From positions 744,001-808,000 of the forward strand of contig NZ_ML214297.1 of the NCBI RefSeq assembly GCF_004698125.1: DNA of 64,000 nucleotides. Direction: 5' to 3'. Below the pieces are notes generated by a model. The model searched no databases. It was given only the letters and a program-made list of their open reading frames with translations, and was not told the origin of the DNA. Both the position numbers and the translations under genes were made by a program. The stretch comes from Halosimplex halophilum. GTDB lineage: Archaea; Halobacteriota; Halobacteria; Halobacteriales; Haloarculaceae. This document shows, one piece after another, positions 1 through 64,000 of the stretch (positions within the stretch are counted from its first letter, which is position 1; each line of letters opens with the position of its first letter).

Positions 1-1
1 G

Positions 2-361
2 GTGCCCGACGAGCCGGGCGCCTTCGAGGCCCCCGACGAGGCCGGCAAGTCGCCGGACCTCGACAACGCCACGGAGGTCAACCTCGTCGAGACGGTCAAC
101 GCGATCCGCGAGCCGGGTAACTCCGAGGAAGCCCAGCAGGAGCTGTACCGCACCTGCGCGAAGTACTACAACTTCTACGTCCCGCACTTCGTCTTCCACC
201 AGTACCTGATGGGCTCGTACGGCGACGTGCGCGACTTCGACTGGCCGGACCCGTCCGCCCGCGCCTTCGACTACGAGCGCTCGTTCGGTATCGAGGACGT
301 GCTCGTGCTCGGCGGCATCACCCAGGCCAGCACCGACACGGAGTTCGAGCCGCCGGAATAA
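2..361 (+). CDS. ABC transporter solute-binding protein, C-terminal fragment (cut by window edge)
   Basis: Only the last 119 residues are present; the reading frame is open to the left edge, so the real start lies outside. The final part (YVPHFVFHQYLMGSYGDVRD followed by FDWP) matches the usual end of peptide/nickel-type (SBP family 5) lipoproteins, where an aromatic-rich strand is followed by a D/N-R-D-F-x-W-P motif. The complete gene on the other strand ending at 511 has the equivalent ending (NTRDFEWP), so this window holds two related binding proteins. It probably delivers oligopeptides or a similar ligand to the permeases at 8.1-12.5 kb, but that link is inferred from proximity only. Confidence 0.75.
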   Translation: MPDEPGAFEAPDEAGKSPDLDNATEVNLVETVNAIREPGNSEEAQQELYRTCAKYYNFYVPHFVFHQYLMGSYGDVRDFDWPDPSARAFDYERSFGIEDVLVLGGITQASTDTEFEPPE

Positions 362-510
362 GCGGCTGACTCCCCGTATCGACAGCCGAACACCCGGTCG
401 TCCGGGCCGACGTTTCTCCGCGTTTCTCGCCGTCCAGCGTGAGAAGTGGTCGCCAGCCCCCGCTCCGTACCGTCGGAATTCGCGGACCGCTCCCGCCGAC
501 CGTCGCGGCG

Positions 511-2313
511 TCAGCCGTCGGTCGCCGGGCGGATCGCACCGTGTTTCAGCATGTGGAATACCGGCTGGTCGCCGGGGCCGGCGGTCCCGTACTCGCGGTC
601 GTCGTCGTGGGCGGGCCACTCGAAGTCGCGGGTGTTGCCCCAGAGACCGTCGACGCTGTTGCCCAGGTAGATGTCCGGGAGGGCGTCGTTCCACCAGGTC
701 GCGAACGTCGCGATCGCGTCGACGGTCGTCTCGCGGTCGTTCGGGGCCTCGATCGTCCGCCAGGTGTCGAGGAGGTCGACCGTCCGGCGCTCGCCGTCGG
801 GGGCGTCGACGGCGCCGGGCGTCCGCGGGACGGACGCCGCGACGGGTTTGCCGCGGCTGCCCGCCTCGGCGCCGGGGTCGTCGACGCCGTAGCCGATCGC
901 GGTCGCGCCGTCGCCGGTCACGTCGTAGACGCTGTAGGGGTCGCCGTCGAAGCTCCAGACGACGACGTCGTGGGTGTGGTTCGAGACGGCGCTGTAGACG
1001 TTGCTGTTGGTGAGCCGGTCGGTCTCGACGTCGAAGCCGAACCGCGAGAGGCTCGACGCGACGACCTCGGTCGCCGACACGTAGTCGGACCACACGGGCG
1101 TCGCGATCCGGATCGCGGGGCGCTCGCCGTCCGGGCCGCGCCAGTCGCCGTTGTCGTCGCGGCTGTAGCCGCCCGCGCGCATGTACTCGGCGGCGGTCGC
1201 CTCGTCGGCCTCGACGGGGTAGCGGTGGAGCCGCTCGCGGACCTCGTCGGGGAGCCACCGGCGGGCGGCGGGCGCCGAGAGGCCCGTCTGCAGTTCGATC
1301 GGCTCGCCCCAGTCGGCCACGTCGACGATCTGGTCGACGGGGACGACCGAGAGGAGTGCCCGCCGGACGGGCCGGCGTCCCAGGTGCGGGTCCCGCCAGT
1401 CGAGCACGAGCTTGGTGCCGGAGTCGGTCGGGTAGGTCGCGAGCTGTTCGAGGTTCCCCGGCGGGGAGCCGCGCTGGTCGGCGAGCAGCCCGTTGCCGCC
1501 GTCGAGCCACCCCTTGTCGATGAGGTTCTCGACGGACATCGACTGGACGACGGGGAACCACAGGCGCGGGACCGCGACCTCGTCGGCGCGGGGGTGGTCG
1601 TCGTAGCGCTCCAGCATCAGCCGGTTGATCGACACCTCGACGAGCTCGTAGGGGCCACAGCCCAGCCCCTCGTCGGCGAGCGTCTCCAGTCCGGGGCTGT
1701 CCGTCCGGAGCTCGGCGACGACCTCCGAGCGGCGCTCGTCGGTCCCGGCCTCGCGGAGCCGGTCGAGCCACGGCTCGTAGCGGTCGGCCCGGGTCCGGAC
1801 GGCGCCGCCCGCCGCCGCCGCGAGCGCGAGCGGCCGGTCCAGGGGCCGCTCGAAGCGGTAGCGGAGGGTCCGCTCGTCGCGGAGGTCGACGCCGTAGCCG
1901 TCGTCGCCGCCGACGAACGACGCGATGCGCTCCTCGACCCACGCGTCGCGGGCGGTGACGGGGTCGCCCGACCACCAGGTGTAGCCGTCGGCGTAGGTGA
2001 CGGTCGCGGTGTCGCCGTCGATATCGACCGACTCAACCACGTCGCCGAGCCGGCGGTCGCCGCCGGGCGTGGTGTACGACTCCGCCTCGAAGAGGACCGA
2101 GTAGAACGCCGCGGGGTCCGAGCTGGACCACGGGCCGACGTGGACGTTCTCGGGGACGTAGGGGAACTGGAAGCCGAACACCCGCGGCGAGTCGACGATC
2201 TCGTTCGGCTCGGTGCAGCCGGCCAGCGACCCGGCCGCCCCGGCGCCGAGCGCGGCGAGGTACGCCCGCCGGGTCAACCCGCCGCCCGCCCGCCCTTCGG
2301 AACCAGGTTCCAT
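511..2313 (-). CDS. Tat-exported lipoprotein, peptide-type ABC solute-binding protein
   Basis: 600 residues. The start at 2313 is chosen because it puts a twin-arginine signal (LTRRAYLAALG) and a lipobox (LAGC) near the N-terminus; the open frame upstream has no protein-like composition. The body resembles SBP family 5 (DppA/OppA/NikA class), which captures peptides, nickel chelates or sugars outside the cell and hands them to a Dpp-type permease. The ending IYLGNSVDGLWGNTRDFEWP is typical of the family. It stands alone, tail to tail with the partial binding protein at 2-361 and divergent from the DUF4129 gene. The substrate cannot be told from the sequence. Confidence 0.85.
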   Translation of the reverse strand: MEPGSEGRAGGGLTRRAYLAALGAGAAGSLAGCTEPNEIVDSPRVFGFQFPYVPENVHVGPWSSSDPAAFYSVLFEAESYTTPGGDRRLGDVVESVDIDGDTATVTYADGYTWWSGDPVTARDAWVEERIASFVGGDDGYGVDLRDERTLRYRFERPLDRPLALAAAAGGAVRTRADRYEPWLDRLREAGTDERRSEVVAELRTDSPGLETLADEGLGCGPYELVEVSINRLMLERYDDHPRADEVAVPRLWFPVVQSMSVENLIDKGWLDGGNGLLADQRGSPPGNLEQLATYPTDSGTKLVLDWRDPHLGRRPVRRALLSVVPVDQIVDVADWGEPIELQTGLSAPAARRWLPDEVRERLHRYPVEADEATAAEYMRAGGYSRDDNGDWRGPDGERPAIRIATPVWSDYVSATEVVASSLSRFGFDVETDRLTNSNVYSAVSNHTHDVVVWSFDGDPYSVYDVTGDGATAIGYGVDDPGAEAGSRGKPVAASVPRTPGAVDAPDGERRTVDLLDTWRTIEAPNDRETTVDAIATFATWWNDALPDIYLGNSVDGLWGNTRDFEWPAHDDDREYGTAGPGDQPVFHMLKHGAIRPATDG

Positions 2314-2544
2314 CGCCGCGAGGTTATGGACGACCCGCCTTAAGGCCTCCGGGGGCGAACCCGCCCGAGCGGTCGGGCCCGCGGTGCCTCGGAGACGGTC
2401 AGCCGTGAGAGTCCCCGTCCGATCAGATTCGACACGGCGCGGCCCGAAACGTCCCGGGTGCGAACGGTTCTCTCCCGCGGCGGCCAGGCGGGGGCAGGTT
2501 CGCTGTATCCAGCGGATCGCCACCCGCCGGCCTCCGGCAAGCGG

Positions 2545-2560
2545 AAAAGACATATAGGGT
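2545..2560 (+). promoter_or_regulatory. Haloarchaeal promoter (BRE/TATA) for the DUF4129-DUF58 operon
   Basis: A purine-rich BRE-like GGAAAAGA is followed by CATATAG, centred about 26 bp before the ATG at 2580. That spacing fits a leaderless transcript starting at or next to the start codon. Confidence 0.6.
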
Positions 2561-2579
2561 CGATCGTACAAGTCGTAGT

Positions 2580-3572
2580 ATGGATGATTATGTGTCACAG
2601 GAAGCCCTGCGGTTCGTCGTGATCGGGCTCGTGGCGATGGCCGCCGTCGCCGTGGGCGCCGCGACGATCACGGCGACCGTCGACACCGGGGCGGCGACCG
2701 GTGCCGGGGAGGACCCGGCGCAGGATCCGAACGAGCAGGGACCAAACCAGGGTGGTAGCAGCGGAGACGGCCCGGGCGGGGGTGACGGGCTCAACCGAAG
2801 CGGGGGCGGTGCCGACGGCGACGTGGTCCAGTACACCACCTGCGTCGAGCCGCTGACGACGTGGTACGGCGGCCTGGTGTACTTCGGCGCCGCCGCGATG
2901 CTCGTCTTCCTGATCAAGCGCCGGTACTCGTTCGGCGCCGCGTTCCTGGGGCTGTACGCGCTCGCGCCGCCCGTCCTCCTGGCGTACTTCCTCGGGACCG
3001 ACTGCGCGACCGTCGGCGGTCCCGGCCTGGGCGACGGGACGGTCGGCGGCTCGACCAACACCTCCACGTCGCCGGTCGCGTCGATGGACGTGCCGCCCGC
3101 GGCCGTCCTCGGCGTGTTCGGGGTCGTGCTCGTCGCGACGGCCGCGGTCCTGTTCCGCGCGTCGAGCGACCAGCAGATCACCACCATGGAGGAGGAAGCC
3201 GTCGACGAGGGCGAGGGCGCCGACGTGATGGACCTCGCCCAGGCCGCCGGTCGCGCGGCCGACCGCCTGGAAGAGCACAACGCCGACGTGGACAACGAGG
3301 TCTACCGCGCGTGGTGGGAGATGACCAGCATGCTCGACGTGCCCAACCCCGACAGCGCGACGCCCGGCGAGTTCGCCGAGGCCGCGGTCGACGTCGGGCT
3401 GGGCGAAGAGGACGTACAGGAACTGACGCGACTGTTCGAGGAGGTCCGCTACGGCAAGCGCGACGCCGAGAGCCGCGAGGACCTGGCCATCGACGTGTTC
3501 CGCAACATCGAGCAGGAGTACGGCGGTGCGACCGACTCCTCGGTCGGGGAGGGGGGCGACGATGGATATTGA
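2580..3572 (+). CDS. DUF4129 domain membrane protein
   Basis: 330 residues. Hydrophobic segments lie at about 9-30, 97-112, 118-138 and 172-192. A Gly/Asp/Asn-rich low-complexity linker (about 40-80) follows the first one, so it is probably extracytoplasmic. The cytoplasmic C-terminal part (about 240-312: YRAWWEMTSML, TPGEFAEAA, LTRLFEEVRYG) is a DUF4129 domain, a family usually found beside transglutaminase-like, DUF58 and MoxR genes. The stop overlaps the DUF58 start by 11 bp, so the two are translationally coupled. The exact role of such clusters in archaea is unknown; envelope protein assembly or quality control is the usual guess. Confidence 0.8.
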   Translation: MDDYVSQEALRFVVIGLVAMAAVAVGAATITATVDTGAATGAGEDPAQDPNEQGPNQGGSSGDGPGGGDGLNRSGGGADGDVVQYTTCVEPLTTWYGGLVYFGAAAMLVFLIKRRYSFGAAFLGLYALAPPVLLAYFLGTDCATVGGPGLGDGTVGGSTNTSTSPVASMDVPPAAVLGVFGVVLVATAAVLFRASSDQQITTMEEEAVDEGEGADVMDLAQAAGRAADRLEEHNADVDNEVYRAWWEMTSMLDVPNPDSATPGEFAEAAVDVGLGEEDVQELTRLFEEVRYGKRDAESREDLAIDVFRNIEQEYGGATDSSVGEGGDDGY

Positions 3573-5580
3573 GACGCTCCTCAACCGCGTGCTGATCGCC
3601 ATCGGGGCGATCCTGTTCGCCGCCGCGGCGGCGATGATCGTCGTCCCGGACCTCTCGAGCGCGCTGCCCTCGGCGACGCAGGGGGTCTTCCTGGTCGGGA
3701 TCATCGCCGTGGTGACCGGCCTGGGCGTCGTCCGCCGGCGCCTCCGCGGCGAGGTCGAGGAGACGGTCACGCCGAACCCCGAGCGACCCGCCGGCAACCC
3801 GATGCCCGGCGAGGACGTCGACCGGATGCTCTACGAGATGACCCACCTCCGCCAGGGGGTCAGCGAGAACCGCGAACACCTCGAGGAGCGGCTGGAGAAC
3901 CTCGCGGTCGCCGTGATCCGCAACCGCGAGGACTGCTCGGTCGAGGAGGCCCGCCGCATCCTCGAGGCCGGCGAGTGGACGGACAACGAGACGGCCGCCC
4001 AGTTCTTCCAGGGCGAGCGGACCGCCGCCGAGGAGGCCGGCCTGTCGGAGTCGCTGCTGTCGGGCACCGACGACGTGGCCGCCTTCGAGAACCGCTTCCG
4101 CGTCACCGTCGAGGAGCTCATCGAGGTCGGCGACGTGGACGTGAGCCACGACGTCGACGTCGAGGAGACCGACGACCGCTCGTTCTTCGACCGCCTGCTC
4201 GGCCGCTCGGCCGACGACGGCGACGACGACGACGCCGTCGAGTCCAACTGGAACGAGTCGAACTCCTCGGTGCCGTCGTTCGACACGAGCGAGCCCTTCG
4301 AGGACGTGAGCCTGCAGCACACGAACCGCTGGCTGGGCGTGACGGCGTTCGCGCTGGTCGCGGTCGGCGCCGGCGTGGTCACGTTCACCCCCGGCCTGAT
4401 GCTCGCCGGGACGGTCGGTATCGCCTACACCATCTACGCGCGCGTCTCGGCCGTGCCCCGGACGGAGGGGCTGGTCGTCGAGCGGGAGTTCGACGTCGAG
4501 GACGCCGAGCCGGGCGACCTCGTCGAGGTGACGCTGACGGTCCGCAACGAGAGCGGGTCGATGCTGCCCGACCTGCGGATGGTCGACGTGGTCCCCGACT
4601 CGTTCGTCGTCACCGACGGCGTCCCGCGCCTGCACACGGCCCTGCAGTCGGGCGCGCAGGCGCAGGTGGAGTACACCGTCCGCGTCGAGCGCGGCGAGTA
4701 CCAGTGGCCGCTGCTCGTGGTCGCGCGGGACTTCAGCGGCGGCGTCGAGCGCACGTCGCTGGTCACCCCCGAGGCGGGGATGCGGGTCGTCCCGCCGCTG
4801 CGGGTCACCAACGACGTGCCGGTGCGCGCCCAGACCACGCAGTACGCCGGCGACGTCGACACCAAGCAGGGCGGCTCCGGGCTGGAGTTCCACTCCGTCC
4901 GCGACTACCGGCCCGGCGACCCGATGAACCGCATCAACTGGAAGCAGGTCGCCAGCACCGGCGAGCTTGCGACGATCGACTTCCGCCAGGAGAAGGCCGC
5001 GACGGTCACCATCCTGTTCGACACTCGCCAGAGCGCGTACATCTCGGCGGGCCCCGACGAACCGCACGCGGTGGACCACTCGGTCCACGCGGCCAGCGAC
5101 ATGTTCGGCGCGCTGTACGAGCAGGGCAACCTCGTGGGCGTCGCCGCCTTCGACACGGTGCCCTGTTGGTACGCGCCGGGCGCCGGCAGCGAACACCTGG
5201 AGAACGCCCGGGTCCTGTTCGCCCAGCACCCGGCGCTGTCGCCGCGGCCGCCCGAACGCCAGGACCACGAGAGCCAGTACATCGACCCGATGACCCACGT
5301 GCGCCGGCGGCTGCCGAGCACGTCGCAGGTGTTCCTGTTCTCGCCGCTGGCCGACGACTACGCGGCGGAGGTCGCCCGGCGGCTCGACTCCGAGGGCCAC
5401 CTGGTCACCGTCATCAGTCCCGACGTGACCGTCGACGAGACGGTCGGCCAGCGGCTCACGCGCATCGAACGGACCGCGCGGGTCCGGTACCTCCGCGAAC
5501 GGGGGATCCGCGTCATGGACTGGGACCCCGACGAGCGCCTCTCGCTCGAGGTCGAGAAAGCACAGACGAGGTGGGCATAA
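3562..5580 (+). CDS. DUF58 domain protein with N-terminal membrane region
   Basis: 672 residues. The ATG at 3562 is preferred over an upstream start because it overlaps the end of the DUF4129 gene and begins directly with a membrane helix. Two helices lie at about 8-62, an acidic Asp-rich linker at about 210-240 and a second hydrophobic pair at about 255-295. A beta-rich region resembling a conserved-repeat domain follows (about 300-420). The DUF58 signature is at about 438-465 (LEFHSVRDYRPGDPMNRINW), followed by a VWA-like fold. DUF58 proteins are usual partners of MoxR AAA ATPases, as here (MoxR at 6332). The stop TAA overlaps the next ATG. Confidence 0.88.
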   Translation: MDIETLLNRVLIAIGAILFAAAAAMIVVPDLSSALPSATQGVFLVGIIAVVTGLGVVRRRLRGEVEETVTPNPERPAGNPMPGEDVDRMLYEMTHLRQGVSENREHLEERLENLAVAVIRNREDCSVEEARRILEAGEWTDNETAAQFFQGERTAAEEAGLSESLLSGTDDVAAFENRFRVTVEELIEVGDVDVSHDVDVEETDDRSFFDRLLGRSADDGDDDDAVESNWNESNSSVPSFDTSEPFEDVSLQHTNRWLGVTAFALVAVGAGVVTFTPGLMLAGTVGIAYTIYARVSAVPRTEGLVVEREFDVEDAEPGDLVEVTLTVRNESGSMLPDLRMVDVVPDSFVVTDGVPRLHTALQSGAQAQVEYTVRVERGEYQWPLLVVARDFSGGVERTSLVTPEAGMRVVPPLRVTNDVPVRAQTTQYAGDVDTKQGGSGLEFHSVRDYRPGDPMNRINWKQVASTGELATIDFRQEKAATVTILFDTRQSAYISAGPDEPHAVDHSVHAASDMFGALYEQGNLVGVAAFDTVPCWYAPGAGSEHLENARVLFAQHPALSPRPPERQDHESQYIDPMTHVRRRLPSTSQVFLFSPLADDYAAEVARRLDSEGHLVTVISPDVTVDETVGQRLTRIERTARVRYLRERGIRVMDWDPDERLSLEVEKAQTRWA

Positions 5581-6113
5581 TGAGCTACGACACACAGGAC
5601 GAGGAGTTCAGCGCGGTCGAGGTCACGCACTCGCCCGCACGGTTCAGTGGTATCATCGCGGTCGCCGCGGCGCTGCTGGCGGTCGTGACGACGGCGCTGG
5701 TCGCGCCGCTGTCGGCGCCGGTCGGACTGTTCGGACTCGCCGGCGTCGCCGCCGGCCTGTTCGTCTTCGAGTCCGAGCGGCTGACGACCGCGGGGACGGG
5801 AATCGTCTTCATCGGCATCGTCGTCGCCGGTTTCTTCGGCGACGTGCCGGAGTTCCTGCTGTTCGCGGCGCTGGCGACGATAATCTCGTTCGACCTCGGG
5901 TCGAACGCCTTCAGCGTCGGCCGCCAGCTCTCCGACCAGACCGACACCCAGCGGGGCGAGGCCGTCCACGTCGCCGCGACCGTCTTCGTGGGCGTCGTGG
6001 CCGCCGGCCTCTCCTACGGCCTCTACATCGTACCGTGGGGCTCGCTGACGGTGCCGGCGCTGACGCTCCTGCTGCTGTCGGCCCTGTTTTTCATCTGGTC
6101 GATCCGGCAGTAG
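5580..6113 (+). CDS. Small integral membrane protein of the DUF58/MoxR cluster
   Basis: 177 residues. The start ATG overlaps the TAA of the DUF58 gene (TAATG), which fixes the start. There is a short acidic N-terminus (MSYDTQDEEFSAVEVTHSPAR), then about five hydrophobic segments and a short WSIRQ tail. No catalytic motif is visible. It resembles haloarchaeal hypothetical membrane proteins that accompany DUF4129-DUF58 pairs; co-translation suggests it belongs to the same membrane complex. Function unknown. Confidence 0.75.
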   Translation: MSYDTQDEEFSAVEVTHSPARFSGIIAVAAALLAVVTTALVAPLSAPVGLFGLAGVAAGLFVFESERLTTAGTGIVFIGIVVAGFFGDVPEFLLFAALATIISFDLGSNAFSVGRQLSDQTDTQRGEAVHVAATVFVGVVAAGLSYGLYIVPWGSLTVPALTLLLLSALFFIWSIRQ

Positions 6114-6301
6114 CCGGCGACCGCTTCCGGTTCGCGGCCCGGTTCGCGGCTCGGTTTTCACACCGCATCCGATCCGGTTCTGACCGGTTCGACCCCCGTT
6201 CTCGGGTCCCGCCGCGGCCCGGGACGGTCCCGTCGATATCCGCTCGCTGACTGGCGTGTCAGTCAGTATTCCATCACGGAAAACCGTCTTACACCGTCAG
6301 G

Positions 6302-6310
6302 GTTAAGAGG
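6302..6310 (+). promoter_or_regulatory. TATA element of moxR
   Basis: GTTAAGAGG is centred about 26 bp upstream of the ATG at 6332, in a 218 bp gap after the preceding membrane-protein gene. It suggests that moxR and the following gene have their own largely leaderless transcript. Confidence 0.5.
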
Positions 6311-6331
6311 TATAGCACGGGCTATCTTACC

Positions 6332-7306
6332 ATGGCACAGAGCGACCTATCCATACAGGAGGCCAGCCAGCAGTTGGACGCAGTGGTCGACGAGATCCAG
6401 TCGTCGGTCATCATCGACGAGGAGTTCCTCGAGACGGTGCTCGTGGGGCTGCTCTCGAAGGGCCACGTCCTGCTGGAGGACGTACCGGGGACGGGCAAGA
6501 CGCTGACCGCGAACAGCTTCGCGACGGCGCTCGGACTCTCCTTCTCCCGCATCCAGTTCACACCGGACCTGCTCCCCAACGACGTGACGGGGACCTACAT
6601 CTACAACGAGCAGGAGGGCGAGTTCGAGTTCAACAAGGGTCCCATCTTCGCGAACATCGTCCTCGCGGACGAGATCAACCGCGCGCCGCCGAAGACCCAG
6701 GCCGCGCTGCTGGAGGCGATGGGCGAGGGCCAGGTCACCACCGAGGGCGACACCCGCCAGCTGCCCGAGCCGTTCTTCGTCATCGCGACGCAGAACCCCG
6801 TCGAGCAGGAGGGGACCTTCCCGCTGCCCGAGGCGCAGATCGACCGCTTCAACGTCAAGAGTTCCATCGGCTACCCCGACGTGGACGGCGAGGTCGAGCT
6901 GCTCCGCCGGCGCAACGACCGCACGTCGACGACCCCGTCGGTCGGCCAGGTGCTCGACCACGAGTCGGTCATGGACCTGCAGGCGGTCCCGGACACCGTG
7001 ACGGTCACCGAGGACATGCTGGAGTACATCGCGGCCGTCTCGCGGGCAACCCGCGACGACCACCGCGTCGAGACGGGCATGAGCCCGCGCGGGACCCAGC
7101 GCCTCTACGAGACCGCTCGCGCCCAGGCCGTCATCGAGGGGCGCAACTACGTCACGCCCGACGACGTCAAGACGGTCTCCCAGCCGGTCATCGCCCACCG
7201 CCTGGGCCTGACCGCGGAGTCGCAGGTCAACGACGTGGACAAGTCGGAGATCGTCGCGGACGTGCTCGAGGAGATCCCCGTCCCGACCATCGAGGCACCG
7301 GCGTAA
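6332..7306 (+). CDS. MoxR-family AAA+ ATPase
   Basis: 324 residues, the usual MoxR length. Walker A is DVPGTGKT (about 50-57), Walker B LADEINRAPPKTQ (about 112-124), and sensor I lies around ATQNPVEQEGTFPLPEAQIDR. A C-terminal lid domain ends in ...VADVLEEIPVPTIEAP. MoxR proteins are chaperone-like ATPases that act with VWA/DUF58 proteins in maturing or activating protein complexes. The neighbouring DUF58 and DUF4129 genes fit that pairing. Confidence 0.93.
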   Translation: MAQSDLSIQEASQQLDAVVDEIQSSVIIDEEFLETVLVGLLSKGHVLLEDVPGTGKTLTANSFATALGLSFSRIQFTPDLLPNDVTGTYIYNEQEGEFEFNKGPIFANIVLADEINRAPPKTQAALLEAMGEGQVTTEGDTRQLPEPFFVIATQNPVEQEGTFPLPEAQIDRFNVKSSIGYPDVDGEVELLRRRNDRTSTTPSVGQVLDHESVMDLQAVPDTVTVTEDMLEYIAAVSRATRDDHRVETGMSPRGTQRLYETARAQAVIEGRNYVTPDDVKTVSQPVIAHRLGLTAESQVNDVDKSEIVADVLEEIPVPTIEAPA

Positions 7307-7328
7307 CGACTCAACTGGAGGACACACC

Positions 7329-8051
7329 ATGGGTGTTTCAAACGCGGTTCGGAACCCGGGCTCGTATCTCAGCAGGACGCTGGACCTGTACCGAGCGCTG
7401 CTGACCGACCCGGAGCGGTTCTACGACGAGTACATCGGGACGCGGCGGGTCAAATCGGAGTTCGCGCTGGTGCTGGTCGCCGGGCTGGTCGGTCTCGTGG
7501 GCAACTACGTGATGCTCCAGGAGCTGATCTTCCAGTTCGAGGGCTTCCAGTCGGTCACTATCAACGAGCAGGTCCGGTTCCAGCTCCAGCAGCGGGTCGT
7601 CGAGCCGCTGCTGGGGGCGTTCCTGCTGTGGATCTGGTTCGGGATCGGCATGTACTACGTCGCCTGGCTGTACACGACGATCGGGACGACCTACGTGGCG
7701 ATGAAGCGGACGGCCTGGGCGCTGTTCCCGATCCTGATCGCGAACGTCATCCACACCGCCGCGATGGCATACGCCTCGACGACGCTGGAGGTCACCGACG
7801 AGGACATCACGATCACGACGAGCATCGCCGACGAGGTGTCGGCATTCGTCTGGTCGCAGGCCAGCGGTGAGACGGTCGTGCTCGCCGCGACCGCCGTCGG
7901 GATCGTCTTCGCGCTGTGGGCCGGGTACATCGGCGCCTACGCGATCAAGGACGTGCGCGACCTGACGACGAGCGAGGCGTACAAGGTCGCCGCCGTCCCG
8001 ACGGGCGGGTACGTGCTGTACATCGCGTACAGCGTCGTCACTGCGCTCTGA
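7329..8051 (+). CDS. Yip1-like multi-pass membrane protein
   Basis: 240 residues. An N-terminal amphipathic stretch (SYLSRTLDLYRALLTDPERFYDE) precedes about five membrane helices. The pattern, a short cytosolic lead followed by a compact helical bundle with a W-F-G-I-G-M-Y-Y motif, is typical of prokaryotic Yip1/YIF1-type proteins, many of which are of unknown function. It follows moxR by 22 bp, so it is likely co-transcribed with it. It precedes the Dpp-type permease gene by 38 bp, and its own TATA-like elements are not obvious. Confidence 0.6.
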   Translation: MGVSNAVRNPGSYLSRTLDLYRALLTDPERFYDEYIGTRRVKSEFALVLVAGLVGLVGNYVMLQELIFQFEGFQSVTINEQVRFQLQQRVVEPLLGAFLLWIWFGIGMYYVAWLYTTIGTTYVAMKRTAWALFPILIANVIHTAAMAYASTTLEVTDEDITITTSIADEVSAFVWSQASGETVVLAATAVGIVFALWAGYIGAYAIKDVRDLTTSEAYKVAAVPTGGYVLYIAYSVVTAL

Positions 8052-8089
8052 CGGAAGAATTAAGAAGTTGTGATACACCAACACACACT

Positions 8090-9112
8090 ATGAACTATTA
8101 CATACGCCGATTCGGGCAAGCGATCGTGACGTTCTTCGTGGGGATGTTCATCACGTTCGCGCTGTACCGACTCGTTCCGGGTGGGCCGGTCCAGGCGATC
8201 ATCGCCGACCGGGTCCAGCAGATGCAACAGCGCGGCCAGCCGGTCGACACGCAGGAGGTCGCCGAGATGGCCGAACAACTGACGGGGATCAACCCCGACA
8301 CGCCGATCCCGATCGCCTTCTACGAGTGGATCCGGGACATCATCCTCTACCAGGACTTCGGCGAGTCGATCCTGTTCCAGGACCCCGTCTTCGACATCCT
8401 CTTTCGCGGGATGCCGTGGTCGATCTTCCTGAGCGTCTACGGGCTCCTGCTGGGCTTTACCGCCACCATCGCGGTGGGCGTGTTCATGGCCTGGCACGAG
8501 GGGACCAAGATCGACTCCGGGCTGACGGTGTTCGTGCTCGTGATGCGGTCGATCCCCTACTACGTGGCCGCCATCGTGATGCTGTCGGTGCTGGCGTTCC
8601 AGTGGGGCCTGTTCCCGACCGGCGGCCGCGCGCCGCCGGCGGCGACGCCCGGCTTCAACCTCGACTACATGATCGGGATCGCCAGACACGCCGCGTTGCC
8701 CATCCTCTCGAACTTCATCGTCGGCTTCGCCGGCGGGGCCATCGGGATGCGTGCGCTGACGGTCCGCGTCATCGGCGGTGACTACCTCCGGTCGGCGCGG
8801 CTGCGCGGGCTCGGCACGAACCGTATCCTGACGCGGTACCTGACCCGCAACTCCATCCTCCCGATCTACACCGGGTTCATGCTCGGGATCGCGGGGATGT
8901 TCAGCTCGAACGTCATCACGGAGCAGATCTTCCAGTACCACGGCGTCGGCTGGTTCATGCTCGAGGCGGCGGTCAACCAGGACTACCCGCTCGTGATGGC
9001 CGCGTTCGTGTTCTTCTCGGGCATCACGGTGACGGCCATCCTGATCGCCGACCTCACCTACGGGCTCATCGACCCGCGGGCCGGGACCGGCGCGTCGAGG
9101 GAGAGCTTCTAA
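8090..9112 (+). CDS. Peptide/nickel-type ABC transporter permease (DppB-like)
   Basis: 340 residues. The ATG at 8090 is chosen because the protein then begins with the family's typical MNYYIRRFGQAIVTFFVGM lead and first helix; the longer upstream frame is not protein-like. A long extracytoplasmic loop follows helix 1, then five further helices. The family's EAA-type coupling loop is around RVIGGDYLRSARLRGLGTNR. It forms the channel with the DppC-like protein starting at 9115. A TATA-like AATTAAGA at about 8057-8064 lies about 30 bp upstream. Confidence 0.92.
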   Translation: MNYYIRRFGQAIVTFFVGMFITFALYRLVPGGPVQAIIADRVQQMQQRGQPVDTQEVAEMAEQLTGINPDTPIPIAFYEWIRDIILYQDFGESILFQDPVFDILFRGMPWSIFLSVYGLLLGFTATIAVGVFMAWHEGTKIDSGLTVFVLVMRSIPYYVAAIVMLSVLAFQWGLFPTGGRAPPAATPGFNLDYMIGIARHAALPILSNFIVGFAGGAIGMRALTVRVIGGDYLRSARLRGLGTNRILTRYLTRNSILPIYTGFMLGIAGMFSSNVITEQIFQYHGVGWFMLEAAVNQDYPLVMAAFVFFSGITVTAILIADLTYGLIDPRAGTGASRESF

Positions 9113-9114
9113 CG

Positions 9115-10140
9115 ATGTCCGAGAAAAATCCACAGAGCGACGGAGGCGTCACGCAGGAAAGCATCTTCGGTTCCGACGAGGAGGTCGAGCGCCGCCGGAC
9201 GCCGCCGGCCGAGCGCGCCCGCCGCGCGTTCGACTTCTACATCGCGACGCCGTTCCGCGTCGCGTGGTCGGACTGGCGGACCCGCATCGGCGGCGTCGGC
9301 GTCCTGTTCTACCTGCTGATGGGGACCGTCGGCGTCTGGCTGGTGCCGCCGCCACAGATCAACGAGGGGCCGTACTACCTCCAGCCGTTCGTCGACTGGT
9401 CGATGCCGCTGGGCACCGACAACCTCGGACGGGGCGTCTTCAAGACGCTCGTCCACTCGACGCCGGCGATGATGAAGATGGCGCTGGCCGGGATCGTCTT
9501 CTCGGTCGGCGTCGCGGTGCTCGTCGGGATGATCGCGGGCTACAAGGGCGGCGTCGTCGACACGGTCCTGATGACCATCGCCGACGTGTTCATCACGCTG
9601 CCGGGCCTGCCGCTGATCATCGTCCTCGCGGCGATCTTCTCGCCGGAGGACCCGTTCATCGTCGGGACCATCATCGCCATCGACCAGTGGCCGGGACTGG
9701 CCAGGATGTTGCGCTCGCAGGTGCTGTCCTTGCGCGAAGAGGACTTCGTCGAGGCGGCCCGGTCGATCGGGCTCTCGACGCCGACGATCGTCGGCCAGGA
9801 GCTCGTCCCGAAGGTCGCGCCGTTCGTGCTCGTCTCCGCGGCGGGCGCCGCGGTCGCGGTCATCTTCCAGTCGGTCGCGCTGTACTTCATCGGCGTGCTC
9901 CCGTTCAGCTCGTTCAACTGGGGCGTGATGATGCAGCTGGCCTACGAGCAGGGCAACGCGATCTCCGCCCCCGGCCGCGCGGGCCACTGGATGCTGTTCC
10001 CGCTGCTGGCCATCTCGGGCGTGAGCTTCTCGCTGATCCTCTTCTCGCAGGGGCTCGACCGGGTGTTCAACCCGCGCCTGCTGGCGCGCCACTCCGAGAC
10101 GGTCCCGGAGGACGAACAGGACGGGGCGGGTGACCTGTGA
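9115..10140 (+). CDS. Peptide/nickel-type ABC transporter permease (DppC-like)
   Basis: 341 residues, starting 2 bp after the DppB-like gene. A polar N-terminus of about 65 residues is followed by a first helix (VGVLFYLLMGTVGVWLV), the GTDNLGRGVF motif that characterises DppC/OppC proteins (here about 100-109) and five more helices. The coupling loop is LREEDFVEAARSIGLSTP. It pairs with the preceding permease; the two ATPases that power them follow immediately. Confidence 0.93.
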   Translation: MSEKNPQSDGGVTQESIFGSDEEVERRRTPPAERARRAFDFYIATPFRVAWSDWRTRIGGVGVLFYLLMGTVGVWLVPPPQINEGPYYLQPFVDWSMPLGTDNLGRGVFKTLVHSTPAMMKMALAGIVFSVGVAVLVGMIAGYKGGVVDTVLMTIADVFITLPGLPLIIVLAAIFSPEDPFIVGTIIAIDQWPGLARMLRSQVLSLREEDFVEAARSIGLSTPTIVGQELVPKVAPFVLVSAAGAAVAVIFQSVALYFIGVLPFSSFNWGVMMQLAYEQGNAISAPGRAGHWMLFPLLAISGVSFSLILFSQGLDRVFNPRLLARHSETVPEDEQDGAGDL

Positions 10141-10182
10141 TGCCCGCTCGCGAACCGACCCGACGACCGGAGGTGAACTGAC

Positions 10183-11328
10183 ATGGCAATCGGACAACCG
10201 GACCAATCGAGCGAGGAGGAGACGACGGAGACCGACGACCCCGACGAGGACATCGTCATGAGCGTCGAGGACGCCCGCGTGCAGTTCGGGATGTCCCGGG
10301 GACAGGCCTGGGTGCTCAACGACGTGAGCCTGGACGTGCGCCGCGAGGAGATCCTCGCCGTCGTCGGCGAGTCCGGCTCGGGCAAGTCGATGTTCGCCGC
10401 CGCGCTGATGGACGCCGTCGAGGACCCCGGCCACCTCTCGGGCGACGTGACCTACTACCCGCGGGAGGACGAGGGCACCGACACCCCGAGCGCCGACCAG
10501 ATCGGCTCCTACGACGCCGTCGGCGACGACTCGATCGACGTGCTCGGGATGAGCGAGAGCGAGCTCAAGAACTTCCGCTGGGAGGAGGTCTCGATGGTGT
10601 TCCAGGGGGCGATGAACTCGTTCAACCCCACGATGAAGATCAAGGGCCACTTCCACGAGACCATCCAGGCCCACAACGCCGTCCTCGACGAGCGCATGGA
10701 GCACGTCCGGGACCTGTTCGAGGCGCTGCACCTCGACCCCGACCGCGTGATGAACTCCTACCCCCACGAGCTGTCGGGCGGGATGAAACAGCGGGCGCTC
10801 ATCGCGCTGGCGCTGGTGCTCGAACCGGAGGTGCTCGTGATGGACGAGCCGACCGCCGCGCTCGACCTCCTGATGCAGCGGTCGATCATCTCGATGCTGC
10901 GGGAGCTGCGCGACGAGTTCGAGCTGACCATCGTCTTCATCACGCACGACCTGCCGCTGGTCGCCGGGCTGTCGGACCGCATCGGCGTGATGTACTCCTT
11001 CGAGTTCATCGAGGTGGGCGAGACGCGCTCGCTGCTGAAAGACGCCGCCCACCCCTACACCCGGGCGCTGTTGCGCTCGGTGCCGAGCATCGAGTCGGAC
11101 ATCGACGAGATGGAGCCCATCGAGGGCGCGCGCCCGGACCCGGTGAACATCCCGACCGGGTGTTCGTTCCACCCGCGGTGTCCGATCGCCGACGACCGCT
11201 GCGAGATCGAGGACCCCGACCTCGTGACCGTCGACGAGGACCACGAGGCGGCGTGTTTCTACACCGACCAGGCCCGCAACGAGCTGAGCTACAGACTCGA
11301 CCACGGGACCACGGAGGACGACAGATGA
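10183..11328 (+). CDS. Oligopeptide-type ABC transporter ATP-binding protein (DppD-like)
   Basis: 381 residues. Walker A is GESGSGKS, the signature LSGGMKQRALIALAL, and Walker B VLVMDEPTAALD. The C-terminal oligopeptide-transporter extension carries a Cys-rich stretch (CSFHPRCPIADDRC, then a fourth Cys in AACFY), which in the Opp/Dpp family can hold an iron-sulfur cluster. An acidic N-terminal lead of about 25 residues precedes the domain. Its TGA overlaps the ATG of the next ATPase (ATGA). Confidence 0.93.
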   Translation: MAIGQPDQSSEEETTETDDPDEDIVMSVEDARVQFGMSRGQAWVLNDVSLDVRREEILAVVGESGSGKSMFAAALMDAVEDPGHLSGDVTYYPREDEGTDTPSADQIGSYDAVGDDSIDVLGMSESELKNFRWEEVSMVFQGAMNSFNPTMKIKGHFHETIQAHNAVLDERMEHVRDLFEALHLDPDRVMNSYPHELSGGMKQRALIALALVLEPEVLVMDEPTAALDLLMQRSIISMLRELRDEFELTIVFITHDLPLVAGLSDRIGVMYSFEFIEVGETRSLLKDAAHPYTRALLRSVPSIESDIDEMEPIEGARPDPVNIPTGCSFHPRCPIADDRCEIEDPDLVTVDEDHEAACFYTDQARNELSYRLDHGTTEDDR

Positions 11329-12515
11329 GCACAGACGAACCCACGGCAGACGACGTGACGGCGGACGAGGCGGCCGCCGACGAGGCGGCGACCGACGTAC
11401 CGGACGACGAACCGATCCTGTCGCTGGAGGACGTGAACGTCCACTACACCCCGGGCGGGATCGTCAAGCGGGCGCTGACCGACAAGAAGGTCCGCGCGGT
11501 CGACGGCGTCAGTTTCGACCTCTACGACAACGACATCGTCGTGCTGGTCGGCGAGTCGGGCTGTGGCAAGACCACGCTCGGCAAGACCGCGATCGGCCTC
11601 GAACAGCCCACCAGCGGGACGATCTCCTACCGCGGCCAGGACATCTGGGACGCCAAGTCCAACCCGCGCGACGCGGACATCGAGTTCACCGAGATCCGCC
11701 GCGCGATGCAGATCATCCACCAGGACCCCGCTAACGCCCTGAACTCCTCGCGGCGGGTCAAGGCGATCCTCTCGGACCCGCTCAAGAAGTACCGGACGGA
11801 GCTGGGCCCCAAGGAGCGGGAGGACACCATCTACCGCTTCCTGGAGTACGTGGATATGATGCCGCCGGAGGACTACGCCGAGCGGTATCCCCACCAGCTG
11901 TCGGGCGGGGAGAAACAGCGCATCGCCCTGGGCCGCGCCCTGCTGATGAACCCGGACGTGATCCTCGCCGACGAGGCCATCTCGGCGCTGGACGTGAGCC
12001 TCCGCGTCGGGATGATGGACCTGATCCTCGACCTGCAGGACACCTTCGACACGTCCTACATCTTCATCAGCCACGACCTGGCGAACGCCCGCTACCTCGC
12101 CAAGCGCGCGGGCGGCCGCATCGCCATCATGTACCTCGGGGAGATCGTCGAGATCGGGCCGCCGGAGGAGATCCTCCAGAACCCCACCCACCCCTACACG
12201 AAGGTCCTGAAGTGGTCGACGCCGACCGTCGACCCGGACCTAGCGAAACAGCGCATCCAGGAGGACCCGCCGGTCCGCAAGGTGGACGTGCCCGACCCCG
12301 AGGACCCGCCCTCGGGCTGCAAGTTCCACACGCGCTGCCCGGAGGCCCGCGAGGTCTGCACGCAGGAGGAGCCCGAGCGGTTCGACACCGCGGGCGAGAG
12401 CGACGCCGCCTGCTTCCGCGCGCTCGAGACCCACGAGTACTGGAACAGCGCGGAGCTGGTCGACGCCGACGAGGACGAGTACGACGCCCAGGAATCGGCG
12501 AGCTTCGGCGACTGA
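11325..12515 (+). CDS. Oligopeptide-type ABC transporter ATP-binding protein (DppF-like)
   Basis: 396 residues. The start at 11325 overlaps the stop of the preceding ATPase, and the protein then opens with an acidic Thr/Asp/Ala repeat-like lead (TADDVTADEAAADEAATD). Walker A is GESGCGKTT, the signature LSGGEKQRIALGRAL and Walker B VILADEAISALD. Here the usual DEPTSALD motif is changed to DEAISALD. The C-terminal Cys motif (CKFHTRCPEAREVC ... AACF) is conserved. With the DppD-like protein it forms the heterodimeric motor of the transporter. Confidence 0.92.
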   Translation: MSTDEPTADDVTADEAAADEAATDVPDDEPILSLEDVNVHYTPGGIVKRALTDKKVRAVDGVSFDLYDNDIVVLVGESGCGKTTLGKTAIGLEQPTSGTISYRGQDIWDAKSNPRDADIEFTEIRRAMQIIHQDPANALNSSRRVKAILSDPLKKYRTELGPKEREDTIYRFLEYVDMMPPEDYAERYPHQLSGGEKQRIALGRALLMNPDVILADEAISALDVSLRVGMMDLILDLQDTFDTSYIFISHDLANARYLAKRAGGRIAIMYLGEIVEIGPPEEILQNPTHPYTKVLKWSTPTVDPDLAKQRIQEDPPVRKVDVPDPEDPPSGCKFHTRCPEAREVCTQEEPERFDTAGESDAACFRALETHEYWNSAELVDADEDEYDAQESASFGD

Positions 12516-12582
12516 ACGGCGCCGCCGCCGCCAGCGTCTCTCTTTCCGTTCTCCCAGCCCGCCAGCGGGCGCGCTCGGCGGA

Positions 12583-12598
12583 AAGCAAATCTTATTTC
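12583..12598 (+). promoter_or_regulatory. BRE/TATA element of the thermosome gene
   Basis: AAGCAAATCTTATTTC lies about 25-40 bp upstream of the ATG at 12623. The purine-rich left half resembles a BRE and CTTATTT a halophilic TATA box. No separate heat-shock operator was recognised. Confidence 0.5.
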
Positions 12599-12622
12599 CG
12601 CCAGACGCGGTTGTGAGCACAC

Positions 12623-14320
12623 ATGGCACGACAGATGGCCGACGGACCGATGGTGGTCCTCTCCGACGAGAGCCAGCGCACGTCGGGCGAGGACGCCCGG
12701 TCGATGAACCTCGAAGCGGGGCGCGCAGTCGCGGAGACGATCCGGACGACCCTCGGCCCGCGAGGGATGGACAAGATGCTCGTCGACCAGGGCGGCAACG
12801 TCGTCGTCACGAACGACGGCGTGACGCTGCTGGAGGAGATGGACGTCGACCATCCCGCCGCGGACATGGTCGTCGACGTGGCGACCACACAGGAGGAGGA
12901 GGTCGGCGACGGCACCACCTCCGCGGTCATCCTCGCCGGCGCGCTCCTCTCGAACGCCGAGGACCTGCTCGAACAGGACATCCACCCCACCTCCATCGTC
13001 TCGGGCTACCGCCACGCCGCCGAGACGGTCACCGAGGTGTTCGAGGACATCGCGACCGAGGTCGACCCCGACGATACCGAGGTGCTCGAACAGGTCGCCG
13101 GCACCGCGATGACCGGCAAGGGCGCCGAGACCGCCAAGGACCTCCTGTCGTCGATGGTCGTCAGCGCCGTCCGCGGCGCCGTCCGCGAGGACGGCACCGT
13201 CGACCGGGACGCCGTCGACGTGCGCCAGTTCTACGGCGCCTCCATCGAGGACTCCGAGTTCGTCGAGGGCGTCCTCTTCGACATCGAGCCGGTCCACCAG
13301 AACATGGCCCGGGACCTCTCCGACGCGAACGTCCTCGTCTACGAGGGCGACATCGAGGTCTCCGAGACGGAGATCGGCGCCGAGGCGTCGGTCGGCGACA
13401 TGGACGACCTCCAGGGGTTCGTCGAACTCGAACAGTCCGAGCTCGCCGACACGGTCGACAAGATCGTCGAAGCGGGCGCCGACGTGGTGCTCGCCGACGG
13501 CGGCATCGACGAGTACGCCGCCGAACTGCTCGTCGAGAACGGCATCACCGCCTTCCGCCGGGTCGACGACGACAAGCGCAAGCGCGTCGCGGCCGCGACC
13601 GGCGCCGAGCGCGTCGGCGACCTGGAGCTGCTGACGGCCGACCACCTCGGCCACGCCGGCCGCGTCTCCGAGCGGGTCATCCGCGACCGCACCGTCCGCC
13701 GGCAGGCCGACCACGAGTCGACCATCGTCTTCAGCAACCTGCCGGACGCCGACGTGGGGACGATCCTCCTCCGCGGCGGCACCGAGCACGTCCTCGACGA
13801 GGTCGAGCGCGCCGTCGTCGACAGCGTCGGCGTCGTCTCCGCCGCCATCGAGGACGGCCACGTCCTGCCGGGCGGCGGCGCCCCGGAGATCGAGGCGTCG
13901 CTCGCGCTCCGCGAGGAGGCCGACTCCGTCGAGGGCCGCGAGCAGCTCGCCGTCGAGGCGTTCGCCGAGGCCTTCGAGGACGGCCCCCGCACCCTCGCCG
14001 AGAACGCCGGCCACGACGCCATCGACGCCCTGGTCGACATGACCGCCCGCCACGACGCGGGCGACGTGAACGTCGGCATCGACGCCGACACCGGCGAGCT
14101 CGTCGAGATGTTCGAGGACGGCGTCGTCGAACCCCTGCGGGTCAAGACGACGGCCGTCAACTCCGCCGTCGACGCCGCGACGATGATCCTCCGCATCGAC
14201 GACGTGATCTCCGCCGGCGACCTCTCGGTCGGCGACGACGAGGAGGACGAAGGCGGTCCGGGCGGCGCGCCCGGCGGCGGCATGGGCGGTATGGGCGGCG
14301 GCATGGGCGGCGCGATGTGA
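12623..14320 (+). CDS. Thermosome subunit (group II chaperonin)
   Basis: 565 residues. The family landmarks are present: [11 protein letters not shown] (about 43-53), VTNDGVTLL (about 62-70), [16 protein letters not shown] (about 94-109), the [15 protein letters not shown] motif of the ATPase site, and a Gly/Met-rich C-terminal tail ([14 protein letters not shown]). It assembles into the double-ring ATP-driven folding chamber in the cytoplasm. The apical part is rather divergent from the common haloarchaeal subunits (for instance [20 protein letters not shown]), so it is probably one of several paralogues. The gene is monocistronic. Confidence 0.95.
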
Positions 14321-14327
14321 GACCACT

Positions 14328-14388
14328 TTTTGCGGCGGAGAGCTCCTCGCGCGCCTTCGGCGCGCTGCGGGGATCCTCCGCCGCAAAA
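14328..14388. terminator. Long stem-loop after the thermosome gene
   Basis: Perfect 13 bp arms, TTTTGCGGCGGAG (14328-14340) and CTCCGCCGCAAAA (14376-14388), enclose a second perfect hairpin, GCGCGCC-TTC-GGCGCGC (14349-14365). A run of Ts (14327-14331) sits 7 bp past the thermosome stop. It may stop or stabilise the transcript; archaeal termination mainly needs the T-run. Confidence 0.55.
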
Positions 14389-14403
14389 GCTTGGTGAAAA
14401 AGG

Positions 14404-14693
14404 CCGGTCGCCGCGGTCGCTCCGCTCCCTCGCGACCGGTGAACCGCGCGCCTGCGGCGCGCGGACGTTCTCTCACTGTTTCCCATCGTTCGCTATATCA
14501 CGACGTGTTTTCGGCAGTGTGGTATCGGCATTTGGCGGCGAGACTGTGGTCCCAGTGTCCGGTGCCGCAGATTGCGGTTCCAGCATCCGGCGCGGAGCGC
14601 CAGTTCGCCGTCAGAGACAGGCGCTGACGAGCCCGCGGTCGTTCGCGGTGCTCGCTCCCGCAGACACCGGACGCGAGGGAGCGAACGCGACCG
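14404..14693. repeat. Cluster of intergenic hairpins and a long-range inverted repeat
   Basis: CCGGTCGC (14404-14411) pairs with GCGACCGG (14432-14439). CCGCGCGCC-TGC-GGCGCGCGG (14444-14464) is a perfect hairpin. The segment 14414-14437 is nearly the reverse complement of 14669-14693 (common core GCTCCCTCGCG), so the region between could fold into one large structure. No convincing gene lies between 14321 and 14786. Confidence 0.55.
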
Positions 14694-14724
14694 AGTCGTC
14701 CGGCCTTTTTCACCCATGTTTTTG

Positions 14725-14775
14725 GACCGGGGGTTTCCTCGGTCGCCTGCGGCGACCTGCGGGGAACCCCCGGTC
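14725..14775. terminator. Stem-loop between the thermosome and IclR genes
   Basis: Arms GACCGGGGGTT (14725-14735) and AACCCCCGGTC (14765-14775) enclose the hairpin GGTCGCC-TGC-GGCGACC (14741-14757). It lies 12 bp beyond the stop of the leftward IclR gene, in the expected place for a terminator or 3'-end structure shared by the two converging genes. Confidence 0.5.
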
Positions 14776-14786
14776 GATAAAGATGG

Positions 14787-15548
14787 TTAGGAGTAGTTGT
14801 GTTCCAGTTCCACGACGTTCGCGGCGCCGAGGACGGCCTGGCGGAGGTCCTCGTAGAAGCGCTCGTCGTCGACGCGGTGGACGGGACAGGAGACGCTGAT
14901 GGCGGCGATGGCGCGGTCGTCGTCGTCGGTGATGGGCGCGGCGACACAGCGGAGGCCGTTGAGCCGTTCCTCCTCGTCGATGGCGTAGCCCTGCTCGCGG
15001 ACCGCGGCGAGTTCCTCGAAGAAGGCGTCGGGGTCGGTGATGGTGTGTTCGGTCTCGGCGGGCATGCCGTGCTCGTCGAGGATCGCCTCGACCTCTTCCT
15101 CGGGGCGGAAGCCGAGGATCGCCTTGCCGAGGCCGGTGCAGTGGAGGTTGACGCGTTTCCCCTCGTAGGTGTCGAGTTCGACGGCGCTGTCGCCCCGGGC
15201 CTGGTAGAGGTAGATACCCTGTCCTCCCTTCTCGACGAGGAGGTTGACGAGTTCGCCCGTCTCGTCGGCGAGCTCGTCGACCTCGGCGTGGGCGGCGTCG
15301 AAGATCTCGTTGCGCTTGCGGGCGTAGGCGCCCAGCCCGAGGAAGGCGAGTCCGACGTGGTACTCGTCGCCCTCCGTGACGACGTACCCGCGGTTGGCGA
15401 GCGTGTTGAGGTGGTTGTGGACCGCGCTCTTGCCCACGTCGACCCTGTCGGCGATCTCCGAGACGCCGGCCCCGTCGAGCTCCTGGATGATCTCGACGAT
15501 CTGCAGCGTCCGGTCGACCGTCGTGACCGGGTGCTTCGGTTCGTCCAT
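14787..15548 (-). CDS. IclR-family transcriptional regulator
   Basis: 253 residues. The start at 15548 (MDEPKHPVTTVDRTLQIVEI) gives the normal family lead, with a TATA-like element about 26 bp upstream. The N-terminal winged helix-turn-helix (about 10-65) includes ELDGAGVSEIADRVDVGKSA. The C-terminal effector-binding GAF-like domain (about 80-250) includes LHCTGLGKAILGF and SVSCPVHRV. IclR-type regulators control sugar catabolism in haloarchaea, for example XacR for pentose degradation in Haloferax volcanii. The next genes here are the sugar-acid dehydratase and aldehyde dehydrogenase, so a role in that pathway is likely but inferred. Confidence 0.9.
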   Translation of the reverse strand: MDEPKHPVTTVDRTLQIVEIIQELDGAGVSEIADRVDVGKSAVHNHLNTLANRGYVVTEGDEYHVGLAFLGLGAYARKRNEIFDAAHAEVDELADETGELVNLLVEKGGQGIYLYQARGDSAVELDTYEGKRVNLHCTGLGKAILGFRPEEEVEAILDEHGMPAETEHTITDPDAFFEELAAVREQGYAIDEEERLNGLRCVAAPITDDDDRAIAAISVSCPVHRVDDERFYEDLRQAVLGAANVVELEHNYS

Positions 15549-15583
15549 ACCCCACGGTCCACGGCCCCGCACTTACCTGTTCT

Positions 15584-15617
15584 GTTCGGCCGAACCTCGT
15601 TCTACATGTTACCGAAC
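15584..15617 (-). promoter_or_regulatory. Candidate operator upstream of the IclR gene
   Basis: The perfect palindrome GTTCGGCCGAAC (15584-15595) sits just upstream of the TATA-like element of the IclR gene. It is followed by TTACCGAAC (15609-15617) and then a further GTTCG. The same two 9 bp words, GTTCGGCCG and TTACCGAAC, occur in the same order upstream of the probable xylose dehydrogenase at 59126, which suggests a common regulator. Confidence 0.4.
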
Positions 15618-15900
15618 TCGTTCGATCTCGGGAAACGGGATCGTCGCGCGAACCGGGCGTCCCATCAGGAGAAACGGTTCGATACCGGAACCCTCCGAGA
15701 GCGATATCGGGACCCGCGAGCGTCGAAACCGCGGGAGACGCGGGTGAGCCCGGTGGTGCGTCGAAGCCACCGGACTTCGTTCGGCGAGCACGGTTTGGCT
15801 CGGGGTTCGGGGTCGAACTGCGAGAATCGGAGACCTTCGCGCTCGACGAAGCTCAGGGGCCTCGTCGAACGAGTCGAGTCGGAGATTCGCCGGTTCGACG

Positions 15901-15977
15901 CGGCTTACGGGGCCGGGTCGAACACCGCTGAGCGGAGATTAGCGAGCCCGATCCGGCTTACGGGGCCGGATCGAACA
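15901..15977. repeat. Direct repeat duplicating the 3' end of the dehydratase gene
   Basis: A 24 bp unit beginning CGGCTTACGGGGCCGG occurs at 15901-15924 and again at 15954-15977 with one mismatch. The second copy spans the stop codon and last residues (FDPAP) of the dehydratase; the first is a non-coding echo 53 bp downstream. The rest of the 409 bp gap 15549-15957 shows no gene. Confidence 0.6.
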
Positions 15978-17199
15978 GCGTCTCGCCTTCGACCATGTTC
16001 GCCTCGATGGTGTCGAGGTCGAGCGTCAGGCCGAGGCCCGGCTCCTCGGGGATCTCCATGTAGCCGTCCTCGATGAGGTCGTCCTCTTCGACCAGGTCCT
16101 CCCACCAGCCGAGCTCGTAGGAGTGGTACTCGACGGCCAGGGAGTTGGGGATGGCGACGGCAAGCTGCGCGGAGGCCATCGTCCCGATGGGCGAGGAGAC
16201 GTTGTGCATGGCGACGGGGATGTAGTACATGTCGGCCATGGCGGCGATCTTACGGCCCTCGCGCATGCCGCCGACGCGCGGGATGTCGGGGGCGATGATG
16301 TCGATGGCCTCGTTCTCGATGAGGTCGCGGTTGCCGTGGGTGCGGTAGACGTTCTCGCCGGTGGCGGTCGGCGTGGCGGTCGACTGCGTGACCTCGCGCT
16401 GGGCGTCGTGGTTCTCCGGCGGGACGACGTCCTCGAGCCACCACACGTCGTACTCCTCGAGGCGCTTGGCCAGGCGCTTGGCGCTGCCGGTGGCGTACGA
16501 CCAGTGGCAGTCGAAGGCCACGTCGGCGCGGTCGCCGACGGCCTCGGTAGTCGCCTCGACGATCTCGGCCTTGTGTTCGATCTCCGGGCCGCGGAGGTGG
16601 CGGTTGGCGCGGTCGCGCTCGTGACCGGAGGGCACGTCGAGGTCGAACTTGATGGCGTCGTAGCCCAGCTCGGAGACGACGCGGTCGGCCTCCTCGGCGC
16701 AGGCCTGCGGGTCGGCCTCGTTCTCGGTGTGCAGATCGCAGTAGATGCGGGCCTCGTCGCGGTACTTGCCGCCGAGCAGCTGGTAGGCCGGCAGGTCGGT
16801 GAGCTTGCCCGCCACGTCGTGCAGCGCGATCTCGATGCCGGAGATGGCGGAGATGACCTTCCCGGAGATGGAGCCCTCGCCGGACATCTTCTGGATCATG
16901 TGCTCGTAGAGGCGGTCGATGTCCAGGGGGTTCTCGCCGATGAGGAACGGCTTCATCCGCTCGATGATGGCGGTGTCGCCGCCGCCCCAGTAACACTCGC
17001 CGTTGCCGACCGGGCCGGCGTCGGTGTAGACGCGCACGAGGATCCACGGGTAGTTCCCGTCGACCATCGTCGTCTGTACGTCCGTGATCTCGGCGTCGCG
17101 TGTGCCGCCGCGCTCCTTGGAGACGCCCATCGTCTCCGCCGAGAGGTCCCGCATCGTGTACTCAGCGTTCGGGTCGCTGATCTTGTCGAAATCGACCAT
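15958..17199 (-). CDS. Enolase-superfamily sugar-acid dehydratase, probable xylonate/gluconate dehydratase
   Basis: 413 residues. It has the mandelate racemase/muconate lactonising layout with metal ligands Asp230 (AFDCHW), Glu256 (WWLEDV) and Glu282 (TGENVYR), Lys184 in the K-x-D motif (IKFDLD) and His332 (AMHNVSSPIG). These enzymes dehydrate an aldonate to a 2-keto-3-deoxy acid. The N-terminus (DPNAEYTMRDLSAETMGV) is close to that of haloarchaeal xylonate dehydratases as I know them. It diverges from an aldehyde dehydrogenase gene, the pairing expected for XacD/XacF, and an IclR gene lies downstream. Gluconate or galactonate dehydratase remains possible. Confidence 0.82.
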   Translation of the reverse strand: MVDFDKISDPNAEYTMRDLSAETMGVSKERGGTRDAEITDVQTTMVDGNYPWILVRVYTDAGPVGNGECYWGGGDTAIIERMKPFLIGENPLDIDRLYEHMIQKMSGEGSISGKVISAISGIEIALHDVAGKLTDLPAYQLLGGKYRDEARIYCDLHTENEADPQACAEEADRVVSELGYDAIKFDLDVPSGHERDRANRHLRGPEIEHKAEIVEATTEAVGDRADVAFDCHWSYATGSAKRLAKRLEEYDVWWLEDVVPPENHDAQREVTQSTATPTATGENVYRTHGNRDLIENEAIDIIAPDIPRVGGMREGRKIAAMADMYYIPVAMHNVSSPIGTMASAQLAVAIPNSLAVEYHSYELGWWEDLVEEDDLIEDGYMEIPEEPGLGLTLDLDTIEANMVEGETLFDPAP

Positions 17200-17226
17200 G
17201 ACGAGTATAGGTGCTTACGTAACTCG

Positions 17227-17327
17227 CTTAAAGTTTCCCACATCCGCTCGGGGGGCGTCCGACGGCGCTACCCGCCCCGATCCGATCGAGATAGTGGCAG
17301 GCCGTGTCCTGTATGGAAACTCGTAAG
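17227..17327. promoter_or_regulatory. Paired promoter elements between the divergent dehydratase and dehydrogenase genes
   Basis: Both genes are preceded by the same arrangement read toward the gene: TGT, then GGAAACT, then TAAG ending about 27-28 bp before ATG. The leftward copy occupies 17227-17241 and the rightward copy 17309-17327 (TGTATGGAAACTCGTAAG). TAAG sits at the TATA position. The palindrome TTACGTAA lies at 17215-17222. This looks like a common activator or repressor site over two divergent promoters. Confidence 0.5.
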
Positions 17328-17353
17328 TGGCCGCCAGACGACCGTTTACGTGC

Positions 17354-18805
17354 ATGACAGACACAACGAACCTGTACATCGACGGCGAGTGGGTCCCGGC
17401 CGAGAGCGGGGACACCTTCGCTGTCGAGAACCCGGCCGACACGACGGAGACTGTCGCCGAGTACGCGAAGGGCTCGACCGAGGACGCCCAGAAGGCGATC
17501 GACGCGGCCAACGAAGCCCAGGCCGACTGGGAAGCGACGCCCGCGCCCGACCGCGGGACGATCCTCCGCGAGACGGCGAAGCTGCTGGAGGAACGCAAGG
17601 AGGACCTGACCGAGCAGCTCTCCCACGAGGAGGGCAAGACGCTCTCGGAGGCCAGCCCCGAGGTCCAGCGGGCCATCGACATCTTCTACTACTACGCCGA
17701 GAAGGCCGCCGACAACGCGGGCAAGCGCAAGGGCCCGAGCGGCGGCCGCACGTCCGTCTACACGAAGCGCGAGCCGCTGGGGGTCGCCGGTCTCGTCACG
17801 CCGTGGAACTACCCCATCGCCATCCCGGCCTGGAAGATCGCCCCGGCGCTGGCGACCGGCAACACGGTCGTCATCAAGCCCGCCTCGGCCGCACCCGGCC
17901 CGGCCGCCAGCATCGTGCAGGCGCTCGAGGACGCGGGCATCCCGGACGGCGTCATCAACTTCGTCCCTGGCTCCGGCAGCGACGTCGGCGCCGAGCTGAC
18001 CTCGAACGACGGCATCGACGCCGTCTCCTTCACCGGTAGCTCCGAGGTCGGCCACCACGTCTACGACGCCGCGACGGACAACATGGCCCGCGCGCAGGCC
18101 GAGATGGGCGGCAAGAACCCCGCCATCATCACCGACAGCGCGGACGTCGACGAGGCCGTCGACATCGTCGGCGCCGGCGCGTTCGGCGTGACCGGCCAGG
18201 CCTGTACCGCCTGTTCCCGCGCCATCGTCCACACGGACGTCTACGACGAGTTCGTCGAGGGCATCGTCGAGTACGCCGAGTCCATCGACATCGGCCCCGG
18301 CCTGGAGGACCCCGGCATGGGCCCGCACGTCACCCAGAGCGAGCTGGAGTCGACGCTCGAATACGTCGACGTGGCCGCCAACGAGGGCGCGACCCACGAG
18401 ACCGGCGGCGAGCGTCTCGAAGGCGACGAGTACGACGACGGGTACTACGTGAGCCCCGCCGTCTTCACCGACGTCGAGCGCGACATGCGCATCTTTCAGG
18501 AGGAGGTCTTCGGTCCGGTCCTCGCCGTCACCGAGGTCGAGGACTTCGACGAGGCCATCGAGGCCGCCAACGACAGCCAGTTCGGCCTCTCCTCGTCGGT
18601 CGTCACCACCGACCTGAACGAGGCGCACGAGTTCATCGAGCGCACCGAAGCCGGCGTCGCGAAGGTCAACGAGAAGACGACCGGCCTCGAACTCCACGTG
18701 CCCTTCGGCGGCAAGAAGGACTCCTCGACCAACACCTACCGCGAGCAGGGCGACGCCGGTCTCGACTTCTTCACCGAGATCAAGACGGTCTACCTCAACA
18801 CGTAG
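17354..18805 (+). CDS. NAD(P)-dependent aldehyde dehydrogenase, probable 2-oxoglutarate semialdehyde dehydrogenase
   Basis: 483 residues. The ATG at 17354 is chosen because it gives the family lead (NLYIDGEW) and stands 27 bp from a TATA-like TAAG. Catalytic residues are Cys284 in GQACTACSR and Glu250 in EMGGKNPAII (more often ELGGKNP). The cofactor-binding region includes TPWNYP (149-154) and FTGSSEVG (226-233). It would oxidise an aldehyde to the acid; next to the sugar-acid dehydratase the best candidate is the last step of oxidative pentose degradation (XacF-type). An aldehyde or glyceraldehyde substrate cannot be excluded. Confidence 0.85.
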   Translation: MTDTTNLYIDGEWVPAESGDTFAVENPADTTETVAEYAKGSTEDAQKAIDAANEAQADWEATPAPDRGTILRETAKLLEERKEDLTEQLSHEEGKTLSEASPEVQRAIDIFYYYAEKAADNAGKRKGPSGGRTSVYTKREPLGVAGLVTPWNYPIAIPAWKIAPALATGNTVVIKPASAAPGPAASIVQALEDAGIPDGVINFVPGSGSDVGAELTSNDGIDAVSFTGSSEVGHHVYDAATDNMARAQAEMGGKNPAIITDSADVDEAVDIVGAGAFGVTGQACTACSRAIVHTDVYDEFVEGIVEYAESIDIGPGLEDPGMGPHVTQSELESTLEYVDVAANEGATHETGGERLEGDEYDDGYYVSPAVFTDVERDMRIFQEEVFGPVLAVTEVEDFDEAIEAANDSQFGLSSSVVTTDLNEAHEFIERTEAGVAKVNEKTTGLELHVPFGGKKDSSTNTYREQGDAGLDFFTEIKTVYLNT

Positions 18806-19409
18806 ACCCGCCGTCGGCCCCGTCGCCGGATTCTGAATTATCTGTCCGGCATCGCCGGACGATTTCTCTTTCGGTTGTGACGGCTCGACCACGCTCCGTC
18901 TCCAACCGCCGAATTCGTCCCGTAGCGCTGCATGTCCCAGGAACCCGTTCTGTTGCTGTGAACGATAACTGGACAGTCCAGTGACCTAACACGCCCGTCA
19001 GGGAGCGAGTATATCGGTCGTCATCGCACAGAACGCATCATTCTGCGTCGGGACTGCTGTCTCCGTAGAAGTAACCGACGTTCATTCAATTAGAACGCAA
19101 GTTCGAATTCCGTGGCGGGTCGTGGGTCCGACTAGCAGGCATGACAGTACTACGTGTGTAATCCGGATCGGCCCGGACAACTCGGTCCCGGATCGCCGAG
19201 GGTTCGCGCGAACGGACGGGGATCAGACTGGATCCCTCGATCTCGGGCCGCCTCACTCTGTACGTCCCGCGATCGCGGTCCTGACGAGTAAAGGAACGAT
19301 CTGCGACCGGTGCGATTTTGATATAGCGAGATATAGTTTATCCGTGCGCCACCGAACACGGCTTCTGGCACCGAACACACATTACAGAGACGGGGAGGAC
19401 CTCGCTCGC
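18806..19409. other. Intergenic region, no gene recognised
   Basis: About 600 bp between the aldehyde dehydrogenase and the integrase. Codon-like structure is absent, several stretches are AT-rich (for example around 19315-19345, TTTTGATATAGCGAGATATAG) and no conserved protein or RNA gene was seen. It could hold the attachment site of a past integration. Confidence 0.5.
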
Positions 19410-20435
19410 TCAGAGGAGTCGGTAGATGTGGTCGGCGTACACCTCGCGGACGCGGTCGCCCCAGTCGTGGGTGTAGGTGTCGATGATGTCCTGTGCCACG
19501 TCGCCCCGGAGGTACTTGACGATGCCGCGGTCGCCGGTCCGGTCCCGGAGGTGCGTCGTGAAGAAGTGCCGGAAGTAGTGCGGAGTGACGTTCTCCTCGG
19601 CGCCGCCGCCGTCACGGTACCAGCCCTGGTCGCGGGCGTGCGTCTCGACGATGTGGTGGACCATGTCGGGGGTGAGCCGTTTGCCCCACTCGTCGGTCGT
19701 GCTGGCGAACAGCGGGTCCGCGTCCGCCCGCGGGTCGGGTCGGACGGCCAGCCACTCGACGAGGACGGCGGCGAGTTCGTCGTCGACCGGGATCGTCGTC
19801 GCGCGCTTGCGTTTGTTCGACGCGGTCCGCACCTGTCCGTTGTACGCCTGGCCCGCGCTGGGCGCGTCGTCGACGTAGATCGAGTCGGGCTTCCCGTCCA
19901 GCTGCGGCCGGTGCGTCCACTCGAACGGCGAGTCCGACAGCGAGAGGTCCCGTCTGTCGAGATTGCAGAGCTCGCCGGCTCGCATCCCCGTCTTCAACAG
20001 CGTCACCACGACGGCCCGGTCCAGCGGATGGGTCACCTCCGCAACGAACGACCGCATCGCGGGGACGGTGATGTCCCGCCGTTCCGGATCGACGTTGATC
20101 GACTCGTCGATCTCCTCCAGGACCAGCGCCATCGGGTTCTCCTCGAAGGTTCCGACCTCCGTCATGTACCCGTAGAACCGGTGAAGATACGAGGCGTACG
20201 TCGCGACCGTGCTCTCGCCGACCGACCCTCGCAGCTGGTGGATCCACGCCATGCAGTCGCGGTGGTTCGCTTCGTCGAGGTCGAGTCCCCGTTCGGACAG
20301 GTACGCCTCGAACTCCCGGAGCACGCGCTCGTAGGCGTCCCGGGTCCGCTGGCTCTTGCCCTGGAACGTGATGTCGTCGAGGAAGTACGCGACCGGGTCC
20401 TCGGCGTCCGTCGACCCGCGCTCGGCTCTACTCAT
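19410..20435 (-). CDS. Tyrosine recombinase/integrase (XerC/D-like)
   Basis: 341 residues. The N-terminal SAM-like core-binding domain (about 13-105) precedes the catalytic domain with Arg152 (TGMRAGELCNL), the H-x-x-R box His286/Arg289 (VTPHYFRHFFTTHL) and nucleophile Tyr321 (DTYTHDW). It catalyses site-specific DNA breakage and rejoining. Its start overlaps the end of the DUF5805 gene, so the two are co-translated. This pair is a recurrent haloarchaeal arrangement. It may be a mobile-element integrase or a domesticated recombinase; no tRNA or flanking repeat was found to decide. Confidence 0.9.
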   Translation of the reverse strand: MSRAERGSTDAEDPVAYFLDDITFQGKSQRTRDAYERVLREFEAYLSERGLDLDEANHRDCMAWIHQLRGSVGESTVATYASYLHRFYGYMTEVGTFEENPMALVLEEIDESINVDPERRDITVPAMRSFVAEVTHPLDRAVVVTLLKTGMRAGELCNLDRRDLSLSDSPFEWTHRPQLDGKPDSIYVDDAPSAGQAYNGQVRTASNKRKRATTIPVDDELAAVLVEWLAVRPDPRADADPLFASTTDEWGKRLTPDMVHHIVETHARDQGWYRDGGGAEENVTPHYFRHFFTTHLRDRTGDRGIVKYLRGDVAQDIIDTYTHDWGDRVREVYADHIYRLL

Positions 20436-20856
20436 CGATGGTGTACCCCCCGTTGCGGCCGCTGTAGGTGACTCGACCCTCCGACTGGAGCCGCTGCAGC
20501 GCGTCCTCCAGCTCCGCCTCGATGTCGTCAGTCACCGCTTCGAGCAGCTCCTCCCACGACAGGTAATCGCCCGACCGGAGCGCCTCGACGACCCTGTCTT
20601 CGAGGTCCGAACCCCCGGAGTCAGCGTCCCGAGACGCCTGCTCTGTACCTTCCGACGGCGCATCGGTCGCGGGGGAGCCGGGACTATCCGCGTCGCCGCC
20701 GCCGAAGCCTCGACGGCCGGCCTGGACCATCGTCCGGACGAACTCGCTGCGGCTCATTCCGAGGGCGTCGGCGTGTTCGTCCCACTCCTCGCGCTGGTAG
20801 GCCGGGACGTACGTCCTGACCGCCGTCCGCGAGGTGTCTACGTCGCTCTCCGTCAT
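20428..20856 (-). CDS. DUF5805-type ribbon-helix-helix protein upstream of the integrase
   Basis: 142 residues. The start at 20856 gives MTESDVDTSRTAVRTYVPAYQ. The N-terminal half (about 10-50: TAVRTYVPAYQREEW, ALGMSRSEFVRTMVQAGRR) reads as a ribbon-helix-helix DNA-binding fold. A polar linker leads to a small C-terminal winged-helix-like domain (EDRVVEALRSGDYLSWEELL ... LQSEGRVTYSGRNGGYTID). It is probably an accessory DNA-binding factor or regulator of the integrase, inferred from overlap and family association. Confidence 0.75.
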   Translation of the reverse strand: MTESDVDTSRTAVRTYVPAYQREEWDEHADALGMSRSEFVRTMVQAGRRGFGGGDADSPGSPATDAPSEGTEQASRDADSGGSDLEDRVVEALRSGDYLSWEELLEAVTDDIEAELEDALQRLQSEGRVTYSGRNGGYTIDE

Positions 20857-21045
20857 TGTTCCCGTACTCGACCCCTCCCGCAATCAATCTACCGCCACAC
20901 TCACGGATCAGTCGGATCGCGGTCGCGATTGCAACGTGGGAGTCGGGTACGGGCGAGCGGTCGCTCCCGGTCTGTGCGGGGTTCGGCCAGAAAGCGCCTT
21001 CCGGAGTCGCTCGAAACACGCCCTGCAGAGCACGAACGCGACCGC

Positions 21046-21909
21046 TCACTCGATACGGGACGCCTCGACCGTCACATTCTCGAACATGAATCCGTCGTAT
21101 TCCCCTTCGAACAACACTGTCCTCGTCTCTCCGCCACTGATATCAACGGTCTGTTCGTCGAGGACGACACCGGTGTCTCCGATCCCCTCCTCATTCAGCA
21201 GTTGAACTTCGACATCGCCGGAGCGACCGCGATTTCTGATGTCGGCTTCGACCTCGCCCGCCCAGAGACGGAATCCGTACCCCTCGTATCCGTCTTCGAG
21301 CTCGGCGGTCATCGTCGTACTTCTCCGCTCCCCGGAGGAAAAGAAGCGTTTCTGAGACCGGACTTTCTTGGACCCCACCGAGTGTACACTGTCGTCGGGA
21401 TCTTCGAGGAAGACCAGCGTCAGTCCGATATCACCCGCGGTGCCGGTGTTCTCTACAGTCGCCGTGAAATCGTACGAATCTCCCCGATTGTGTGTGTTGT
21501 CGATCGCTACTGCCTGTGGCTCGGGGTGTCGGATATCCGAGACAAGGACCGGATTCTCTCCGGGCGTGTCTGTTTCTGTCCCGTCTAGTTCGATTTCATC
21601 GAGACCATCGACCCCATCGCTCTCCGAGGGGGTCGGTGAATCCGTCCCCGCTCCGTTCGATCCGATCTCGTCGAGAGTTCCCACTCCGTCGCTCGCCGAC
21701 GGTGTGGACGTGCTCTGGAGGTCACTTTTCTCCTGTACGTCCGGGTCGTTCGGAGCGTAATCTTCACTGTCAATCACCCCGTCGCCGTCCGAGTCTTGAA
21801 CCCCGTTCTCGGAGTCCCCGAGATCCGAACAGCCCGAAAGAACGGTTGCGCCGAGGAGCGTTGCTGACCCTATGAACTGCCTCCGTTCCATGACCCCGTC
21901 GGAGTCCAT
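21046..21909 (-). CDS. Tat-type lipoprotein with calcium-binding repeat and internal duplication
   Basis: 287 residues from the ATG at 21909, which lies about 27 bp from a TATA-like element; a second ATG at 21891 begins MERRQFIG. The signal is MERRQFIGSATLLGATVLSG followed by the lipobox Cys. A single thrombospondin-type-3-like calcium motif (DSDGDGVIDSEDYAPNDPDV) follows, then a Ser/Thr/Gly/Asp-rich linker with a tandem 24-residue repeat. The C-terminus is a beta-rich CARDB/Ig-like domain (about 120-287). It is likely a cell-surface protein of unknown role, located beside the integrase and possibly accessory. Confidence 0.75.
   Translation of the reverse strand: MDSDGVMERRQFIGSATLLGATVLSGCSDLGDSENGVQDSDGDGVIDSEDYAPNDPDVQEKSDLQSTSTPSASDGVGTLDEIGSNGAGTDSPTPSESDGVDGLDEIELDGTETDTPGENPVLVSDIRHPEPQAVAIDNTHNRGDSYDFTATVENTGTAGDIGLTLVFLEDPDDSVHSVGSKKVRSQKRFFSSGERRSTTMTAELEDGYEGYGFRLWAGEVEADIRNRGRSGDVEVQLLNEEGIGDTGVVLDEQTVDISGGETRTVLFEGEYDGFMFENVTVEASRIE
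21559..21702 (-). repeat. Tandem 24-codon duplication inside the lipoprotein gene
   Basis: Two consecutive copies of a unit of the form P-S-x-S-D-G-V-x-x-L-D-E-I, then a short Gly/Thr/Asp/Pro-rich tail, encode most of the linker between the signal region and the C-terminal domain. Divergence between copies shows that the duplication is not recent. Confidence 0.6.
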
Positions 21910-21913
21910 TACC

Positions 21914-21944
21914 CGACAACGATCGTTGTCGTACTTATTAGTAC
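21914..21944 (-). promoter_or_regulatory. Palindromic operator and TATA region of the lipoprotein gene
   Basis: The perfect 18 bp palindrome CGACAACGATCGTTGTCG (21914-21931) lies between the start codon at 21909 and the TATA-like sequence. The TATA region itself forms GTACT-TATT-AGTAC (21931-21944). The position just downstream of the TATA box is typical for a repressor site in archaea. Confidence 0.5.
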
Positions 21945-22480
21945 CCCAATAGGATTCCTTACGGCGCGGGATTCGAACGAGAAACCATCTGTTTCGCGGA
22001 TCCGGCCGAATCACCCACTCGAAAAGTGTAAACTCCGCCGGTCCGGTCTGGCCTCTTTTGTCTATATCGGTATTCAGTGTACAGCGTCAGACACCCGACG
22101 ACCTCCCAAGGGGTTGTCGGCGTGTTTCGAGCGGTGACTCCGCAGATGCGCGAACTGGGCGGATCGTTCGTCGCGAAGCTCGGGCGCAGGCGATTGTAGG
22201 ACCTCTCGCGGAAGGGACCGACTGAATTCTCGCGGGTACCGATCCCAGCCGGCGCAGCCAGGATTACGGGAGGGGTGTCCTTCCCGAGTAGCCACTCCGT
22301 GTAATTTCCGCGACGACACCCGATCGAGATTCGATCGCAGTGCGTTCTCTCTGGTCGGAGTGACGAACCGTGAACCCCCTCCAGAGAAACCCCGTTCGAC
22401 GGCTCACGTTCACGCAACCCCTGGGGTGAGACATGCGAGATAGCCCTCCCTCTCGGCGCCCATCAAACATCCACCGCTGA

Positions 22481-22672
22481 GACCGAGAGCGGCGGATCTC
22501 GCACTTGAGGCTGATCCACACCCGCGAGGGAGTGGTCCGGACGCTGCTGGCGCTCGCGAACTACCCGATTGACCGAGAATTTGATAATCAAACAAGGCTT
22601 ACAAAAGCCGAATTAGCGGCGATCATCCTCGCGCTCGACCCGGACGCCGAATCACTGGAGAATTCCAACTGA
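22481..22672 (+). pseudogene. Short open frame resembling a small haloarchaeal protein, no proper start
   Basis: An open frame of 63 codons ends with TGA at 22670. The read-through has clear protein character (REGVVRTLLALANYPIDREF, then LTKAELAAIILALDPDAES) with a polar, then helical, composition unlike the surrounding noise. There is no ATG; a TTG at 22505 is the only usual alternative start, and a stop at 22478 closes it upstream. It is either a small gene with a TTG start or the remnant of a larger one. I do not recognise the family with certainty. Confidence 0.35.
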
Positions 22673-23936
22673 TGAGTATACACTCCCGGATAAAGACCCT
22701 TATTTGTGAATAGAGGATCTAAATGCGCCGACTCAGTTGTATTTTAGGCGTGAATCTAAACTTAGATCGGGCCATAGACTACATTCACAGCTAATATTCG
22801 TCGTCTAGTGAGCAACAGATTTGTTACCATGATCCGGGGCTGCGGGATATCGGTCCGGGAGGAGGGGACTCCCGACGCCGTCGGTTTGGTAGTAGGGCAT
22901 TCAGCCATGCTCTCGATCCGCCTCAGACCGGTTTCTACGGTCACTGTGGCGCGTGGCGAGGGCTGTCCGCAATTGGGGAGTTTCGTCAGGCCGCCGAACG
23001 TGAGCGCCCGTCAGCGGGTCGGAACCTGATGCTCACGGCGGGTGCGACTGCGTCGTCGGGGCGGTAATCCGGATTCCACCGCAGGCCGGATTCCACAGTC
23101 CCGGCCGTCAGAGCGCTCCCGTTCCGTCGGCTGTCCACAGGCCCGGTTGCTGCCCTCGACACGGTCGCCACGAGGAGAGAGAAGGGTGACCTTCCGGGGA
23201 CCTGTCGGCCATCGCGAACCCCTGTAGTGTCTGGGTCCGTCGTCGCGGCTCCTGGCCAGTTCCCGTGGGGGCAGCTGACCTCGCCCGGACGGTGCGTCAT
23301 CAGGTACTGATGGATGGGGCCAGACACCTCGTCACGCCTCGGGCCGGCCGCATCGATCTCGGGACACACGGGCCCGCGATACCGGCGACTCGGTCGGTCA
23401 GGTCGTGGACTCTCCTCCCGAGTGGAATCCGGACGGAGCACCTCCCGGGGGCGAAGTTCGACGTATCGCCACGGAGCCATCGACGTAGCTTCGACCGTCG
23501 GACCACCTTCCCAGGGTCCCGGAGTCTCTGCCGAGGGCACACCGAGGGTACGGGCCGTCGGCCGGTGATCCACTCCGCTTCCCCGAAGTGTCGACACTCG
23601 CCCGCTCCGCTGTTGGTGTCGCCCCCGCTACCGCGCCCGGATATCAATTCGTCGGGGGTTGCAATACCCCGGCCCACAGCGGGAACGTGGCCTTCGGTAC
23701 CGGGGCCGACCACGCGGTGTCCTGCGAACTGGTACCACGATCGAACTGCCCCTCGCTGCCCCGGATTCTGGAAGTTCCCGGACTCGTGGACCCACAAGTA
23801 TAACATTACCATCATAGATGCCCAGCGATCCGTTCGATAGTTTTCGTATAAACCACATTCCGCTATACGCAATTGGGTCGGGCACGCGAATGTGATCTCC
23901 GGATCTCAGTTCGGTGATATCGGGGCGGTGCGGTCG
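22673..23936. other. Gene-poor region, probably decayed DNA
   Basis: About 1.26 kb with open frames on both strands but none with convincing protein composition. The left part (22680-22810) is clearly AT-richer than the surroundings and contains the inverted repeat ATCTAA-AC-TTAGAT (22754-22767). No RNA gene or IS was seen. It probably belongs to the same disturbed stretch as the integrase. Confidence 0.45.
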
Positions 23937-24713
23937 TCAGCGGGTCGATTCGACGAGGTCCAGGAGGCGGTCGACACAGTCGACGAACTCGTCGTCGGTC
24001 CGGTCGCGGGGGCGTGGGAGATCGATCCGGACATCTGCGCGGACACGACCGGGCGTTCCCGACAGGACGAGCACCCGGTCGGCGAGCGTGACCGCCTCTT
24101 CGATGTCGTGTGTGACGAACAGGACCGTCTTGTCCAGCTCGCGCCAGATGGACAGCAACTCCGCTCCGAGGTGGCGGCGCGTCTGGGCGTCGACGCTCCC
24201 GAACGGTTCGTCCAGCAGTAACATCCCCGGGTCGACCGCGAGCGCACGGGCGAGGCCCACGCGCTGTTTCATGCCACCGGACAGTTCCGACGGGTACGCC
24301 TCCGCCCGGTCGTCCAGCCCGACCAGTTCCAGCATCTCGCGGACGCGGTCGGTCCGTCGGGGCGCCGGAACCCCCGCCTCGACCAGCCCGAAGGCGACGT
24401 TCTCCCGGACGGACAGCCAGGGGAACAGGCGATACTCCTGGAATACCATGGCCCGGTCGGGACCGGGGGCCACGACGGGTTCCCCGTCCACGAGGATCCG
24501 GCCGTCTGTCGGCGTTTCGAGCCCACCGACGAGGCGGACGAGGGTCGTCTTGCCGCAGCCCGACGGTCCGACCACGGTCACGAACTCGCCGGGGTCGACG
24601 GCGAAAGACACGTCCGCGAGGGCCGTCGTCGCCCCGCCGTCGGTAGCGTCGTACCGCTTGGAGACGGTTTCGGCTTCGATCGCGGGCGCCGTCGCGCGGT
24701 CGCGTTCGGTCAT
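23937..24713 (-). CDS. ABC transporter ATP-binding protein, nitrate/sulfonate/taurine type (SsuB/TauB-like)
   Basis: 258 residues. Walker A is GPSGCGKTT, Q-loop VFQEYRLFPWLSV, the signature LSGGMKQRVGLARAL, Walker B MLLLDEPFGSVD, and the switch histidine is in FVTHDIEEA. The start at 24713 overlaps the stop of the permease gene (ATGA), the normal order in this operon type. It powers the permease at 24710-25528 with the binding protein at 25530-26603. See the binding-protein gene for the likely metal-dependent regulation. Confidence 0.92.
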   Translation of the reverse strand: MTERDRATAPAIEAETVSKRYDATDGGATTALADVSFAVDPGEFVTVVGPSGCGKTTLVRLVGGLETPTDGRILVDGEPVVAPGPDRAMVFQEYRLFPWLSVRENVAFGLVEAGVPAPRRTDRVREMLELVGLDDRAEAYPSELSGGMKQRVGLARALAVDPGMLLLDEPFGSVDAQTRRHLGAELLSIWRELDKTVLFVTHDIEEAVTLADRVLVLSGTPGRVRADVRIDLPRPRDRTDDEFVDCVDRLLDLVESTR

Positions 24714-25528
24714 GCTCGCCACCTGAGGAGCCTCGCTTCGAGCCTGCGAACGCACCAGTCGCTCGCGAGGAACACCCCGCTGATCGCGAGCATGTACGCG
24801 ACGCTGCGTTCCATCGCGAGGTTGTTCGCGCTCGTGATGATCTCGTAGCCGACGCCGGGCGCGCCGAACAGTTCCGCGGCGATCACCATCATCCAGCACT
24901 GTCCGACGCTCGTCCGGACCCCGGTCAGCAGTTCGGGCATCGCGTCCGGGACGACCACCCGGCGGATCAGCCGGTACTCCCCGTCGACCCCGAGGGTCGC
25001 CGCCACCTCTAGCAGGTCCCTGGAGGCGTTCTCGACGCCGCTGTAGGCGTTGTAGAACGTGATCCAGAACGCGCCGACGAACACGATGAACGCCGCTCCG
25101 GTGTGCCCGAGTCCGAACCAGATGATCGCGAAGACGATCCAGGCCAGGGGCGGGACGGGACGCAACACCCGGACGACGGGGGTCAACACGTCGTCCAGCC
25201 ACCGGAACCAGCCCATGGCGATCCCGAGCGCGGCCCCCGCCGTCACCCCCGCGACGACACCGGGGAGATAGTGGACGAGGCTCTGTCCCAGGTGGACGAA
25301 CAGCGCGCCGCTGACGGTCTCGGCCTGGAGCGCCCGACCCACTTCCGCCGGGCCGGGGAGCAGATACGTCGGCTGCGTGCTCGCGGCCGCCCACCAGACC
25401 CCGAGGAACGCGACCGTCCCGGCGGCCCCGCGCCGGACTCGGACGAAGTCCCACTCCCTGTCGACCGGCCGGCCCGCCGACTCGCGGCCGCGGTCGGTCC
25501 CCTCGCCCGTCTCGAATTCGGTCGCCAT
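24710..25528 (-). CDS. ABC transporter permease, nitrate/sulfonate/taurine type (SsuC/TauC-like)
   Basis: 272 residues. An N-terminal polar lead of about 30 residues precedes six or so membrane helices, with the cytoplasmic coupling loop around RDLLEVAATLGVDGEYRLIR. The PLAWIVFAIIWFGLG stretch is characteristic of SsuC/TauC permeases. It starts 1 bp before the stop of the binding-protein gene and overlaps the ATPase gene, so the three genes form one tight operon. Confidence 0.9.
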   Translation of the reverse strand: MATEFETGEGTDRGRESAGRPVDREWDFVRVRRGAAGTVAFLGVWWAAASTQPTYLLPGPAEVGRALQAETVSGALFVHLGQSLVHYLPGVVAGVTAGAALGIAMGWFRWLDDVLTPVVRVLRPVPPLAWIVFAIIWFGLGHTGAAFIVFVGAFWITFYNAYSGVENASRDLLEVAATLGVDGEYRLIRRVVVPDAMPELLTGVRTSVGQCWMMVIAAELFGAPGVGYEIITSANNLAMERSVAYMLAISGVFLASDWCVRRLEARLLRWRA

Positions 25529-25529
25529 C

Positions 25530-26603
25530 CTACGAGGTCACGTCCCGGTAGACCGACGGGTCGAATATCTCGTCGGTCCCGACGGGGTCGGAGAGCTGGC
25601 CCAGCGCGCGCATCCGTTCGATGCAGACCTCGGTGCCGTCGACGATAGCCCGCGGGTCCGAGACGTAGCTGGAGAGCGGCGAGCGGACGGCCTGCTCGGC
25701 GAGGTCGCGTGACAGGCGGTCGCCGAAGGCACTGCTTACCGCCCGCGCCGCCTCGGCCGGTCGCTCGGTGATGAGTTCCGTCGCGTTGACGTGCTCGCGG
25801 ACTACCGCGTTCGCGACCTCCGGGTGGTCGTCCCGGACCCTGTCGTGCATGAACATGACGCCGCCCGGGGAGTCGGACATGAACGCGCCGGCGCGGGTGA
25901 TCCGACGGAACGGCGCGTCCCGGGCGTCGAGCACGGTAGGGATCGGTTCCATGATGAGCGTCCCGTCGGCGTTCCCGGACAGCAGCGACCGCCGGACCGG
26001 GCCGAGCCCGGCCATGTTCTCGACCTCGACCCCGTCGGCGCCGACCCCGAGCTCCTCGTCGAGCCACTGCCGCAACAGCACGTACGCGACGCTGCCCTTC
26101 GGGAACGTCGAGAACCTGAACCGGCGGCCGTGTCGCGCCCGGAACTCCGCGAACGCGTCGGCCCCGTGTTCGTCGTAGAGCGCCGCGAACTCCTCGCTCG
26201 TGACGACCGCGAACCCGCCCGTCTGGTTCGCCGCAGTCACCTTCCCCGGGATGCCCTCGTGTTTCATGCGGATCGCCGGCGTGATCCCGACGAACGCCAC
26301 GTCCACGTCGCCGTCGGAGTAGGCCGACACGATGTTCAGTCCCTGGTTGGCGAAGTTCGTCGCCTCGACCGACGGGTCGATATCGGACAGCGCGTCCCGT
26401 TCGTCCATCACGAGAAACTGCAGGAACGGGAAGATCGGCTTGTACGCGACCGAGAGCGTCTCGAGACCGCTCCCGCCCAGCACCGACCCGCACCCCGCGA
26501 GACCGCTCGCGGTCGCGACACCGCCGGCTTTCAGGAACCTCCGTCGGGTGGCACTGGCCGTCCCGGACTGCACGCCCGATTTTTTAGGCTTGCCTAAATC
26601 CAT
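25530..26603 (-). CDS. Tat lipoprotein, SsuA/NMT1-like ABC solute-binding protein
   Basis: 357 residues. The ATG at 26603 is favoured by a TATA-like TTTTATC about 28 bp upstream and by the Tat lead ATRRRFLKAGGVATASGLAG ending in the lipobox Cys. The fold resembles the SsuA/TauA/NMT1 group (sulfonates, nitrate, thiamine precursors): LSVAYKPIFPFLQFLV and DVAFVGITPAIRMKHEG. The first codons contain a DtxR-like dyad (26583-26598), which points to iron or manganese control. The ligand may therefore be a metal-linked compound, but this is inference. A GTG start at about 26570 downstream of the dyad is possible. Confidence 0.88.
   Translation of the reverse strand: MDLGKPKKSGVQSGTASATRRRFLKAGGVATASGLAGCGSVLGGSGLETLSVAYKPIFPFLQFLVMDERDALSDIDPSVEATNFANQGLNIVSAYSDGDVDVAFVGITPAIRMKHEGIPGKVTAANQTGGFAVVTSEEFAALYDEHGADAFAEFRARHGRRFRFSTFPKGSVAYVLLRQWLDEELGVGADGVEVENMAGLGPVRRSLLSGNADGTLIMEPIPTVLDARDAPFRRITRAGAFMSDSPGGVMFMHDRVRDDHPEVANAVVREHVNATELITERPAEAARAVSSAFGDRLSRDLAEQAVRSPLSSYVSDPRAIVDGTEVCIERMRALGQLSDPVGTDEIFDPSVYRDVTS
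26583..26598 (-). promoter_or_regulatory. DtxR-like dyad at the start of the Ssu-type ABC operon
   Basis: TTTAGGC-TT-GCCTAAA is a perfect 7-2-7 palindrome covering codons 2 to 7 of the binding-protein gene. It lies about +5 to +20 from the transcript start implied by the TATA box at about 26628-26635. TTAGG(C/T)...(G/A)CCTAA is the core of DtxR-family metal-repressor sites. The fit is by eye. Confidence 0.55.
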
Positions 26604-26794
26604 GCCCGGAGCTTTCGTCGGGCGAGTGATAAAATCTGTCCCGAACGGGATCGGCTCCAGTGCCGGATCGGTTCGTCGGGTCGGACCGCGCCCGGCGTCT
26701 GGACGCTCCCTTCGACGGGGGATACACTGCTGGGAACGGGTGAACGGAAAGAACACGCAGCGTCGGCGGGCCCGGTCGATCCGGGCCGGAGCCG

Positions 26795-28717
26795 TTACTC
26801 TTCGGCCGGTTCGTCGGCGTCGCCGGGGTCCTCGGGACCGCCGGGGCCGGGCGAGCCGGCGCCGGTCTGGAAGACGAACTCGTGTTCCTCCTCGGTCTCG
26901 AAGTTACCCAGGCCGTCGCCGAGGTACTGGGCGTAGCGGGTGAGCTCCTCCGCGCGCGAGGAGACCTCGTTGAGCTCGGCGGCCTGTTCCTCGGCGGCGC
27001 CGGCGACGTTCTCGCTCTCGGACATCGTGTCCTCGGCGAGGTCGGCGGCCTGCTCGATCATGCTCGCGACCTCGCGGATGCTGTCGAGCGAGTCGCCGAA
27101 GTCGACGTTGGGGTTGTCGGCCGCGAAGTCCTCGAGCTGCGCGGCGACGCCGTCCATCTCCTCGGAGATGTTCTGCAGGCGCTCCTTCTGGTCGTAGGCG
27201 TCGTCGGAGATCTTCTGGATGGAGTCGGCGACCTGCTCGCTGGCGTCGCGGACCGTCTCGGCGCTCTGCTGGACCGAGCGACCGCTCTCCTCGACCTCGC
27301 TCGCGAAGGTCTTGAGCTGGCCGGTCGTCATCTCCAGCTCGGTCAGCATCTCGTTGAAGTCCTCGGCGATCTGGTCCATCGCCTCGTTCTCGCCCTCGGG
27401 CTCCATGCGCTGGGTGAGGTCGCCGCGGGCGCAGGCCTGCATGATCTCCGAGTACTCCTCGGCGCGGTCCTGGAGGTAGTTCGACAGCTCCATCGCCTCG
27501 GCCCGGGAGACCTCCGCCTCCTTGCGGGCGCGTTCGGCCTCGTCGATCTGCTCGCGCAGCGAGTCGCGCATCGACGCGAACCCGCCGTAGAGCTGGCCGA
27601 TGCTGTCGATGCGGCCCGACTGGATGTCGACGTCGAGGTTACCCTCCTCCATCTCCTGGGCCTTGCCCTTCAGGCGGTCGATCGACGAGGAGGTGTTGTA
27701 CCCCAGGGCCGCGCCGATGAGCAACATCACGAGCACGGCGCCGGCGGTCGCGATCATGCCGAACTGCTGGACCTGCTGGACGTCACCGAAGAGCACGTCC
27801 GTCGGCGCGTGGACGAGCACCGCCCAGTCCTCGGAGCTCCCGGGGACGAGGACGGGCGCGTACCCGACTGCGTACTCCTCGCTCATGACCTGACTGTTCG
27901 TCTGGCTCGGGTCGACCCCGCCCGCCTCGGACAGCGAGACCGCCCGGTCGACGGTCGCCTGGTCGCCGTAGGCGGTCAGCGTCTCGTCGGCGTTCGTGTC
28001 CGGGTTGCTCGCCTTCTCGTCGACCAGGATGGTCCCGCTCTCGTTGACGACCGCCGTGAAGCCGCCCTCGGCGCGGTCGGACCCCTGGAGGCGGCTCGAG
28101 ATGTCGGTCGTGGCGACCTCGACGAGCAGGTACCGCCCGGTCGTGCCGTTGATGAGGCTCGCGAAGCCGACGACAGGGACGCCGTTGGGCGTCTGGTAGA
28201 CGCTGGAGACTTTCACCTCGTTCGCCTCCTGGAAGTTCCGTTCTGTGACCCAGTCGCGGACCGTCCCGTCGACCTCCGTCCCGGGCGCGACGGTCTGGCT
28301 GGCGACGAACGTGTTCTGGCCCGGGCCGCCCCGGATGAGGTGCATCGAACTCACGTCGCTCGGCATCTGGCTCCGCTGGCGTTCGCGCAGCGTCCGCGAC
28401 ATGGAGTCCCCGTCGTTGCCCCGGTAAGCGGGGTCGCCCGAGGCCAGTCGCGTCGACAGCCGGTTGCTCTCCAGCCACTGGCTGACGAGGTTCGACTCCT
28501 GGACCGCGAGGCCCTGGTACTCGCTCTCGACCTGGTCGCGGGTGTGGTCGACGAACTGCTGGGTGCCGACGAGCCCGACCGCACCGATCGCCAGGCCCAT
28601 CACCAGCAGCACGATGAGGAACTTCAGCGCGAATCGTTTCCTGACGAAGTCCGGAACCACCGTCCGGACGACACCCATTGCTCCACCACTGCCGCTGTCG
28701 CTGTCTTCGCTGCTCAT
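26795..28717 (-). CDS. Receptor-like membrane protein with two HAMP domains but no chemotaxis signalling tip
   Basis: 640 residues. A helix at about 29-52 and a second at about 318-340 flank an extracellular Cache-like domain (about 55-312). HAMP-like segments follow (about 341-395 and 410-465), then a coiled coil (about 465-605) and a Gly/Pro/Glu-rich tail. The organisation is that of haloarchaeal transducers (Htr proteins). However, the conserved hairpin that binds CheA/CheW, with its I-A-E-Q-T-N-x-L-A-L-N-A-A-I-E-A-A-R-A-G sequence, is missing. The two coiled-coil arms are joined by a short turn (about 531-541, AADNPNVDFGD). It may sense an external compound without signalling through CheA. 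Confidence 0.8.
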   Translation of the reverse strand: MSSEDSDSGSGGAMGVVRTVVPDFVRKRFALKFLIVLLVMGLAIGAVGLVGTQQFVDHTRDQVESEYQGLAVQESNLVSQWLESNRLSTRLASGDPAYRGNDGDSMSRTLRERQRSQMPSDVSSMHLIRGGPGQNTFVASQTVAPGTEVDGTVRDWVTERNFQEANEVKVSSVYQTPNGVPVVGFASLINGTTGRYLLVEVATTDISSRLQGSDRAEGGFTAVVNESGTILVDEKASNPDTNADETLTAYGDQATVDRAVSLSEAGGVDPSQTNSQVMSEEYAVGYAPVLVPGSSEDWAVLVHAPTDVLFGDVQQVQQFGMIATAGAVLVMLLIGAALGYNTSSSIDRLKGKAQEMEEGNLDVDIQSGRIDSIGQLYGGFASMRDSLREQIDEAERARKEAEVSRAEAMELSNYLQDRAEEYSEIMQACARGDLTQRMEPEGENEAMDQIAEDFNEMLTELEMTTGQLKTFASEVEESGRSVQQSAETVRDASEQVADSIQKISDDAYDQKERLQNISEEMDGVAAQLEDFAADNPNVDFGDSLDSIREVASMIEQAADLAEDTMSESENVAGAAEEQAAELNEVSSRAEELTRYAQYLGDGLGNFETEEEHEFVFQTGAGSPGPGGPEDPGDADEPAEE

Positions 28718-28845
28718 GTGTCCTGTCTCCGTTCGGTCGGCGATCGATACCCCGTGTCCGGGTCACCGTCGGCCGGGGACAGCCCCCGGAACCCTGACTC
28801 GACTGCTCTGCTGTGCCCCTTGCCCATGGAATCCCATGTCCGACT

Positions 28846-28860
28846 ATCTCATATATAGCT
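28846..28860 (-). promoter_or_regulatory. Probable TATA element of the receptor-like gene
   Basis: On the minus strand CTATATATGAG lies about 130 bp before the start at 28717, implying a 5' leader of roughly 100 nt. No closer TATA was seen. Confidence 0.35.
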
Positions 28861-28968
28861 TTGGAGTAAGGTGAGGCCAGATATGACAACGTGACACGTT
28901 ACTGGCCCGAACGGACGGGCGGCCGGGATCCCTGCGGATTTAAGCCGAGTCCCCTCCCAGCGACGGGT

Positions 28969-29925
28969 ATGACCGACCTCGTGACCGCCGGCGAGTCGAT
29001 GCTCAGGCTCTCGCCGCCGGACCACCAGCGCCTCGAAGCGATGGACGAACTCGACGTGCACGTCGCGGGCGCCGAGAGCAACGTCGCCGTCGCCGCCGGG
29101 CGGCTCGGCCTCGACACCGCCTGGGTGTCGAAACTGCCCGACTCCCCGCTGGGCCGGCGGGTGACCAGCGCCCTGGGCACCCACGGCGTCGACGCCGACG
29201 TGGTCTGGGACGACGACGCCCGCATGGGCACCTACTACGTCGAGATGGCCGGCAAACCCCGCGGGACCAACGTCATCTACGACCGCGCCGACTCGGCGGT
29301 CACCACCGCCACCGCGGACGAACTCGCCACCGACCGGATCGCCGCGGCCGACGCCTTCCACACGACCGGGATCACGCCCGCCCTCTCCGAGACGCTGCGG
29401 GGAACGACGGCGGACCTGCTCGAACTCGCCGGCGACCACGACACGACGACGGTCTTCGACGTGAACTATCGCTCGAAGCTCTGGTCCCCCGAGGAGGCCC
29501 GCGACACCCTGGAGGATCTGTTCCCCGACGTCGACGTGCTCGTCGTCGCCGTCCGCGACGCCCGTACCGTTCTCGACCGCGAGGGTGACGCCGAGGCCAT
29601 CTCCCGGGGACTCGCCGAGGAGTTCGGCTTCGAGCTGACGCTGGTGACCCGGGGCGGCGAGGGGTCGCTCGCGCTCGCGGACGGCGAGGTACACGAACAG
29701 GGCGTCTTCGAGGCCGACGAGTACGACACCGTCGGCACCGGCGACGCCTTCGTCGGCGGCTTCCTCGCCTCGTGGCTCGACGGGGGGTCGGTCCCCGAGG
29801 CCCTGGAGTACGGCGCGGCCACGGCCTCGCTCAAGCGGACCATCCCCGGCGACATCGCCCTGGTCAGTCCCGAGGAAGTCGAGCGGGTCGTCGAGTCCGG
29901 CGAACAGGGCGGGATCTCCCGGTAG
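28969..29925 (+). CDS. kdgK: 2-keto-3-deoxygluconate (KDG) kinase, PfkB family
   Basis: 318 residues. The ATG at 28969 is 28 bp after a TATA-like TTTAAG, so the gene is probably leaderless. PfkB landmarks are the N-terminal GESMLRL and [16 protein letters not shown], and the [15 protein letters not shown] anion-hole/catalytic motif at about 251-265. The N-terminal sequence and [11 protein letters not shown] fit KDG kinases. It phosphorylates KDG (possibly also the galactonate analogue) with ATP in the semi-phosphorylative Entner-Doudoroff pathway. Pyruvate kinase and a ROK kinase lie 3-6 kb downstream. Ribokinase or fructokinase is less likely. Confidence 0.88.
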
Positions 29926-29940
29926 CCGGGCGGTCCGCCG

Positions 29941-30687
29941 TCATTCGCTCGCTTCGAACGCCCGGACGAGCTCCTCCGGGAACGTCTCGGGCGAGAATAC
30001 CGACACGACGTCGCCGGTCTCGATCCGGGTGTCCCCGTCGGGCGTGATGCGGTCGTCGCCCCGTTCGATGCTGACCACCAGCGCCTCGTCGGGGAGGAGC
30101 CCGTCCCCGTTAGCGTCCTCGAGCGTCCTCCCGGTGATCGCGGCGTCCTCCTGGACGGTGAACTCGACCACCTCGGCACCGCCGACCACGCTCTGGAAGT
30201 CGGTGACCGCCGACCGCGGGGAGTCGACCTCGGGCGCGAACGACCCGTAGGGCTGGGTCGTCTCCTCGCGGACGATGTCCTCCCGCTCGATCGTCAGCCC
30301 GGCCGCCGACAGCTGCTGGGCGATCCGGTTGATGTCGCCCGTGTCCGACCCGACGGCCGTGACGACGACGTTCTCCTGCCCGGCGAGCAGTTCGCGCACG
30401 CCGACGACGCCGGGCGTCGCGAGGGCCTCGTTCGCGATGGCCGAGCGCTCGCCCACCGGCGCCGTACAGGTGAACTGCGTCGTCATCCTCCCGTCGGTCG
30501 CCTCGTAGTCGATGTCGGCGTGGTACCCGCGGATGATCCCCGCCTCCTCCAGCTGGCGGATCCGGTTGCGGACCGTCGCGGGCGTCACGTCGACCTCCTC
30601 CGCGATCGTCGGCGCCGTCGTGTTCCGCGCGTCGCCCGCGAGGTAGTAGAGGATGCGCTCGTCGATCTCGTCGATCCGATAACTCAT
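29941..30687 (-). CDS. Lrp/AsnC-type regulator fused to an RCK_C (TrkA-C) domain
   Basis: 248 residues. The start at 30687 gives MSYRIDEIDERILYYLAGDA. The N-terminal AsnC winged helix-turn-helix (about 5-50, TAPTIAEEVDVTPATVRNRI) is followed by a ligand-binding-like middle (about 55-140). A C-terminal RCK_C domain (about 165-245: VVEFTVQEDAAITGRTLED, DGDTRIETGDVVSVF) is the module of potassium-transport regulators that binds ions or cyclic dinucleotides. It converges with kdgK and diverges from the zinc-finger gene, with trkH beyond, so control of potassium uptake is a reasonable inference. Confidence 0.9.
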   Translation of the reverse strand: MSYRIDEIDERILYYLAGDARNTTAPTIAEEVDVTPATVRNRIRQLEEAGIIRGYHADIDYEATDGRMTTQFTCTAPVGERSAIANEALATPGVVGVRELLAGQENVVVTAVGSDTGDINRIAQQLSAAGLTIEREDIVREETTQPYGSFAPEVDSPRSAVTDFQSVVGGAEVVEFTVQEDAAITGRTLEDANGDGLLPDEALVVSIERGDDRITPDGDTRIETGDVVSVFSPETFPEELVRAFEASE

Positions 30688-30800
30688 ACCGGTCGTTGTT
30701 TCGGATCGGCAAAATGAGTTGTGCGATCCGGTCGACACGATCTCGCCGACACCGGGAATAGTGGCCAGTGGTTTCTGAAATAGTAATTAATGGGGACTCA

Positions 30801-30837
30801 ATTTTCGACACGAAAATATATCCGATATATTTTTGTG
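30801..30837. promoter_or_regulatory. Nested palindromes over the promoter between the Lrp-RCK_C and zinc-finger genes
   Basis: ATTTTCG-ACA-CGAAAAT (30801-30817) is a perfect dyad. It overlaps a second one with arms AAAATATAT (30813-30821) and ATATATTTT (30825-30833) around CCG, extended by CAC (30809-30811) and GTG (30835-30837). The second dyad includes the TATA box of the rightward gene, whose ATG is at 30860. It is a likely operator, perhaps for the Lrp-type regulator itself. Confidence 0.55.
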
Positions 30838-30859
30838 CCCGCGTCGAAAACACGCGCAC

Positions 30860-31063
30860 ATGACCAGTGACGAAACGAGTTCGGCGCTGGAGAAGCTACG
30901 GGACTACTACGACCACGAGGAGCTCGTCTGTCCCGACTGCGGGTACGAGGACGAGGGCGGTAGCTGGGACAGCGAGACCGACGGCGAAGTGGTCGAGTAC
31001 ACCCACGAGTGCCCCGAGTGCGGGGCCGTCAGGGAACACACGCTGGAGATCGGCGACGAGTGA
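30860..31063 (+). CDS. Small zinc-finger protein (two CPxCG motifs)
   Basis: 67 residues. The ATG at 30860 lies 27-30 bp from the AT-rich TATA region. The helical N-terminus (SSALEKLRDYYDHEELV) precedes CPDCG (Cys24/Cys27) and CPECG (Cys51/Cys54), which together form one zinc-binding site. It resembles the haloarchaeal HVO_0649-type family of one-domain zinc-finger proteins, which are thought to mediate protein or nucleic-acid contacts. It stands between a potassium-linked regulator and trkH; a link to them is only positional. Confidence 0.82.
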   Translation: MTSDETSSALEKLRDYYDHEELVCPDCGYEDEGGSWDSETDGEVVEYTHECPECGAVREHTLEIGDE

Positions 31064-31271
31064 GTGCGGGACAGGGCCGGCCGAGCGGGACTCGGCCTGA
31101 TCGACACTGTTACACGACCGGCCGCGATGAACGGAGAACGATGAGAGGGGTCGTCGACGGCACGGGGGTTCGCGCGCGACCGGCTGTGGAGCCGGGAGAA
31201 CGCGGGTACCGGCCGTGTGGGGGACGGACGACGGCGTCCGAACGAGCGACACGCTCCGACCGATCCCAGCG

Positions 31272-32807
31272 ATGAACGCCGACGTCCGCGTCGACTGGCG
31301 GGCGAGCGTGAGCCTCACCGGGAGCGTCGTCAAGTGGCTCGCGGTGCCGATGCTGTTCCCGGTGGCTCTGGCGCTGTACTACGGTCAGGGGATCGAGCCG
31401 TTCCTGGTGACCGTCCCGCTCGCCCTCGCGGTCGGCTGGTCGCTGGAGCAACTCCACGACGAGCCCGGAGAGGCGCTGGGCGCCCGCGAGGGGTTCCTGA
31501 TGGTCGCGCTGACGTGGCTGCTGGTCAGTCTCGTCGGCGCCGTCCCGTACGTCGCGGAGGGGTGGCTGACCGCCTACGGGTCGGCCTCGACGCTGAAGTG
31601 GCCGGTCAACGCCCTGTTCGAGTCGATGAGCGGGTTCACCACCACGGGGTCGACCGTGATGGGCACCATCTCCTTCGAGCACCACTCGCGGGCGCTGCTG
31701 ATGTGGCGCCAGCTCTCCCAGTGGCTCGGCGGGATGGGGATCGTCGTCCTCGCCATCGCCATCCTCCCGGAGCTGTCGGTCGGCGGCGCCCAGCTGATGG
31801 ACGCCGAAGCGCCGGGCCCGGGCATCGAGAAACTCACCCCGCGGATCGCCGAGACCGCCCGCACCCTCTGGGGCCTCTATCTCGGCCTGACCGCGCTGGA
31901 GATCGTCGGCCTCTACGCCTTCCACCGGGTCGGCGTCGCGCCAGAGATGACGCTGTACAACGCCGTCGCCCACGGGTTCACGACGATGCCGACCGGCGGG
32001 TTCTCGCCGGAAGCCAGGTCCATCGAGGCGTTCTCCGCGGTGGTCCAGTGGTTCGTGATCCCGTTCATGGTCGCCGCGGGGACGAACTTCGCGCTGTTCT
32101 GGCACTGCTGGAACCGCGACCTCCGGACCGTCGTCGAGGACGTGGAGTTCGGCTCGTATCTGGGGATCATCGGCGTGCTCGCCGCGCTGGTCGCCGGCCT
32201 CCTCTTCACCGCCCCCGGCCACGACGCGCTCACGGGCGCCCTCGAACCGTCGCTGCGCCACGCCGCCTTCCAGGTCACGTCCATCGTCACCACGACGGGG
32301 TACGCGAGCACGAACTTCGACCTCTGGGGCCGACAGGCCAAGTTCGTGCTCCTGTTCGCCATGTTCGTCGGCGGCTCGGCCGGCAGTACCGGCGGGTCGA
32401 TCAAGGTCATCCGCTGGGTCGTGATCGTCAAGTCGCTGTTCCGCGAGCTGTTCACCACGGTCCACCCGGAGGCCGTCGAGCCCGTCCGCCTGGGGGACAC
32501 GGCCATCGACGAGTCGACGATCCGCGGCGTCTACGCCTTCACGCTCCTGTATCTGGTCATCTTCGCCGTCGCGACGGTGGTCGTCGTCCTCGTCGGTCAC
32601 ACCGGGGAGTCGCTGTCGGTGTTCGAGGGGACCAGCGCCGTCGCCGCGACGCTCGGCAACGTCGGCCCCGGCGTCGTCGGCCCGATGGCGAACTTCGAGG
32701 GGTTCCCCGCCCTCTCGAAGCTGCTGATGGTCTTCCTGATGTGGATCGGCCGCCTGGAGATCTTCCCCGTGCTCGTCCTGCTCACGCGGGCGTACTGGCG
32801 ATCCTGA
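31272..32807 (+). CDS. trkH: TrkH-family potassium uptake protein
   Basis: 511 residues. The ATG at 31272 is preferred over upstream starts because the first helix then follows a short basic lead (MNADVRVDWRASVSLTGSVV). The four pore-loop repeats of the Trk/Ktr family are visible: SMSGFTTTGSTV, AHGFTTMPTGGFS, VTSIVTTTGYAST and TLGNVGPGV, the selectivity-filter glycines being in each. It takes up potassium, the main compatible solute of haloarchaea. No trkA gene is adjacent; the Lrp-RCK_C regulator upstream may supply control. The 208 bp gap before it shows no clear gene. Confidence 0.93.
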   Translation: MNADVRVDWRASVSLTGSVVKWLAVPMLFPVALALYYGQGIEPFLVTVPLALAVGWSLEQLHDEPGEALGAREGFLMVALTWLLVSLVGAVPYVAEGWLTAYGSASTLKWPVNALFESMSGFTTTGSTVMGTISFEHHSRALLMWRQLSQWLGGMGIVVLAIAILPELSVGGAQLMDAEAPGPGIEKLTPRIAETARTLWGLYLGLTALEIVGLYAFHRVGVAPEMTLYNAVAHGFTTMPTGGFSPEARSIEAFSAVVQWFVIPFMVAAGTNFALFWHCWNRDLRTVVEDVEFGSYLGIIGVLAALVAGLLFTAPGHDALTGALEPSLRHAAFQVTSIVTTTGYASTNFDLWGRQAKFVLLFAMFVGGSAGSTGGSIKVIRWVVIVKSLFRELFTTVHPEAVEPVRLGDTAIDESTIRGVYAFTLLYLVIFAVATVVVVLVGHTGESLSVFEGTSAVAATLGNVGPGVVGPMANFEGFPALSKLLMVFLMWIGRLEIFPVLVLLTRAYWRS

Positions 32808-32878
32808 CGGCCGTCGACTGGCGATACGCGGCGAGGCTCCGGGATGCGAGGACCGCCGGTAAAGAACGGTAGACAAAC

Positions 32879-32886
32879 CCTTTATT
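32879..32886 (+). promoter_or_regulatory. TATA element upstream of pyruvate kinase
   Basis: CCTTTATT is centred about 26 bp before an ATG at 32909, not before the pyruvate kinase ATG at 32949. This places the likely transcript start at the short leader frame 32909-32947. Confidence 0.5.
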
Positions 32887-32908
32887 CCTGCCGCGGGAAG
32901 CCGTTCAC

Positions 32909-32947
32909 ATGAACCGAACACCGACGCCGCGGGGGGTATCGATCTGA
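32909..32947 (+). CDS. Short leader frame in front of pyruvate kinase
   Basis: ATG to TGA encodes a 12-residue peptide (MNRTPTPRGVSI). Its ATG is at leaderless distance from the TATA box, and its stop ends 1 bp before the pyruvate kinase ATG, in a different frame. A leader peptide that couples or regulates translation is possible; it may also be chance. Confidence 0.35.
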   Translation: MNRTPTPRGVSI

Positions 32948-32948
32948 G

Positions 32949-34721
32949 ATGCGTAGCGCGAAGATAGTGTGTACGCTGGGGCCCGCCAGCGAGTCCGAGG
33001 AGACGATCGAGGCGCTCGCGGAGGCGGGGATGTCCGTCGCGCGGATGAACGCCAGCCACGGCACGCCCGAACACAGGCGGGAGCTCGTCGACCGCATCCG
33101 AACGGTCGACCGCCGGACGGACCGCCCGGTCGCGGCGATGCTCGACCTGCCCGGGCCGGAGGTCCGGACGGCGCCGATCCGCGACGAGATAACGCTCGAG
33201 GGCGGGTCGACCGTCCGGTTCGTCGAGGGCGACGAGGCGACGCCCGAGGAGATCGGCGTCTCCCACGACATCTCCGCGGTCGAGCCGGGCGACGTGGTCC
33301 TGCTGGACGACGGGCGCATCGAGACGACCGTCGAGTCGGTCGACGACGGCGTCGTCACCGCGACCGTCGAGAGCGGCGGCGACCTCGGGGCGCGCAAGGG
33401 CGTCAACGTCCCCGGCGTCGACCTGGGGCTGCCGGTCATCACCGACCAGGACCGCGAGGAACTGCAGGTCGCGGCCGACAAGGAGGTCGACTTCGTCGCG
33501 GCGAGTTTCGTCCGCGACGGCGAGGACGTCTACGAGATCACCGACGCGCTGGACGAACTCGGCGCGGACATCCCCGTCATCGCGAAGATCGAGCGGGACG
33601 TGGCCGTCGAGAACCTGGAGGGGATCATCGACGCGGCCTACGGCGTGATGGTCGCCCGCGGGGATCTGGGCGTGGAGTGCCCGCTGGAGGACGTGCCGAT
33701 GATCCAGAAGCGGATCATCCGGCGGTGCCACGAGGCGGGCGTGCCCGTCATCACCGCGACGGAGATGCTCGACTCGATGGTGACGGCCCGGCGGCCCACG
33801 CGCGCGGAGGCGTCGGACGTGGCCAACGCCGTCCTCGACGGCACAGACGCGGTGATGCTGTCGGGCGAGACGGCCATCGGGGACCACCCCGTCCGGGTGG
33901 TCGACACGATGAACCGGATCGTGAAGGACGTCGAGGAGTCCCCCGAGTACGCCGAGAACCGCGAGCAGCGCGTGCCCACCGCCGACGAGACGCGGACGGA
34001 CGCGCTCGCCCGCTCGGCCCGCTTCCTCGCGCGGGACATCGACGCGGCGGCGATCGTCGCGGCCAGCGAGTCCGGCTACACCGCGCTGAAGGCCGCGAAG
34101 TTCCGCCCGTCGATCCCGATCGTCGCCTCGACGCCCAGCGAACGGATCCGCCGTCGGCTCGCGCTGTCGTGGGGGATCATCCCCAAGAGCTCGCCCTACA
34201 CGGCCGACGGCGCCGACGCGGTCATCAACAACGCCGTCCAGTCGGCGCTCGACACCGGCGCGGCCGACAGCGGCGACACCGTGGTCGTCCTCTCGGGCAT
34301 GATGACCGAACTCGAAGGGGTGAACACGGCGAACATGCTGAAGGTCCACGTCGCCTCCGAGACCATCGCCTCCGGGCGCTCGGTCGTCGAGGGGCTCGTC
34401 TCCGGGGAGCTCCACTGGACCGACGACGGCGACCTCTCCGAACTCCCCGAGGGGGCGATCCTGGCTGTCCCGGAGGACTTCGACGGGGAGTTCACCGGCG
34501 ACATCGAGAAGCTGGCGGGGATCGTCGACCGCCACGGCGGCATGACGAGCTACGCGGCCATCGTCGCGCGCGAGCTCGACGTGCCGATGATCTCCAACGC
34601 GTCGCTGCCCCGCGAGGTTGAGTCGGGGACCGTCGTGACGCTGGACGCCGAACGGGGCATCGTCTACGACGAGGCGATCCAGAGTCGCGCGCGCGAGCGC
34701 ACGGCCGAACGGGACCTGTAG
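32949..34721 (+). CDS. pyk: Pyruvate kinase with C-terminal PEP-utiliser domain
   Basis: 590 residues. The barrel begins MRSAKIVCTLGPAS; MLDLPGPEVRT, VIAKIERD and VARGDLGVECPLEDVP are family motifs with the phosphate/metal ligands, and ITATEMLDSMV follows. A C-terminal extension (about 475-575: GMTSYAAIVARELDVPMI) is a PEP-utiliser mobile domain, normal for haloarchaeal enzymes but absent from E. coli PykF. The protein makes pyruvate and ATP from PEP and ADP in the cytoplasm. It fits beside kdgK and the ROK sugar kinase as lower glycolysis. Confidence 0.95.
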   Translation: MRSAKIVCTLGPASESEETIEALAEAGMSVARMNASHGTPEHRRELVDRIRTVDRRTDRPVAAMLDLPGPEVRTAPIRDEITLEGGSTVRFVEGDEATPEEIGVSHDISAVEPGDVVLLDDGRIETTVESVDDGVVTATVESGGDLGARKGVNVPGVDLGLPVITDQDREELQVAADKEVDFVAASFVRDGEDVYEITDALDELGADIPVIAKIERDVAVENLEGIIDAAYGVMVARGDLGVECPLEDVPMIQKRIIRRCHEAGVPVITATEMLDSMVTARRPTRAEASDVANAVLDGTDAVMLSGETAIGDHPVRVVDTMNRIVKDVEESPEYAENREQRVPTADETRTDALARSARFLARDIDAAAIVAASESGYTALKAAKFRPSIPIVASTPSERIRRRLALSWGIIPKSSPYTADGADAVINNAVQSALDTGAADSGDTVVVLSGMMTELEGVNTANMLKVHVASETIASGRSVVEGLVSGELHWTDDGDLSELPEGAILAVPEDFDGEFTGDIEKLAGIVDRHGGMTSYAAIVARELDVPMISNASLPREVESGTVVTLDAERGIVYDEAIQSRARERTAERDL

Positions 34722-34896
34722 CGCCGCGGCGGGAAGGAACCTGTAGAGTCCCGTCGAACGACGACGCGGAGCCGCGGCGGACGGCCGTTCGAACGTCCGG
34801 AGGCCGCGAGGGCGCCGTTCCCGGTTCTCGAAGGAGGTACTCGGAGGCGGGTGAATATGTGCAGTTAAGTAGCGGAGGGTACACCGTTGAGGTACC

Positions 34897-35871
34897 ATGG
34901 CCACCTACGCAGGGGTCGACCTCGGCGCGACGAACATCCGCGCCGTCGTGGGGGACGAGTCGGGGACCGTCGTCGCGTCCCGGCGGACGGAGACGCCCCA
35001 GGGACCGAACGGCATCGCGGTCACGGAGGCGGTCCTCGACGCGCTCCGCGGCGCCGCCGACGAGGCGGGCGTCGACCCGACGCGGATCGCCGCCGTCGGC
35101 ATCGGCTCCATCGGCCCGCTCGACCTCGCGGAGGGGGCGATCGACAACCCCGCGAACCTCCCGGACTCCATCGACCGCATCCCGCTGACCGGCCCCATCG
35201 GGGAACTCGTCGACAGCGACGATATCTATCTGCACAACGACACTACCGCCGGCGTCATCGGGGAGCGGTTCTACTCGGAGCGCAACCCCGACGACATGGT
35301 CTATCTCACCATCTCCAGCGGCATCGGCGCCGGCGTCTGCGTCGACGGCGAAGTCATCCAGGGGTGGGACGGCAACGCCGGCGAAGTCGGGCACATGACC
35401 GTCGACCCCAACGGCTTCATGACCTGTGGCTGCGGCGTCGACGGCCACTGGGAGGCCTACTGCTCGGGCAACAACATCTTCCGGTACGCCCGGCGGCTCC
35501 ACGACGAGGACCCCGTCGACACGTCGATGCCGCTGGACAGCGCCGACTTCTCCTCGGCGGACGTGTTCGCTCACGCCGCGGAGGGCGACGAGTTCGCCGA
35601 GCACGTCCTCGACCAGGTGACCCGGTGGAACGTCATCGCCATCGCCAACATCGTCGACGCCTACGCCCCGCTGGTCATCTACGTCGGCGGCGCCGTCACG
35701 CTCAACAACCCCGAGCGGACCCTCGACCCGATCCGCGACCGGCTCGACGACGTGGTCTTCGGCAACGTCCCGGACGTGCAGCTGACTACGCTCGGCGACG
35801 ACGTGGTCGTCAAGGGCGCGCTCGCCAGCGCCATGACCGGCGGCACCGGCGACCGATCGCGGGTCCGGTAA
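34897..35871 (+). CDS. ROK-family sugar kinase, probable glucokinase
   Basis: 324 residues. DLGATNIRAVVGDESG (about 7-22) is the phosphate-binding motif; GIGSIGPLD, SGIGAGVCVDGE and NAGEVGHMTVDP (GHM substrate/zinc region) follow. The ROK signature is CGCGVDGHWEAYCSG (about 177-191); its usual third Cys position holds His184. It phosphorylates a hexose with ATP, and next to pyruvate kinase glucose is most likely. N-acetylhexosamine or a regulatory role (no HTH is present) is less likely. A TATA-like TTAAGTAG lies about 30 bp upstream. Confidence 0.88.
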   Translation: MATYAGVDLGATNIRAVVGDESGTVVASRRTETPQGPNGIAVTEAVLDALRGAADEAGVDPTRIAAVGIGSIGPLDLAEGAIDNPANLPDSIDRIPLTGPIGELVDSDDIYLHNDTTAGVIGERFYSERNPDDMVYLTISSGIGAGVCVDGEVIQGWDGNAGEVGHMTVDPNGFMTCGCGVDGHWEAYCSGNNIFRYARRLHDEDPVDTSMPLDSADFSSADVFAHAAEGDEFAEHVLDQVTRWNVIAIANIVDAYAPLVIYVGGAVTLNNPERTLDPIRDRLDDVVFGNVPDVQLTTLGDDVVVKGALASAMTGGTGDRSRVR

Positions 35872-36077
35872 CGGTACCTTCGTTCGGGTGGGCCCGTCGA
35901 GAGCACTCCACGAGGTGGCGGCTTCTATCAGATTCGGGTGAATCACCCGTTTAGTTCGTGTTGTTTATTCAACGCTTGGGTTAGCTCCCTCAAAGATATC
36001 CTCTTCGGTCACTATTGGGACAGAAGTGGGCAGAGCGTCATGGGTCATTGTGTCTGCTGATTTGTCATAGACCGTTT

Positions 36078-36254
36078 CTATGGAGACACCCAACCAGTCC
36101 CACTACAGATATCACATTTCACGACGATATGAGTACCCGACCTGCTAGACGCTCCGTAACAGGTTTCGCAAGAATATACATCACCACCTCCTTGTACATT
36201 TTTACAAACGCCTTCACCGTCACAGTGTCCACAGGTAACGTGTGTTTCTCCCAT
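36078..36254 (-). CDS. Very small DnaJ-like zinc-finger protein
   Basis: 58 residues, starting at 36254 (a TTG at 36299 would add 15). It has two exact C-x-x-C-x-G-x-G motifs (CGHCDGEG at 8-15, CDICSGTG at 47-54) and one partial (CETCYGAS at 29-36), like the cysteine-rich domain of DnaJ. It has no J domain and no chaperone domain. Codon use and base composition are distinctly AT-richer than in the neighbours, which suggests foreign origin. The role is unknown; binding of protein or RNA is possible. Confidence 0.7.
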   Translation of the reverse strand: MGETHVTCGHCDGEGVCKNVQGGGDVYSCETCYGASSRSGTHIVVKCDICSGTGWVSP

Positions 36255-36436
36255 ATCTGCCACTAGTTCTTGTCCAGCTAATAATTTATGGAGACACAAT
36301 CACTGCACGTTTCAGTGGATCAGGGACAGAATGAAGGCGCCCTGTGTGCTGTATTGATCCGCTGTACTGAGCAAGTGCCGATTTCCAGAAACGGTGTCAA
36401 AACTATCGTACGACACCCGCCCGCTCGTGGCCGGCG

Positions 36437-37612
36437 TCACCCCCGCAGGTCGTACAGCCGTCGGAACGCCGTCGGGGGGAACCGCAGTTCGACGCGGCTG
36501 GGCGGGCGGCCCTGGCCGTCGGTGGCCTCGGCCTGGACGCGCTCGACGACGCCGACCTCGGCCATCTCGTAGAGGTAGCGCTTGACGGTGCCCGGCGAGA
36601 GGTCGACCGCGGGGACGGCGCCGATCGCCTCGGTGGTCGCGGTGACGGAGGCGCGGTCCTCGGCGGGGAGGTCGACCAGTTCCCGGAGGACGAGCTGTTT
36701 GTTCGCCGGGAGCGCGAGCACGCGGGCGAGCGAGGCCGCTCCGCGGGGGACCTCCTCGGTCGCGGCGGCCACGTCGGCCTCGGCGAGCCGCGTCCGCTCG
36801 TCCTCGGTCGCGCGGACGGCGGCGACGAACAGCGCGGCCATCGCGTCGTGGGCGTTGCCCTCGGCCCACTCGGCGACCCGGCGGGCGAGGTCGTGATCGA
36901 GGCCCTGCCGGCTGAGCCCCAGCGACGCGCGGGTCATCAGCAGGTCGACGAGCGTCTCGCGGCGGTAGCGGTCGACGCGGATCTCCGTCGCGGTGTACTC
37001 GGTCAGCAGGACCTCCCCGGGGTCGCGGCGGCCGACCGCCAGCCAGCTCACGTTGCTCGGGAGGCCGGCGAACCGCTCGACCAGCTCCTCGTCGCCGGTG
37101 CCCTCGGGCTCGCCGACGTGGTCGACGGCGACGACGACGCCCGTGTCGGAGTCGCCCAGCAGGTCGTGGAGCCGCTCGCGCAGCTCCGCGGTGGAGATCC
37201 CGTGGTCGGGCACCGACTCCTCGACCAGCGCGTCGAGGACGCCGTGGTAGAAGGCGAACTCGCTGGTCGTCTCGCGGAGGTCGACGTAGGCGAACGCGGG
37301 CGAGGTGGGCGTGGCCGCGCGCGTGCTCGTGTGGATGATCGACCGGGTCTCGGTCGACAGCCGGTCGAGATGCGAGAACAGCGCGGTGACGACGGCGGAC
37401 TTGCCGGCGCCGAACGGGCCGGAGACGTAGGCGTTCGGCGGGAGCTTGCCGTCGAAGACCGGGTCGAGGTGGTCGAGCAGGCGCTCGAAGGTCGGCCCGC
37501 GGTCCGACGGCTCCTCGACGTGGGCGACCGGGGAGAGCGACTCGTAGTCCTCGACGAGGCGGCGGCCGTCCGTCCGTCGCTGTCGCCGTTTGATGCGCGC
37601 GTCGATGTCCAT
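36437..37612 (-). CDS. Orc1/Cdc6-like AAA ATPase with altered Walker B
   Basis: 391 residues. Walker A is GPFGAGKS (65-72). Where Orc1/Cdc6 has a D-E Walker B there is VVVAVDHVGEP (about 159-169), i.e. Asp164-His165. The arginine/sensor region and a C-terminal winged helix (about 325-390, SPGTVKRYLYEMAEVGVVERV) are recognisable. Such proteins bind origins, but divergent paralogues may be non-origin factors. A TATA-like TTTATATACTG lies about 40 bp upstream on the minus strand. No repeated origin boxes were recognised in the flanks. Confidence 0.75.
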   Translation of the reverse strand: MDIDARIKRRQRRTDGRRLVEDYESLSPVAHVEEPSDRGPTFERLLDHLDPVFDGKLPPNAYVSGPFGAGKSAVVTALFSHLDRLSTETRSIIHTSTRAATPTSPAFAYVDLRETTSEFAFYHGVLDALVEESVPDHGISTAELRERLHDLLGDSDTGVVVAVDHVGEPEGTGDEELVERFAGLPSNVSWLAVGRRDPGEVLLTEYTATEIRVDRYRRETLVDLLMTRASLGLSRQGLDHDLARRVAEWAEGNAHDAMAALFVAAVRATEDERTRLAEADVAAATEEVPRGAASLARVLALPANKQLVLRELVDLPAEDRASVTATTEAIGAVPAVDLSPGTVKRYLYEMAEVGVVERVQAEATDGQGRPPSRVELRFPPTAFRRLYDLRG

Positions 37613-37710
37613 GGGAGTCCGGTGGAACGGTTGTGAATCAGTTCCGTCTCAGTATATAAATCGGTCGGGAGTGGCGAACGGCCGGGCGGGGCCACCGCGG
37701 CGGGGACCGC

Positions 37711-38802
37711 TCAGAGGTACCCCGCGTTGGGCAGCACGCCCAGGATCGCCAGGATCCCCACGACCAGCATCGCGAGGGCGATGGCCATCGCGGGCGGGTC
37801 GACGTGGGTGCCGGAGTGGGCGTAGAAGATCCGCTGGGTGACCTCGCCGAGGAGGCCGCTGACGGCGCCGAAGACGCCGGCGGCCAGCAGCGCGACGACG
37901 CTGCCGGCGACGGGGGCAACGACGACCGCGCCGACCGCGCCGACGAGCGTGATGTGGTGGGTCACGGGGATCTTCTCGACGCCGAGGTTCAGGAACAGCA
38001 GGCTCATCGCCGAGATGGCGTAGCCCATGAAGATGCTGCCCGTCTGGATCCAGATGTAGCCGCCGAGGATCCCGCCGACCAGGCCGATGGCGGTGACGCC
38101 CGACCACTTGTACTGGTGGGGGAGCCACGGCTCGGTGGCCAGCCGCCCGGCGTGTTCCTCCGGGACCTCCCCGCCGTCGGTGGCGACGCGGGGCTCCTCC
38201 CGTTCGAAGGGGGACATGTCGAGCAGGCTCCCGCCGGCCGAGCGGCCCACGATGGGGTAGCCGAAGACGATCCGGGCGATGAAGGCGCTGGCGACGACCG
38301 TCAGCGCGATGGAGTCGGTGACGCCCGTGCCGCCGACGACCAGCACCGCCGCCGAGAGCTGGTTGATGACCACCCCGACGACGCCGAAGACGGCGCCGAC
38401 CGCGAGGATGTCCGGCTTCGTGCCGAACGCGTAGAGGATGTTCTTCCCGAAGTGGTAGTCCCAGCCCTCCGGTTCCATTTCGGGGTACTTCTTGCCCGCG
38501 TACGCGGAGGCGGCCACGCCGCCCGCGAAGGCGATGTGCGGGCCGGTGACGGCGCCGAAGCCGATGACGCCGGTCACGCCCGCGGCGAGTTCGCCCTGGC
38601 CGATGGCCGGGAGGTCCATGACCTCGCGCTGGAGGATGGCCAGCCCCTCGCCGAGGAAGACGACGAAGCCGGTGAAGATGAACGCCGGGAGCGCCCCGAG
38701 CGCCGCGCCGAACGCGCCGCCCGCCATCGCGGTGATCACCAGGAGAGCGAACTGCTCCCACTCCATGCCGATGACCGGCACCTGGAGGACCGTCTCGTAC
38801 AT
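37711..38802 (-). CDS. Polytopic membrane protein linked to glycerol kinase, putative glycerol transporter
   Basis: 363 residues, starting 3 bp after glpK and likely co-transcribed. About 9-10 membrane helices are rich in Gly/Ala, with a polar cytosolic loop at about 200-235 (SPFEREEPRVATDGGEVPEE). It is not MIP (aquaporin-like) or MFS. In Haloferax volcanii a membrane gene next to glpK has been proposed to bring in glycerol; this protein fits by position and size, but no transport motif is visible. Confidence 0.65.
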   Translation of the reverse strand: MYETVLQVPVIGMEWEQFALLVITAMAGGAFGAALGALPAFIFTGFVVFLGEGLAILQREVMDLPAIGQGELAAGVTGVIGFGAVTGPHIAFAGGVAASAYAGKKYPEMEPEGWDYHFGKNILYAFGTKPDILAVGAVFGVVGVVINQLSAAVLVVGGTGVTDSIALTVVASAFIARIVFGYPIVGRSAGGSLLDMSPFEREEPRVATDGGEVPEEHAGRLATEPWLPHQYKWSGVTAIGLVGGILGGYIWIQTGSIFMGYAISAMSLLFLNLGVEKIPVTHHITLVGAVGAVVVAPVAGSVVALLAAGVFGAVSGLLGEVTQRIFYAHSGTHVDPPAMAIALAMLVVGILAILGVLPNAGYL

Positions 38803-38805
38803 GGA

Positions 38806-40338
38806 TCACTCCTCCCGCGCCCAGTCGAGCGAGCGCTCGACGGCGTCGTCCCAGCGGCCGTACATCCGGTCGGCCTCGTCGGCGTCCATCTCCGGGGTGA
38901 ACTCCCGGTCGACCTGCCAGTTGTCGCGCAGCTCGTCGACGGAGTCCCAGTAGCCGACCGCGAGGCCGGCGGCGTAGGCCGACCCGAGCGCGGTCGTCTC
39001 GTCGACCTCCGGCCGGGCGATCTCCGTCTGGATGATGTCCGACTGGAGCTGACAGAGGAAGTTGTTCTTGACCGCGCCGCCGTCGACCCGGAGACTCGTC
39101 GTCTCGACGCCCGAGTCGGCCTCCATCGCCTCGGCGATGTCGCGGGTCTGGTAGGCGATGGATTCCAGCGTCGCCCGGACGATGTGCTCCTTCCGGGTGC
39201 CGCGGGTCATCCCGACGATGGTGCCGCGGGCGCGGCCGTCCCAGTGGGGCGCGCCCAGCCCGGTGAACGCCGGGACCATGTACACGCCGTCGGTCGAATC
39301 GACCGAGCGGGCCAGCTCGGCGGTCTGGGCGGCGTTGTTGATCAGGTCCACGTCCTCGAGCCACTCGATGGCGGCGCCGGTGATGAAGATCGACCCCTCG
39401 AGGGCGTACTGGACGGGCTCGCCGGACATCTGGAAGCCGATGGTCGTGAGCAGGCCGTGCTCAGAGGAGACCGCCTCGTCGCCGGTGTTCATGAGGTAGA
39501 ACGAACCGGTGCCGTAGGTGTTCTTGGCGTCGCCGGCGTCGAAGCAGGTCTGGCCGAACAGGGCCGCCTGCTGGTCACCGAGCGCGCCCGCGACCGGGAC
39601 CTCGGCGCCGAGGAAGCCGTCGGGGTCGGTCGACCCGTAGGTCGCCTCGTCGGAGGACGGCCGGACCTCGGGAAGCATCGACTCGGGCACGCCGAACTCC
39701 TCCAGGAGTTCGGGGTCCCAGCTGAGCCCCTCGATGTCGTAGAGCATCGTCCGCGAGGCGTTGGTCACGTCGGTGATGTGCTCGCCGGTGAGGTTGTAGA
39801 TGAGCCAGGTGTCGATGGTGCCCATCCGGAGTTCGCCGGCGTCGGCGCGGTCGCGGACGCTCTCGCCGCGGGAGCTCTGGAGCTTCAGCGGCTCGGCGTT
39901 GTCGAGGATCCACTCGACCTTCGTGGCGGCGAAGTAGGCGTCGGCTTCCAGCCCGGTCTTCTCGCGGATCCACCCGACCTTGTCCTCCTCCTCCAGCTGC
40001 TCGACGCGGTCGGTGGTGCGGCGGTCCTGCCAGACGATGGCGTTGTGGACCGGCTTGCCCGTCTCCGCGTCCCACACGACGGTCGTCTCGCGCTGGTTCG
40101 TGATCCCGAGCGCCTCGAGCTGGCTCGCGTCGAGCCCGCCGTCGCGGAGGCCCCGCGTGACGACCTCCTGGGTGTTCTCCCAGATCTCGATGGGGTCGTG
40201 TTCGACCCACCCCGGCTCCGGATAGATCTGTTCGTGCTGTTCGTATGCGTTCGCGACGACCTGCCCCGCGTGGTCGAACACCATGAAGCGGGTGCCGGTC
40301 GTCCCCTGGTCGATCGCGCCGATGTACGTGTCTGCCAT
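38806..40338 (-). CDS. glpK: Glycerol kinase
   Basis: 510 residues, normal length. FGGY-family motifs are seen: YIGAIDQGTTGTRFMVFDHAG (N-terminal), GDQQAALFGQTCF and MVPAFTGLGAPHWDGRARG near ATP/substrate binding, and RVDGGAVKNNFLCQLQSDII toward the C-terminus. It converts glycerol and ATP to glycerol-3-phosphate. It diverges from gpdA, whose product oxidises the phosphate, so the locus covers the whole entry of glycerol into central metabolism. The start at 40338 is fixed by the N-terminal motif. Confidence 0.97.
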   Translation of the reverse strand: MADTYIGAIDQGTTGTRFMVFDHAGQVVANAYEQHEQIYPEPGWVEHDPIEIWENTQEVVTRGLRDGGLDASQLEALGITNQRETTVVWDAETGKPVHNAIVWQDRRTTDRVEQLEEEDKVGWIREKTGLEADAYFAATKVEWILDNAEPLKLQSSRGESVRDRADAGELRMGTIDTWLIYNLTGEHITDVTNASRTMLYDIEGLSWDPELLEEFGVPESMLPEVRPSSDEATYGSTDPDGFLGAEVPVAGALGDQQAALFGQTCFDAGDAKNTYGTGSFYLMNTGDEAVSSEHGLLTTIGFQMSGEPVQYALEGSIFITGAAIEWLEDVDLINNAAQTAELARSVDSTDGVYMVPAFTGLGAPHWDGRARGTIVGMTRGTRKEHIVRATLESIAYQTRDIAEAMEADSGVETTSLRVDGGAVKNNFLCQLQSDIIQTEIARPEVDETTALGSAYAAGLAVGYWDSVDELRDNWQVDREFTPEMDADEADRMYGRWDDAVERSLDWAREE

Positions 40339-40712
40339 TGTCTGTCACCGTGTGGCGGGATGTTTACGTCTGACGCCGCCCTGTCGATAAACAATATTGG
40401 GAATCATTATAAATGTTACTGACGGTTGGGCGGGTCAGGGTGAGGTAAGCCCGTGATACCGGCCGTTCGTGTGCTCGCGTGCCCGTGTTCGGGAGAGATC
40501 GCGCTGCGCTCGCGGGCCGACGGCCGCGGGCCAGGGAGGTGTCCCCGTTCTATCGAGCGGTACGGACCGTCTACGGACAGTTTGGGCGGCTTTCCGCCGA
40601 GTACTGCGCCCGTTCGGGCGGATTCCCGGAGTCGGATCGGTGGGGCCGACGCGCCAGCAGCATGGTAAAACCATTTTATTTATCGAGGGTATCGGTTCGC
40701 CGGTGAAGTAAA
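40339..40712. promoter_or_regulatory. Divergent promoter region between glpK and gpdABC
   Basis: About 370 bp without a gene. On the right, ATTTTATTTATC (about 40673-40684) is a good TATA for gpdA; on the left, AT-rich sequence at 40383-40412 (GATAAACAATATT and ATTATAAATG) probably carries the glpK promoter. A shared glycerol-responsive site is expected but was not identified. Confidence 0.5.
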
Positions 40713-40739
40713 GTGAGTGGGCGCCGAAGGTCCGGAGAG

Positions 40740-42488
40740 ATGGCATCGACACCCCACATCGCGGTCCTCGGGGGCGGTTCGACGGGCAGCGGGGTCGCGC
40801 GCGACCTCGCGATGCGCGGGTTCGACGTGACGCTCGTCGAGCAGGGCAACCTCACGCACGGGACGACCGGGCGGATGCACGGGCTGCTCCACAGCGGGGG
40901 GCGCTACGCGGTGTCCGACCAGTCCAGCGCCCGCGAGTGTATCGAGGAGAACCGCGTCCTCCGGGACATCGCCGCCCACTGCGTCGAGGAGACCGGCGGC
41001 CTGTTCGTCAAGCGCCCCGAGGACTCCGAGGCGTACTTCCGGGAGAAGCTCGCGGGCTGCGAGGCCTGCGGGATCCCGGCCGAGGTGCTCTCCGGACGGG
41101 AGGCCCGCGCGATGGAACCCCACCTCGCCGAGGACATCGACAGGGCGATCCACGTCCCCGACGGCGCCGTCGACCCGTTCCGACTCGTCGTCGCCAACGC
41201 GGCCAGCGCCGTCGAACACGGCGCGCGCGTCGAGACCCACTCGGAGGTGACGGACCTGCTCGTCGAGGACGGCGAGGTCGTCGGCGTCGAGGTCGAACAC
41301 GCCTCCGGCCCGGGCCTGCGCGTCCACGGCACCGAGGGCGGCCGCGAGGAGATCCGCGCCGACCACGTCGTCAACGCCACCGGCGCCTGGGCCGGGCAGA
41401 TCGGCGACATGGCCGGCGTCGACATCGAGGTCCGCCCCTCCAAGGGCGTGATGACGATCATGAACGTCCGGCAGGTCGACACCGTGATCAATCGCTGTCG
41501 TCCCAAGGGCGACGCCGACATCGTCGTCCCCCACGAGACGACGGCCATCCTCGGGACGACCGACGAGGAAGTCGACGACCCCGAGGACTACCCGGAGGAG
41601 CAGTGGGAGGTCGACATGATGATCGACACCCTCTCGGAGCTGATCCCCATGCTCGAAGAGGCCCGGACCATCCGCTCCTTTTGGGGCGTCCGCCCGCTGT
41701 ACGAGCCGCCGGACGTGGGCAGCGAGGACCCCACCGACATCACGCGGGACTTCTTCCTGCTCGACCACGACGACCGCGACGACCTGCCCGGCATGACCAG
41801 CATCGTCGGCGGCAAGTTCACCACCTACCGGATGATGGCCGAGCAAATTGCGGACCACGTCTGCGACCGTTTCGGCGTCGAAGCGGCCTGCCGCACCGCC
41901 GACGTGCCCCTCCCGGGCAGCGAGGACTTCGACGTGCTCCGCGATTACATGGACGAGTTCGGCCTCCAGTCGCCGATCGGCCGCCGCAGCGTCGAGCGGC
42001 TGGGCTCGCGGGCCGAGGCGGTGCTCGACACCGACGGGCCGAACCCGGTCGTCTGCAACTGCGAGGGCGTCACGCGCGCGGAGGTCCAGGACGCCATCGA
42101 GGGCTCGGGCTCGGACCTGAACGCCGTCCGCATCCGGACGCGGGCCACAATGGGCAACTGCCAGGGCGGCTTCTGTGCCCACCGGCTCGCCGGCGAACTG
42201 GAGGACAGCTACGACGAACCCACCGTGCGCGAGGCCTGGGACGAGCTCCTGCAGGAGCGCTGGAAGGGGCAGCGGCACGCCCTGTGGGGCCAGCAGCTCT
42301 CCCAGGCGATGCTCAACTACGCGCTGCACGCGACCACGCAGAACCGCGACCGCGACCCCGCCGACGCCGACGAGCCCGTCGACTTCGCGGCGTTCGACGA
42401 CGGGCCGAGCGACGCGGTTGACGGCCACAGTGGCGGGAGCGCGGATGACACCGGCGTCGCGACCGACGGAGGGCGCGATGGCGATTGA
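40740..42488 (+). CDS. gpdA: Glycerol-3-phosphate dehydrogenase subunit A (GlpA type)
   Basis: 582 residues. The ATG at 40740 is preceded by GGAGAG; a GTG at 40713 would add 9 residues. The N-terminal FAD-binding fold ([19 protein letters not shown]) and [10 protein letters not shown]-like segment ([20 protein letters not shown]) match GlpA/GlpD. A C-terminal BFD-like [2Fe-2S] region has Cys in [11 protein letters not shown] and CQGGFC. It oxidises glycerol-3-phosphate to dihydroxyacetone phosphate. gpdB overlaps its 3' end by 11 bp. Confidence 0.94.
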
Positions 42489-43791
42489 GTCGGAGGTCGT
42501 CGTGGTCGGCGGCGGGCTCGCCGGCGGGTTCGCCGCCCTCGCGGCCGCCCGCGGAGGCGCGGACGTGCGGTTGCTCTCCTACAAACAGAGCACGCTCGCG
42601 CAGGCCTCCGGTCTCGTCGACGTGCTGGGGTACCCGCCGGACGGGGCCGCGAGCGACGGGGACGGCGGCCCCGTCGTCGACCCCTACGCGGCGATCCCCG
42701 ACCTCCCGGACGACCACCCCTACCGGGCGGTCGGCGTCGACGGCGTCCGCGAGGCGATGGCGGTCTTCGACGAGGTGGCCGACCGCTATCGCGGCGCCCA
42801 CACCGACCGCAACGCCCTGCTCCCCACGCACGGCGGGACGGTCAAACCGACGGCGCGATACCCAGCCGGGGCCGCCGCCGGCGTCGCCAGCGACGACCGC
42901 GACGCCCTGCTGGTCGGCTTCGAACGGCTGGTCGACTTCGACGCACCACACGCGGCCGTCCACCTCGAAAACGCGGGCGTCCCGTTCGAGGTGGAGGGCG
43001 CGACGGTGGCCTTCCCCGGCGATCTGGCCGCCGACGCGAAGGTGACCCGCTACGCGAAACTGCTCGACGAGGACGCGCCGGTCGAGACCCGGTCTGGCGG
43101 GCAGCGGCGCGCCCGCGACGCGCTCGCGGCCGCGGTCGAAACCCACCTCGGCGGCGCCGAGCGCGTCGGCTTCCCCGCGGTGCTGGGCGACGACGACCCC
43201 GGGGCCGTCCGCGAGTCCCTCGAATCGGCGCTGGGGGTCCCCGTCTTCGAGGTGCCGATGGGGCCGCCCTCGCTGCCGGGGCTCAGACTCGAAGACGACC
43301 TCTACGCGGCGCTGGACGCCGCCGGCGTCAGCATGGAGACGGGCAACCCCGTCGTCGACTACGAGCCCGACGGCGGGGCCGACGCCGCCGGGCGGGTCGC
43401 GTCGGTCTCGATCGACCGCAACGGGGCGAAGATCCCGTTCGCCGCCGACCAGTTCGTCCTCGCGACGGGCGGGCTGGTCGGGAAGGGGGTGGGATCGGAC
43501 CGCGAGGGGGTCGAGGAGCCGGTCTTCGACTGCCACGTCCCACACGCGGCCGACCGCTACGAGTGGTTCGACACGGACGCCTTCGGCGACCACCCGTTCG
43601 CCCGCTTCGGCGTCCCGACCGACGGCGACCTGCGGCCGCTCGACGCCGACGGCGACCCCGAGTTCGGGAACCTCCGGGCCGCCGGCTCGGTGCTGGGCGG
43701 CTACGACTTCGCGGCGGAGAAGTCCGGCAGCGGCGTCTCCATCGCGACCGGACACGCGGCCGGCGCGGCCGCAGCGGAGGCGGTCCGATGA
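42478..43791 (+). CDS. gpdB: Glycerol-3-phosphate dehydrogenase subunit B (GlpB type)
   Basis: 437 residues, starting inside the end of gpdA (ATG at 42478). The N-terminal [21 protein letters not shown] dinucleotide motif and [11 protein letters not shown]-like [15 protein letters not shown] are as in GlpB, which is thought to bind FMN/FAD and pass electrons. The C-terminus ([27 protein letters not shown]) fits the family. Its TGA overlaps the gpdC ATG (ATGA). Confidence 0.92.
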
Positions 43792-45329
43792 GCGACGAGC
43801 GGGCGGCCGACGGACCGGATCGCAGGGACCGGACGGACGGCGTGGATGAGGCCGACGGCGTAGACGAGACGGACGGCGTGGACGATACCGGCGGTGTAGC
43901 GGACGAGACGGACGACAGCGCGGGAGACGACTCCGATTCGGGACCGCCGCGCGTCCCGGACGGCGGCGCGGCGAGCGGCGGCGCGAGCGACACGACGGGA
44001 CCTATGAGCGACACGGACCACACCAGCGACTTCGAACCGGCGGCACCGAACCCCGACGAGAACCACGAGCCGACACAGGTCTTCGGCGAGGCCGAGGAGT
44101 TCGACCTGCGGCCGGGCGCCGACTCCTGTTACAAGTGCTCGTCCTGCGACACCAGTTGCCCGGTCGCCGAGGTCGACGACGACTTCCCCGGGCCGAAGTT
44201 CCAGGGCCCCGAGCAGTGGCGGCTCACCCAGACCGACGAGGACTACGAGGTCGACGAGTCGGTCATGTCGTGTTCGAACTGCATGCGCTGCGACGACGCC
44301 TGCCCCTCCGGCGTCCCGCTCAGCCAGATGCACAACACGACGCGGGGCCGCTACGTCGACGAGCAGATGAGCAAGCTCTCCGTGGAGTACTGGCGCAACC
44401 GGATCCTCGCCAACTACCGCACGTCGGCCGCCCTCGCGAGCAAGGTCCCCCGGCTCGCGTCGTTCGCGATGAACTTCGGGCCGGCCCGCTGGGCCATGGA
44501 GAAGACGCTCGGCGTCACCAGCGAGCGCGACTTCCCGGAGTTCGCGACGGAGACGTTCACCGACTGGTGGCAGGCCCGCGGCGGCGCGCAGGTCCAGTCC
44601 GCCGACAAGCGGGTCGCGTACTTCCACGGCTGCTACGCCGAGTACAACACCCCCGAGGTGGCGAAGGCGCTCGTCCGGCTGTTCGAGCACTTCGGCTACC
44701 AGGTCGCCGTCCCCGAGCAGGGGTGTTCGGGCACGCCGATGTTCGCCAACGGGATGTTAGACGACGCCTGCCGCGACGCGGAGACCAACGTCGCGTCGCT
44801 GTCGGCGCTGGTCGAGGAGGGCTACGACGCCGTCTGTTCCTGTACCTCCTGCTCGATGAGCCTCCGCCAGGAGTACCCGGAGCTGTTCGACTTCGAGGGG
44901 ACCGCCGAGGTCGCCGCGCACACCTACGAGGCCGTCGAGTACCTGCGGATCCACGAGGACCTGGCGGGCGCCGTCGCCGAGGCCGACGTGGACGGCGAAC
45001 TCGCCGAGGAGTTCGCCTACCACGCGCCGTGTCACGCCCGCAACCAGGGGCTCGACCGCCAGGCCGTCGAACTGTTCCGGGAGCTGGACGGCGTCGACAT
45101 CGAGGACGTGGGCGACTCCTGCTCGGGCATCTCGGGCACCTACGGCTGGAAGGAGGAGAAGTACGACTACTCGATGGAGATCGGCGAGGAGATGTTCGAG
45201 CACATGGAGTCGGCCGAAGGCGAGACGGGCATGACGGAGTGTCCCACCTGCGCGATGCAGATGGAGCACGGCACCGGCTACGAGGTCCGCCACCCGCTGG
45301 AACTGCTGGAAGCCGCGCTGGTGGAGTGA
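43788..45329 (+). CDS. gpdC: Glycerol-3-phosphate dehydrogenase subunit C (GlpC type, iron-sulfur)
   Basis: 513 residues if it begins at the overlapping ATG 43788; a second ATG at 44004 would give 441 and may be the real one, because the extra 72 residues are low-complexity Asp/Gly/Thr sequence with a repeated DGVDE/DETDGVD unit. Two [4Fe-4S] motifs (CYKCSSCDTSCP and CSNCMRCDDACP) are followed by CCG-type heterodisulfide-reductase-like domains (GCSGTP, CSCTSCSMSL, APCHARNQG, CPTCAMQMEHG). It links the GpdAB flavoenzyme to the membrane or quinone pool. Confidence 0.92.
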   Translation: MSDERAADGPDRRDRTDGVDEADGVDETDGVDDTGGVADETDDSAGDDSDSGPPRVPDGGAASGGASDTTGPMSDTDHTSDFEPAAPNPDENHEPTQVFGEAEEFDLRPGADSCYKCSSCDTSCPVAEVDDDFPGPKFQGPEQWRLTQTDEDYEVDESVMSCSNCMRCDDACPSGVPLSQMHNTTRGRYVDEQMSKLSVEYWRNRILANYRTSAALASKVPRLASFAMNFGPARWAMEKTLGVTSERDFPEFATETFTDWWQARGGAQVQSADKRVAYFHGCYAEYNTPEVAKALVRLFEHFGYQVAVPEQGCSGTPMFANGMLDDACRDAETNVASLSALVEEGYDAVCSCTSCSMSLRQEYPELFDFEGTAEVAAHTYEAVEYLRIHEDLAGAVAEADVDGELAEEFAYHAPCHARNQGLDRQAVELFRELDGVDIEDVGDSCSGISGTYGWKEEKYDYSMEIGEEMFEHMESAEGETGMTECPTCAMQMEHGTGYEVRHPLELLEAALVE

Positions 45330-45378
45330 GGGCGGCGCTCTCGCCACTTTCTTGTCGGCCGACGTGTCTCTCGCGAAC

Positions 45379-45597
45379 ATGCCGGAGCGCACGCCGTCCG
45401 ACCGGTCGGTTCCCGTCTACGCGAGCCGGACGGGGACGAACTTCCTGCTCGCCGTGCTCACCGTCACCGTCGCGGCCGGCTTCGCCGGCGCCGAGCCGGT
45501 CGTCCACGCGGTCCTCTACGGACTGCCCGCGCTGGCCGCGCTCGCCTGGGTGATACGACTCGGCGGGCGCGACGGCGGCGGGACGGGCGGTGACTGA
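45379..45597 (+). CDS. Small membrane protein, unknown
   Basis: 72 residues. The ATG at 45379 yields a polar lead (MPERTPSDRSVPVYASRTG), two hydrophobic helices (about 21-36 and 46-60) and a Gly/Asp-rich tail. It follows gpdC by 49 bp and could be the last gene of that operon. No family recognised. Confidence 0.5.
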   Translation: MPERTPSDRSVPVYASRTGTNFLLAVLTVTVAAGFAGAEPVVHAVLYGLPALAALAWVIRLGGRDGGGTGGD

Positions 45598-45613
45598 CGG
45601 CGGTCTCCGAAAC

Positions 45614-46057
45614 TCACCCGCTCCGGACGAAGGTAACCGGACAGGGCGCTTCCAGCAGGACGGTCTGGGCGGTCGAGCCGAACACCGCTTTCCCGGAGGG
45701 ACGGCGCTTGCGGCCGCCGACGAAGACGAGGTCCGCACCGGTCTCCTCCGCGAGCGCGACGACGCCCTCGCCCACGTCGCCGACCCGGCCGCGGACGGAC
45801 ACGTCGAGCCCGGCCTCGGAGAGGCGGTCCCGGAACGCCTGGACGGTCGTCTGCCGGGCGGCGACCGCGTCGGGTTCCGCGTCGTCACCGAAGCCCAGGC
45901 GGTCGCCCGCCTCGGCGAATCGCTCGCGGGAGAACACGTGTCCGAGGACGACCCCGGCGTCGGCCGGCCCCGCCACGTCGCTCACGGCGGTCACGACCGG
46001 GTCGGTACGCGCCTCGTCACCCGGGCCGACGGCGACGAGCACAGTGTCGAGTGTCAT
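45614..46057 (-). CDS. UspA-family universal stress protein
   Basis: 147 residues. The start at 46057 gives MTLDTVLVAVGPGDEARTDP. The ATP-binding end motif GGRKRRPSGKAVFGSTAQTVL (about 122-142) is a variant of the G-x2-G-x9-G-S/T box, so it may bind ATP. It ends 17 bp from the converging small membrane gene. The role is general stress signalling; the specific partner is unknown. Confidence 0.85.
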   Translation of the reverse strand: MTLDTVLVAVGPGDEARTDPVVTAVSDVAGPADAGVVLGHVFSRERFAEAGDRLGFGDDAEPDAVAARQTTVQAFRDRLSEAGLDVSVRGRVGDVGEGVVALAEETGADLVFVGGRKRRPSGKAVFGSTAQTVLLEAPCPVTFVRSG

Positions 46058-46139
46058 GCGCGGCGGTTCGCGGCGCCGACGCAAGCGCCTTTCGTCGGTT
46101 CATCCGCGGAGGAACCGGCGAACGGCGAGTAAGGGGGTC

Positions 46140-48836
46140 CTACCCGGTGTTCTTCATCCCGGCGGCGATGCCCTGCACCGTGAGCCGCAGGGTCCGCTCC
46201 TCGGCCTCGGTGAGGTGCGACTGGTCGAGCAGGCGCACCTGCAGGAGGTTGAGGGGGTCGACGTAGGGGTTGCGCCGGGCGAGGTTCTCGGCCAGCCACT
46301 CCCGCCGCAGGAGGCTGTCGCGGTCGGTGATCGTCTTCACCAGCTCGACCGCGGCCTCGTACTCCTCGCGGATGCGCGGGAAGAACGCCTCGCGGAGGTC
46401 GTCGGGCGCCAGGTCGGCGTAGCGCTCGGCGATCTCCATCTCCGAGCGGGCGAGCGCGAGCGCCGCGTTGTCAAGCGTCGTCTGGAAGAACAGCCACTCG
46501 TCGTACATCTCCCGCAGCGTCTCGACGTCGCCGCCCGAATCGAGGTAGGCCTGGATCCCGGTCGCCAGCGAGTACCAGCCCGGCAGGATACAGCGGGCCT
46601 GGGTCCAGGAGAACACCCACGGGATCGCCCGCAGGTCGTCGACGCTGCGGTCCTCCGAGCGGGAGGCCGGCCGCGACCCCATGTTGAGGTCCTCGATGAC
46701 GGTGATCGGGGTGGCCGTCTCGAAGAAGTCGACGAACCCGTCGGATTCGAGCAGGTCGACGTACTCCTCGCGGGCGGCCTCGGCGGCCGTCTCCATGGCC
46801 TCGGCCCACTCCTCGGGCACGTCCTCGACGGGTTGCTCCATCGCGTTGTGCCGGGCGCGGATCTGGGCGTCGAGCATCTGTTCGAGGTTGCGCTCGGCGA
46901 TTTTCGGGTTGGCGTACTTCTCGGAGATGGTCTCGCCCTGCTCGGTGAACTTGATCTGCCCCGAGACCGTCTCGTTGGGCAGGGCGAGCATCGCGTCGTT
47001 CATCGGACCGCCGCCCCGCGAGATGGAACCCCCGCGGCCGTGGAACAGCCGCATCTCCACGTCGTAGTCGTCGGTGATCGCGGCCAGCCGGCGCTGGTTG
47101 CGGAAGAGGCTCCAGTTCGCGGCGAGGAACCCGTTCTCCTTGTTCGAGTCGGAGTAGCCGAGCATGATCTCCTGGACGCCGCCGCGGGCCTCCAGCGCCT
47201 GCTGGTAGGCCTCGTTCTCGAACAGCGTGCCCATGATGCGGCGGGCGCCGTCGAGCGCGTACTTCGACTCCAGGAGCGGCACCACGTCCAGCCCGCAGTA
47301 GCCCGGCAGGTCGACGACGCCGGCCTGGTCGGCGAGGAAGAGCACTTCGAGGACGTGCGAGGGCTCCTCGCACCAGCTGATGCAGTAGGTGTCGATGGCG
47401 TCGACGCCGTAGTCGTCCTGCCACTCGGCGGTCTTCTCGAAGCGCCGGAGGACGCGGGCGGCCTCGTCGGACAGGCCCTCCCGGTCTTCGAGGTCGACCA
47501 CGGGCTGGTCCTGCAGGATGGCCTCGGTGAGGAAGTCGACGCGCTCGTCCTCGTCCATCGACTCGTAGTCGATCCCGTCGCGGTCGACGGCCTCGGCGAT
47601 CGCGTTCGTGTGTTTCGCGCGGTGGTCGCGCAGGTCGAGGCTGGCGAGGTTGAACCCGAACGTGTCGACCGTCCGGTAGAGGGGGTCGACGTGGGCCTCG
47701 GCGATGGCCTCGCCGCCGTTGGCCCGCAGGCTCTCGGCGATGGCCGCGATGTCGTCGAGGAACGCGCTCTCGTCGCCGTAGCCGCCGGGGCGCACGTCGT
47801 CGACGCGGAGGACGCGCTCGCGCATCAGCTTCAGCAGCTGCCGGTAGGGCTCGTCGGGGTAGCGCTCCCGGGCCGCCTCGGCCACGGCGGGCAGCCGCTC
47901 GCGGTTGTCGGCCAGCCGCTCGTCGAGGCGGTCGCCGGTGTCGATCCCCGCCGCGTCCTGGCTGAGGACGCCCGACAGCGTCTTCAGCCGGTCGCGGTAC
48001 AGCGGGACCGCGACCGACTGCTGGCGGTCGAGCGTCTCCTCGGTCACCTCGGGCGTGACGAACGGGTTGCCGTCGCGGTCCGACCCGGCCCACGAGCGGA
48101 ACTCGTAGAGCTTCGGCACGTCGACCTCGCCGTCGAACTCGTCGTCGACGGCCCGCTCCAGGGCGTCGTAGACCTCGCTGATGACCTCGAAGAGGACGTT
48201 CTCCAGGTACCACTGGACGTTCAGCGCCTCGTCGGTCACGTCCGGGCGGCGCTCGCGGACCTGCGCGGTCTGCCAGAGGCTCGTCACCTCGGCCTCCAGG
48301 TCCCGCTCCACCGCGGCCTGCTCGTCGCGGGTCAGCCGCACCTCGTCGAGCCGTTCGAGGTCGTTCGCGACCGACCGGAGCTTCGCCTTGACGGTCTTCC
48401 GGCGGGCCTCGGTCGGGTGGGCGGTGAACGTCGGCTGGATGAGCACGTCGTCGAGCACCCGCTCGACGGTCTCGGCGTCGAGGTCCCGCTCGGCGAGTTC
48501 CTCGACGGCGGCCCGGACGCTGTCCTCCAGCGTCCCCTCGTGGCTCCCCTCGCGGATCTCACGGACGCGCTGGCGCTCCTCGGCGAGGTTGATCAGCTCG
48601 AAGTAGGTCGTGAACGCCCGCGCGACCACGTCGCTCTCCTCCGGCGAGAGCCCGTCCAGCGTCTCGTGGATCGCCGCGCGGTCCTCGGCGTCGCCCCGGC
48701 GGTAGTCGACCGCCGCCGTCCGGATACGTTCGACTATCTCGAACGCGGAGTCGGACCGCTGCTCCCGGATTATCTCCCCGAGCAGCTCGCCCAGCTCCCG
48801 CACGTCCCGGTTGACCTCTCTGGCATGTAATTCCAT
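46140..48836 (-). CDS. ppc: Phosphoenolpyruvate carboxylase (bacterial type)
   Basis: 898 residues, normal length. Motifs: FTAHPTEARRKTV (catalytic His), GSDRDGNPFVT, LGYSDSNKENGFLAANWSLF, FHGRGGSISRGGGP, VFSWTQARCILPGWYSLATG and the C-terminal GIAAGMKNTG. The start at 48836 is chosen for the MELHAREVNRD lead. It carboxylates PEP to oxaloacetate, replenishing the TCA cycle. It is a single-gene unit in the gap between the UspA gene and the hydrolase operon. Confidence 0.97.
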   Translation of the reverse strand: MELHAREVNRDVRELGELLGEIIREQRSDSAFEIVERIRTAAVDYRRGDAEDRAAIHETLDGLSPEESDVVARAFTTYFELINLAEERQRVREIREGSHEGTLEDSVRAAVEELAERDLDAETVERVLDDVLIQPTFTAHPTEARRKTVKAKLRSVANDLERLDEVRLTRDEQAAVERDLEAEVTSLWQTAQVRERRPDVTDEALNVQWYLENVLFEVISEVYDALERAVDDEFDGEVDVPKLYEFRSWAGSDRDGNPFVTPEVTEETLDRQQSVAVPLYRDRLKTLSGVLSQDAAGIDTGDRLDERLADNRERLPAVAEAARERYPDEPYRQLLKLMRERVLRVDDVRPGGYGDESAFLDDIAAIAESLRANGGEAIAEAHVDPLYRTVDTFGFNLASLDLRDHRAKHTNAIAEAVDRDGIDYESMDEDERVDFLTEAILQDQPVVDLEDREGLSDEAARVLRRFEKTAEWQDDYGVDAIDTYCISWCEEPSHVLEVLFLADQAGVVDLPGYCGLDVVPLLESKYALDGARRIMGTLFENEAYQQALEARGGVQEIMLGYSDSNKENGFLAANWSLFRNQRRLAAITDDYDVEMRLFHGRGGSISRGGGPMNDAMLALPNETVSGQIKFTEQGETISEKYANPKIAERNLEQMLDAQIRARHNAMEQPVEDVPEEWAEAMETAAEAAREEYVDLLESDGFVDFFETATPITVIEDLNMGSRPASRSEDRSVDDLRAIPWVFSWTQARCILPGWYSLATGIQAYLDSGGDVETLREMYDEWLFFQTTLDNAALALARSEMEIAERYADLAPDDLREAFFPRIREEYEAAVELVKTITDRDSLLRREWLAENLARRNPYVDPLNLLQVRLLDQSHLTEAEERTLRLTVQGIAAGMKNTG

Positions 48837-49134
48837 AACAGTCCGTCTCAGGGCCACTCGTAAAACTCTAGCGGAATTCCGAATCCGTCAGGATCGTGTA
48901 TGGGAAACCGGGCTTTCCCCTCCCGAACCCGGCCCACCGGGGCGATCCGGTCGGGAACTGGAACAGATCGAGTTCGGCTCTGACGAAAACACCGTTGCGT
49001 GGCGATCGAGCGCCGAGATACGTCGCCAGCGGCGTTTGAATCCAGCTATTTCGGTCTATCGGCGTTCGGGGAGCTGTCGCGGGGTTCACACGTGAACGTC
49101 CGGGTTGAAGGACGAGGGGTTCGATGACCCCGCC
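48837..49134. other. Divergent intergenic region ppc / hydrolase
   Basis: About 300 bp with no gene. Leftward it should carry the ppc promoter and rightward that of the hydrolase-ligase pair; no confident TATA or operator was recognised. Confidence 0.4.
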
Positions 49135-49935
49135 ATGGCGTACGCGACCAACGACGGGACCCGGATCGCCTACGACGTGGCGGGGCCTGCCGACGCCGAG
49201 ACGGTGACCTTCCTCGAGGGGCTGGCCTACGGGACCTGGATGTGGAACCGGCAGCGCGAGGGGCTCGACGACTACCGCACGGTCGTCATGGACAACCGGG
49301 GGACCGGCGACTCCGACGCGCCGGAGGGACCGTACACCGCCGCGGAGATGGCCGCCGACCTGGAGGCGGTCCTCGACGACGCGGGGATCGAGCGGACCCA
49401 CCTGGTCGGCGCCAGCCTCGGCGGGATGATCGCCCAGCGCTACGCGCTCGACTACGACCGCGCCGAGTCGCTCGCGCTCCTCTGCACGACTCACGGCGGC
49501 GAGGAGTCCGTCCCCATCCCCGAGGAGACGCAGGCGCGGATGCTCTCGGTCCCCGAGGAGTACGGCCCCGCCGAGCGGATCCGCCACAAGATGCAACCGG
49601 CGTTCACCGACGAGTTCTGGGCGGAGAACGGGGACGTGGTCGAACAGATCGTCGACTGGCGGCTGGAGACCGACCCGTCGGAGGACGCCTACGAGTGGCA
49701 GAGCGCGGCCGCGGTCGGTTTCGACGCGAGCGACGAACTGGCGGCGATCGACGTGCCGACGCTCGTCCTCCACGGCACCGCCGACCGCGTGCTCCCGCCG
49801 GAGAACGGCCGCCTCCTGGCGGAACGGATCCCCGACGCGGAACTCGTCGAGGTCGAGGGCGGGTCGCACCTCTTTTTCGTCGAGCGCGACGAGCGCGTGA
49901 CCGACGAACTCCGGGAGTTCGTGGCGGATGTCTGA
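49135..49935 (+). CDS. Alpha/beta-hydrolase
   Basis: 266 residues; the ATG at 49135 (MAYATNDGTRIAYD) is chosen over a TTG 30 bp upstream. Catalytic features: nucleophile Ser in GASLGGM, Asp in HGTADRVLPPENG and His in EGGSHLFFVE. Similar enzymes include 3-oxoadipate enol-lactonases and various esterases. Its stop overlaps the acyl-CoA ligase start by 8 bp, so the pair may cleave an ester/lactone and activate the acid released. The actual substrate is unknown. Confidence 0.88.
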   Translation: MAYATNDGTRIAYDVAGPADAETVTFLEGLAYGTWMWNRQREGLDDYRTVVMDNRGTGDSDAPEGPYTAAEMAADLEAVLDDAGIERTHLVGASLGGMIAQRYALDYDRAESLALLCTTHGGEESVPIPEETQARMLSVPEEYGPAERIRHKMQPAFTDEFWAENGDVVEQIVDWRLETDPSEDAYEWQSAAAVGFDASDELAAIDVPTLVLHGTADRVLPPENGRLLAERIPDAELVEVEGGSHLFFVERDERVTDELREFVADV

Positions 49936-51487
49936 GTGGGTCGGCGCCTGGAGCGAGAAGCGCGCCGCGCTCTCGCCCGACAGGGTCGGGCTCGTCGACG
50001 CCGCGACCGGGACCGAGTACACCTACGCCGACCTCGACAGCCGGGCCAACCGCTGCGCGCGACTCCTGGCCGACCACGGCGTCACGGCGGCGTCGAGCGA
50101 CGCGCCCGCCGACGCGGGCGGTCGCGTCGCGGTCGTCTCCCGCAACCGCCCGGCGTACGTCGATCTCTTCTTCGCGACGGGCAAGACCGGCGGCGTCCTC
50201 GCCCCGCTGTCCCACCGGCTGGCCGCGCCGGAACTCGCCGACCTCCTGGCGACCGTCGACCCCGAACTCGTCGTCGTCGAGGAACCGTTCGCCGACCTCG
50301 TCGCCGACGCGGCCGAGAACGGGGCCTGGGACGCCGGCGGGCCGGTCCTGTCCCTGGCAGTCGACGACGAAGCCACCTGGGAGTCCTACGAGTCCGTCCT
50401 GCCCGCCGACGACTCGGCGTTCGACGGCCCCGCGGTCGACGCCGGCGACCCGCACCTGTTCCTCCACACTGGCGGGTCGACGGGAACGCCCAAGGAGACG
50501 GTGATCTCCCATGAGGCACTCGTCTGGAACTCGGTGAACACGATCACCGCGTGGGGGCTGCGGGACGACGACGTGACGCCGATGGTGTTCCCGATGTTCC
50601 ACACCGGCGGGTGGAACGTCCTGACGCTCCCCCTGTTCCACATGGGCGGGGCGGTCGTCATCGACCGCGAGTTCGACCCCGGCCAGATCCTCGGGATCGT
50701 CGAGGAGCGGTCGGCTACCGTCCTCGTCGCGGTCCCCGCCGTGCTGCGGATGATGACCGAACACGACCGCTGGGCGGAGACGGATCTGTCCTCGCTGCGG
50801 TTCGTCAAGTCCGGGGGCGGTCCCTGCCGCGAGTCGGTCATGGAGGCGTGGTGGGACCGCGGCGTCGACCTCTCGCAGGGGTACGGGCTGACGGAGTGCG
50901 GTCCCAACAACTTCGCGATGCCCGACGACTGGCCCCGGGAGAAGGCCCACACCGTCGGCGTGGCGAACATACACGTCGACGCGCGCGTCGTCGACGACGG
51001 CGGCGAGGAACTCCCCGCCGGCGAGATCGGCGAACTCCAGCTGCGGTCTCCCCACGCGGCGGACGGGTACTGGTCGTCGCCGGAGGAGAGCGCCGAGACC
51101 TTCGGCGAGTGGGTGTCGACCGGCGACCTGGCCCGCGTCGACGACGAGGGCTACGTCTCCATCGAGGGCCGCAAGAAGAACATGTTCGTCAGCGGCGGCG
51201 AGAACGTCTACCCCGCCGAGGTCGAGGACGCCGTCGTCGACCACCCGGCCGTCGCCGACGCCGTCGTGATCCCGGTCCCCGACGAGCAGTGGGGCCAGGT
51301 CGGGAAGGCCGTCATCGAACCCGCGGACGGCGACCGAGAACTGACCCTCGACGACCTCCGGGCGTTCCTCGACGGCCGGCTGGCCCGGTTCAAACATCCC
51401 CGCCACCTCGCGTTCGTCGACGAACTCCCCACGAGCGGCCCCGACAAGATCGACCGCGAGGCCGTCGCCGACGAGTTCGGCGAGTAG
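49928..51487 (+). CDS. Acyl-CoA synthetase / AMP-forming acid-CoA ligase
   Basis: 519 residues. Adenylation motifs: LHTGGSTGTPKETVISHEAL, YGLTECGPNN, STGDLARVDDEGYVSIEGRKK (the hinge region), and the C-terminal catalytic Lys near SGPDKIDREAV. It activates a carboxylic acid with ATP and CoA. It overlaps the hydrolase gene, and a Bat-type regulator, Liv transporter and KAS III-like gene follow on the same strand. Medium- or long-chain fatty acid or an aryl acid are all possible. Confidence 0.92.
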   Translation: MSEWVGAWSEKRAALSPDRVGLVDAATGTEYTYADLDSRANRCARLLADHGVTAASSDAPADAGGRVAVVSRNRPAYVDLFFATGKTGGVLAPLSHRLAAPELADLLATVDPELVVVEEPFADLVADAAENGAWDAGGPVLSLAVDDEATWESYESVLPADDSAFDGPAVDAGDPHLFLHTGGSTGTPKETVISHEALVWNSVNTITAWGLRDDDVTPMVFPMFHTGGWNVLTLPLFHMGGAVVIDREFDPGQILGIVEERSATVLVAVPAVLRMMTEHDRWAETDLSSLRFVKSGGGPCRESVMEAWWDRGVDLSQGYGLTECGPNNFAMPDDWPREKAHTVGVANIHVDARVVDDGGEELPAGEIGELQLRSPHAADGYWSSPEESAETFGEWVSTGDLARVDDEGYVSIEGRKKNMFVSGGENVYPAEVEDAVVDHPAVADAVVIPVPDEQWGQVGKAVIEPADGDRELTLDDLRAFLDGRLARFKHPRHLAFVDELPTSGPDKIDREAVADEFGE

Positions 51488-51628
51488 CGGCCGTTCCGCG
51501 TCGGACCGCGCCCCGGTTCGCGGTCCGCGGCCGCCGGGTAGGGTTCGGCTACCCCGATCGATGCCTTCGAGGGTAGAATCATTTATGTTCGTGAGGGAAG
51601 TCGGTTCGAGGAAAGGGGTGTTCCGCAC

Positions 51629-52339
51629 GTGATCGACATCTCGATGGACATGGAGCAGTACGACTGCCCGTTCATCGACACGACGGCGGACCACGGGGTC
51701 GCGTTCTCGGCGGTCCACTGGGAGTTCGACCAGTCCCGGCGGGCGCTGGAGACGCGGATGGTCGTCGAGGGGGGCGACCGCGGCCAGCTCACCGACGGGC
51801 TCGACGCGCTCCGCGAGCACGGCAACATGCACGACTACGCGCTGTTGAGCCGGCGCGAGGACGTGGCCCACATCAGGACGGTCATCGACGAGACGGCGGC
51901 GATGGAGACCATCCGGGACAACGACGGCTACATCACCGGGCCGTTCTACATCGAGGACGGCAGCGAGGTGTGGCACGTCGGCTTCGACCGCGCGCGCCAG
52001 GCCGACGACACGCTCGCCGAGCTCGAACGGGACAACGAGTTCGACGTGGTCGAGCGGTCGGACACGACGCTGCCGGACCTCCAGCAGCTGGTCCAGAACG
52101 CCGGCGCCGCGATGACGCTCGTCCAGGGCTGCGAGGAGCTGTCCGAGACCGAGCGGGAGACCCTGGAGACGGCCGTCTCCTCGGGCTACTTCGAGTCGCC
52201 CCGCGACGCCACCCTCGGGACGCTGGCCGACGAGTTCGACGTGTCCAAGCCCGCCGTCTCCAAGAACCTCCGCAGGGGCCAGCGCAAGATGATCGAACGG
52301 GTCGTCGACGCGCTCGACGACCTCGACGAGACGGACTGA
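51629..52339 (+). CDS. Bacterioopsin-activator-type (HTH_10) transcriptional regulator
   Basis: 236 residues from a GTG at 51629; an ATG at 51644 is a possible alternative. A TATA-like CATTTATG at about 51579-51586 implies a short leader. The N-terminal domain (about 1-160) lacks a recognisable receiver, PAS or GAF signature. The C-terminal helix-turn-helix (LSETERETLETAVSSGYFES ... LADEFDVSKPAVSKNLRRG) is the haloarchaeal HTH_10/Bat domain. It likely controls the flanking ligase and transporter genes. Confidence 0.88.
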   Translation: MIDISMDMEQYDCPFIDTTADHGVAFSAVHWEFDQSRRALETRMVVEGGDRGQLTDGLDALREHGNMHDYALLSRREDVAHIRTVIDETAAMETIRDNDGYITGPFYIEDGSEVWHVGFDRARQADDTLAELERDNEFDVVERSDTTLPDLQQLVQNAGAAMTLVQGCEELSETERETLETAVSSGYFESPRDATLGTLADEFDVSKPAVSKNLRRGQRKMIERVVDALDDLDETD

Positions 52340-52464
52340 CGCGCCGGTTTTCGCGGTCGGGTGAGACACCGTTCTATCGCCCGGAACCCCCGTTTCGCCC
52401 GAACCCGCTCGTTAACATGTGAACCCGGACGGATATGGCCGTGAGGGGAGTATCACAAACTATC

Positions 52465-53949
52465 ATGCGAGAGCATATCACGCGGAGACGGGCGCTGAAG
52501 TCGCTGGGTGTCGCCGGCGCCGCGGCGCTGGCCGGCTGTTCCGACGGCGGCGGCACGCCGACCGACGACGCCGGGGACGGCGACACCGGCGGCGACGGAA
52601 ACGGGAACGGCGACGGGGCTGGTGGCGACGGCGGAGACGGCGGCGACACGGCGACCGACTCAGGCATGAACGGAACGGCGACGGGCACGGCGAGCAGCGT
52701 ATCGGGCGAGGTGACCATCGGCGTCCTCCAGCCGATGTCGGGGAACCTGGCGTACTACGGCCAGCAGGGCCTGTGGGGGTTCCTCTCCGGGCTGGCCTAC
52801 AAGGCCGGCGCGGACCCGGCCGGGCAGGTCGGCACCGGCGAGACGACCGTGACGGTGGGCGACGTGGACTACCGGCTGCTGGTCCGGGACACGGAGTTCG
52901 CGGCGGACCCGGCCCAGTCGGCGGCCACGTCGCTGGTCCGCGACGACGGCGTCGACATGCTGTTCGGCTGTTCGTCATCGTCGGCGGCCGAGCGGGTCAT
53001 CGGCCAGGTCGTCACGCAGGCGCAGGTGCCCTACGTGGCCGGGCCGGCCGCCTCGGCGGCGATCACGTCGAACGGCGACTACTGCAGCGACCTGGTCTTC
53101 AGGGCGAGCGAGAACACGGCGATGGACGCCCGCTCGGGCGGGCGCTACGTCGCCAACGAGACGGACGTGTCGCGGGTGTACCTGTTCGGCGCCGACTACA
53201 GCTTCGGCCGCGCCGTCGTCAACAACTACGAGACCGTCCTGCGGGACAACGGCGTCGAGATCATCGACAAGCGCTTCGTCGAGCGGGGCTACGCCGAGTG
53301 GGACGGCCTGCTCGACAACGCAGAGGAGGCCGGCGCCGAGGGCATCGTCGGCGGGTTCACCGTCACGACGCTCCCGAACCTGTTCAGCTCGTTCCTCTCC
53401 GGGGACTACTCCTACCGGGCGTTCGGCGGGTTCGCGACCCAGATCACCAACCAGGTCGTCGGCAACACGATGGAGTCGGTCCTCGGGTCGCCGCTGACTC
53501 GGGAGAAGATCGAGGGCTCGCAACTCGGCCCGTTCACGACGCGGTACCACTGGAACCAGTACGACAACGAGATCAACGACGCCTTCGTCGACAGCTACAC
53601 GAGCACCTACGGCGTCGTCCCCGATCTGTTCACCTCGGGGACGTTCACGGCCGCCTCGGCCATCCACCAGGCCGTCCAGACCTCGGGCTCGACGGAGGGC
53701 GCCGACATCGCGGGCGCGCTGAAGGGCATGACCGTCGCCGACACGCCGAAGGGCGAGGACGGCTACACCTTCCAGGAGTACAACAACCAGGCCCGCTCGG
53801 AGATGACGGTCGCGAGCCCGGTCCCGACGAGCGACGAGTGGGCCGACAGCTGGGACGCCTCGATCATGCCCGGCGAGCCGCAGGCCCGCATCTCCGGCGA
53901 GAACGCCACTATCCCGGCCGACAGCTCGGACATGAACTGCTCGCTGTGA
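52465..53949 (+). CDS. Tat lipoprotein, branched-chain-type ABC solute-binding protein (LivK-like)
   Basis: 494 residues. The ATG at 52465 gives a twin-arginine signal (TRRRALKSLGVAGAAALAG) with lipobox Cys, then a long Gly/Asp/Thr-rich linker typical of haloarchaeal surface lipoproteins. The rest is a periplasmic-binding type I fold (VTIGVLQPMSGNLAYYGQQG ...). The family takes branched-chain amino acids, amides or aromatic and other acids. With the two ATPases and two permeases that follow it makes a complete transporter. The ligand may be the acid used by the nearby ligase. Confidence 0.92.
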   Translation: MREHITRRRALKSLGVAGAAALAGCSDGGGTPTDDAGDGDTGGDGNGNGDGAGGDGGDGGDTATDSGMNGTATGTASSVSGEVTIGVLQPMSGNLAYYGQQGLWGFLSGLAYKAGADPAGQVGTGETTVTVGDVDYRLLVRDTEFAADPAQSAATSLVRDDGVDMLFGCSSSSAAERVIGQVVTQAQVPYVAGPAASAAITSNGDYCSDLVFRASENTAMDARSGGRYVANETDVSRVYLFGADYSFGRAVVNNYETVLRDNGVEIIDKRFVERGYAEWDGLLDNAEEAGAEGIVGGFTVTTLPNLFSSFLSGDYSYRAFGGFATQITNQVVGNTMESVLGSPLTREKIEGSQLGPFTTRYHWNQYDNEINDAFVDSYTSTYGVVPDLFTSGTFTAASAIHQAVQTSGSTEGADIAGALKGMTVADTPKGEDGYTFQEYNNQARSEMTVASPVPTSDEWADSWDASIMPGEPQARISGENATIPADSSDMNCSL

Positions 53950-53951
53950 GT

Positions 53952-54824
53952 ATGCTGCGGACGAACGGCCTCACGAAGGAGTTCGGCGGCCTCACCGCCG
54001 TCGACGACGTGGACTTCGAGCTGGGCGACGAGCTGTGCTCGCTCATCGGCCCCAACGGCGCCGGCAAGACGACGTTCTTCGACCTGCTGACCGGCGCGCT
54101 CGAACCCACCCGCGGAACGATAGAGCTGCGCCGCGGCGGGAGCGTCGGCGCAGATGATGGCGACGCCGGCGGGAGCGCCGCAGCCGGCGGCGCTGTCGGC
54201 GAGTGGGTCGACGTGACCGACGCCTCGCCCGACGAGACGGCGGCGATGGGGGTCCACCGCTCGTACCAGATCACGAACGTCTTCCCGACGCTGTCGGTGC
54301 TGGAGAACGTCCGGATCGCCGCGCAGGCGGCCGGCGACGACGCCGCGACCTTCTGGCGGAACGTCGACGCCTACGACGAGTACGTCGCGGAGGCCCGCGG
54401 GATCCTCGACCGGGTGGGACTGGCGGACCGGGCCGACGACCTGGCGGAGAACCTCAGCCACGGCGCGAGCCGCCAGCTGGAGGTCGCCGTCGCGCTGGCG
54501 GGCGACCCCGACGTGCTCCTGCTGGACGAACCGAACGCCGGGGTCTCCTCCGAGAGCGTCGACGACATCGTCGCGCTCATCGAGGACGTGGCCGCGGACC
54601 ACGCCGTCCTGCTGGTCGAGCACAACATGGACATCGTCATGGAGGTCTCCGACCGCGTGGTCGTCCTCAACCAGGGCGCGGTCATCGCCGACGGCGAACC
54701 CGAGGCGGTCCGGGAGGACCCCGCCGTCCAGGAGGCGTACCTCGGCGGCTACGAACCGGGCGACCTCGACCGCCGCGAGGACGGGACCTCGACCGACCCC
54801 GACGACACGGAGGGAGTCGCGTGA
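53952..54824 (+). CDS. Branched-chain-type ABC transporter ATP-binding protein (LivG-like)
   Basis: 290 residues, starting 2 bp after the binding protein. Walker A GPNGAGKTT, signature LSHGASRQLEVAVAL, Walker B VLLLDEPNAGVSSESVDD, and the switch histidine in VEHNMDIVM. An Asp/Gly/Ala-rich insertion (about 60-80) sits between Walker A and the Q-loop, and a polar C-terminal tail follows. It drives transport with the LivF-like protein. Confidence 0.92.
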   Translation: MLRTNGLTKEFGGLTAVDDVDFELGDELCSLIGPNGAGKTTFFDLLTGALEPTRGTIELRRGGSVGADDGDAGGSAAAGGAVGEWVDVTDASPDETAAMGVHRSYQITNVFPTLSVLENVRIAAQAAGDDAATFWRNVDAYDEYVAEARGILDRVGLADRADDLAENLSHGASRQLEVAVALAGDPDVLLLDEPNAGVSSESVDDIVALIEDVAADHAVLLVEHNMDIVMEVSDRVVVLNQGAVIADGEPEAVREDPAVQEAYLGGYEPGDLDRREDGTSTDPDDTEGVA

Positions 54825-54846
54825 GCGTGCCCCGACCGCTCGGGCG

Positions 54847-55554
54847 GTGGTTCGCGTGACGCTCCTCGAACTCGCCGGCGTGGAGACGTACTACGGCGAG
54901 AGTCACGTGCTGGAGGGCGTCACGCTCTCGGTCGAGGAGGGCGAGGTGGTCGCGCTGGTCGGGCGCAACGGCGTCGGCAAGACGACGACGCTGCGGTCGG
55001 TGCTCCAGCTGACCCCGCCCCGCGAGGGAACCGTCGAGTACCGCGGCGAGGAACTTGTCGGCCTCGAAACCCACGAGGTCGCCGAGCGCGGCGTCGGCTG
55101 GATCCCCGAGGACCGGCGGGTCTTCTCGCAGCTCACCGTCGCCGAGAACGTCCGCGTCGCGGTGCCGGACGGCGCCGACGCTGGCGAACGGGTCGCGCGG
55201 GTCTACGACACGTTCCCGATCCTCGAAGCGCGCCGAGACCAGGAGGCGGGGACGCTGTCGGGCGGCCAGCAGCAGATGCTCGCGCTCGCCCGCGGGCTCG
55301 TCGGCGACAACGACCTCCTGCTGGTCGACGAGCCCAGCGAGGGGCTGGCGCCGCAGATCGTCGCCGACGTGGCCGAGGCGCTGGCCGACGCGGCGACCGA
55401 GACCACCCTCCTGCTCGTCGAGCAGAACCTCCCGCTGGCGCTCGATCTCGCCGACCGCTTCTACGTCCTCGACAAGGGGCGGGTCGTCGACGACGGCGAC
55501 ACCGCCGACGTGTCCGCCGACGACGAACGGCTCAGGAGGTACCTCTCGGCATGA
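54847..55554 (+). CDS. Branched-chain-type ABC transporter ATP-binding protein (LivF-like)
   Basis: 235 residues. The start is a GTG at 54847; another GTG at 54856 would give MTLLELAGVETYYG. Walker A GRNGVGKTT, Q-loop WIPEDRRVFSQLTV, signature LSGGQQQMLALARGL, Walker B LLLVDEPSEGLAP. Its TGA overlaps the ATG of the LivH-like gene (ATGA). Confidence 0.92.
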   Translation: MVRVTLLELAGVETYYGESHVLEGVTLSVEEGEVVALVGRNGVGKTTTLRSVLQLTPPREGTVEYRGEELVGLETHEVAERGVGWIPEDRRVFSQLTVAENVRVAVPDGADAGERVARVYDTFPILEARRDQEAGTLSGGQQQMLALARGLVGDNDLLLVDEPSEGLAPQIVADVAEALADAATETTLLLVEQNLPLALDLADRFYVLDKGRVVDDGDTADVSADDERLRRYLSA

Positions 55555-56657
55555 CCGGGGGCGCACTCCTTCCGGCCGCCGCGAACCCCGGAATCGCGCC
55601 GTCCCTCGCCGATCCCGCCGTCGCTTCGGCCCTCCGCACGCTCTCGACGGCGCCGCTCCAGATGGGCTTCGGCGAGGGCCTCCGGCAGTTCCTCGGGCCG
55701 GACACGCTCGCGAGCGTGGTCGTCGAGGGGCTGGCGAAGTCGGCCATCTACGTGATGATCGCCAGCGGGCTGACGCTCATCTTCGGGCTGATGGGCGTGC
55801 TCAACTTCGCGCACGGCTCGCTGACGATGATCGGCGCCTACCTCGCCGGCCTCGTCATGGTCACGCTCGTCGGCAGCGCCACGGGCGCGTGGACGCGACT
55901 GGCGCTGTTTTTCGTCGCGCTCGTCGCCGTCTTCGCCGCGCTCGCGCTGCTGGGCGGGGTCATGGAGGTCGGACTGATCCGCCAGCTGTACGACCGGCCG
56001 CCGATCTACCAGATCCTCCTGACCTTCGGGCTGACGCTCGTGCTGGAGGAGATCGTCCGGATCGTCGTCCTGTTCTACGGGCTCCAGCCCATCTCGGAGT
56101 GGCGCGCCGCCCTCGGCACGCGGCCGGCGATGCTCTCGGCCGAGCACTCGCTCGGGCCGCTGTCCGTTCGCGGCCTCGCACTCTTCGAGATCGCGCTCGG
56201 CGCGGCGACCGTGGTGGGCATCTGGGCCTTCCTCACGCGGACCCGCTACGGACTGTACATCCGCGCGGGCAGCGAGGACGCCGAGATGGCCGAGGCGCTG
56301 GGGATCGACGTGCGCCGCGTGTTCACCGTCGTCTTCGCGCTCGGCGCCGGGGTGGCCGGCGCCGCCGGCGCGCTGCTGATGTGGGACCCGGTCTGGGGCG
56401 CCAACGTCCCGCTGGCGGCCGAGACGCTGCTGCCGGCGTTCGTCGTCGTCATCATCGGCGGCCTGGGCACCTTCCGCGGGACCGTCGCCGGGGCCGTCGT
56501 CGTCGGAATGGCCGACGCGACGACGACCTGGTGGTTCCAGAACGTCGCCGTCACCTGGACCTGGCTGCCCGAGATCACCGTCTTCCTCATCCTCGTCGGG
56601 ATGCTGATCGTCAAACCGCAGGGGCTGTTCGGCGTCGAGGAGGTGGGCGGCCATTAG
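55551..56657 (+). CDS. Branched-chain-type ABC transporter permease (LivH-like)
   Basis: 368 residues. An N-terminal extension of about 55 residues (rich in Ala/Pro) precedes the usual start of LivH (ASGLTLIFGLMGVLNFAHGS). About eight membrane helices follow, with the coupling region near EDAEMAEALGIDVRRVFTV. The stop TAG at 56655 lies beside the likely start of the LivM-like gene. Confidence 0.9.
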   Translation: MTGGALLPAAANPGIAPSLADPAVASALRTLSTAPLQMGFGEGLRQFLGPDTLASVVVEGLAKSAIYVMIASGLTLIFGLMGVLNFAHGSLTMIGAYLAGLVMVTLVGSATGAWTRLALFFVALVAVFAALALLGGVMEVGLIRQLYDRPPIYQILLTFGLTLVLEEIVRIVVLFYGLQPISEWRAALGTRPAMLSAEHSLGPLSVRGLALFEIALGAATVVGIWAFLTRTRYGLYIRAGSEDAEMAEALGIDVRRVFTVVFALGAGVAGAAGALLMWDPVWGANVPLAAETLLPAFVVVIIGGLGTFRGTVAGAVVVGMADATTTWWFQNVAVTWTWLPEITVFLILVGMLIVKPQGLFGVEEVGGH

Positions 56658-57948
56658 CTCCGTCACCCGCTGGGTCGGCGACCGCGAGTTCGCCTGGCCC
56701 GTCGAACACCTCCGCAGCCAGCAGGTCCACCTCGCTGTCATCCTCGCCCTCGTCGCCTACCCCGGGATCTACCACCTGCTGACGACCTTCCCGTTCCCCG
56801 TCTTCCGCTCGGCCATCCACAGCTTCGCCGTCGCCGTCCTGCCGCGGGTCGACTCCATGGTCGCCGTCCTCTACTTCGCGCTCTTTGCCATGTCGTTCGA
56901 CTTCATCAGCGGCTACACCGGCTACCTCTCCTTCGGCCACGCGGCCTTCTACGGTACCGGTGCCTACGCCGTCATCCTGATCGCCAACGGCAAGGTCCCG
57001 CTGCTGCCCGCGGGGACGCCGTTCATGGTCTCCCTGCTGGTCGCGGCCGTCCTCGCCGGCCTGCTGGCGGTCGCCATCGGGCTGGTCTCCTTCCGGCTCT
57101 CCGGCGTCTACTTCGCGATGATCACGCTCGGGTTCGCGCAGGTGCTGTACGTGTTCGTCCGCGGCTGGGACTACGTGGCGAGCAACCCGCGCGACGGCCC
57201 CGCCGTCGGCTCGACCCACCCCGAGGGCTTCGAGATCGGGATCCCATTCGTCGACCAGTTGAACCTCGCCATCGGCACGTTCTCCGGCGACACGGTGACG
57301 CTTTTGGGCCACGAACTCGGCACCTACACCGTCTCGTTCTACATGGTCGGGCTGGTCGCGCTGGTCTCCTACTTCGCGATGCAGCGGATCGTCCACTCCC
57401 CGTTCGGGCGCGTGATGATCGCCATCCGCGAGAACGAGGAGCGCGCGAGGGCGATCGGCTACGACACGTTCCGCTACAAGCTCGGGGCGTTCGTCATCAG
57501 CGGCTTCTTCGGCGGCGTCGCGGGGGCGCTGTACGCCGGGTTCGCCCGGTCGGTCACGCCGGAGAGCACGTTCTACTTCCTGACGACCGGCGACGCGCTG
57601 CTGGCGAGCATCATCGGCGGGTTCGGCACGCTCGCCGGGCCGCTGTACGGCCACCTGTTCGACCACTCGATCCGCGAGTTCCTCTCGAACACGGGCCAGG
57701 GCGGCGGCCTGCTCCCGTTCCTCCGGGAGACGCTACCCGAGGGCGTCCTCTCGGCGGAACTGCTCGGCGGGCTCACCGTCGAGGGGTTCATCGGCGCGGC
57801 GCTGAACGGCCACGCCGCCCTCTACGTCGGGATCGTGTTCGTCCTGTTCGTCCTCTACGTCCCCAGCGGGCTCGTGGGAACGCTGCGGAGCTACCTCGGC
57901 GGCCCCGTCGCCGAGCGACTGCCCGCGAAACTGTGGGGCGAGCGATGA
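56653..57948 (+). CDS. Branched-chain-type ABC transporter permease (LivM-like), start codon unusual
   Basis: The first normal start is ATG 56857 (363 residues). The same frame is open back to 56608 and from 56653 encodes a convincing LivM N-terminus (WVGDREFAWPVEHLRSQQ, then a membrane helix VHLAVILALVAYPGIYHLL). There is no ATG, GTG or TTG in this part; an ATT at 56653 overlaps the TAG of livH. Thus either ATT is used, or a base is gained or lost near the GGG at 56645. Further helices and the YFLTTGDALLASIIGGFGTL motif are normal. Confidence 0.75.
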   Translation: MSSVTRWVGDREFAWPVEHLRSQQVHLAVILALVAYPGIYHLLTTFPFPVFRSAIHSFAVAVLPRVDSMVAVLYFALFAMSFDFISGYTGYLSFGHAAFYGTGAYAVILIANGKVPLLPAGTPFMVSLLVAAVLAGLLAVAIGLVSFRLSGVYFAMITLGFAQVLYVFVRGWDYVASNPRDGPAVGSTHPEGFEIGIPFVDQLNLAIGTFSGDTVTLLGHELGTYTVSFYMVGLVALVSYFAMQRIVHSPFGRVMIAIRENEERARAIGYDTFRYKLGAFVISGFFGGVAGALYAGFARSVTPESTFYFLTTGDALLASIIGGFGTLAGPLYGHLFDHSIREFLSNTGQGGGLLPFLRETLPEGVLSAELLGGLTVEGFIGAALNGHAALYVGIVFVLFVLYVPSGLVGTLRSYLGGPVAERLPAKLWGER

Positions 57949-58001
57949 GTCAGGACAGTCGCGCGGCGCGACTGGCCCCGACCGCCGGAGGTGAGCGATG
58001 A
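57945..58001 (+). CDS. 18-residue linking frame between livM and the KAS III-like gene
   Basis: An ATG overlapping the livM stop (ATGA at 57945) opens an 18-codon frame (MSQDSRAARLAPTAGGER) whose TGA overlaps the next gene's ATG (ATGA at 57998). It contains the GGAGGTGA ribosome-binding site of that gene. It may serve translational coupling; a product is not certain. Confidence 0.35.
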   Translation: MSQDSRAARLAPTAGGER

Positions 58002-59014
58002 CGGTCCACCTCACCGGGATCGGGACGGCGCTGCCCGACGAGACCGTCGGCGGCGCCGACATCGCCGAGCGGTCGGGGATCCCCCGCGAGGTGGTCGTCG
58101 AGAAGATGGGCGTCCGTCGCAAGCACGTCTGCCGGAACGGTGACGAGCAGCCCAGCGACCTCTGCGTCGCGGCCGCGGAGGAGGCGCTGGCCGACGCCGA
58201 CTGCGACCCCGCGGAACTCGACGCCGTCCGCTACCACGGCAGCGAGTTCAAAGACTACGTCGTCTGGAGCCTCGCCGCCGACGTGGCCGAGCGGATCGGC
58301 GCGACCGACGCCTACGCCGCCGAGAGCTACGCCCTCTGCGCCGGCGCGCCGGTCGCCGTCCGGGAGACGAAATCGCAACTCGCGGCCGATTCCGTCGACC
58401 GGGTGCTGCTGGTCGCGGCCAGCCGGGAGGAGGACCTGGTCGACTACGGCGACCCCGACACCTCCTTCACGTTCAACTTCGGCAGCGGCGCCTCGGCGAT
58501 GGTGCTCGAACGCGACGCGCCCGACCGGGCGCTCGCGACCGTCCGCGAGAGCGCCGCCCTGACCGACGGCAGCTTCTCGCGGGACGTGGTGATGCCCGCC
58601 GGCGGGACCCGCCACCCGCCCTCCCACGACACCGTCGACGCCGGGATGCACTCGCTGCGGGTCCCCGACCACGAGACGATGAAAGAGCGGCTGGCCGAGG
58701 TGAGCCTCGCGAACTTCCTCGACGTGGCCGACACGGCGCTCGACCGGTCCGGGCTCGACCGCTCGGACCTGGATTTCGCGGCGATCACCCACATGAAGCG
58801 GTCGTTCCACGCCCACCTCTGCGACGAGCTCGGCCTCGGCGAGCGCGAACAGTACTACCTCGACGACTACGGGCACGTCCAGAGCGTCGACCAGGCGCTG
58901 GTGACCGCCGAGGCCCGGTCGCGCGGGTGGCTCTCGGCCGGCGACACGGTTCTCTTTCTCGCCGCGGGCACCGGCTACACCTGGGCGGCCACCGCCCTGG
59001 AGTGGCGGGACTGA
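57998..59014 (+). CDS. KAS III-like thiolase-fold enzyme (3-oxoacyl-ACP synthase III family)
   Basis: 338 residues. Start fixed by a strong Shine-Dalgarno GGAGGTGA 5 bp upstream. Probable catalytic Cys114 (SYALCAGAPVAV), His265 (ITHMKRSFH) and, where the KAS III Asn is expected, His293 (DDYGHVQSVDQAL). Family members condense acyl groups or act as acyltransferases; HMG-CoA synthase-like enzymes also share the fold. It is tied to the Liv transporter and ligase by position, so it may modify the imported, CoA-activated acid. Confidence 0.82.
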   Translation: MTVHLTGIGTALPDETVGGADIAERSGIPREVVVEKMGVRRKHVCRNGDEQPSDLCVAAAEEALADADCDPAELDAVRYHGSEFKDYVVWSLAADVAERIGATDAYAAESYALCAGAPVAVRETKSQLAADSVDRVLLVAASREEDLVDYGDPDTSFTFNFGSGASAMVLERDAPDRALATVRESAALTDGSFSRDVVMPAGGTRHPPSHDTVDAGMHSLRVPDHETMKERLAEVSLANFLDVADTALDRSGLDRSDLDFAAITHMKRSFHAHLCDELGLGEREQYYLDDYGHVQSVDQALVTAEARSRGWLSAGDTVLFLAAGTGYTWAATALEWRD

Positions 59015-59090
59015 CCGCGTCGAACGACTCGTTCGGCCGTCCGGAATTACCGAACCGAACGGCTCACGCGGCCGGTCTCGGCCGCCTTCG

Positions 59091-59102
59091 CATCACTTAT
59101 GC
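59091..59102 (+). promoter_or_regulatory. TATA-like element of the probable xylose dehydrogenase
   Basis: CATCACTTATGC ends about 24 bp before the ATG at 59126, a leaderless spacing. Upstream (59031-59055) are GTTCGGCCG and TTACCGAAC, the words also found upstream of the IclR gene. Confidence 0.4.
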
Positions 59103-59125
59103 CGGTCGCGTGCGCGCACTCGTCC

Positions 59126-60193
59126 ATGGAACTACAGGAGTACCTCGACGACTTCACGGAGCGCGACTGGCCCCAGGCCGACGACGGGAAAGTGCGGTTC
59201 GCGATGGTCGGGCTCGGCTGGTGGACGATGGAGTTCGCCATCCCCGCCACCGAGGAGCTCGACCACCTGGAGACGACGGTCGTCGTCTCCTCGACGACCG
59301 AGAAGGCCGAGGGCGTCGCCGAGGACCACGAGACCATCGAGCACGGACTCACCTACGACGAGTTCACCGACGGCGAGGCGACCGACGCCTACGACGCCGT
59401 CTACATCGCGACGCCCAACGCCCTGCACCTGCCCTACGTCGAGGCGGCCGCCGAGTTCGGCAAGGACATCCTCTGCGAGAAGCCCCTGGAGGCCAACACC
59501 GAGCGCGCCGAGCAGCTGGTTGAGGCCGCCGAGGACGTGACGCTCGGCGTCGAGTACCGGATGCACGTCCAGCCCGCCGTCCGGATGATGCGCAAGCTCG
59601 TCGACGCGGGCTTCATCGGCGACGTGGCGATGGTCCACGGGAACATGTCCCAGCCCCTGCTGGAGATCAACGACAACTACGACCAGTGGCGGCTCAACCC
59701 CGACATGGCCGGGCCGGGCGCCTCGGTCACGGACCTGGGCATCTACTCCGTCAACACGACCCGGTTCGTCATCGACGAGGACCCCGTCGCCGTCACCGCG
59801 ACGGACTGGTCGGGCCACGAGGCGTTCGACGAGGTGCCCGACGAGCGGGCCGCCTTCACCGTCGAGTTCCCCGACGGCGTCGTCGCCGCCTGCACGGCCA
59901 GCCAGAACACCCAGGAGACGAGCAACCTCCGGGTCATCGGCACCGAGGGCGAACTCCTGCTCGAAGACGCCTTCCTCTCGGGCGACCGCGAGCTGACGAT
60001 CACCCGCGGCGAGACGACGATCACCACCGAGTTCGACGGCATCGAGGAGACCCGCCGCTCGCTGGGCTACTTCGGCGACCACATTCTGACGGGCACTCCT
60101 ATCCTCGGCGACGGCGAGCACGGGCTCGTCGACCAGCGCGCTATCGACGCCATCTACGAGGCCGCCGAGTCCGGCGAGCGCGTCGAGCTGTAG
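59126..60193 (+). CDS. Gfo/Idh/MocA-family dehydrogenase, probable D-xylose 1-dehydrogenase
   Basis: 355 residues; the ATG at 59126 gives MELQEYLDDFTERDWPQADD. The Rossmann N-terminus (VRFAMVGLGWWTMEFAIPA), YDAVYIATPNALHLPYV and the CEKPLEAN motif (catalytic Lys) match the haloarchaeal NADP-dependent D-xylose dehydrogenase (Gfo6 of Haloarcula, XacA) as known to me. It oxidises D-xylose (or arabinose) to the lactone, the first step of the pathway whose later enzymes are at 15.9-18.8 kb. A related sugar dehydrogenase cannot be excluded. Confidence 0.8.
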   Translation: MELQEYLDDFTERDWPQADDGKVRFAMVGLGWWTMEFAIPATEELDHLETTVVVSSTTEKAEGVAEDHETIEHGLTYDEFTDGEATDAYDAVYIATPNALHLPYVEAAAEFGKDILCEKPLEANTERAEQLVEAAEDVTLGVEYRMHVQPAVRMMRKLVDAGFIGDVAMVHGNMSQPLLEINDNYDQWRLNPDMAGPGASVTDLGIYSVNTTRFVIDEDPVAVTATDWSGHEAFDEVPDERAAFTVEFPDGVVAACTASQNTQETSNLRVIGTEGELLLEDAFLSGDRELTITRGETTITTEFDGIEETRRSLGYFGDHILTGTPILGDGEHGLVDQRAIDAIYEAAESGERVEL

Positions 60194-60254
60194 CCGCTTC
60201 TCCGCGGTTTCTCCGCTCGGACGCGTCGACCAGTCGCGACACCCGTCGGGCGAC

Positions 60255-60833
60255 CTACTCGGAGGACGCGAGTCCGAACAGCCCCGCGTAGACGAGCCCG
60301 ATCGACCCGCCGAGGGTGACGTTGTAGCCCCAGCTGAAGACCCACAGGCCGCCGCCCACTACCCAGGCGACGCCGATCGACGACAGAAACGAGACCAGAC
60401 CGATAGCGAGGGGGACCAGGGCGCCTGTCGGCCCCTCCCGGTAGCGAAGGGAGCCGACAGTTCCACCGACGGCGAGCGACAGGATCGGGAGGTCGGCGGG
60501 CTGATACCCTCGCGCGGCGAGGGGTGACGCTTCCAGCGGGACGCGCATCCCGGTGTGCAACGGACCGTACCAGGGCCACGCCAGCCACGTACCGAGACAG
60601 AGCAGCGCGCATCCGAGGAGCGTCCAGGCCGTCAGCAGAGCGCGGCGGCGGCCCGGCGCGAGCCGGAGCCGCCGACCGAGCAGCCACGCGGCCGGAAACA
60701 CTCCCCACCAGACCACCGTCGCCGTCGCACCGCGATTTGACGACGCGAGCGCGACCAGCGCGACGCCGACCGTCCAGAGGCCGCCGAGCCACTGGACCGG
60801 CGTGCCCGTCGGGGTCCGCTCGCCGTCGGTCAT
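60255..60833 (-). CDS. Polytopic membrane protein, unknown
   Basis: 192 residues, start at 60833. About five hydrophobic segments, basic loop RRLRLAPGRRRALL between the second and third, and a C-terminal GGGLWVFSWGYNVTLGGSIG. No catalytic motif. Convergent with the preceding dehydrogenase; it may be a haloarchaeal hypothetical with no known role. Confidence 0.7.
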   Translation of the reverse strand: MTDGERTPTGTPVQWLGGLWTVGVALVALASSNRGATATVVWWGVFPAAWLLGRRLRLAPGRRRALLTAWTLLGCALLCLGTWLAWPWYGPLHTGMRVPLEASPLAARGYQPADLPILSLAVGGTVGSLRYREGPTGALVPLAIGLVSFLSSIGVAWVVGGGLWVFSWGYNVTLGGSIGLVYAGLFGLASSE

Positions 60834-61213
60834 GCGAACCGTGCTTGTTCCGAGCGGCCGAAAAAGGGTACCGGTCGGTCGCCAGTCGGTGAAATCGGTC
60901 GAAGCAGGAGTGGGGCGACCGGAGGCGGTCGCCCCGTGTCAGAGGCACAGGTGGATCGGTTGGCGGGCGATGCGACAGCGGCGCAGTCGGGGGCGGCGTC
61001 GGGCCGAAGCGCCAGCGGGTGGGGACCTGACAGGGCGACGCGGGGTCCGTCGCACCCACCGAACTGCGCGCACTTGCAGGTAGACGGAACGGGTTTGTAG
61101 TTTCTATCTCGGTACCGTCTATTGTATCGATACTACTCATACTATCGTTACTCGCTATACCCCAGTTACTCTATCGAGCGTCGATACGGTGCGACCGAAC
61201 GGGACCGTCCGAA
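60834..61213. other. Intergenic region, no gene seen
   Basis: About 380 bp. The right end (61095-61185) is markedly AT-rich, with short TACT/CTAT runs and the palindrome GTATCGATAC (61124-61133). It contains the 3' side of the CARF-like gene and the promoter of the membrane protein; no RNA gene or ORF with protein character was recognised. Confidence 0.45.
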
Positions 61214-61954
61214 TCAGAGCTTGTGCCGGAAGGCGTGGAGGACGTTCTGGCCGGTCTCGGTGAGGCGGATCTGTTTCTGGCGGCCGACGCGCTCGACCTC
61301 GATGTAGCCGTCGTCGACGAGCGGGTCGATGACGTTGGCGTTGAGCAGCGCGAACTTCGCCTTGTCGTTGGCGGGGTCGGCGTCGGCGATGAAGGACAGT
61401 TCCTCCGCCTCGGCGTGTTCGATGAGGTCGGACTTCTTGGCGGTGTAGGTGTCGGTGTTGGTCTCCTCCAGGAAGGCGAGCATGGCGACCTGGTCGCGGG
61501 AGACGGCCTCGATGGGGTAGGAGGGGAGCACCTCGTCGTCGCGCATGCCGCGGGTGCGGGGGTTCTCCTCCAGGTCGGGGACGTGCTCCTCGGCGCGGAC
61601 GTAGTAGGCGGTGGCGTCGGTGGCCATGCAGGCGATGGCGCTCCCGATGGCGGCGAGTTTCCCGCCGCTGGAGACGTTGACGCGCACCACGTCCTGCTCG
61701 TGGTCGGCGGCGACGGTCGTCACGACCGCGAGCACGTCGTACAGGTCCGAAAGGGCCGTCTCCCGGAAGCGGATGGTCCGCCCGTCGCTCTCCAGCTCCT
61801 CCACGAGCGCCTCCTGGTAGGGGGTCAGCGGGGTGTGTTCGCCGTCGGCCGCGAGCAGGTAGACCACGTCCGCGTCGTGTTTGCGGAGCGGCCGGAGGAT
61901 CCGGTCGTGCTCGTACCCCAGCGGCACGACGTGGACTTCGTCGATGGTTCGCAT
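61214..61954 (-). CDS. CARF-like domain regulator with winged helix (DUF6293/HFX_2341 type)
   Basis: 246 residues, start at 61954 (MRTIDEVHVVPLGYEHDRIL). The N-terminal Rossmann-like domain (about 1-145) carries VRVNVSSGGKLAAIGSAIAC, the Gly-rich ligand loop seen in CARF proteins. The C-terminal part (about 155-246: DQVAMLAFLEETNTDTY, ALLNANVIDPLVDDGYIEVERVGRQKQIRLTETG) is a winged helix. Haloarchaea have many such proteins without CRISPR neighbours. It probably senses a small (cyclic) nucleotide and binds DNA; ligand and targets are unknown. Confidence 0.78.
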   Translation of the reverse strand: MRTIDEVHVVPLGYEHDRILRPLRKHDADVVYLLAADGEHTPLTPYQEALVEELESDGRTIRFRETALSDLYDVLAVVTTVAADHEQDVVRVNVSSGGKLAAIGSAIACMATDATAYYVRAEEHVPDLEENPRTRGMRDDEVLPSYPIEAVSRDQVAMLAFLEETNTDTYTAKKSDLIEHAEAEELSFIADADPANDKAKFALLNANVIDPLVDDGYIEVERVGRQKQIRLTETGQNVLHAFRHKL

Positions 61955-62071
61955 GCCAGGGAGCGCGAGCGCCCCCGACGAGAACGTTTCGGTGGCCGGC
62001 CCGACCGAATCCCGTGACGCGCCCGCACACCGCCCGAAGACACTTCGGCCCGCCGCCGGTACGCCCCGGCG

Positions 62072-62980
62072 ATGACGACCGGCGAGCGGACGGGGGAGGG
62101 GACCGACTGGGAACCGACCCACGAGATCGTCTCCACGGGCGACCTCGCCGACGAGGTCGCGGCCGACACGCGCCTGGTCGCCGTCGCCTGTGAGCTCGGC
62201 GATCGGGCGTTCCTGACGATGGCGACCGACGACGTGGGCGACCGGAGCCCCCACACCCAGCGGATACTCGACGGGCGACTCGACCGGGTGGACGACGACG
62301 CGGACCGCGACCGGGTAGACGACGGGGCAGACCTCGACCGGGCGGACGCCACGTTCGGCGGCCCGACCTGGCGAGCGACACTTCCGGACGAGGCCGACGC
62401 GCTGGTACGCGCCCTGACGGTCGCGGACCCCGAGGCCGACGGCCCGCTCGGCGAAGCGCACTGGCGCCGCTGGGACGTACAGCGAGTCGCGGTTCACCGC
62501 GACGGGCGGCCGGTCTATCGCTCGGTCCCGCACCACTCGCGGTTCGAACTCGACGCGGCGGAACTGCCTGCGTTCACCGACCGGGCGCGCGAGCGCCTCG
62601 CCGACCTGCCCTGTGCCGTCGTCCCGACGGGCCCGGTCGCCACCTGGGGCGACGACGGCGAGGTCAACCACCGGGCGATCCGGTTCGAGACCGGATCGGG
62701 CGTCTCGCTGGAGCACGTGCGCCGCGTCGCCGTCGACCGCGACCGCCGAGAACTCGTCGTCGACTGGGAACCCGTCGGCGAGCGCGTCGAACGCGAGCCC
62801 AGCCGGGTGCTCCGCGGCGTGTTGCGGGCGTTCGCGTGGGCGGTCGACCGCCTCGGCGGCTCGGCGGACCCGCCCCGGCGGCTGTCGTTCGCCGACGGCG
62901 ACGAGTTCCGACGGGCGGTCGCGGGGATCGAGACCGCCCGCGAGCGGGTGGGGTACGACTTCGAGGTCGTCGAGATGTGA
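62072..62980 (+). CDS. Hypothetical haloarchaeal protein
   Basis: 302 residues. Acidic with repeats of D-R-V-D-D-D/DRADRDRV type (about 70-92) and a C-terminal part with VLRGVLRAFAWAVDRL. No known domain, membrane helix or catalytic motif recognised. Divergent from the CARF-like gene with 117 bp between. Codon composition is normal for the genome. Confidence 0.6.
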   Translation: MTTGERTGEGTDWEPTHEIVSTGDLADEVAADTRLVAVACELGDRAFLTMATDDVGDRSPHTQRILDGRLDRVDDDADRDRVDDGADLDRADATFGGPTWRATLPDEADALVRALTVADPEADGPLGEAHWRRWDVQRVAVHRDGRPVYRSVPHHSRFELDAAELPAFTDRARERLADLPCAVVPTGPVATWGDDGEVNHRAIRFETGSGVSLEHVRRVAVDRDRRELVVDWEPVGERVEREPSRVLRGVLRAFAWAVDRLGGSADPPRRLSFADGDEFRRAVAGIETARERVGYDFEVVEM

Positions 62981-63025
62981 CGGGATGGCGCCAGTCTTTA
63001 CAACCGGAGCCGCCCGAGTAGCCGC

Positions 63026-63664
63026 ATGGTCAACGTCAGGGATCCGGAGTCGCTCCGGGACGAGCCGGGGGTCGACTTCCGCGAGCAGGAGCAGGTCGTC
63101 GACGCCGAGGAGTTCGAGCAGGCCGTCGAGGGCGCGGAGAACCAGAGCGGCCTCGTCGTCGTCGCGGTCACCGACGACCGCGAGCGGCTGTTGCTGGTCG
63201 ACTCCGAGTGGGTCGACGGGTGGACGCTCCCCAACGGCCCGGTCGGCGCCGACGAGGACTGGGCGGTCGCCGCCGACCGCTGGAGCGAGGACGCGCTCAG
63301 TTTCCCCGTCCAGATCGAACAGCCCGAACTGGTCATCCGCACGGAGACGCGCGCCGAGGGCGGGTCCGAGAGCGTCGTCGGCTACACGGTCGCGTTCACC
63401 GGCTCGCTGATCCCCGCGATGGGCGGCCCGGGCGGCATGGGCCCCGGCGGCCCGCCGCCGGGCGTCGGTCCCGACGGGAAGAAAGCCCCGGACGGCGAGG
63501 AGGCTCCGGAGGGTCAGGGCCCGCCAGCGGGCGGCCCCAGCGGGCCGCCCGGCGGCCCCGGCGCCGGTCCCATCGCCTCGAACCCCAACCTCGACTGGTT
63601 CGACGGGGTTCCCGAGGAGGTCGCACCGGGCCACGACGCGCTCGTGCGGTACTTCCTCGGCTGA
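63026..63664 (+). CDS. Nudix-fold-like protein lacking a full Nudix box, with Gly/Pro-rich insert
   Basis: 212 residues. The VVVAVTDDRERLLLVDSEWVDGWTLPNGPV segment resembles the start of a Nudix domain, but the G-x5-E-x7-R-E-x-x-E-E motif is not recognisable. A Gly/Pro-rich insert (about 130-180: GGPGGMGPGGPPPGVGPDG, then GKKAPDGEEAPEGQGPP) precedes a C-terminal segment (NPNLDWFDGVPEE). It may be a binding-only derivative. No partner evident. Confidence 0.6.
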   Translation: MVNVRDPESLRDEPGVDFREQEQVVDAEEFEQAVEGAENQSGLVVVAVTDDRERLLLVDSEWVDGWTLPNGPVGADEDWAVAADRWSEDALSFPVQIEQPELVIRTETRAEGGSESVVGYTVAFTGSLIPAMGGPGGMGPGGPPPGVGPDGKKAPDGEEAPEGQGPPAGGPSGPPGGPGAGPIASNPNLDWFDGVPEEVAPGHDALVRYFLG

Positions 63665-63719
63665 CCGGTCGAGTGGACCCCGCCGGAAGACACTTGCCGT
63701 CGGTCGCCGACCCTGGGGT

Positions 63720-64000
63720 GTGCGGATCGACGCGACCGCGGCCGAACGGTTTCTCGCCTCCCTCGACGGCGAGGTCCCGCTGGAGCGGGTCTGGGAGCAC
63801 GACGCCTACGACGTGGTCCGCGAACACGCGGACCTGCTCGGTCGAGATATCGCGCGCGAGGACGTGGAGCGGGGGCTCTCCGGCGAGGACACCGCGTTCT
63901 CCGGGGTGGCGGACCTGCCGAAGAACCGCGACCGGGTCCGCAGCCTGCTGGAACGGGTCCGATCGAACGAGGCGGCCTGGACCGAGCGGATCGAGGCCGC
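63720..64000 (+). CDS. Hypothetical protein, 3' end outside window
   Basis: Starts with GTG at 63720 (reading MRIDATAAERFLASLDGEV) and remains open to the window's end, about 93 codons. Acidic and helical in composition; no family recognised. The start is tentative because it lacks a clear TATA or ribosome-binding site. Confidence 0.55.
   Translation, partial: MRIDATAAERFLASLDGEVPLERVWEHDAYDVVREHADLLGRDIAREDVERGLSGEDTAFSGVADLPKNRDRVRSLLERVRSNEAAWTERIEA

Follow-up and report, generated by a model that had tools for sequence, protein, structure and literature searches.

A candidate DtxR-type metal operator within the coding start of a predicted leaderless ABC importer operon in Halosimplex halophilum

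A transporter operon that begins with a perfect dyad

The window analysed here is a 64 kb stretch of DNA (69% GC) from the 4.47 Mb genome of Halosimplex halophilum. The locus under study is an ABC transporter operon with the following features:

26635-26628, minus strand: TATA-like box, ATTTTATC, A/T-rich, about 27 bases upstream of the ATG
26583-26598, no strand assigned: putative operator dyad of the DtxR type, TTTAGGC-TT-GCCTAAA, spanning codons 2-7 of the binding-protein gene and conserved in eight orthologues
25530-26603, minus strand: Tat lipoprotein, NMT1-like solute-binding protein of 357 aa (Pfam NMT1_2)
24710-25528, minus strand: ABC permease (BPD_transp_1); nearest curated models SaoP/TauC/SsuC, all below cut-off
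23937-24713, minus strand: ABC ATPase; nearest curated models SaoA/TauB/NrtCD, all below cut-off

The ATG of the binding protein lies at 26603-26601 on the minus strand, and the ATPase gene overlaps the permease stop. The binding protein reads MDLGKPKKSGVQSGTASATRRRFLKAGG...LAGCG, a Tat lipoprotein signal with a twin arginine at about residue 20 and the lipobox LAGC, and its N-terminus, MDLGKPKK, is encoded by the operator. The operon had been labelled as Ssu/Tau-type. This label holds at the superfamily level, with the binding protein scoring 72.2 bits against Pfam NMT1_2 (gathering score 24.7), but not below it: SsuA_fam (TIGR01728) gave 54.6 bits, under the curated cut-off of 163.5, and for the transporter proteins all Ssu, Tau, Nrt and Sao models stayed under their cut-offs. 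When the structure of the binding protein was predicted, with three sequences as input, the mean pLDDT was 35; a sequence search of solved structures returned no relative.

The original prediction placed a perfect palindrome over codons 2-7 of the lipoprotein gene, just past the transcript start, with a TTAGG...CCTAA core of the DtxR type. The dyad, TTTAGGCTTGCCTAAA, is found exactly at 26583-26598, where it begins with the third base of codon 2 of MDLGKPKK and extends through codon 7. It is an inverted repeat with half-sites of this kind and stands above chance level: allowing up to 2 mismatches, TTTAGGCTTGCCTAAA matched once in the window, against 0.01 matches expected from shuffles. Because ATTTTATC lies about 27 bases upstream of the ATG, the transcript is probably leaderless, with a predicted start near 26604 and the dyad at about +6 to +21. 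In a second genome (G185), a T-run precedes the ATG of the orthologue by an equal distance. A GTG at codon 11 was considered as the start of the window gene and judged unlikely; the sole ground for excluding it is the analogy with orthologues that lack such a codon.

The dyad is conserved in register inside the coding sequence

We compared the window gene with eight close orthologues of 47-77% identity, from Haloarcula argentinensis, H. sebkhae, H. halophila, H. sinaiiensis and the genomes G185, G083, G055 and G077, giving nine sequences from two families. The dyad occupied the same coding register over codons 2-7 in all nine, where it encodes the peptide M-(x)-x-L-G-x-P-[KN]. Across these sequences, 10 of 12 core positions were invariant, compared with a mean conservation of 56-65% in the flanks. 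No dyad was present within 300 bases upstream or 120 bases downstream in 23 remoter homologues (up to 48% identity). In a six-sequence protein alignment, M, L, G and P were invariant and the next invariant residues appeared only at the twin arginines; the residue between G and P varied freely (K, C, S, Q). The dyad forces codons that are almost unused, TTA (2 of 988 leucine codons, 0.2%) and CCT (5 of 563 proline codons, 0.9%). Judged by this codon use, the dyad is kept at the DNA level, and selection acts on the DNA. The earlier proposal of a joint evolution of operator and N-terminus gains strong support from the in-register dyad of the window gene and its eight orthologues, written in these nearly unused codons.

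Reading the codons between the dyad and the twin arginines, we found no ATG, GTG or TTG in seven of the nine genes, the exceptions being the window gene (GTG at codon 11) and H. sinaiiensis; with no start codon in this interval, the operator must be translated. Five orthologues (H. argentinensis, H. sebkhae, H. sinaiiensis, G083 and G055) carry a second, overlapping dyad 15 bp upstream with the ATG inside it (TTTAGGCATGCCTAATTTAGGC...), which in H. argentinensis has decayed to three mismatches from TTTAGGCNNGCCTAAA. The dyad-bearing binding proteins cluster in the tree (0 of 500 shuffles as low). A single origin for them was considered and set aside: the tree needs two changes, and the G077 branch is long.

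In Haloarcula sinaiiensis (NZ_CP073368.1, L184:7148-8083), the orthologue is annotated from a start about 150 bp downstream of the ATG that the operator overlaps, and the annotated protein therefore lacks its signal peptide.

A pattern of ATG, two bases and the dyad was searched for in 188 genomes, and 11 of the 34 matches examined were open for at least 60 codons. Seven of these 11 are Tat lipoproteins; MxLGxPK-type starts thus occur in other Tat lipoproteins of the class. Five of the seven have a second ATG after the dyad, which leaves the overlap unproven there. Many other matches were CATG overlaps or ran into an in-frame stop, and we dropped the pattern as a regulon-wide count on account of these and of the later second ATGs. 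A true overlap of operator and gene is proven only for the NMT1-type family studied here. Separately, a Tat lipoprotein frame in G060 (L091 at 1501) crosses two successive dyads, MSLGWPK...GILGMPKIM.

The dyad recurs at metal-transport promoters

The original prediction allowed that the dyad might be missing from iron genes and stand here by chance. A search of the genome found it at siderophore- and ferric-type transport genes and at DtxR-family genes, and iron-ABC operons of relatives carry it too, which speaks against that outcome. In the H. halophilum genome, TTTAGGCNNGCCTAAA has 4 exact matches and 12 with a single mismatch, and the reduced core TTTAGGNNNNCCTAAA occurs 14 times. This core was present in all 57 genomes of the family, at 1-24 copies each; the control, the TTTAGGNNNNCCTAAA pattern reversed, gave one match in all 57. 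The copies in the H. halophilum genome cluster at promoters, where the dyad usually sits between TATA box and ATG or occurs as a pair 34-38 bp apart flanking the TATA box.

Near C1:1.81 Mb, dyads precede a run of Tat lipoproteins, two of which match Peripla_BP_2. A dyad stands before a Peripla_BP_2/FAD/FecCD operon at C3:0.706-0.709 Mb, and others lie around a ferric-type binding protein/permease/ATPase operon and an Acetyltransf_8 gene at C3:0.568-0.581 Mb. Of only two true FecCD genes in the genome, that at C3:705795 starts 9 bp after a dyad. The genome has no IucA/IucC siderophore synthetases. In Haloarcula halophila, H. hispanica and Halobacterium hubeiense, iron-ABC operons carry the dyad between TATA and ATG. 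Iron regulation of the fhu genes has been published for Haloferax (PMC11349517). A ZIP gene in the H. halophilum genome has a weak site with 3 mismatches. Dyads also precede genes without an obvious iron link (a sugar transferase, a metallo-beta-lactamase fold, a carbonic anhydrase neighbourhood). The regulon may therefore extend beyond iron; alternatively, one site may serve several DtxR paralogues that sense different metals.

Several copies in this genome deserve separate mention. Two strong dyads, C3:480467 and C3:482103, lie just beyond both ends of the bacterial sugar transferase gene, which adjoins O-antigen-ligase-like and glycosyltransferase genes; they suggest that surface polysaccharide is under metal control. 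A pair 36 bp apart (C2:954371 and C2:954407) precedes a DUF5059 lipoprotein and suggests a metal role for that family. A perfect dyad at C2:14942 abuts the start of a gene whose product has DUF7551/DUF7552 domains.

Candidate regulators and neighbouring genes

Four DtxR-family genes are present in the H. halophilum genome. C1:670938 has the full set of DNA-binding, dimerisation and FeoA domains and C1:397137 the DNA-binding and dimerisation domains; at C1:1329538 and C2:408129 the DNA-binding domain alone was recognised. Dyads precede these last two genes. There are two upstream of C1:1329538, as in its same-genus orthologues, about 36 bp apart (3 of 3 in the genus), and a pair also precedes its orthologue in G077, which belongs to another family; no pair was found near four Haloarcula-group orthologues. 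This regulator occurs in all eight genomes searched, save for a possibly broken copy in G312, and no clear orthologue of C2:408129 was found in the same eight. We infer from these sequence comparisons that C1:1329538 is the best candidate regulator among the four paralogues.

A short ORF of about 21-22 codons (C1:1329438-1329530; L018/L035, L144, L145) starts directly after the second dyad before C1:1329538, and its TGA overlaps the DtxR ATG in 3 of 3 same-genus genomes. It may be a leader peptide with coupled translation.

In G185, Haloarcula halophila and G077, the transporter has a CopD-like membrane gene next to it. Further dyads lie directly upstream of this gene in G185 and H. halophila, and a methyltransferase gene in G185 also begins with a dyad. 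In the H. halophilum genome, the DtxR gene C2:408129 and a CopD-like gene stand on either side of a dyad, with a promoter region common to both. The CopD matches in this genome and in G185 are under the Pfam cut-off. As a weak hint, these neighbours point to a metal complex as cargo, possibly one involving copper.

Proposed mechanism and alternative explanations

We propose, with a probability of about 0.8, that the dyad in the window is a DtxR-family metal-regulon operator, situated just past a leaderless start within the codons of a Tat signal peptide, that represses the ABC importer operon. When metal is sufficient, most likely Fe2+, a metal-loaded dimer of the DtxR family would bind the dyad at +6 to +21 and block promoter access or escape of the archaeal RNA polymerase. 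Metal scarcity would free the dyad and turn on the operon of binding protein, permease and ATPase. The operator would encode just the n-region of the Tat signal peptide, which is removed at the lipobox, and the residues L-G-x-P-K would come at no cost to the protein; it can sit in the gene because the residues it encodes belong to the n-region of a cleaved signal peptide. Leaderless start, binding, repression and the identity of the metal, likely iron, are predictions from sequence. The cargo would be a metal complex, or else something that the cell requires when it is starved of metal.

The alternative that weighs most, although we consider it unlikely, accepts the dyad as a real DtxR-family operator and assigns it to a paralogue for manganese, copper or another metal, with the transporter acting in a copper or mixed-metal response. 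The four DtxR-family genes of the genome would accommodate this, as would the CopD-like gene beside the transporter in G185, Haloarcula halophila and G077, the dyad promoter region common to a CopD-like gene and the DtxR gene C2:408129, and the weak 3-mismatch site at the ZIP gene. However, siderophore- or ferric-type transport genes adjoin most of the strong copies with recognisable neighbours, and the CopD matches fall below the Pfam cut-off in the H. halophilum genome and G185.

The remaining alternatives deny or displace the DNA-binding role. The dyad could act mainly in the RNA, controlling translation as a 5'-terminal hairpin of the leaderless mRNA, for which its place at +6 to +21 of the predicted transcript and the ATG inside a dyad in the Haloarcula group could be cited. 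Yet no leaderless mRNA would include the many other copies that precede the ATG or the TATA box, and a short A/U-rich stem with a loop of 2-4 bases should, judged from the sequence, form a weak hairpin; we therefore regard this role as highly improbable. That the peptide LGxPK keeps the dyad, through a signal-peptide function and not through DNA binding, would account for the invariant M, L, G and P of the six-sequence alignment. It sits badly with the palindrome itself being kept, in nearly unused TTA and CCT codons and with a freely varying residue between G and P; homologues without the dyad are also without the peptide, and identical DNA is found outside genes throughout the genome. The odds of this explanation are very slim. 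A chance palindrome with no role is hardly conceivable given the shuffles, the in-register conservation in nine genomes, the family-wide enrichment and the rare codons. A regulatory role of the site is well supported.

A wider form of the proposed metal-operator model is tentative, and we would not bet on it at even odds: the operator would be fixed in the coding start of haloarchaeal leaderless Tat-lipoprotein genes, the n-region M-x-L-G-x-P-K would mark the regulon, and the NMT1-type importer with its CopD-like partner would serve in metal acquisition, perhaps with a metal chelate or chalkophore-like ligand. Under the operator model itself, an unannotated importer family is assigned to the haloarchaeal metal-starvation regulon by the evidence of a conserved operator, and a single stretch of DNA would be both operator and coding sequence where leaderless transcription meets a cleaved signal peptide. 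The resulting N-terminal mark could help to identify members of the regulon and to put start-codon annotations right, as in Haloarcula sinaiiensis.

Comparison with known systems

By half-sites and gene company, the putative operator is one of the known DtxR-type sites of haloarchaea; its identity with the published archaeal ferR/FetR motif is argued from gene company, not from motif comparison. The haloarchaeal signal reportedly goes back to Leyn and Rodionov in 2015, the source given by a citing paper. Haloarchaeal DtxR-family regulons (ferR/FetR, Idr1/Idr2, SirR, TroR) likewise have a palindromic TTAGG...CCTAA-type site at siderophore ABC promoters, and DtxR-family genes of the H. halophilum genome bear the site. 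In contrast to these regulons, the window site lies within the coding region of a predicted leaderless gene and would control an importer of the NMT1/SsuA superfamily instead of FecCD/feo, and the Haloarcula group has two overlapping sites that engulf the ATG.

The bacterial DtxR/IdeR box is a 19 bp interrupted palindrome, TWAGGTTAGSCTAACCTWA, with TTAGG...CCTAA half-sites and metal-dependent repression. The window site shares these half-sites and, as a model, the mode of repression, but its half-sites are 4 bp apart in a palindrome of 14-16 bp, not 19 bp. Like SsuABC, TauABC and NrtABCD, the window has one operon for an NMT1-like binding protein, a single-type permease and a TauB/NrtD-like ATPase; unlike them, its three proteins score far below the curated cut-offs, its operator is of the metal type, and relatives have a CopD-like partner gene, with no link to sulfonate or nitrate genes seen. 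SaoXPA (NCBIfam ABC components) supplies the best curated models for permease and ATPase and the second best for the binding protein, all under cut-off (32.5/300, 133.7/295 and 268.8/360 bits). A literature search, with most subscription papers outside its scope, found no description of such an arrangement. What we consider moderately novel is that the site lies where the coding sequence of a predicted leaderless signal-peptide gene begins, that it takes a tandem form about the ATG and that it is predicted to control this type of importer.
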